Source of the DNA: Nautilus pompilius
Lineage: Eukaryota; Mollusca; Cephalopoda; Nautilida; Nautilidae
Direction: 5' to 3'
Length of the DNA stretch: 64,000 bases
NCBI GenBank assembly: GCA_018389105.1
Contig: JACATO010001128.1
Span: 711,001-775,000 of the forward strand
How positions within the stretch are numbered: the first letter of the stretch is position 1; every line of letters begins with the position of its first letter. The notes below the pieces were generated by a model. That model worked only from the letters and a program-made list of their open reading frames with translations. It did not search any database and was not told the DNA's origin. Positions 1 through 64,000 of the stretch are shown in pieces. Made by a program: the position numbers and the translations under genes.

Positions 1-109
1 ATGATTGTCGAGCAAACAGTCCTGAACAATTCTTTGGTTTCAACTTTAATCGACAAATTGTTTCTTAGAAATGAATTAGTGCTTAATTTTTTAAAACATT
101 AATCGTTTT

Positions 110-139
110 TTTGTTGTTGTTGTTGTTGTTGTTGTTGTT
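110..139. repeat. (GTT)n microsatellite
   Basis: About ten GTT/TGT trinucleotides in a row. The rest of 1-250 is AT-rich and shows no gene. Confidence 0.9.
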
Positions 140-246
140 GCAATCTTTAAAGCCATTACTTTAATTCGAAATTAACCTTTCACTGGTCTAAAAGTATCGA
201 AGTGTAAAAAGATGGCAACGCATCAGGTGGGGATGACACCATTTTG

Positions 247-497
247 AAGACGTGTAAGTGACGTAAACACACTATACCGATGACGTTTAAGTGACGTAAA
301 CACACTATGCCGGTGACGTTTAAGTGACGTAAACACACTATGCCGGTGACGTTTAAGTGACGTAAACATACTATGCCGGTGACGTGTAAGTGACGCAAAC
401 ACACTATGCCGGTGACGTTTAAGTGACGTAAACACACTATGCCGATGACGTTTAAGTGACGTAAACACACTATGCCGGTGACGTTTAAATGACGTTA
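247..497. repeat. 33-bp tandem repeat, about 7.5 copies
   Basis: The unit reads GTGACGTAAACACACTATGC followed by CGGTGACGTTTAA, 33 bp, seven full copies plus a diverged end. Each unit holds two TGACGT half-sites of the CREB/ATF type. Because 33 is a multiple of 3, both minus-strand open frames here are repeat artefacts (an 11-residue period). I see no promoter or splice signal linking it to a gene. Confidence 0.92.
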
Positions 498-3400
498 AGC
501 GCACATTACCTGTGTCGTAAAAAAAAAATAGGGTTCCTTTCAAGACTTCGGGGTATTTGCTTAGGGATTAGGAAGGCCCTTACTTCGGATTTTGCCCTTC
601 CACTGTTATGGCCAGCCTTCGTCTTCGACAGTCTTCTGAAGAAGAAAAAAAAAAAAATTTTAGTGTCATCCCGTTCAACTGGAATGCAAAAGCCCAGTGT
701 GGTGTCAAATGTGCACTTGCAAAACGTGATCTGATTGGCTGACATACCGGAAATAGCGCCAGCCAGAGTTTCTGCCATAAAATTAAAAATGGCGTCGATT
801 AGACGGGTGGTTTGAATTGAAGCGAACGCGAAGTTTGTTTGGTTTTGGAATTTAGAAGCAAAAAAAAAAAAAATTTTTTTTTTAAAAAATTAAGGTACCT
901 TGGTTTAAGTTTAAGAGATATTATCTATACTTCGGGTAAGTCCCGAAATCGTGTGGGGTTCACTACATGAGAGACTTAAGTGTATTGTGGCGGCTCACCC
1001 ACGTGATCTAATGATTGGCCAAGAAGAAATGGCCGGGGTAATGGACAGAGAAGCGAATACAGTTTAAGAAATAAATCAGTAGTGGGGTCAGGGGATGAGG
1101 GCCCAAATCGTCGTATGGTTATTATATGGCAAAGAGTATTCCCGCTTGCGGCGTGCAGGCGACACGAGTCCAGTTGTCTTACCTAGCAACGGTTGTCAAG
1201 GCCTACGTTGTTGGTGGAGCAATCTGGAGAGGCCAATTTATTTATACGGAATGGTATTTCCAAGCAACTCCTCCCTAAAAAAAAAAATAGTCATATGGTA
1301 CAGGAAATAGAGATGCCAGCGAATTAGACAGTTTGCCTGTTGCTGTCTGCTGTTTATTTGTGTTTAGTTTTCACGCAGTGAAGAGAAAGTAGCTGCCGAT
1401 TATGAGGCCCGGGTATCTGCTGATACAGCGGCCCCCCCAGGAAGAGGATCCAGCCCAACAAAGACACCGAGGACGATCTGGTAACACCAGGGCAAAGAGA
1501 CAGACATACCGGGTCTTAGCCGATGTTTGGAAACCAGATAAACAGTTGCAGCTTCCCAGATCGCTCAACTGTAAACGGCTTAAACGATACCCATGGCAGG
1601 CCTGGCTAGCATACCCTCCGGCTCGTTTTTATTTTCTGTTTACCCTGTATTATTGTGTTCGGTTGCGGAATAAGGGGGAAGGTGGACAGAAGTCGGATCG
1701 GCTTCTACACGAGCATATAGACACGTGGACCAGTCCATGAATCTAACAGAGACAGCCACGAAGCGGCCACACACGTGGCAGGAGAATCTAGGAAGTCTGG
1801 GGAAAACAAGAATGTCGCGGGGCAATACCGACCGGGTCAAGGAATTGGAGAAACGATGGCCGAGCCAGCATCGTTTTTGAAAATCAATCGTATTGTGTGA
1901 GAAGCATGGTTTGGCTCTCAGAGGAGCGCAGGGACAGCAGTCAACGTCTTGATGACAACCGAAACGCTGTGGATTTTCGGAAACTCTCAGACTTTAGAAT
2001 TGAGGCAGGCGATAAGATCTCGTTGGAGAGAACGAAGAATGCAACATATCGATCAAAAGCTAATCAGAACGAACTAATGTATCTCGTTGCTCGGACTTCA
2101 ACTGTGTTGGTCGCGACGTCAGAACTGCGGGAATGATGGGACAGGACGCTCAGCTATTCCCAAACATCTGGGGTAAGCTGAAGAACCGTTTTCCCCCATC
2201 GCCGAAAAACCGGTCATTCTGGCCCTTATAAATTCTTGAACAGAGCGACAGGTTCAGAAACGACACCGGTAACATGTTTTCACAACCCAACACCGGCCAT
2301 GACCGCTTCCTGCAACAGGGGGGGGGGACCGACTGGAAATTCTTCTCCCCTTTGTGTCTCCCTTTCACGCGCCATCTTTAAAGGAAATGCTTACACCAAA
2401 AGTTCATAATCGCTCGATTCCCCCCCCCAACCACCTTAAATAGTGGACGCAAGACGGGTGCCGAGGACGTTATTTACCCGGGGGAAGAAATTCCGGGCGA
2501 CACCGGGGTAACATGTCAAAATGGCGAAACAGAAGACCGCCTTTCACGTGTGCGGCAACGCACAGCGGCTCGGGATGCCTCAACAAAAGAGAGGAGTGGG
2601 GGGGGCCGCCGACAGCGGACTCGGGACGGGGAACCCTTCTACATTGTCCCGGCGATTTCTCCGCTAACCGGGGAGAACTCCGACCCCGCGGCGGGACGGC
2701 GCATTTCCACCCCTCGGAGATCCCGACCTTGATGGCGGACCGAACCCCCAGAGGCGACGAGTTCTGACGCATCGCGGCCCCCCCCCGGAATCTAAAACGA
2801 AAACGGTGGAGGGGGTTAGGGGGACGGGATCGAGGGGCCCCCTTTTTTTCCTACCCAGATAATATTAAACCTGATGTACAAAACAAACAGACGGATTTCC
2901 AGAATTAAGATGATCGCGGCTATGGCGGCCGAAGACTCGACACACCCCCCCACTCTCTCCTAGCGGACGTCCAAAAGGAAATCGTCGTGTTTATTGGGGG
3001 ACAAATACGGCCCCCGAGAATTTTCCCTGTGGAGGGTAAAAGCTTCGCCGGTAGAATCGGAACCCTTTTTTTGTTTATTTTGCTTGTCCGTCTGTTAGCG
3101 AAACAGATAATTTACCCGTCGGAAAGCGGAGAGAATAAATTCTGAAGTGCCGGGGCTTTCTGGCTTGGAGTCTTCTCCCTTTCCTCCTCCTCCTCCTCCT
3201 CCTCCTCCTCTATACAGCTGCTTTTCTCTATGTTGTCTGGCCTTTGGCAATCGATAAAATGACATTTTTTTTTTTTTCGCCATGGCCACGCTTATTAAAA
3301 ACCCCATAGATCGCGCAGAACGAGCCTTCTCTTTCTAATCGGTCAATAACTATAAATATAAGCTGGATTGATGGCATTAAAGCACCGTGTACAGGTTTAC

Positions 3401-3930
3401 CTCGCTTCGCCGACTTCCGATGTCCAGCAGGATGGCAGGTGGCGCCTACTCCAGCCCCCATTAAGCGTGTGATTCATAAAAACAAGGGCGCAGGGTTTGC
3501 CTGATTAATTCAGTCCCTAAACGGGCCCGGTTCTCTCCCACCCACACCCCCCATCCACCCATTTGCCATTCAGCCAACGAATTCCTAGATGCCCATGAAT
3601 TCTTCTCAGCTAATTTACGAAACATTTACGTGTTCGTGGTTTTGGTTTTAAACGTCTCCCCCCCCCCCCAACTCTGGTGGACGATTTTAGGATTCCAGAG
3701 ACCTGTCGCATTGTTGAAGATGCGTAAGCGGACCCAATTCTGACTTCTGAGAGTTTCCTTCCTTGTATCCGTTTTTGTCTTGCGAGAGGCCTAAAAATGT
3801 ACGAGTAATCTCTCATTCGCAGGTCGAAGTAACGGTTACATTTGTTATCTCTTTATCAAAAGTTGTTTTTTTTTTTAAATAAAAATAAAATATACTTTTT
3901 TGGATGTTTTTTTTTTATTATAATAAAGAG
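498..3930. other. No recognised gene; partly GC-rich
   Basis: Short open frames on both strands, none resembling a known family. From about 2,450 to 3,050 the sequence is CpG-rich with poly-C/poly-G runs (near 2,320, 2,425, 2,780, 2,945), as in a promoter-like island. There is a (TCC)n run near 3,185-3,210. No exon can be supported. Confidence 0.5.
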
Positions 3931-3934
3931 AGGA

Positions 3935-4175
3935 CGTTGTGGCACAGTGGGTAGCGAGTTCGTTCGTTCGTCAGTTCTTGTGACGTGGGGTCGGAGGTAT
4001 GTGCTACTATTGAGGGCCAAAAGTTCTCCTCTGGTCGCTATCATTTGCCTTGACCTTCACCCTGGAGAAGGATGGGCTCTGACATGTTGTAAAATGCCCT
4101 AGATACACCTCTCGAGGTGCCCCAACGACCTATGGGTTATGGGACAAGAGAAACGAAGAAGAATATAATATATTT
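3935..4175 (+). mobile_element. tRNA-derived SINE-like element
   Basis: Starts with an A-box-like TGGCACAGTGGGTAGCG, followed about 40 bp on by a diverged B-box (GGGGTCGGAGGT). A unique body and an AT-rich end follow. This is the usual SINE layout of tRNA-like RNA polymerase III promoter plus tRNA-unrelated body. Copy number elsewhere cannot be judged from one window. Confidence 0.5.
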
Positions 4176-4366
4176 ATAAAGAAAACATGCTCATCGTAAT
4201 TAGGTAAATTATTAAATATAATTGGTATGATTTCTAGGGCATCTAAAGTTTATATTACATCATTTATTGACTCAGGAGCTATAAAGTTTTTTGTGATTTT
4301 CTTTACTTGTACAAATCATATATTTTTTTATTTTTGAAAATTAAATAAATATACTTTTCAGATATA

Positions 4367-4445
4367 CAGGAACACCCGACTTACGTAAGGGTTACGTTCC
4401 AGAGACCTTTACGTAACTCGCGTATTACGTAACTCGGGGGGTCTG
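4367..4445. mobile_element. 79-bp palindromic pogo/mariner-like element
   Basis: Both ends read TA-CAG inward, then a CCCGA[C/G]TTACGTAA block, so the element is two terminal inverted repeats with almost nothing between. It is flanked by TA on each side, the target duplication of Tc1/mariner/pogo transposons. A related end lies at 23,174. Confidence 0.5.
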
Positions 4446-4449
4446 TACT

Positions 4450-5425
4450 TCATACAGATTCTGGCAGTAGTTTCTACTACTATATTTCTAGCTCTGAAGA
4501 GAACAGGTGTAGATTCTGGATGATCAGATAAAAATGATAGCAAATGAGTAATGGAACATGTTAGCAAAACACTTTCAAAATCTGCATAAATTACAAAGAG
4601 TACTTCTAATTTTCTGGCAAAGTTTAAAAATTCTAATTTATTATTATAGGTTGTCTTTTTTTTTTTGCGATAAATTGTCTGTTTATGTTTTATGGGTCCT
4701 CTCTCGTCCCCAAAATGTAATAGACACCTGGGGGAGGAAGTCTGATTTACGCCCTAAACACTTTTAAATCAGATCGTAACAACTTTGACTTTGAGTTTCT
4801 TAAAACATGTTTTACTGCAAAAGCGGGGGAAGTATTTCCTTCTATGCTTAATTCTTATTAGCAACTGCAAACAGATGCGCGACCATACACCAAAAAAAGG
4901 ATGCTTAATCCTTGCGTCGAATGATTAGCGCAGGAACATTATTTCTTTAAAAATCGGGTGATTCTATACGCTTGGATGTTTCCATAGGTCCACGCCTTGT
5001 TGTTGTGTCGTTCTTTCTACAGTAAAAACCAAGTCGTTAAAGTGAATTTACAAAGTCATCAGAAAGCGGACATAAACATTCAGCAGAACATTCATTCACT
5101 TCTTCCACGTTAGTTTCAGCGTATTTAAGTTTTACATATAATATAACCTGAACTACAGCGTCACGATGCTTCCTTAACTAGGAAAAGGATCTTCTCTACT
5201 TCTAGTCTTCGATTCTCTAAAAAGACTAAAGTTTATAGACTTACTTTCTGGTGTCGTAATTTCTAAATCAACAATATAACCATCAAAAGCAATGTTTATA
5301 ACTTTCACTTTATTCTAATTTCTTATCGTGCTACAATTTAATTTTTTTTTCTTTAAATCAAGATCAGCTTCTTTTTTTTTTTTAAAAAAATATCGAATCT
5401 CTTTTGTCATAACCATAGTTAGCCT
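4450..5425. other. No recognised gene
   Basis: AT-rich DNA with poly-T tracts. No open frame over 70 codons with family resemblance, and no repeat of note. Confidence 0.5.
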
Positions 5426-5433
5426 AAGAACCG

Positions 5434-5660
5434 ATTGTAATTGCTTAGGGACACGTGACAAATATGGTAATTGCCTCGATTGTAATTGCTTAGGGACACG
5501 TGACAAATATGCTAATTGCCTCGATTGTAATTGCTTAGGGACACGTGACAAATATGGTAATTGCCTCGATTGTAATTGCTTAGGGACACGTGGCAAATAT
5601 GGTAATTGCCTCGATTGTAATTGCTTAGGGACACGTGACAAATATGCTAATTGCCTCTGT
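5434..5660. repeat. 45-bp tandem repeat, 5 copies
   Basis: The unit begins GATTGTAATTGCTTAGGGAC, then ACGTGACAAATATGGTAATTGCCTC; 45 bp, five near-identical copies with G/C or A/G swaps. The CACGTG-like core ACACGTGAC recurs in each. The 149-codon plus-strand frame and the minus-strand frame are products of the repeat (15-residue period). They lack any other sign of coding. Confidence 0.92.
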
Positions 5661-5948
5661 TTACTTATGCAAGATTTGGCCTCGGCGCCTATTAATACTC
5701 ACGATCTTAAAAGACTTTTGAATAAGTTTTTTATTATTCGAGTTTTCATCAAGAAGAGTTTGAAAACTGAAGTTTAAGATTTGTGGCTGATATTCTTCAA
5801 ATAATTTGTCACGGGTCTCTTTGTTATGTTATTTCCTTGTTTTACTCCACGTCCTCGAAGTTGGTCGGGATGTTCTAGAAAAGGAAAAGGAATTGAAAAA
5901 TAATACGGTTAGATTGTTTTTCTTCTGATGAGATGATGGTCCAATTCC

Positions 5949-5949
5949 G

Positions 5950-6004
<55 letters not shown>
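5949..6004. repeat. (ATT)n microsatellite
   Basis: About 18 uninterrupted ATT units. Confidence 0.97.
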
Positions 6005-6006
<2 letters not shown>

Positions 6007-6230
6007 TGTTTTTTTCCTGATAGGAGAAACCCACTCAACATCGACAAAGTTCCACCGCGATGGGTTTCGGCGGAAGATGGCCCTGTGAAGTTTCATGTGA
6101 AGCCATAAGTCGGCAAACTCCTTGCCTTGTCTGCTCTACGAACCGTACTGATAGACGGGGTATATTCCGGCACTAAGACTTGCATTTGGCCGCTGTATTT
6201 CTTAAAAAAAAACAACAAAAAAAAAACAAA

Positions 6231-6287
6231 CAGTTTTTACTACCCCGCTTATAACGACCTGCCGTTATAAGAGGGGTATTACGACTG
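6231..6287. mobile_element. 57-bp TIR-only hairpin element
   Basis: A compact inverted repeat: CAGT, TACCCC and TTATAACG on the left are mirrored by CGTTATAA, GGGGTA and ACTG on the right, around a 6-base loop. CAGT ends and the TTATAACG block resemble pogo/Tigger-type transposon termini. It looks like a deletion product that kept only its two ends. Confidence 0.45.
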
Positions 6288-6289
6288 CA

Positions 6290-8930
6290 AGTTGTAATTC
6301 GAAAGAAACCAGGTATAGCTTGACGCAGACGGATTCTCTAAACGTTGCAATAAAGTTTGTTTTTTTTTAAAAAAAAACGAAAACAGATTTTAAGTTTTTT
6401 TTTGTTACCCGTCGAAGGAATAAATCGGTTTGTTTTTTTTTTATTTATGTATATGAAACACGACTGTCGTGTGTGAAGTCAGCCTGACAATTTAGGTCGA
6501 CCTCTTTATACGCTATTGTACAATACGCCTGGGGTGGGGGTGGGGGGTTATAAATAACCAGTAGTAAACATTTGGGTTTGAGATTTAAAACGTGAGATAT
6601 TTTGAATTTTAATCAGGTTTCACTTGTCCACCCGGTTGATTTGTATATTATTCTGTCTGAAATCCAAGCTAAGTTGTTAAGGTCATTTTTAAAATTCGAG
6701 CAGAGTAGGGAACATTCACTTCCCTCGCGTGTATTTGAATACTTTCCTTTATTAAAATAAACAATCACTGACACTAGTTTGGAGTCTGGCCATCGCACGC
6801 CGGTTTTGGGGTCAGCCCCTATTATGAATCAGTACCACGGGTGCCGGTTAATGCTTAGCTGCTCGGTACTCGGTAGATATTCATCGCTGTGGGAGCGCTT
6901 CCGGGTCTTTGTTCTCCGTCATGGCGACTTCAGACCTGCTCCGCGGCGAGGGAGACGGGACAAAGGCGGCGTGACTAACGTGATCCCGAACCGGCATCTG
7001 CTCGGGGGCTACCTGGCAACCTTCTAATAAGCGGTGAGCATCGGTTATTAATAAACCAGCTTAAACAAACCGCGGGAGGAAGGTGAGATGGGTGTGGCGC
7101 AGTAGTCTACACAGCACTGATAATGATGATAGAGACGTGCACGAGATCTGTACAGATGAAGAGTAATTGACAACACACACACACACAGTGCATTACTATT
7201 TGGTCTGTGAGCCCGTTGCTTTATATAGAGCGTAACCCCTTGTTCTCCCACACAGGTCATCGATGCGTGACTGCGGAACGTTGTTAGCGCTTTCCACAAT
7301 TCATCCGAGATGTTTGGTTGCCGTTTCAATTTCTCAGTATCCATATACCCCGCCACCCCCAAGCACCACTGTAGCTGTTCTACCCTGACCTATTGCTTGC
7401 TCTTCTCTGGTCCGCCTTTGAACAAACTGCCGTTGATTTTTGCCAACCGGTCCAGACCTGGACCCGCCTCCCTCCTGGTTTGGTCACTCGCTGCTGCCCG
7501 TTTATTTTCCTATCCTCAGCATACGTTGCCGGACAGCTGCGCCCTGAGACCACTATTCCGAAACCGCTAACTTTTGCACCAGCAGCTAGTTACCTCCCCT
7601 TTGCAAGATCTCTACTGGTCCATCACGGAAAGAACGTGCCCCCGAGGTACTCAACATCGCTTTAGTGATTTTCCTTCCCCGACTGCGCCTGTTATCATCA
7701 GTACCCGTTTTGCACACCCGTCATGCGTACGGCTCCTTCTAACATTGGAAGTCGGCACCATCTAAGACTGATTTCTATACGCCTGTCATAAGGTACAGAA
7801 GTTTTGTAACGACCTGATATTTCCTTTCCCAGAAGCCATAACATTCACCACAGATACCGCCGCCTCCATCTTAACCGTACTTTAGCTCGCGGATGTTCAC
7901 GGAAGTGTCGTGGTACGGACTGCAATTTGTCGTGGCGGAAGGACAAAACCGGTGCTTGTCGAAGGACGCTTCAGTCTGTCGACAAGGTGTGCCTCACGAC
8001 ATCTGACACCCTTGTTCTCCAGGCGAATGGCGCCAGGAATCAAGGCATCCAGCTCGCCTCCCTGCATCTGCCTCGAAGTCCCGATATGGATCCGATCCAT
8101 CAGCCAGTCCACAAACCACGCCAATATAGCGGAATTAAAGGATATAGGGGAAACAAGATAGAACCAGACCCCGATGCAAAATATCGTTGATTCATCGCGA
8201 AAACCGGATTTAAAAATACGTTAATTGCCACTTTTCACCTGAACAATTTCCCCGCGCACCTTTGGCATCCTGCTGGATACTCCCCAAAATATTGCCTCGT
8301 AAGTAACCTCTCTCCCCCTCTTTCATCTCCCTCGGTGACTGACATTAGTTATACCACCCTTCCTCTGATTCCTCGATCTGGTTGATCCCGATCAAGTTCA
8401 GTGTGGTTCAGATCTAGAGATCGATAAGGCCAAACCATGGTCTTAAGAAGTCCTTTTTGATTCCCTTCTGGGGGCAAAGTACTGTGTACTGAGCTTTGCA
8501 ATATGCTCCAGATTATTACCTTACTACAGTATAAACCCATCAGCTGTCGAACGACGGCCTAGCAGAAGCGCATGGTGTTGCAGTACACCGAAATCTCTCT
8601 CAGCTGACTTCATTTGATAAAACGGTTGTTCGCAGGCCACCTCACGTGGCCTCCTCCACGGTTTCCGTGAGGCAAACAGCTTTAAGACCGGAAATAACCG
8701 ACAGCCGGTCTCTTACGGAATTCTGTTTTTCGTAAGCACCCATTAGTAATGGCGTTTATTTAAACGCATACAAAGGCGTAGAATGAGTCTGTAATTATTC
8801 AAGTTATCAGGGGAACGAGATTAATATCGTAGTTTTGGAAAGAGCTAAATTTAGTATTCATAGAAATAGATCGCTAGGCGCATAATTAGGCAAACTGCTT
8901 AAAATGATAATGTCATGATTATGGTTTATA
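6290..8930. other. No recognised gene
   Basis: Mixed-composition DNA, moderately GC-rich at 6,780-8,200, with short open frames on both strands and no family match. I see no splice-flanked exon that can be defended. Confidence 0.45.
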
Positions 8931-8937
8931 TTTTCCG

Positions 8938-8964
8938 ATATATATATATATATATATATATATA
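8938..8964. repeat. (TA)n microsatellite
   Basis: About 13 TA units, followed by a pyrimidine run. Confidence 0.95.
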
Positions 8965-9390
8965 GTATTTTCTCTCTCCCCCCCCCCCCTTTTTTACACG
9001 CTGAGGAGCAAATGACAGTGTTTTCGTAATGGGACCCTATTCCGATCGCCAGCACACACGTACCGATCGAGAAGGTAGGTAACCGTCGAGAGATTGAGAA
9101 AACTCATTGACGCGTCCGACGACCGTTCATCCATTCCTGCCTTCATCATCGGTCTGAAGCTATTCCAGTCGTTGCTCAAGAAAGTCGGTATCGCTCGAAA
9201 TCGATAGGATTCCCACTCCGCGATGCCAAGAGAGAAAAAAAGAAAAAAACCGTTCGGGGAACTGGCCGTGAGGGGAACGTATCCTAGCCAACGTTTCGAC
9301 ACCAGGAAGGCCGCGCCCTGGTTCTAGAGTACGTGAAGGTCTCGCGTCATCCGGCACCGAGTCTGTCTAATCGAACTCTACGGGAAAAAG

Positions 9391-9423
9391 AGAGAGAGAG
9401 AGTGATGGAGAGAGAGAGAGATG

Positions 9424-9492
<69 letters not shown>

Positions 9493-9815
9493 GAGAGATA
9501 GATGATGATGAATGGAGGGAGAGAGAGAGCTAGAGAGACCTAGAGAGAGCTCTAGGAGAGAGAGGAGAGAGAGAGAGAGCAGAGAGGAGGCTCTCTGCGA
9601 GACTAGAGAGATTCTGGAGAGATTCTGCTTCTCGGTGGCGCACATCGTCTCTGAGGAGAGAGAGATCTCTTTCTCGCTCTCTTCTTCTTATGCATATGAA
9701 AGCGGAATCTAGCAGACAAAAAAGAGCTAATCTCGCTCTCCGGAGATCTCTCTGAGAGCTCGCTCGAGCGTCGAGCGAGAGAGAGCGAGCGAGAAGCGAG
9801 AGAGCTCTCTCTAGA
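9391..9815. repeat. (GA)n tract passing into GA/CT palindrome-rich DNA
   Basis: An (AG)n run to about 9,486, then degenerate GA sequence whose purine strand flips back and forth. Many six-base palindromes occur (GAGCTC, CTCGAG, TCTAGA, AGATCT). Leu/Ser- or Arg/Glu-rich open frames here are composition artefacts. Confidence 0.85.
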
Positions 9816-9819
9816 GAAG

Positions 9820-10710
9820 AGGAATTTCTTTTTTGCTTTTTATTGTCTTCGTAAAAAAGCCGGTATGCCGAGAAAACCCACCCACCCCCCAGATCGGGGG
9901 GCAACATGGCCGCCTGATCCTCTTGCATCCTTCTATCGGACAGTAAAAAAAAAAAAAAACAACAAAAAAACGGCCAACGGGACTAGCGGGCACGCTATGC
10001 CATTCCCACATTTTCTACTGGTAAATAAAGTAAATTGCTTATTTAAAAAGAAAAAAAAACAAAAAAAACGAGAAGGGAATCTGTTTAAAAAGCTAGTCTT
10101 GGACCCCTGATACAAGAGTCAGCAGAAAAACGGCTTCAGCTGCGACTTCATCGTTAGAATCGCCATCTTATGTGAGTTGGAAAAAGTAATTAAATCGCAA
10201 TGTTACCAATAATTAACGAGCACCGATTAAAGGGCGGCATTTTCTTTAGATAATGGATCCTTTCGGCAAAAATCTTGTCGGCTCTTAATTAATTAATAAC
10301 GAGCACATTATTTTGGGGGGGGCTGTTTACAGTCACTAGGGGTCATATTTAGAAATAAGATCATAGCCCCACCCACCCCGCGCAGTTAGATATTAATAAT
10401 AAAAAAACAACGAAAACTTTATTTTAAGTAAAAGAATTGTTAATTAGTGGAACGGCGTAGTGACAGGTAAAGATGATGGTGATGAAGGCATTGGCCAGCT
10501 TAAGAGATTCTCACGCACGCCACGACGGCTTCGAGCCTTTACCATTAGGCGGACGTACGTAAATAAGAGAGGGATTCTAAACTTCAAAGAAAAAAAAAAC
10601 AACTTGTCTTCTTCTTCTAAGATCGTTTCTCGTTGTAATCTCACGATCTCTCCGTGGTTTCGATCCGTGACTACGGCAACCGAGAAGCCAAGCAACTGAC
10701 AGCGTAAATA
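9820..10710. other. No recognised gene
   Basis: Several A-rich runs (near 9,945, 10,050 and 10,590) and short open frames without family resemblance. Confidence 0.45.
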
Positions 10711-10711
10711 G

Positions 10712-10723
10712 CCAATGACGTCA
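10712..10723. promoter_or_regulatory. Overlapping CCAAT box and CRE palindrome
   Basis: CCAAT (10,712-10,716) runs directly into TGACGTCA (10,716-10,723), next to a GC-rich stretch (10,735-10,860). This is a plausible promoter element. No transcript start or gene can be assigned, and it may belong to the flank of the hAT relic. Confidence 0.3.
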
Positions 10724-10928
10724 CAACAGTCACGAGTCCAAAGGGCCCCGCCGCCCAGCCCTTACGCTGCACCCGGAAGTCCGAAGAAATCGATACGTGT
10801 GTTAAAGACAGGCGCTCGCGCTACTCAAGTCTAACCCGTGAAGGGACAGGAAATGGCCTACATTGTCGAGATAAACCGCTTATCTGGTCTCGTTCGTGGA
10901 GAACTGAAAGAAAAGCAGAGGGCGTATA

Positions 10929-12164
10929 TTATATGTATACTAGTATATCACAGCTGCAAAGGTCAAATACCTCTTGGAGAGAAGTGAAGTTGCCCGAACT
11001 AAGGAAAGTAGGGATCAAACGATGCATCCTTAAACAGTGTCGTTCAAAAGGATCAAATCGCACCTCCATTTGGTGAATCATGTTCTCCAAGTATGGAAGG
11101 TAGATGGTTCTTTTGTAGAATTCCTCTGGACTAGATGCTTCGTGATTTTCTCGATGAACTTGGGGCCCAGTGAGTTTTGGGAGTTTGATATCGACATCCA
11201 GTTGATCCTCTGTGGTCATAACTGAATCAAAGAAAATAGAAAGGAATTCTGCTTCTGCATTTTCTCTTTTGTTTCTCAAAACATTCAAAACCTCGTCCAC
11301 CATTGACTTGCACTTTAAAAGGTCAATATCTGGAGTTTTCAGAGCCTTAGACAGTGGCAAAAACAAGGCTGCCATTTCGTTCATGACATGATGATAAATT
11401 CTGTTACATATTGCTCGTAGCAATGACGTAGAATTTCCACCGCAATCACCACCCTGCTGAGAAATATCCTCCAAAGTTCGAACAACAGGCTCAAGCAATC
11501 CTGTGAAACGTACGATTGATGCATGACCTTCGACCCAACGGGTTGGGCAAACCTTTTTGATTCCTTTCCTGGAAGGGAGACGCGCTTGCAATACTGTTGT
11601 TCGTTTTGCTGAGATATGAAAGAAAGTGGCTATTTCGTTCACTTGGCCATGACAGTTGCGAATTGAGGCGATTGGACATGCTGCTTGTGTAGCAAGGTTC
11701 AAAACATGACTGTTGCAATGCACATAAGGTGCAGCAGGAGTTACCTTCTTCACCTCTGCCTGTACACCTTTCCATTGGCCACTCATGGTGCTTGCACCAT
11801 CATACCCCTGACCACGGATAAGACCGATATCCAGACCAATTTGTCTCAACATATTCAAAGCTGTGGTGGTACTAACATCATAAAATCCTAGAAATCTTTC
11901 ATAGACTTTGTTCTCTTTGATATATTTCACAGAGATAGAACAAGGCTCCCTTGTTGCCTTATCTGTTGTGTCATCCAAAAGCAGACTGAAGAATTTTGCA
12001 GCTCTTAGTTCTTCGTCAAGTGTTTGCACAATGACAGTACCACACACATTGATGATTTCGTTCTGCGTCTGCCAACTGAGATAGGTTGCATTCGCGTTTG
12101 CAGTGTCAAGGTGTCGATAGCCAGTGGCATTTAAAGGATCTGTTACGCCCACACTGCACAACAC
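10929..12164 (-). pseudogene. Truncated hAT transposase (DUF4371 / RNase H-like core)
   Basis: A 411-residue open frame. FFSLLLDDTTDKA matches the first catalytic aspartate region of hAT/DUF4371 proteins; IRGQGYDGASTMSG, YVHCNSHVLNLA and CPTRWVEGHAS are further family motifs in the right order. After TTTALNMLRQIGLDIGL the usual segment between the first and second blocks is short, suggesting a small internal deletion. The frame ends at a TA-rich sequence before the C-terminal hATC dimerisation region, so this product should not be an active transposase. The frame is long for a dead copy, so the insertion is fairly recent or the fragment is kept; I favour the first. Confidence 0.72.
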
Positions 12165-12462
12165 TTGGATATTTGTAGTCTGCAGAAGGCATCCATGGAC
12201 TTTTCAGTAACTTATATCATTTTTCATCAATGACAGTTGAACCTACATATGCTCCTATATCATTTGGCAAAGGCTGAAGAGGATCGGTTGGTAGAAGTGG
12301 TCCAGCCGCACCAGGAAGTTCACGTAGTACTTCTACTGATCCACCAGATGTCGCCTTCATCGTAGCTGCATCACCCTTCGGTCTCTTTACAAAATATGAC
12401 CCAGTGCCCACTTGAGAAGAACTTGATGGTTTGTCTCGTTTGTCAGACATGGCTGACAACAA
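10929..12462 (-). mobile_element. hAT transposon relic, ZMYM1-like (DUF4371)
   Basis: On the minus strand an N-terminal segment from 12,462 (start MSDKRDKPSSSS) runs to a TGA at 12,217-12,219. The same frame carries on as YKLLKSPWMPSADYKYPS, the segment that precedes the TTF-type zinc finger in ZMYM1-like hAT proteins. The zinc finger is then missing, and the catalytic region resumes in another frame as the 411-codon ORF. Hence at least one in-frame stop, one internal deletion and a frame change. Terminal inverted repeats and the 8-bp target duplication were not found, so the true borders are unknown. Confidence 0.75.
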
Positions 12463-12464
12463 AA

Positions 12465-13105
12465 CAATCTGCTCGAAACAACAAACTGATTGGTAAAATG
12501 ACGTAAGGTGATTTTCGAGGCATAATATCTACAGTATCGTTCAAAAACACGCTCATTGTTCTAGAAAACTTAATTCCTTTTAAGCAACTCCCCCTTCCCC
12601 CAAGATATTTAAGAAAGATGCTATAGAGGGCGGCATCTTCAGCACTGTTCAAGAAGCGATGCAGCGTATTCCGGAAATTCCGATTTTTCCCATCCTTGTC
12701 ACAGAAATACAAAACATGGATATCCATTTATTTTACACGGAGGCAGAAATATAATAATTCAATGTGGGTCTATTACTGCGACATGAAACTTGGGGCTAAT
12801 AATTAAGCGCGCGATTTGCATAAAGGGATAATCGGTTTTGCCAGTATTCTGTGTTTAAGGTGAACTTTATTTTTAAATCTGTGGCAGACATCTCGAATAA
12901 TCCATCCGGCGAGTGTTAACATACAGGAAAGTGAACGATTTTCATTCTTGCCTCCCTTTGTGGCACTCTTTCGTGCAGAAAAATCGCTGTTGTCGTCAGG
13001 AAGCGTGTTGATATATTATACTTTTTTAAATTATTTTTTTTTAAGGCTCAACTCGCACAAATTCCTTTAGCTTCTGCTGAAACCCTCCCCCCTACCTCTC
13101 TGTCT
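12465..13105. other. No recognised gene
   Basis: AT-rich flank between the hAT relic and the CRE minisatellite. A 94-codon minus-strand frame (12,443-12,727) has no recognisable motif. Confidence 0.45.
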
Positions 13106-13112
13106 CCCCATC

Positions 13113-13683
13113 TCTCTCAGTCCAGACGTCATCTCTCTCTCTCTCCATCTCTCTCAGTACTGACGTCATCTCTCTCCATCTCTCTCAGTACTGACGTCAT
13201 ATATCTCTCCATCTCTCTCAGTACTGACGTCATCTCTCTCTCCATCTCTCTCAGTACTGACGTCATCTCTATCTCTCCCTCCGTCTCTCTCAGTGCTGAC
13301 GTCATCTCTATCTCTTTCTCCAACTCTCTCAGTAATGACGTCATCTCTCTCTCCATCTCTCTCAGTACTGACGTCATCTCTATCTCTCCCTCCGTCTCTC
13401 TCAGTAATGACGTCATTTCTCTCTCCATCTCTCTCAGTGCTGACGTCATCTCTATCTCTCTCTCCATCTCTCTCAGTACTGACGTCATCTCTCTCCATCT
13501 CTCTCAGTAATGACGTCATATCTCTCTCCATCTCTCTCAGTACTGACGTCATCTCTCTCTCCATCTCTCTCAGTAATGACGTCATCTCTATTTCTCTTTC
13601 CATCTCTCTCAGTACTGACGTCATCTCTCTCTCTCCATCTCTCTCAATACTGACGTCATCTCTCTCTCTCCATCTCTCTAGTT
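13113..13683. repeat. Minisatellite with TGACGTCA in each unit
   Basis: About 16 irregular units of 26-40 bp: a pyrimidine stretch (TCTCTCTCCATCTCTCTCAG), then TACTGACGTCA or a close variant. I count 15 perfect TGACGTCA palindromes, the full CREB/ATF-1 consensus, plus one AGACGTCA. Open frames on both strands are by-products. The same core word recurs at 22,505-22,690. Confidence 0.93.
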
Positions 13684-13689
13684 GCAGGT

Positions 13690-14570
13690 GTGTACATAAG
13701 ACGATAATTTTACAATAAAGTCGTTGTCATCGGTCCTCATCCCATTTACCACCCTGATAGTAATTCCTTTAATACTGGGTGATAACTAAATTCTGTCACA
13801 CTGGACGCTCTCTGTTCTCTTTTCTTTCACTAAATACAGCAGCTATCATCATCTGTATGAGACGCTGTATTTTGTCGTCAAACCGAATCAACATTGATGT
13901 ACGTAAAATTAACTACCCCACCTCTAAAATTCCTGTTAATTGCTGTCAATCATTTTTTTTTTTTGCATTAAAATATAATAGCTAAACAAGCGTGTAATGT
14001 CAATATAACTTAAAGCTGTACCGTTTGTAAATCTTGTAGCAAAAATATTAAGCAAATAATTAAATAATAAGCAATTTAGAAAATCAGTGTTAACCCTTTT
14101 TTAAAACGGTAAACAGACATTATTCAGGATTGTTCTTCGCCTACCAGCACGCAAATCATAATTATTCATCCAAAAAAAGCGACGCACATTTGAATGAATC
14201 TGTTTAAACTATAGTTGTTTCTTTTTAAAAATAACGCGCTGAACATAGAAATGAAGGTTCATCTTTAATGGAAAAATATGTCCATGTTGTATGTACGTAA
14301 CCATATTCGAATGTCATTCGAAACCTGTAATGGAATATGTATTATTATCGTATTTTTGCCAGTGGTGGACCCTCTCTCTAATGGCAGACCCGGATCTGCT
14401 ATTAGAAGACGTATAACGTTTGACAAGTTCCGTAACTATACGTTTATTTATTATCCTCCATCGTTACTTCAGCAAGCAGGATCTATTTTTAGAGGCGAGC
14501 TACATCTAGAACGGCTAAAGACAGCGCATTCGAGCGTGAAACGAGTCAACTAGCTACCTGTCACCTGATC
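13690..14570. other. No recognised gene
   Basis: AT-rich DNA without coding or repeat structure that I can identify. Confidence 0.45.
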
Positions 14571-14584
14571 CACAATGTTGATAC

Positions 14585-14800
14585 TCGACGCTTGCGCAGG
14601 TGGGCTGGATGCGATCATCTACGCGTCACGGAGTTCGACTCTCATCACTTTGGGTAAAGCTTCCCTATGGCTCGGGCACCCTTGGCGGGCGACCGAAGCC
14701 CGTTCGTCACCGGTGCTTAAGGAGGGAGTGTATCTCCTGGCACTCGTTCCAAGCCATCACATGAAACACGGGGATTGAGACTAGGCCACTGGATAGGGAA
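14585..14800 (+). mobile_element. Possible tRNA-derived SINE fragment
   Basis: A B-box-like GAGTTCGACTCTC near 14,632 sits about 40 bp after a GGTGGGCTGGATGCG that could be an A box. A unique GC-rich body follows. No poly-A or clear target duplication. Confidence 0.3.
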
Positions 14801-15092
14801 ATTAAGGGGGTCGTTCTTGAAGGTCACAGCAAATCTACTGTGGTACCTATCTAATAATGCAGTATCTTCCCCCGACTAAAAACAAGTGACAATGTTTCGA
14901 ACTTCTACAGACATCGAATGGCTATAACTCCTTAACGGTATGATTTCCTGACAAAAGTTTAAAAATTTTAAAAATAAAATCCCAACTTTTTAGAAACTTC
15001 GATACCCTAATTCACCTTAAACCATAACATGGCAAATTATTTGGCCCTCTTTATACCATGAGGCATTTGGTGTTATATTTGATCTACCCTTT

Positions 15093-16052
15093 AGAATATC
15101 ACGGGGCAGTATACACAGTGAATAAACGTCAAAAGTTTATACTGGGAATATCACGGGGCAGTATACATGGTGAATAAACATCAAACGTTTAGACTGTGAA
15201 TATCACGGGGCAGTATACACAGTGAATAAACGTCAAATGTTTATACTGGGAATATCATGGGGCAGTATACATAGTGAATAAACGTCAAAAGTTTATACTG
15301 GGAATATCATGGGGCAGTATACATAGTGAATAAACATCAAATGTTTAGACTGTGAATATCACGGGGCAGTATACATAGTGAATAAACGTCAAATGTTTAT
15401 ACTGGGAATATCATGGGGCAGTATACATGGTGAATAAACATCAAACGTTTAGACTGTGAATATCACGGGGCAGTATACATAGTGAATAAACGTCAAATGT
15501 TTATACTGGGAATATCATGGGGCAGTATACATAGTGAATAAACATCAAACGTTTAGACTGTGAATTAGACTGTGAATATCACGGGGCAGTATACACAGTG
15601 AATAAACGTCAAAAGTTTATACTGGGAATATCATGGGGCAGTATACATAGTGAATAAACGTCAAAAGTTTATACTGGGAATATCACGGGGCAGTATACAT
15701 AGTGAATAAACATCAAACGTTTAGACTGTGAATATCACGGGGCAGTATACATAGTGAATAAACGTCAAATGTTTATACTGGGAATATCATGGGGCAGTAT
15801 ACATAGTGAATAAACATCAAACGTTTAGACTGTGAATTAGACTGTGAATATCACGGGGCAGTATACACAGTGAATAAACGTCAAAAGTTTATACTGGGAA
15901 TATCATGGGGCAGTATACACAGTGAATAAACGTCAAACGTTTAGACTGTGAATATCACGGGGCAGTATACACAGTGAATAAACGTCAAACGTTTAGACTG
16001 TGAATATCACGGGGCAGTATACACAGCGAATAAACGTCAAACGTTTAGACTG
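15093..16052. repeat. 52-bp satellite with 5-unit higher-order structure, 18 copies
   Basis: Each unit runs GAATATCACGGGGCAGTATA, then CAYAGTGAATAAACRTCAAA and NGTTTAKACTGK. I count 18 GGGGCAGTATAC cores over 960 bp. Two unit classes alternate: one ends TTTATACTGG, the other TTTAGACTGT. A 12-13 bp partial duplication (GACTGTGAATTAGACTGTGAA) appears twice, 272 bp apart, which is five units plus the insert. Each unit has the palindrome GTATAC, and many have AAACGTCAAACGTTT. Confidence 0.95.
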
Positions 16053-16059
16053 AGAGTTT

Positions 16060-17150
16060 TCATTTGGGCCCCCGAAGACAGAAATGAAAAGAGAGACGTA
16101 GTTATCTGCTCTTAATAAATAGGAACGTAGACCGTTTTATTAATTTTTTTATCGACTACACTTTCCTTTCGATTTTTGTCAGTCTTGAACTTATCTCTTT
16201 GATTGTTTTCGGTCTGTAATATAATGAAAACAAAATTACCATAATTATTTATTGCCTTTTAAATAAACGTGTCACGGGATTTTCATGAATTATAACTATT
16301 CCAGCAACGAAGACATAAAATAATCTGTTTCCAAATTTTCGCAAATTTAACTACAGGGGAATATTTATTCCCGTTTAAGAATATGTGAACCACTATAGAT
16401 AACGGGAGATAACTCCTATCACCGATTACTACACTAGTTTAGCCGTAATCCGATTAGAAAGAATTTAATACACGTGCATTTATGCCAAGCGAACGTGAGG
16501 TAAGGAAATCTCATATATAGTTTCGCTGTTTATTTATAAAAATTAAGTCGATGCCAGAAAAGTTTCGACCAAAAAAATATATGTATAGTAGTTTAAAATA
16601 CATTATGTGCCTGAATTTCTTTAAACACAAGTTTACCGTACAAATATAATCAAAGGGAAATAAGCTAAAGAAAAGATGTTGTCTCTTGAAATAATAACCC
16701 TAATATACAATCATGTAATTACCGCCGTCTTCTATCCGAAAAACAGAGTAAATAATTATATTTCTAACACTTTAACACGCCAGTGTAATTTCCTAAGATT
16801 GTATACACGCTGTCTAGCGACTTTAAGGGGTAGATATCTTAACGTCAATAGAAACTCATCATGGCCTTTAACATTGGACAGTTCTGGAAAAGATAATTGA
16901 TTTTTAAAAATTCAAATAATGCAAGGGAGTTGGTTTAATTAAAATATAGTTACCACTGATATTTAACTTGAATTTTTTTTCAGCATTAAAAAAAGAAGAA
17001 GGAATTTTTATTTTGTAGCATTCAGTGTAGAACGTTCTCTTATGTTCATTAACTTTCCCCACTGTTCGCGACCACATACCCAAGCAACTGAAGCTAAATA
17101 TAGTGGTCAATAAGGAAAATACGGTTGACGGCTTTTCTACGCCGGTGATT
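16060..17150. other. No recognised gene
   Basis: AT-rich unique sequence between the satellite and the GA minisatellite. Confidence 0.45.
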
Positions 17151-17152
17151 AG

Positions 17153-17243
<91 letters not shown>

Positions 17244-17539
17244 GAAGAGATGCAATAGAGAAGAAAAACAGAGAGAAAGAGATGGAGAGAGTGCAATAGA
17301 GAAGAAACAGAGAGAAAGAGATGGAGAGAGAGAGAGAGAGAGATGCAATAGAGAAGAAACAGAGAGAAGAGATGGAGAGATATGGAGAGAGATCCAATAG
17401 AGAAGAAACAGAGAGAGAGAGAGATGGAGAGAGAGAGAAGAGGAGAGAGAGAGAGATGAACAACAGAGAGAATGCATAGAGGAGGGAGATCGAGAGAGAG
17501 AGCCGAGAGAGAGAAAGAAGAGGAGAGGATAGAGGGGAG

Positions 17540-17571
<32 letters not shown>

Positions 17572-17637
17572 GAGATGCAATAGAGAAGAAACAGAGAGAA
17601 AGATATGAGAGATATGGAGAGAGATCCAATAGAGAAG

Positions 17638-17702
<65 letters not shown>

Positions 17703-17907
17703 GCAATAGAGAGAACAGAGAGAGAGAGAGAGAGAGAGATTTTGATAGAGAAGAAACAGAGAGAAAGAGATGGAGAGATATGGAGAGAGATCCAATAGAG
17801 AAGAAACAGAGAGAAAGAGATGGAGAGATATGGAGAGAGATCCAATAGAGAAGAAACAGAGAGGAAAGAGATGGAGAGATATGAGAGAGAGATGCGATAG
17901 AGAAAAC

Positions 17908-17960
<53 letters not shown>

Positions 17961-18172
17961 TAGAGAAGAAAACCGAGAAAAGAGATGGAGAGATAGGAGA
18001 GAGATCCAATAGAGAAGAAACAAGAGAGAGAGAGAGAGAGAGAGATGCAATAGAGAAGAAACAGAGAGAAAGAGATGGAGAGATATGGAGAGAGATCCAA
18101 TAGAGAAGAAAAACAGAGAGAGAGAGAGAGAGAGAGATCCAATAGAGAAGAAACAGAGAGAGAGAGAGAGAG
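17150..18172. repeat. GA-based minisatellite (GATAGA / GATGCAATAGAGAAGAAACA family)
   Basis: Starts as (GATA)n and (GA)n, then repeats blocks built on GATGCAATAGAGAAGAAACA or GATCCAATAGAGAAGAAACA, joined by GAGAGA and GATGGAGAGATATGG spacers of variable length. The long Leu/Ser- and Arg/Glu-rich open frames (up to 442 codons on the minus strand) are artefacts of this. The core word is shared with the 56-kb repeat. Confidence 0.93.
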
Positions 18173-18179
18173 ATTAAAA

Positions 18180-18412
18180 AGAGAGGAAAATTCAGCCGGA
18201 ACAACAGTGCTTCTAGTTAACGTTAAACTCACCCGAGACCAATTTCAAAGGCACTTTCCCGTTATCTTAAATAGATTGCATCGAAACTTTCTTTAAAGGG
18301 AGGCTACTGCATTTACGCGGCGGTTTCCCACAAAGTCTGTCTGCTTTTGATTTTACATATTTCACTGCTCATCTTTTGCACCTGTCTTATAATAATAATA
18401 ATAATAATAATA

Positions 18413-18446
<34 letters not shown>

Positions 18447-18910
18447 AACATATTTCTCTTTATTTATCTACAAATTTAGTTTGCGTATGTGCGTCTTTAG
18501 CGACAAGGTATCTGCCATCTAGCGGAAGATTAAGTCAATAAAGATATGCCCCCCCGCCTATTCAGAGCCGATACCTATTGCAACAATGCGGCAATCAAGG
18601 AAGGTAAGAAATATCGAAAACAATCATAAAAACACAAAAGAAAAGGTTGTTACATTTTAGAATATGATGTTAAATTACTCAAACAATTTAAAGTGCGAGT
18701 AGATTTTTAACATTTCTAAATAACCCAACTGACTCTGAGACTAAAAACCAGAAGGGGAAAAGCCCTTTAAAGACGGTGCCGGGGAACTAGAGAATAATTA
18801 GCGTATAGAAGAAAGACAAAAACAAAAAAAAAAAATTAATTTTTTTAAATGGTGATTTCATTCCTAATGAAAACAACGAAGATAATAGGCAGCCATTTTT
18901 CTCTAAAGTA
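18180..18910. other. No gene; includes an (AAT)n tract
   Basis: An (AAT)n run lies at about 18,391-18,446, broken by TATAT. The rest is AT-rich, with no supported coding sequence. Confidence 0.5.
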
Positions 18911-18917
18911 ATTACGT

Positions 18918-18985
18918 CAAACCTGTCACGTGGATTGGGGGGGGAACTTACGTCATTTCCGGGAGTGACGTGGAAGGAACTTGCC
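18918..18985. promoter_or_regulatory. CpG-rich promoter candidate
   Basis: Within 70 bp lie TTACGTCA twice (CRE-like), CACGTG (E-box), ATTGG (inverted CCAAT), TTTCCGG (ETS-like) and GTGACGTGG. Downstream DNA to about 19,420 is CpG-rich with several ungrounded open frames on both strands. The cluster looks like a TATA-less promoter, but I recognise no product downstream. Confidence 0.38.
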
Positions 18986-18989
18986 GCCA

Positions 18990-19880
18990 CTACCAGCGTC
19001 TTGCGCATGTCATTGTCGGGAAGTTGTACCGCACGCCGGTGACTACAAGGGCGACAACTCCGGTGGTGGTGGGGCGGAGAGCCTCTGTTGTTCGCAGTCC
19101 ATCTCGCCGCCCAAGGAATTGGTTGGTCCAAGGATTTCGCCGACGGCTGTGTCGCACTTCTTTTCGTTCCAGTGGCGGCGTGCGTGCGTCCGTTCACATT
19201 GCGGTGCTTGGGCGGTCTGAGCCGAAATCACTCCGCGCCTGGCTCCTCCCCCCCCCCCCACTCACAAACCCAGGTTGCGAAAAGCTCGATATCGACACCG
19301 GTGCGCAGTGGTCGAGAAGTGAACCACGATGCATCGCGCGGGTTCTCGCGTTCGCTTTACGGTTACCGTAAAACCCGTCTGTCGTCGTCGTTGTCGTAAC
19401 CTGTAGCTTCTAACCAGTAGAGATGGTCAGGTGGTAACTTTTAACTTCCGTGTGGTATCATAAGCACTAAACTGCAGGGCAACTTTCTCCCCCCCCCCCA
19501 CGAAGAGATCCTGTTTACACGAAAACTAAAAGATTCAGATCTGTTTTTTTTATTGAATAAAAACAACAACAACAACAACAACGTGAAGGGAGATCGGCGG
19601 CCGACTAGAAAAACGGTTCAGTGCACAACACTGACGTCGACAGCTGGAAATCGACTACGAACAACAATTAAAGATGGGGGGGTCTCGATTCGAGAAGACG
19701 TATCAACCTGGAGACAGAGAAGACAATGTCTCAACGGCAGGTCGAGCGGACAGGGGCCGCAGTCCCGTTCCATGGTTCAGAGGAAACGGGCTGTTTATTC
19801 CCTCACCAGTCGGCAGCGTCATCTTCGGTCACGAGGGAATACGAATAGAATTGATGCAACGGGATGTTTCAAATATACAT
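18990..19880. other. CpG-rich stretch, no recognised product
   Basis: Open frames of 66-136 codons overlap on both strands, as expected in GC-rich DNA; none shows a domain or membrane pattern. A (CAA)n run is at 19,562-19,582. Confidence 0.4.
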
Positions 19881-19883
19881 GTA

Positions 19884-20900
19884 TTATTTTAGTGTTGTCT
19901 TGGTTGTAAATTCGCTGACGGCCGATGATCGGTTTTCCTTCTCTTTGCTCTTCCAGAACAACCCGACGAACTCCCTTCTAAACTGCCTGCCGATCAGATA
20001 GAAGAGGAAGTTGGTGCTGTTGTTGATGTACATGATGATTTTCCTGCTCGTGTTGAAAACCTCTCCGTACCTCATTTTAAGGAACTTTTTCTGCCCGATC
20101 ATAAAGACGCAGTTGGGCAGATTGGCGACAAGGAACAACAGGTTTAGCATCAGCACGATCTTCATACTCGACACGGCCCGATCTTTCTTGGCGCTAGAAC
20201 TGTTCTGAGAGTCGTCGGAGTTACCCTTCTTGCCGAACCCGCTCCGAAGTTTCCACAAGATGGCGCAGTTGGCACTGAGCAGGATGAAAAAAGGGATGAA
20301 AATTGTGAGTGTCTCAAATATCGGAATCCAAATGTTAATAAAAAACATTGCATAAGAAAATGGTGATACTCCGCAGTTTACCGTCATGTTCCAAGGTTTG
20401 ACGAACATCTCTCCGAACCCATAAATGATATGGGAGTCTGTCAGCAGAAAAATCCCCCATAAAATCATCATCTTTATTGGCCCCGACATCTTACCTTTGT
20501 TCTCGGTCCAGGTATCCAGGGGTCGAAACACCGACAAGAGTCGGTCTAGCGTGACGACCACGAGTGACCACGGCGACATCTGACCGATGGACTGTGATAT
20601 CCAGACGTGGATCTTACACAGATACTGGTTTTTCTTCTTCAGATCTATGAAGTAGGCGTTCTCCAGCCATCTTGATAGACAGGAGCAGTAGAGCACGGCC
20701 AGGTCGATCACGGCTATGAAGATGAACGAAGTGGAGAGGACGGATTTCCTCAAGGACTTCCTACAGAAAACCACAATAGACAAGACGTTACCCAACGTTC
20801 CAAGCACCATCAGGATGGGCACGCTGTATGTCCAAATTATCACAACCAGCTTCCTTTCATGTTGTCGCCAATTATCCTCCTCTTCCACGGTGCCGTTCAT
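19884..20900 (-). CDS. Class A (rhodopsin-like) GPCR, intronless, peptide-receptor type
   Basis: A 338-residue seven-helix receptor in one exon; likely role is sensing an extracellular peptide or small ligand at the plasma membrane through a G protein. Landmarks: N2 and N171 glycosylation sequons; TM1 with GTLGNV (N38); TM2 with VIDLAVL (D66); C95 paired with C176 as the usual TM3-ECL2 disulphide; DRL (119-121) in place of DRY; proline P262 in TM6 (VANLPNC); TM7 NFLFY (297-301) in place of NPxxY, followed by GRQFRREF as helix 8. NFLFY-GRxFRxEF endings are frequent in lophotrochozoan orphan and peptide receptors. The first Met gives a normal short N-terminus, and the length is typical. Ligand unknown. 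Confidence 0.88.
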   Translation of the reverse strand: MNGTVEEEDNWRQHERKLVVIIWTYSVPILMVLGTLGNVLSIVVFCRKSLRKSVLSTSFIFIAVIDLAVLYCSCLSRWLENAYFIDLKKKNQYLCKIHVWISQSIGQMSPWSLVVVTLDRLLSVFRPLDTWTENKGKMSGPIKMMILWGIFLLTDSHIIYGFGEMFVKPWNMTVNCGVSPFSYAMFFINIWIPIFETLTIFIPFFILLSANCAILWKLRSGFGKKGNSDDSQNSSSAKKDRAVSSMKIVLMLNLLFLVANLPNCVFMIGQKKFLKMRYGEVFNTSRKIIMYINNSTNFLFYLIGRQFRREFVGLFWKSKEKENRSSAVSEFTTKTTLK

Positions 20901-21460
20901 TGTATCACGAGCTTCTTTTCAATGTCACCCAATCCTCCTTTTCACCTTTGGAGAATATTTCAAAACCACCAGGTCGAGCTGTCACCCTGGATCCCTCCTG
21001 GCAGGATACAGTCAGACGTGACCCTTGAAAACTCGAGAAGCCCACTTTACGATAGACGTTACGTCACTCACGTCCGCTTTCGCCTTTCAAATGTTTCAGA
21101 TTTCTTCAGTTTGTTTTTAATCAGCCTCTTCAAGTATCCATTCGTTCATCTTGGACGATCTCCTGATCCCCCTATTACCTGGTTCAGTTCCCTACTGATC
21201 TTCAGCGATTTCACGTTCTCGCCCCAATTCTTCCGACCGATCACGAAAGGGAGGCAACTTCTTCTGGAGAATGACTGTCCAGTCAGATTTAGTATCGTGA
21301 ACTCTGATCACCAGATCGGACTCCTTTTGTGTTCGTCAAACCCCCCACTAGACCAAATTCGTGAGCGGACCGAGTTCCTTGGCGAAGCCTGGTTCCGCTG
21401 CAGAATTCTTCAGCCCCAGGTTGTGAAGCAGCCACTGAGATGCTGATCCATCCTCCCAAA

Positions 21461-21487
21461 TGTATATACTGTTTCGCTCTGACGTCA
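21461..21487 (-). promoter_or_regulatory. Candidate GPCR promoter: CRE plus TATA
   Basis: On the minus strand TGACGTCA (21,480-21,487) is followed about 12 bp later by TATATACA (around 21,462-21,469), in the order expected upstream of a start site near 21,430. That start would give the receptor a 5' leader of about 530 nt unless an intron shortens it. It is a motif-based guess. Confidence 0.35.
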
Positions 21488-21489
21488 CG

Positions 21490-22000
21490 CGCAAGAAATG
21501 CACTTATTAATTAAATGAACCCTAACCTTAATGGACTAGCAAGCTCGTTTGGATGCCACTTCAAAGCGCATTATCACTATCATTATCGTTATCATTATTG
21601 GGCAATGCTGAGAACGAGCGAACTCCCCTGTAATTGTTTGCCACCCTCCTGACAAAGTACTGGTAAGAATTGCTCGTTAACCGTAACAAACCTGCAATTT
21701 GTCGGGTGTGACTTTTCCGTTATATGTATCTACAAACTAGTTGGACACAGCTACAGCAGGTCTCGAACACCCGAGGAAAGGCAATTACTATTGATGAGGT
21801 ATTTGCCTCGACCTGACAAATCGAAATGAGCAATTTCTCTTTACCTGTTGTTGAGTATCGGGCGTTCTCTTTGCTTCATGGTGAGCCCGGGTGGGTGAGT
21901 TTGTATCATAGCGGCGAGAACTGTTCAGAGAACAACGTTCGAGGCATTCAGCCGTAAATTAATTAAATTAAAGAAAATATATATGACAGAACTGCTGGAT
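21490..22000. other. No recognised gene
   Basis: Upstream flank of the receptor gene, unique sequence, no coding signal. Confidence 0.45.
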
Positions 22001-22007
22001 GTTAGTC

Positions 22008-22290
22008 TACGGTGGCCCAGGGAGATGGTGAGATGATGGAGGAACGATTATGGTAAAAATTCCTTAGAAAGGATCGGATCAATTGAAGTCGCCGGTTCGA
22101 ATAGGTATTGGTTACCATGATAGGTTTTCCAGATGAACATTTGTTATGTGAGATAAACAACCTTCAGGGGCGGGACTGTTCTTTAGCAGCAGCTGGCACA
22201 CGTGTTTTTCGGATGCCTGCCTCGGCAGGCCCTGGTCTGACCCTAAACCCTACGACGAGTGTTCTTAACGAGGAACAACAAACAGGCTGA
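22008..22290 (+). mobile_element. tRNA-derived SINE-like element
   Basis: TGGCCCAGGGAGATGG matches the RNA polymerase III A box, and CGGTTCGAATAGG about 75 bp on is a near-consensus B box. A unique body follows. No obvious A-rich tail. Confidence 0.45.
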
Positions 22291-22452
22291 TTTACCGATC
22301 GCCCTTAATCAATGGCGCGAGCTTCCAGATTTTCTCTTCGAACTCTGATCGGAGATCCTGAATGCGACTAAGTGGAGAATTTTTTCGTACAGTAATCCGT
22401 TGTTTGTCCGCCCTCATGCATTCGAATATATAGAACCCTCCCACAGTTCATA

Positions 22453-22455
<3 letters not shown>

Positions 22456-22523
<68 letters not shown>

Positions 22524-22632
22524 AGATGACGTCAGTGCGAGAGAGATGGGGAAAGAGAATGAGAGATGGAGAGAGAGAGAGAGAGAGAGAGAGATGACGT
22601 CAGTGCGAGAGAGATGGGGAAAGAGAATGAGA

Positions 22633-22682
<50 letters not shown>

Positions 22683-22737
22683 GTCAGTGCGAGAGAGATG
22701 GGGAAAGAGATGGAGAGAGAGAGAGAGAGAAAGGGAG
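22456..22737. repeat. (GA)n with three TGACGTCA-bearing units
   Basis: Three copies of GATGACGTCAGTGCGAGAGA followed by GATGGGGAAAGAG, set in (GA)n. The core GAGAGATGACGTCAGT and the following GAGAGAGATGG match, in reverse complement, the minisatellite at 13,113-13,683. Confidence 0.93.
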
Positions 22738-22739
22738 AT

Positions 22740-23170
22740 AATTAATCTTTTAACTTTTTTTTGAGAGTAGTGTATTCTTTTCTGATCTCTCGCTATTATA
22801 AAAGATACGTTCATATATAAAAAAAAGATGGAAAATCTTTTAACTAATTTATTTTTTTTTTTAAAAAAAACTATTTTAATAACAAAAGGAATTAATCCGG
22901 AGACCACTATCGGGGCAGAATTTTGGCGTTGATTAGGTTAGTACGAGTCAATGCTTATCGTTGAATTACTAAAGAATTGTTTTCACCTCGCTTATATCTT
23001 CCGTCTCGTCATGGGGAACAAATGCACAAAGGAAAACTCCGCGGGTTAGTTCTGGATACAGACATTGTGGTGGCACCTGTTTGTCACTTCAGAGGGCTCC
23101 GAACCAGTCGACGATGCTGGATAGCAGGGTCTTTACTCTCGAATTTTACAGCTTTCTGAAGCAAATTATC
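22740..23170. other. No recognised gene
   Basis: AT-rich, with poly-T/poly-A at 22,850-22,870. No supported feature. Confidence 0.45.
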
Positions 23171-23173
23171 ATA

Positions 23174-23562
23174 CAGGGATAGATACCCCGACTTACGTAA
23201 GGGTTGCGTCCAAGTCGGCCATACGTAAGTCGAACTCGTGCGTGTACGGCAGTCTTACGTAAGCACAAAGGTAGGCAGTGAAGAGCACTGGACAATTTCT
23301 CCACCTCGGCAATCGCACCAGTCCTTTGCCCCGCCATCACCGTAGATCTCACGGGTTTTTTGGGGGGAGGAAGATCCTCACGGTCGTGTTGACCGTCGAC
23401 ACGGCCGCGCGCAATGGAAGACAAAGTCCGCCCGTCTCCATACTTCTTTATTATGCTCACCTTCTCCTCGAGCCCGATCAGCTTACGCTTCTTCGCGGAA
23501 CCACTAGCGCCAGCATCTCTTATTACACCATGGCTCGAAATGGGAAAATCTACGTAAAACTG
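23174..23562. mobile_element. Possible pogo/mariner MITE
   Basis: The left end is TA-CAGGGATAGATACCCCGAC followed by TTACGTAAGGGTTGCGTCC. The same CCCGACTTACGTAAGGGTT block is found at the 79-bp element near 4,370. A right end reading CTG-TA, with ACGTA inside, occurs at 23,562. The left end is convincing by comparison with 4,367; the right end is weaker. Confidence 0.4.
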
Positions 23563-23564
23563 TA

Positions 23565-26500
23565 AAAAGACTTACGCGCAACCGAGAGTGTGGGAGAGGA
23601 TGGGGATGCCGGCCGACTAACACACTCAGATCCCAGCGCTCATTACTCCGCGGCTCAAAGTAGTGCCCGCTCACACCCAGGTACCCACGCGTATCGCCAC
23701 GTGACATTTTTCCTTCTCGCAGAAACCCCGAGTTCTAAATGTAATACTTCCCACCCCGCAATCAGTAGTTGGATTACTATCCCTCCACTGGGCCCTTTTT
23801 AGTAGCAGAGTTCGCTATGGACGAGAAACTTCTGAGAGCGCCACGTATTAAAGGGACACGCCGAAGGGGTTGAACGAACGACCTTCTGTCGCTTAATCCC
23901 CATGCCAGACCCTTTTTTTTTTTTTAATATTGGGAAATCGTTTTCTCTCCCCCCCCCCCGAGGAACGTCGGGAACCGCAGCGAAGCCGGCTCTCTGCTGC
24001 TGAATGCGCAGTTTACGGACAAAAGTACTACGAAGCCGGGAGCGAGATTGCATTTTCACGTCAGCCAACACCGTCCTCATCCTGCTCCTCTCCATCACCG
24101 GTTCAAGAAAGTAAAACAATGAAACTCTCTCCTTCCACCCCGATGGTAATGTACGGAAAAAACAGTACAACTTTTTCTAGATGAGAGAAAGCAAAAAAAG
24201 AAAAATGGCCGTAGATAAAAGAAAAATAACAAAAACGGACCTATCTGCAGCATCAGTTTCACCAACTATTATTATTATTATTATTATCGCTGCTATATTT
24301 TATATCGCAATAGGCACGGCCGGTTATTCCCCTTATCTTTGTGTTCTGCAGCCAGTGGAGATAAGCTTATTCTCTCTTATGCGTCGTGGCAGAGTGCCTC
24401 CCATGATTCTTGCACACTCACCACCCGGTAAGTGATGAGCGCAGAGAGAGAGAGAGAGGCAAAGGTCCTATTCAACAAATCGTTTGTTTCTCATCCAGAC
24501 GAACCATTCTACACACCAAGGCACGAGAAACAAGGTTATTCGCAAAGGCTCGGTTTGCCCCCTTTCCTAAAAATGCTTATTTTAAACGAATCACTTCGGC
24601 TTCGTGAAGTAGCGAACTAAGCGTACAAACCCTAATTCGTCGAAAGGGCTTATTTACTGAAAACTAGACGTGCTCCATCTATTATTAAGTGATGAGAGAT
24701 AACAATAGAAGAGATCTTTTATTAGGATGCCAACATAACTACCACCGAAGTTAGTATGGCTTGTGGTACTTGCAAAAGAAGTTTAAAAATCCATAGACGA
24801 CTTAGATTATTATTATTTTACTACTAATAAACTTGGCGTTTGTTTTGTTTTGTTTTATTTTTTGAGGTCTGTGAACTTTTACCTTTTTTTTCTCAATAAA
24901 ATTGTGGTCTGATGGAGGTGGCGTACAGAGATAGGGAAAACTAGGAGATTAGTCGTTAAAGTAAGTACTTTTTTTTAAAAAAAAGAGCGGATGGGGGGAC
25001 AATCTGTAGCTCATTTTCCTTGAGAATGTATACAATGATAATTTCTAAAGATGGAAATGGTACGTCATCCTTATGACTAATCTAAAACGATGGCAAAGAA
25101 AAACTACATCTGGCGGCTGTGTTCGAGAGATACGGCTCGGATTAGCGGACTTCTTTGTTCAACACCAAAGGTTCTAGGTCAGAATACTAAAACAGTGTAC
25201 GAGCTTACAGGAATATATTCCTATAACCAAAAAAACTTAATCATAAAAAACAAAAAAAACATTGAGCCAGTCTCTTGTTTCGCAAATCTGTAAACAGTTG
25301 CCTGGGAAATGTCTGACAAAAGATGGAAGACTTATCGAATCAAATAGTTGATCAATTGAACAGAGAGCATGGGATTAAGGCCCCCCCTCCCTCTGACAAC
25401 ATATTTAAAAGAATCCCTTTATTAAATACATTCATGCATTAACACAAAAACCGGAACAGTTAACCTAGGTTTTTTTCCTTCTCCTTCCTGACATCAATGA
25501 GAATAAACTGTTCGATAGTTTTCCATCTCGAAATCTGCGACTTCTGAAACCTCAACTCTTTTGTCAGATCATTATTCTAATTCTCGTGACATTTTTGTCG
25601 CCCAGCGTAGATTAACACTTTAAAACTCAGATAAGACGCCATTTCACTAACCCAGAATTCTCAAATACCTTTTGTTCGAGAAAAAAAAGGGGGGGGGGCA
25701 AAAGTTAGCATTTACCTTTGTTTTCCAGAAAACCTAATAAAGTTAAAAATTGTAATTCCTTTTTTCTAACACTTTTATCTTGTATTCCTCTCTGGATTTC
25801 TGTCATTAACAGGAACAGAGCAGGCAGTTATATATTACAAGGAATATACTGTCTTCTTGAGATCACAGAGCCAATTCACTACATTCAACACCAAAGATGT
25901 AAACAGATTCTCAGACAAAAGAATGTATGGCAAAAGACCTACCAAGTCCAGATCGTGTAAACATAAACACACAGAATGTGGGTGAATTTGAACATATTTC
26001 CATTTCGGACAAAATTCTAGCAAAGTAGAATGACAAAGGCAATGGCGGCTATTCGGTGAGAAGACAGACATCCTCAGTCTCTGCACACACACACACACAA
26101 CCTTTTTGTTCTGTTGGTTGAAACAGCTGACAGAGAAAAGCAGAACTAAATGGTCAGTTCTATTTACTAATTATAAAAAGTTTTTAAAAATACATATTAA
26201 TCGTAGAAGTTTATAAAATAATCCAACATTCACCATTATAGACTTCTGACAAAGCACTCTTTTTTTTGGTCTTGAGACCAGTTCTCTAAAAATGCTCATA
26301 TTTTTACATATCAGGTGAAATCCTCGAGGGAAAAAAAAAAGGGTCGTTACATAGGCGAATTGCCAGCCAGTAAAAATAAGGAATTTTATTTGGTCTTTCT
26401 CACCGCAGTACCGTTTGCGTCAAAACCAGATTCTGAACGCCGTTTTGGCTATCATTCCTTGGTGCCTTTGTCGGGGCGAGTCCTCACATTCCAATCCGTT

Positions 26501-26960
26501 TCTGATTTGTAAGTACTGCGGTTGTTCTGTTCACGGATGTGCCCAATCACATATTTTATCCAAACTGATCTGTCGAGCCCAAGACACATGCACAGTCAGA
26601 TGGTTGCCAAAAAAAGCAGGCTTAGCGGTGTCAGTTCCCTCGCTTTCTAACAGCTTACAAACGAGTTTTACTTATTGATGTTTTTATTTTCCCCCCCCCC
26701 TTCAATTTGTCCACACCCAGGTGAGGTGTTCCCAGAGCTAACCAGGGCAATTCGTCGGAGAACACTGGTCGGACCATCAGCCACCGACTGAGGCAATAAG
26801 CATCTGTCCTTTTATTGTCATGGTCGCCATCATCAAGGCAGGGATGTAGCTTATTTGATGAATAAGTTTCTTTAGGGGGTATCATAACAAAACAACTCCC
26901 CCAATTCAAAATTGCTAAAACCAACAACGAGCAACAAAAGCCCCACTGGCGTGACGGAAC
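23565..26960. other. No recognised gene
   Basis: Unique DNA with many short frames and no family resemblance. Minor tracts: poly-C near 23,950, (ATT)n near 24,269, poly-G near 25,690, (CA)n near 26,082. It might include the KMT5 polyadenylation region at its right end. Confidence 0.4.
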
Positions 26961-26967
26961 ATTTTAA

Positions 26968-28036
26968 CTCTTTAGTGGACAACGTGTTTTGAGACACTGC
27001 GGTTCAAATGGCACTATCAAGCCGTGTAAAAGTCAAGCTGTCTAATGGAACAGTGGTAAAAACAAAAAAATAATCTTGTAAATATATGAAAACAAAAAAA
27101 AGGAATAAAGACATTTCTGAATCTTTTATACAATATTTACACAAATGTATACAAAACCTTCAATATAAAACTTGAAAACAAAATGGATCTGATTACACCA
27201 GAGTATATAGACACAGATTTACTATATAATATAGGCTCAGCAGCATTGCATCCCTGAGTGCTCTCCACAGACATCCATCTGCTCCTCACACAGAATTGCT
27301 ATGGTGTTTTGATTCTTCCTCCAGTCACAAAGCTAACACCTAGAATGCTCAGCTGGAGGTTCTTGTAAAAACCCATTTGCTCTAATGATGGAAAAAAAAA
27401 AAAGAAAAAAAAAGAAGAGAGATTTCTGAAGCTGTGGATTATTAACACGTCTCTGCAGCTGCGGTTCGACTAGTTCTTCAGTAAGAGCACGCAGGAATAA
27501 TACACGTCTTCTGAATTTCTTGCCTGATGCCCAATCAGGAAACCCAAAGCATCCACGCCATCCTTTGTTTGTAAAACTAAATAATTTCTCATTTGTACTC
27601 ATCTTCAGTAATGTCGTCTTCATCATGATGAATATCTCCTGACAGTAATATTACATATTTTCCTACTTTTATAACACACAAGACAAACATACATACATAC
27701 ATACATATAGTCTTTCTGAAAACAAAAACGAAGCTGTGGAGCTGCCAATGTGTTTTGGGAAGAAGTTCCTCTGGTATACATGACCTGTTAAGAACATGGG
27801 GTTATATCCGGAATATGAATTACAAATAATCTAGAATGATAAATAGCAAAGACATTTTACTCACACTAGAGCCTATAAGGTCCCAGTTGCAAACTAGTAG
27901 TGTCACAAAAAAGACATAAAAAATAACCTTGTTTCCAGTCCTTATGCTAGATGCCACCACAACAGGCACGAGGTCTAAGTTATACTATTGAAAATGGTCT
28001 ACTGGACCTGACAGACCCTAGTTGTCCACTTAAGGG
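26968..28036 (-). mobile_element. piggyBac deletion derivative (TTAA-flanked)
   Basis: Flanked by TTAA at 26,964-26,967 and 28,037-28,040. The right end read inward on the minus strand is CCCTTAAGTGGACAACT; the left end on the plus strand is CTCTTTAGTGGACAACG, about 14 of 17 bases alike. TTAA target sites and CCCTT-type ends define the piggyBac superfamily. At 1,069 bp it is too short for a transposase gene. A minus-strand frame at 27,333-27,626 (FLRALTEELVEPQLQRRVNN) resembles a transposase fragment in piggyBac-derived proteins. It sits 816 bp beyond the KMT5 stop codon, perhaps within the 3' UTR. Confidence 0.68.
27333..27626 (-). pseudogene. Possible piggyBac transposase fragment
   Basis: A 97-codon frame whose middle (RRRVLFLRALTEELVEPQLQ) has the look of a helix-rich segment of PGBD-like proteins. 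It then dissolves into a poly-Phe run caused by an A-rich tract. The call rests mostly on its position inside TTAA-bounded inverted repeats. Confidence 0.35.
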
Positions 28037-28851
28037 TTAAAACAAACAAAAAAAAAAAAAAGGATTTTTTAGATTTTATTGTTCCACATGCTTAGCATCA
28101 ATACAAATCCATTGTAAACATGAGCCATTTATTTATTTATTTTTTTGTGATAATATGTATAACAGTAAAGAGTTGTTTTAATACCCTGAAGATCAAAGAT
28201 CCTTATGCTTTTGTATCAACACAAACCAATTATAACAGTAAAAATTTCTTTGTTAACAATAACCCTGAAGTGTCTGTCTTGTCGTCTTTTGCTTCAACAT
28301 AGACCACATAAACGCATTTTGTGGCGGACATTAGTATTATAAACCACAGTAAGGGAAAGAAACAGAACAGAACTGGGCCCACTTTTCGCCTACTTCAAGT
28401 GCTACACTGACGTTCACATACTAAAAGTGTAAAAATATATTTTTAAAAATTAAATTCATATTTTTTTTTTTCTGCTATAGTTGCACTGAAGTGTTGTTAA
28501 GAATCACCGTTGTTGTGCCAGTCTCATTGTTTTCTTGTCAAACCACTTGAGACACAATAAAAATCTGTTAGAAAAGACTATACACTGTAGCGGTTGAGTA
28601 CAGGAGGGTAGAGTTTTAGCTTAACAGTGGGATAATGTTGAACTTTTTTGAAAGCCGAGATGCTGTTTGTCCGTCAATGACCAGTCATATTTAATGGGGG
28701 AGAGAGAGAGAGAGAGAGAGAGAAGAAAGGATGAATGAACAGATGATGAAGTGACAAAATAACTCTTAATTAAATAAAGATCATCTGTAAGATAGAGGTG
28801 GTACCAGAAACAAACAAAAAACAAAACAAAACAAACGGTAGTGACACTCAC

Positions 28852-44543
<15,692 letters not shown>

Positions 44544-44620
44544 CTTTCTCCTCACTGGGCAACTTCTTCCCTCCTGAGCAATATGGCTGCCGTAGCACAT
44601 TCTGCTTCCGTCGTTGCGAA
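44544..44620 (-). other. KMT5B: Probable KMT5 exon 1 (5' UTR); 5' end approximate
   Basis: A good minus-strand donor, GAGAAAG|GTGAGAG, ends here inside a CpG-rich region, and the next coding exon begins with an acceptor just before its ATG. The transcription start is not defined. Confidence 0.5.
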
Positions 44621-44829
44621 CTAGTCCCATGTAAACAATCCGCCGATCTGCTCGAATGCGACGGATTCCCGTCCGAGGAGGACCGGCATCGGTCTCCGAA
44701 TACGCGTTCGGGGATGTTTCCGTTTTGCGAAACCAAGGACTGGGTGGAGGGATCGGTGGGGATTCGAGTCCCGTGAGCGTAAGAATATAGACACAGGGTT
44801 GCTCGATGATACTCATCTTGCAAAGGTAA

Positions 44830-45918
44830 GCAACGCAAACCGAACGTGGAGTAAACACAATTAAACTGCTCCTTTCCATCGGGACTTTACTCGGCATTTA
44901 CTTCACACTCAGCTGATGTTCCCCCACCTAGTTACTGCCGCGCCAGTTTTATAAAACTATAAGCAAAAACAACTGATTTGGCACTTTTTAGTCCGTACTT
45001 CAAGCAACAGAACCCTCCCCTTGTTTCTGCAATTAACCCTGAATCCCGTGTAATTAAAGGTGCTTTACCAGAATTCTAGGTCATGTTTACATGACAATTC
45101 TTTCCAACGTCTCCAGGATTGTGTTAGGCTTCCTGTTGGTTGCATGGCTTATGAAAACAAGTTTTCTTTCCTTTTTTAAATGAAAATTCTAATGTGGAAA
45201 CAAACAAACAAAAGAATTCTCTTCATGGATATAAAGGATGTTTGTTAACAGATAGCAAAAGGCTTTAGCAGTCATCATTTAGAGTTGAAGCTGAAGACAG
45301 CACACACACACACACATTGATTTGAAGATATTAGAATTGACAAATGTGTGGAGAGATTTTCTCAAGTTACCCAGGTATCTACAGGTACAGATCAGTGCAC
45401 TACGCACAGGGCCACTTCCTCATCACAGGATAAAAGTGGTTACTTCAGAGACTGGTTTTTTTTAATTTGTGACTCAGCCAAAACCTTTGAATGCTATGCC
45501 AGAGAATGTCCGAAACACACCCAAGACTGGAGAATCCTTTGGGGCAGACAGCACTGCTGAGATTCTTTTTAGAAACATTAAATCAAGGTTGAATTGATGC
45601 TTCTCAGGAGGACCAAGAGAGTAATACTCTAGAATGTAGGGGTACCGCTAAGCCAGTGGGCAAGGCCTGAGTTTGCTAGAGAAGGGAACGAGGTCCACAT
45701 TATTTCATTTTGATGTGTAAGGACTCCTTGTTTTTTAAATAAGTCAGTTTTTTTTTTCTCCCCTATCCGTTAATATCTATTCTGAACAGTCTGAAATTAC
45801 TGGGTTCCCATTTTTGCTGTCAAGAGGCTGTTAATTAACGGCACTAGATAATCTGGTATTCTGACTAAGGTTGATTTTTAATAATTGATGCTGAGGGAAA
45901 AAGGCTAGATGTGTGTGC

Positions 45919-45955
<37 letters not shown>

Positions 45956-47130
45956 AAATGCTGAGAGGTAGAGATGGAGAAACTGGCTTTAAATGGCTCT
46001 GGGTCACTTCAAAATGAAAAGTGAATGCTATTGTATAGAAAATAATTTGGGTAGGTGGAGAGAGACCAATTGGGAAAGAAAAAAAAAATCCAGTGATTAT
46101 GCATTTAGAAATCCAGGTCTGCAAAAGTAATGTGAAAGAATCTGATACATCTAGGCATTCATCTTCACTTTTAAAAGTGTTTAAATTCACTTAGTTAAAT
46201 TTGCTTATTTAGTCAGGAAATCATTACTATTCTGATTCTAGTTTTATTCATTAAAGCGGCAAAAGCAAGAATCACATAGCATTTCTAAAACAGGCTTATT
46301 TCTGCTGATAATAAAGTTTCCTCAATGCACCGACTCAGGACAAGCTTGGTGAACTTTTAACCAAACTCTCCCAGAACTCCAATAAGTCAGTCTTTATAGC
46401 ATTGCATTCTGGGAACATTATCTTATTGGCACATTGAAACTTGTTTCAGATTCCATGCAATCTGAGGTAGTGTTATTTCTCTTTGTTTTGCTAACAAAGA
46501 TAACCATGTTTGTTTCTTAAGCTGAAGGAATTACCACTGTTTGGGTATTCGCTTTCTTCTTTTTTATTTGTGAGCTAAAAGGTACTATTAAATATCTATA
46601 AACGAGATTTATGTATGGGAGTTGTACAAGTTAATATTATTAAAATTTTCCTCTATTAATTAAAATTCTTTTTTAAAATATTTCTCATCCTGTTTCATTT
46701 TTATTTTCTTTCTTTTTTAAAACAATTCTCAAAATATCCTGTTATTAAAAAAAACAAAAAAAAAAACACTTTAGATAATAAATTCTGATTATTTTGTTGT
46801 ATGAAGAGACAATATGTATTTTAAAGTTACAGTCTCAATATGTCCCACTACTATTTCTGATTCAGTTTCAGCAGTAAACTCACTAATCAAAAGTTATGAA
46901 ATGCATATAAGAAATAATTAATTAAATACTTATATAACAATGCTCCAGAGACCACCATCTTGTTTTTTTGGAACTCTTTTGAAGTCAGGACCCCAAAATA
47001 GAAACTATTCAGCTGTTTCACCTACAGCACTACACACAACTATGACACACTTGAAGTTTGTGGTCTTCTTGACCATCCATGTATCTTGTTTGAAAAGTAT
47101 TATTTTAATTTCACTAAAATTGCCTTGAAT
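44830..47130. other. Intergenic, no recognised gene
   Basis: Unique AT-rich DNA with (CA)n near 45,302 and (GA)n near 45,920-45,950. Short frames only. Confidence 0.45.
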
Positions 47131-47139
47131 TTTATGATA

Positions 47140-47850
47140 TATACTGGCTGGCCTCTTATTAGGACTTATGCACCCTTTCAGACAGGCCTGACCTGAGATG
47201 CAGAAGCGAATTAGGTTGGCCACTTGATGAGGTAGGTGATCCCTGCAGGTCTGTATATGACTTGGACAAATACATTTACAGTCAGTTTAACAGACATGGG
47301 GAATAGCAAAGAGGAAGTTATGGCATTCAAAAGAGGTGTGATAGAGGTCGCCACATTGGGTTAGACAGTTTTGTTGGTAGGCTGCTCTAAGACCAAACCC
47401 CGAAGAAAATCTCTGGTGCATGGAGGAATTGTGGCCACAAGAAATGACAGAAAGAGGAGAAAGACAGTTAGACAGGAGAGTAAATGCCAATGGTCCATCA
47501 TGAAACAATAGACCAACTGACAGAGACATTTGTTACAGGGTAAAACACACCCACCTCCTGCTGCACCTTCTGAAGAACTTTAGAATATCCAGATCTTAAT
47601 CCAATTGTGCATTTGTTGGGGATGAACTTGAAGCATGCATTCACCACCACGATTCTCTGCCTTCCCCACTCCATACATTATGCACAATGTTACTGATTAG
47701 ACAGGGAAGTATGTCTCAGGACAACATCTGGCATTTTGTGGATTTTATGCCAAGTCATGTCATGGCCGTTATTATTGGAAAAGGGTGTCCCTATCTGTTA
47801 TTAGACGCAGGTTCCTGATAAAGTGGCCAAGTCAGTGTTGATAATTTATT
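47140..47850 (+). mobile_element. Degenerate Tc1-like transposon
   Basis: The left end TATACTGGCTGGCCTCTTAT then TAGGAC, and the right end read backwards (ACACTGACTTGGCCACTTTA then TCAGGAACC), are diverged inverted repeats of a Tc1-type element. Inside, GGGGAATAGCAAAGAGGAAG matches the start of the Tc1 transposase gene. Near 47,585 the frame YPDLNPIVHLLG matches the conserved SPDLNPIEHLWD motif just before the last catalytic residue. The middle of the gene is deleted and frames are broken, so it is inactive. Confidence 0.72.
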
Positions 47851-48317
47851 CAAAAACAAAAATTTAGTTAAGAGGATAAAACTAAGTTATCAACAGACTA
47901 TTATTCTTTTAATTTTAAACAGAATGTTTATAATTTCCAGTGAGGTAGAATTAAGGTTGTGTAGTCTTGAATGTAGGCGATGAAGCAAACAGTTCTAAAC
48001 TGCTTAATTGTCTTCGATGTTCGATGCATGTGAAAGGGTTGATAATTTCTAAATGATAACGAGAAATATACCCCACAGTGCACCTGATGGATTTCTTCTT
48101 TACTGGAGTATTATGGATTTTATTTGTCTTTTTTCTTAAACATGCACTTATAGTTTTGTAATTGCAAATTTATTGTTAAAACTAAAAAAAATATATATAT
48201 TATTATAATGAAACAGTTGAAATTCTTATTGAATTACATATTTTTTGGAAAATGTTTTTTTTTTTTTTTTAAATTTTATTTTGTTAAAAGTCTGACTACT
48301 TGTCCCACTTCTCTGAG

Positions 48318-48480
48318 GATAACTTCGAATGTAGAGATCAAAGTGCAAACACAAGACATCGAGGCAGTCAGGAAAACAGCAAGACACCTCAGCGGATCAG
48401 ATCCCGGTGTCATCTTTCAAGAGGACATTTTTTTTCAAGGTTGCTCAAGGTCAGCTCAAGCTCAGAAAGTTAAAGTTAAG
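48318..48480 (+). pseudogene. CYTH-domain protein, N-terminal piece
   Basis: Encodes ITSNVEIKVQTQDIEAVRKT, then ARHLSGSDPGVIFQEDIFF. This is the start of CYTH (class IV adenylate cyclase CyaB / thiamine triphosphatase superfamily) proteins, with the NVEIK motif that helps form the triphosphate tunnel. After an eight-T run at 48,428-48,435 the frame shifts by one base; in the next frame KVAQGQLKLRKLK continues the domain. Either a pseudogene frameshift or a homopolymer sequencing error. It then runs into (TG)n/(TA)n. Confidence 0.68.
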
Positions 48481-48489
48481 TTTTGTATG

Positions 48490-48514
48490 TATGAGCATGT
48501 GGGATGTGTGTGCA

Positions 48515-48546
<32 letters not shown>

Positions 48547-50370
48547 CAAATTTCAAACATCTTTCCTTTAAAACAAGATGTATTAATCATTGGAAATTTT
48601 TTAAGTAGCTGTTATCTGAAGGGAAAGAAAGAGTGCATGAAACAGCCTTCATTAGATTGTAGGGATGCTTGTTCTCCATCTGATACAATGTAACAAATGA
48701 AGTTGCTCAGAAAATTACAACTGGAGCATGGAATTATGGGACATGTAAGAAGCTCCAAGACTCCATGATGAATTGCGCAATGCTTCAGAAGGCATAGCTT
48801 TCATGCACCATGTTGTTAGTAAAATGACTTAAATTAAAGATAACAGATTCGTATCTAAATTTTAAAAAGAACCCAACTGTTTCTTTGCAAACTGAAGCGG
48901 GAGATGGTTAGTGAAAACAGTTTCAGTTGGTGTTCCTCCTCAATGCAGTGATTGTGAAGCACGGTCACATGGCACTAATTCACCACTGCCGTGATCATGC
49001 CACCACACAAAGATGCCTGGACCATTTAAGAGAGATGCCACAAGTGCATTTTCCCCCACGTATGTTAACAAACTGTTTTGCAATTCTTTCCTTTCTTGCT
49101 AACACGTTTGCTTCACCCTGACAAGTTCCATCTTAAATATTTACTGCTTATCTACTATGGACATATGCAAAAGCTTTTGGTAAAATATGTCTTGAATGCA
49201 CTTTTTATTTCATACTCATATATCTTGCTGCAGCTATATTCTGATATAATCGCAGCTGGTATTTTACGAACAATGTGATTTGCAGTTAGGGCCCAAATTT
49301 AGCTATTACTCTGTCACAGAAGTAGCAGATGGGAGCTCACTCGAGGTACGGTTTGCTTGCTTTGTCTCTCTCAATTGTGTATGAGAGGAGAGTTTTCTTA
49401 ATGGATAAAAATTAAGATTATTATGATGTAACATATTCATTGTGCTAAAAAGATGGAAAGAATAAGCAGTTGTTTAGGAAGTTAATCTGCATTATTCATA
49501 TGCGAAGTTTTCAAAATGGTTATTTTACTCTATTTTCAGGATTTCCCATTATGCTAATGAAGAATATCTTGGAAAAGATTAAACAAATATTTGCTAGGAT
49601 GATTAGTAATGCATGTAGTAGTATTTTCGCATTTACCATTTTCTACACGTGTAGAAACCCGGTGGGGATTGCTTTGCGTCATGGTTACCATTCCAGTACC
49701 TCCAAATTTCAGCAGGAAATAAAGGAAAGTTTCTGTTTGACCTCCTCTGCTAAGCTGTTGGAGTAAACAGGAGAGCTAAGGAGACTTATACATCAATGGA
49801 GTTGTACCAAAAGGGAGGAGAAAATATGCTACGGGAGGTTCCCCCTAATCAAGCTGGTTGGTCCCTAATGGAAATTGAAGTCTGGCCCTGGACCACAGCA
49901 GGCCCAGTGTAACTTAGCCATCTGCCACTTTGTATGCAGTAATCCTTGTTATGTGGAAACATCAAAGGGGCTTTGGTAGCCAAGTTTGGTTTACGGATAT
50001 TTTGGCAATGATGTGACTGAAGTTCTTTAAAATCCTGCAGCCCTTTATTCCCAGAAAACTGCCAAGAGAAAACAGATATTTGTTGTGTTTTTTTTATACA
50101 GAGTTATTAATAATAGTGGTTTGATCTTTTTTTAAATGTTTTAATTAGTTCGTTCAAACGTATGCTGTCTATAGTGTTATGTTTTCTTTAGAATTTTTCA
50201 GTTTTCCTTTGAATGGTTACGCATTTATAAACCATTGAAACCAAACCATAACCATAAACAGTAGTATTAGCAGTAGCACACTTTAAAACTGCATGGACTT
50301 CTGCATTCTTTTAATCATTGACATTTTTTTTTAGTTTTGTTTGCTTAACAAATTTACATTTACTTTCAAA
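48490..50370. other. Sequence between the two CYTH pieces
   Basis: (TG)n(TA)n at about 48,512-48,545, then AT-rich DNA with no exon I can place. It is either an intron or an insertion. Confidence 0.45.
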
Positions 50371-50371
50371 T

Positions 50372-50630
50372 CTCATCATTCAAAGCCTGACAGACAATGG
50401 CTCAGCATAGACTGGTGGCGTCAGGGCGGAGTTTAAATTGGCCAATCTCTCTGCGTGTCTTTAAGGAGGTGCTGAGAAGAGCCCTTGGTGTGATAGGTGT
50501 TGTGAGAAAATGGCGAGAGCTATCCATGGTTGGACAGACAAAGATACACGTGGATCAGGTTCAAGGCTCGGGGAACTTTATGGAACTTGAGGTACATTGT
50601 GAAACAAACGAAACAGATGAGGATTTGGTA
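50372..50630 (+). pseudogene. CYTH-domain protein, C-terminal piece
   Basis: Frame from 50,397 holds FKEVLRRALGVIGVVRKWRE, then LSMVGQTKIHVDQVQGSGNF and MELEV, the second half of a CYTH domain. GQTKIHVD and GNFMELEV are the strongest blocks. Upstream, in another frame, HSKPDRQ fits the YYxRPD motif that precedes it. The frame ends at a TAG soon after, without the family's C-terminal helix. With the piece at 48,318 this covers most of the domain in order; the 1.9 kb between could be an intron. Two frame changes argue for a pseudogene. Confidence 0.65.
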
Positions 50631-50678
50631 CTATAGTGGAAAAGCCTCTTTAAGCGCATCTTGAATATGCCCTGTCAG

Positions 50679-50919
50679 CAGTGGTGGACTGGCCCACCAG
50701 GATACCGGGGAATTTCCCGGTGGGTCTTAAAGTGATGGACCATTACTTTGGAAATAATGGAAAAAAAGAAAAAATAATGTGTAGATTCCGAGAAGATTTT
50801 ATTTGCTTAAGACCTTTACTTTTATTTGATTCCTTTGACTACGTTTTGGGACTAAGTGGGCCCTTTTGGACCCTTTTACAAGTTTTCCCGGTAGAAATTT
50901 TAGACCAAGTCCTCCACTG
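50679..50919. mobile_element. hAT-type MITE, 241 bp
   Basis: The left end CAGTGGTGGACTGGCC and the right end read inward CAGTGGAGGACTTGGTC are inverted repeats. Flanks CCTGTCAG and CCTGTCGA make an 8-bp target duplication with two changes. CAGTG ends and an 8-bp duplication fit hAT. No coding capacity. Inside the left end, CCGGGGAATTTCCCGG is a further palindrome. Confidence 0.62.
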
Positions 50920-50924
50920 CCTGT

Positions 50925-52355
50925 CGAGGAGGGATTGATAATGAAGAAAATATTAAAACTGCTATTTTTTTTCCAGATCCATAATCTGCAGTTAGGGCAC
51001 AAAAAAAGCCTCTGAAAATGCTAATCTATAAGTCACTTCTATGAATTCATAATTTGGAGAATATTGTTAACAGATTAGACAAAATATCTTACAGCATTGA
51101 TAGCCTATGTGAAATGTGCTATCATTACATCATTTTAAATGAATGACTTGAAATCCTGTTTTTTTTTTTTATTTTTAAAAATAAACTTTTGGGTAGAATT
51201 TTGAAATATTAAAATTACTTAAAATTCCAGTAGGAAAAACTGATTTACTGGCAAAATATTTGTATATCTTGAATTTTTTTTTCTCTTTTTACTTCTGTAA
51301 AGAATGTGAATTATTTGCCAAGCAAAAATATAAAAAAAGAAGGGAAAATAATTAAATAAATGATTTCCAATATCTGTTGTTTGATACATGGATTTTGTCT
51401 TTTTAATATATTATTGTGTTCCAGATTTAATTTTAGGTTTCTTTGTTATTATTATTATTATTATTAATCCTATATTTATTACTTGTTTTGCTTAGATTTA
51501 GTTTTAATAACCTTTTGTCCTTACTCAAATACTTGCTCACATTTATCTTAGCCGTCCACATTAAGGTTCTGTCCGTTTCTCCATATCTCTTCCAAGGATT
51601 GTCTCCTATTAATTATTCCACCTTTCTATTTTAAAACTTGTCTACATCTTTTCTTTTAAAAAAAAAGAAAGAAAGAAGCAACACAACGAGTGATTACTGT
51701 GCTTTAGGCCCAACAGTACATTTACTGCTGCACAAACTTAATGCTACAGCAAAGTCTCTTTTCAATGGGAGGCAGTTTACCCAATATTATCGATCACTTC
51801 CCGCCAACGAAAACGAACGAATAAATAAGATATGGGTTTTGGGGCCCGGCGAGCTGTTGGTCGGCCTCATGTTTCGTCCTCGAACGTATTAAATCTGTCC
51901 CGGAATAGTACAGTAAATGCCATTGCCAGGTGATGTGGCAATCCGACATGGCGAACGGGGCAGGTAAGTGGGGGGGGGGGCTGCACCGATTTGACCCGAG
52001 AGGGTGAGGAGGAGTAGTAGGCTCACTCAACATCAGTCCCTCTTCGCCACCATAAACATTTCCCTCCTCTTCGAATGAAGTATGTCCGATATATTTATCG
52101 TTTTTTTTAAATTATCATCATTACTTCCTAAGTTATAGCGAAGGGGCAGACAACTCCATTAATTAAAAAAAAAAAAGAAAGAAAGAAAGGAGGAGGCAAA
52201 TGTTAACTTGTTCTATTTTGATTAAAAGTGAAGGCAGACACCGGGTCATTTAATGGAATTATTTCGAATAAACCAAAGAATCAGAAGGTAAAGTGAAAGT
52301 ACGTTCGTCTAGAGCGCCATGGAAGTAAAAAAAAAAAAAGAAATAATGTAAGAGA
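50925..52355. other. Intergenic, no recognised gene
   Basis: AT-rich, with (TTA)n near 51,444-51,465 and poly-A runs. No exon supported. Confidence 0.45.
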
Positions 52356-52359
52356 AGCT

Positions 52360-52500
52360 GCGTCTGATTGGTTGGAATGTTTAATGGCCGTGGTGGGGGG
52401 AGGGGCGTCAGGAAGGAATTTAACCAATGAAAAAGCTCGTTAGAAAACCGGTACGGACAGTTGGCGGGATGTTTTGAGTGTGTCTTGTCTGATATTTACG
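52360..52500 (+). promoter_or_regulatory. NCAPH2 promoter candidate
   Basis: An inverted CCAAT box (GATTGG, 52,366-52,371) and a direct one (CCAAT, 52,424-52,428) lie 60 bp apart, with a GC-rich stretch between and no TATA box. This layout is common for cell-cycle genes. The start site is probably 52,450-52,560, upstream of the first donor at 52,666. Confidence 0.5.
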
Positions 52501-52665
52501 AGAACGGCTATAGTTGTAGTCGATGGGAGTTGTCCCTTCCTAAGTTACTCGTTACTCGGGTGTTTAGGGGCAGAAGCCTTATTGTGATGACCCGGCGGCG
52601 ATAAGGGGCTTCTTTTTCCACTTGTTTAGGTTCCAGCCTTCAGCAGGTCCCGCAGACAGGGTCGG
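52500..52665 (+). other. NCAPH2: NCAPH2 exon 1 (5' UTR), 5' end approximate
   Basis: Non-coding leader ending at the donor GGTCGG|GTGAGTAC. The intron start is clear; the transcription start is inferred only from the CCAAT boxes. Confidence 0.45.
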
Positions 52666-53615
52666 GTGAGTACGACTCCTCTCTCTCTCTCTCTATCATG
52701 AGGCTGAGAGCCGGGTGAGTACAACCCCCCCTCTCTATCATCAGGCTGAGAGCCGGGTGAGTACGACCCCTCTCTATCTATCATCAGGCTGAGAGCCGGG
52801 TGAGTACGACCCCTCTCTATCTATCATCAGGCTGAGAGCCGGGTGAGTACGACCCCCCTCTCTATCTATCATCAGGCTGAGAGCCGGGTGAGTACGACCC
52901 CCCTCTCTATCTATCATCAGGCTGAGAGCCGGGTGAGTACGACCCCCCTCTCTATCTATCATCAGGCTGAGAGCCGGGTGAGTACGACCCCCCTCTCTAT
53001 CTATCATCAGGCTGAGAGCCGGGTGAGTACGACCCCCTCTCTATCTATCATCAGGCTGAGAGCCGGGTGAGTACGACCCCCCTCTCTATCTATCATCAGG
53101 CTGAGAGCCGGGTGAGTACGACCCCCCTCTCTATCTATCATCAGGCTGAGAGCCGGGTGAGTACGACCCCCCCTCTATCTATCATCAGGCTGAGAGCCGG
53201 GTGAGTACGACCCCCCTCTCTATCTATCATCAGGCTGAGAGCCGGGTGAGTACAACCCCTCTCTATCTATCATCAGGCTGAGAGCCGGGTGAGTACGACC
53301 CCCCTCTCTATCTATCATCAGGCTGAGAGCCGGGTGAGTACGACCCCCCTCTCTATCCATCATCAGGCTGAGAGCCGGGTGAGTACGACCCCCCTCTCTA
53401 TCCATCATCAGGCTGAGAGCCGGGTGAGTACGACCCCCCTCTCTATCCATCATCAGGCTGAGAGCCGGGTGAGTACGACCCCCCTCTCTATCCATCATCA
53501 GGCTGAGAGCCGGGTGAGTACGACCCCCCTCTCTATCCATCATCAGGCTGAGAGCCGGGTGAGTACGACCCCCCTCTCTATCCATCATCAGGCTGAGAGC
53601 CGGGTGAGTACGACT
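52660..53615 (+). repeat. 45-bp minisatellite; each full unit has a 5' and a 3' splice site
   Basis: The unit is GTGAGTACGACCCCCCTCTC, TATCTATCATCAG, then GCTGAGAGCCGG: 33 nt of intron-like sequence plus 12 nt of exon-like sequence. I count 22 GTGAGTAC donors and 21 GGCTGAGAGCC segments; 20 follow a CAG and the first follows GAG. Early units have CTATCTATCATCAG and late ones CTATCCATCATCAG, showing stepwise spread. First-to-last units differ by one to three bases in the C run. Confidence 0.95.
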
Positions 53616-53652
53616 CCTCTCTATTTATATATCTATTTATTTACTCTTTCAG
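52666..53652 (+). other. NCAPH2 intron 1, built of splice-site repeats
   Basis: 987 nt from the first GTGAGT to the CAG before the start-codon exon. Nearly all of it is the tandem array described separately. The last segment (53,604-53,652, 49 nt) is unique, with an AT-rich pyrimidine tract TTTACTCTTTCAG. Confidence 0.7.
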
Positions 53653-53656
53653 GATA

Positions 53657-64000
<10,344 letters not shown>

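Follow-up and report, generated by a model that had tools for sequence, protein, structure and literature searches.

The window (the whole 64,000-nt stretch of DNA that was analysed; coordinates refer to its + strand unless given otherwise) contains the 5′ end of NCAPH2 together with a long minisatellite. An ATG at 53657 opens a reading frame that matches the NCAPH2 N terminus (Pfam CNDH2_N, E = 1.6e-11), in agreement with a preliminary description that had placed the array before the NCAPH2 start codon. If transcription starts upstream, at the position presumed here, the array lies within the 5′ leader, where it fills most of the first intron of NCAPH2, a putative leader intron. The principal features are as follows.

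52365..52371, − strand: CCAAT-box-like motif, upstream of the presumed transcription start
52424..52430, + strand: CCAAT-box-like motif
52461..52469, + strand: E2F-like TTGGCGGGA
52480..52665, + strand: putative leader exon 1, with a presumed 5′ end, two short uORFs inside and a single match in the genome
52663..53622, + strand: minisatellite array (TRF: period 45, 21.5 copies, 96% match)
53653..53776, + strand: exon 2, with the start codon and first 40 codons of NCAPH2, followed by the donor CAG/GTAAAACT
55053..55136, + strand: probable further NCAPH2 exon (weak match to CNDH2_N positions 63-90, E = 0.035, below the Pfam cut-off)

E2F-like motifs are typical of cell-cycle gene promoters, and the two CCAAT-like motifs together with the E2F-like TTGGCGGGA (52365-52469), all recognised by consensus, would fit a cell-cycle promoter just upstream of the leader. 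The window holds two copies of the E2F-like word, the second at 51799-51807 on the − strand, against 0.33 expected; this number was reached in 2 of 100 shuffles. CCAAT-like matches number 20 in the window versus 36 expected by chance, and as promoter elements they are no more than suggestive. Downstream, a 30-bp pyrimidine-rich minisatellite (55980-56735; 25 copies, 99% match) occupies what is perhaps a later NCAPH2 intron.

All genome searches were carried out in the window's own assembly (727.6 Mb, 2558 contigs). A search with the joined leader exons, which would reveal a retrocopy carrying the exon 1-exon 2 junction, returned only NCAPH2's own two exons, and exon 2 DNA had no match in a phage collection.

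Splice motifs of the repeat unit

Each 45-bp unit is ordered as a donor, a pyrimidine tract, an AG and a 12-nt block. The preliminary description had counted 22 donors and about 20 acceptors, and a scripted count bears this out. In particular, there are exactly 22 GTGAGTAC donors on the + strand of the window, every one inside the array, with starts running from 52666 to 53604 and with the 9-mer CGG/GTGAGT common to all 22; the search of 52001-54600 found 21 exact GCTGAGAGCCGG blocks, all preceded by AG (CAG in 20 cases, GAG in one), with ATCATCAG before 20 of the blocks and ATCATGAG before one. The donor-to-donor step is 45 bp in 14 of 21 intervals, and the other seven measure 49, 42, 43 (three times) and 44 (twice). 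Both terminal units are of the GACTCCTCTCT type that is found in a second array on contig C1774. In the inner units, C runs four to seven bases long replace GACTCCTCTCT, and most of these units have TATC steps. The sites on which splicing would depend are listed below.

52666..52673, + strand: donor 1, TCGG/GTGAGTAC, the first of 22 identical donors by script count
52698..52700, + strand: ATG in the first intronic stretch (reading frames computed)
53604..53637, + strand: last donor and 3′ tail (34 of 34 bases shared with the C1774 array at its 3′ end; 46 of 46 once the 12-nt block before the donor is included)
53624..53628, + strand: TTTAT, branch-site-like (yUnAy consensus), with its A at −26 from the exon, in the tail common to C1774
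53651..53652, + strand: terminal acceptor TTTACTCTTTCAG/GATAATG, the sole acceptor here to combine a consensus branch site, a pyrimidine-rich tract and AG

The terminal acceptor at 53652 is separate from the array and stands four bases before the NCAPH2 start codon. No yUnAy was found for the unit acceptors in the 28 nt between the previous AG and their own; because animal branch sites are degenerate, the unit acceptors could nevertheless be functional.

The array donor has a predicted U1 pairing energy of −12.9 kcal/mol, compared to −14.0 kcal/mol for CAGGUAAGUAU and −8.3 kcal/mol for the exon 2 donor. The predicted chance of being unpaired is small for all 22 donors and is highest for donor 1 (4.0e-4; the next is 7.3e-5), with internal donors predicted to be mostly paired. 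For two units a zipper-like fold is predicted (z = −1.84), its stability being matched in 11 of 200 shuffles. Among arrays of shuffled units, 77 of 300 were at least as stable as the NCAPH2 array (z = −0.57), and 227 of 300 were at least as stable when C1774 units were used (z = 0.73). RNA structure was therefore rejected as the explanation: shuffled-unit arrays fold as well, and the structure of this array is nothing special.

A unit with both motifs rarely arises by shuffling. Across 20,000 circular dinucleotide shuffles of the 45-bp unit, a donor as good (8 of 9 consensus positions) appeared in 93, a YAG as good (17 of 20 pyrimidines before it) in 128, and both in none. Genome-wide, three GGTRAGT motifs at minisatellite spacing occur at 1064 places versus 834 for the mirrored motif, a modest excess in which neighbouring units of one array are counted separately, so that the places are not independent arrays. 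A donor-YAG-donor spacing occurs 53 times versus 58 in the control, which is no enrichment, for a pattern that is stricter at the acceptor than the NCAPH2 unit and fails to match the NCAPH2 array. Overall, a unit with donor and acceptor is rare per array and is not remarkable per genome, because the genome holds many minisatellite arrays.

Several other repeats carry splice-like motifs. At C1712:20291-21086, many units of a tandem repeat of about 30 bp have TTTGTAG abutting GTAAGT, resembling a row of AG/GT recursive-splicing ratchet points. A 50-bp repeat at C121:3411091-3412147, with GGTAAGTAATG and CAATTTCAG, is another donor-plus-acceptor minisatellite. Within the window, a repeat of about 33 bp (13097-13679) has long pyrimidine tracts ending in CAG/TACTGACGTCA; it is acceptor-like (19 of 20 pyrimidines) and has no good donor.

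A second array and the origin of the repeat

The genome contains only one other array of this unit, with 60 units from C1774:19416 to about 22242. A search of the 727.6 Mb with a 20-base core (up to 2 mismatches) returned 82 sites, comprising 21 at NCAPH2, 60 at C1774 and one stray, and no further array at this threshold; the stray, on C302 with 2 mismatches, was set aside as a single site. The last unit and tail of the two arrays are identical over 46 bases, after which the sequences diverge abruptly, and a 30-base end motif (up to 3 mismatches) is found only in these two arrays. Their upstream flanks, compared over 200 bases, are unrelated. That the same array and 3′ tail recur beside unrelated flanks counts against the earlier proposal of a local boundary duplication.

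Splice motifs on C1774 are as well preserved as those at NCAPH2 (donors in 59 of 60 units, AGs in 60 of 60), and intact motifs accordingly require no splicing function; they are a product of array homogenisation, and not evidence of use. There is no sense-strand Pfam domain (E ≤ 0.01) within 10 kb either side of the C1774 array, and on the opposite strand the only match across C1774:1-19399 and 22250-32249 is an exon of the LicD family, some 5 kb past the array. The array may still sit in a gene, as the absence of a Pfam match is no proof of an intergenic site. Matches to either flank showed no array-free copy of the C1774 site. The 5′ flank has diverged repeat matches (66-74% identical) in the first 545 of its 1141 bases only, except for two 37-base C2034 matches to TA/CT-rich sequence that borders the array. 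The 3′ flank enters a multi-copy element from about query base 574 (543 in one match), about 500-530 bp past the array, with long matches that are mostly 77-87% identical. A search of viral contigs with 25 bases of the unit gave no exact match.

Another array in the window, at 5432-5657 (45-bp unit, 5 copies), recurs on a single further contig, C1437, with about 11 units there, and a copy of the NCAPH2 array elsewhere is in this respect not unusual here. When 4.4 kb of C1437 was compared to window 2001-9500, the flanks were about 97% identical over window 4980-5876, with a further block at 84% extending to 6598; the two arrays would have arisen by recent duplication or else be alleles that differ in repeat number. 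The window array at 15094-16052 had no other match in the genome. The genome also contains 117 COX1 matches on many contigs, many of them with TAA or TAG, which are probably nuclear mitochondrial copies.

The NCAPH2 array appears to be one locus of a dispersed minisatellite that has two, whose birthplace would be either NCAPH2, C1774 or a lost source; each of these options is compatible with any reading of the splicing. The preliminary description had proposed an exon-intron boundary duplicated in tandem. This is not supported: exon 1 was considered as the source of the 12-nt block, but the similarity of the block to the end of exon 1 is not significant, with 520 of 2000 shuffles scoring as well.

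Birth at NCAPH2, where the repeat would have grown from the intron's own donor before the array and its 3′ intron tail were copied to C1774, has in our estimate slightly less than an even chance. It would account for the left edge of the unit homology falling at the exon 1 donor, for a tail that continues into a coherent 3′ splice site, and for first and last units that keep the C1774-like GACTCCTCTCT while inner units differ. However, the 12-nt block is no recognisable copy of exon 1, and the C1774 array, too, has a natural place beside TA- and CT-rich sequence. Import is rather unlikely; here the array, with its donor, would have reached the NCAPH2 leader as a copy of the one on C1774 or of a lost source, perhaps creating the intron. 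The identical 46-nt 3′ end followed by an abrupt parting, the larger size of the C1774 array (60 units versus 21 blocks) and the −26 branch-site candidate within the common tail are all consistent with import, but no target-site duplication was seen by eye at either edge, no array-free second copy of the NCAPH2 leader was found in the genome, and only by chance would the left edge then coincide exactly with the donor. A portable intron is a distinctly unlikely version of events, where the minisatellite was transferred to the NCAPH2 leader in one block, and the donor, the branch site and most of the intron came with it. If true, it would have brought 21 spare donors able to add an in-frame MRLRAGI, plus LRAG per included block.

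Splicing of the leader and its possible effect on the message

The best overall explanation, with a probability of roughly 0.55, is that a dispersed minisatellite supplies a main donor (donor 1) and some later donors in use, with 12-nt microexons being rare. We infer the transcription start, the splicing and any effect on NCAPH2 level from the DNA sequence. According to this explanation, a dispersed and probably young minisatellite would occupy most of the NCAPH2 leader intron, with each unit presenting a strong 5′ splice site and a pyrimidine-AG that would be preserved by homogenisation rather than by selection for splicing. The pre-mRNA would then offer 22 donors against one complete acceptor at 53652. 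Because the 22 donors share an identical core, the choice among them would be set by position and context, and not by donor strength.

The main product is likely to join donor 1 to 53652, removing a 987-nt intron. Donors nearer the acceptor can win splice competition, so donor 1 is not certain to be the default; intron lengths to 53652 decrease to 49 nt at donor 22. In some transcripts, later donors would act as alternative 5′ splice sites, each unit adding about 45 nt to the leader. Use of these internal donors may alter the leader in about 45-nt steps and affect translation. The preliminary description had predicted leader growth in multiples of 12 nt from included blocks; an internal donor used without upstream splicing would instead add about 45 nt per unit. 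It was correct that the 12-nt block contains no ATG, but it made no mention of the ATG at 52698-52700, which later donors would bring into the message. For example, joining donor 2 (52715) to 53652 yields MRLRAGI-MIPSQ in frame, adding seven residues to NCAPH2, while joining donor 3 instead turns this ATG into the start of a 6-codon uORF, as do donors 10 and 22, the two further donors examined.

Two rival readings place the internal sites at opposite extremes. At one, the array is an ordinary intronic minisatellite and inert filler, where splicing only ever joins donor 1 to 53652 and the internal motifs serve as silent decoys. This genome has many tandem GGTRAGT places, little more than for the mirrored control (1064 vs 834), the motifs are equally intact on C1774, where their preservation needs no function, and the internal donors have a low predicted opening. 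However, those donors share their core with donor 1 and have a better predicted U1 pairing than the exon 2 donor; the array folds no more strongly than shuffled-unit arrays (77 of 300), so that structural masking is not special; and the complete silence of 21 such sites would in our judgement be unusual. We regard inert filler as unlikely, though deserving serious consideration. At the other extreme, splicing retains a varying number of 12-nt blocks in the leader, as the preliminary description proposed. Its arithmetic stands, in that skipping one or more units gives introns of about 78 nt or longer, and such a leader is possible on paper, with 10,946 paths if introns must measure at least 60 or 70 nt (1,278 if at least 80 nt) and with blocks that keep the reading frame, adding LRAG each. 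But the unit acceptors are without a consensus branch site and follow the previous AG by 28 nt, 12-nt exons are hard to define, and such exons between 33-nt introns are poor splicing substrates. A combinatorial microexon leader is consequently improbable, and inclusion of 12-nt microexons would be rare under the preferred explanation, where donor 1 predominates.

Relation to known systems

Two familiar classes do not describe this locus. Recursive splicing ratchet points were rejected as an identity for the unit, since 12 nt separate AG and GT in 21 of 21 blocks; a search of open-licence literature for recursive splicing with intronic repeats found none. Introner-like mobile introns are inserted into genes as introns in many near-identical copies, and were rejected because there are two arrays in 727.6 Mb at up to 2 mismatches, the second without a sense-strand Pfam match within 10 kb.

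Turri et al., in Nucleic Acids Res 23:1854 (1995), reportedly described a minisatellite with multiple splice donors in IFI6 (6-16, G1P3). In human IFI6, two downstream repeat units are said to serve as splice donors, according to excerpts of PMC4526556. To the extent of those excerpts, IFI6 is the closest precedent: as in the NCAPH2 array, a minisatellite in a gene has units that offer several splice donors, and the NCAPH2 unit likewise has a 5′ splice-site consensus at a putative exon/intron boundary, with an NCAPH2 coding exon after the array. Unlike in IFI6 as excerpted, each NCAPH2 unit adds a pyrimidine tract and an acceptor-like AG to its donor, the array is placed in a 5′ leader, and a second array exists elsewhere; further, the IFI6 donors are said to be used, whereas use of the NCAPH2 internal donors is predicted.

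Other systems share parts of this arrangement. In fission yeast SPOG_01682 and SOCG_00815, tandem 24-bp AGGT duplicates are spanned by an intron (Zhu and Niu 2013, as summarised in part of PMC4974935), which similarly multiplies intron signals in a short tandem array. As summarised there, those units are exonic and carry AGGT, whereas the NCAPH2 array is intronic in the leader and its unit has no AGGT (the junctions are CAG/GCTG and CGG/GTGA); the unit is not the duplicated exonic AGGT segment on which tandem-duplication intron gain depends. The potato RdRp gene gained an intron by duplication across an intron-exon boundary, with the new intron shown by comparison to relatives (PMC4974935, in part); splice signals were similarly inherited via duplication, in a single event established from relatives. 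In human segmental duplications, minisatellites have driven exon/intron changes, some via cryptic splice sites (PMC2812944, in part), likewise altering gene structure; the cases described there are human paralogues with support from transcripts. Among the open-licence papers listed by literature searches, and judged by titles and abstract openings, none described a leader-intron array with a donor and an acceptor in each unit, which is weak evidence that no such case has been published.

Because a second array of the same repeat is present elsewhere in the genome, the motifs are probably passengers and not a device built for the purpose, though they would offer several alternative splice starts. 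The locus would provide a natural competition assay, with 22 identical-core donors at 22 distances from one good acceptor in a mitotic housekeeping gene, and bears on how donors are ranked by position alone. Moreover, it bears on whether an intron can be introduced or extended by a minisatellite, a kind of intron gain of which few cases have been documented.
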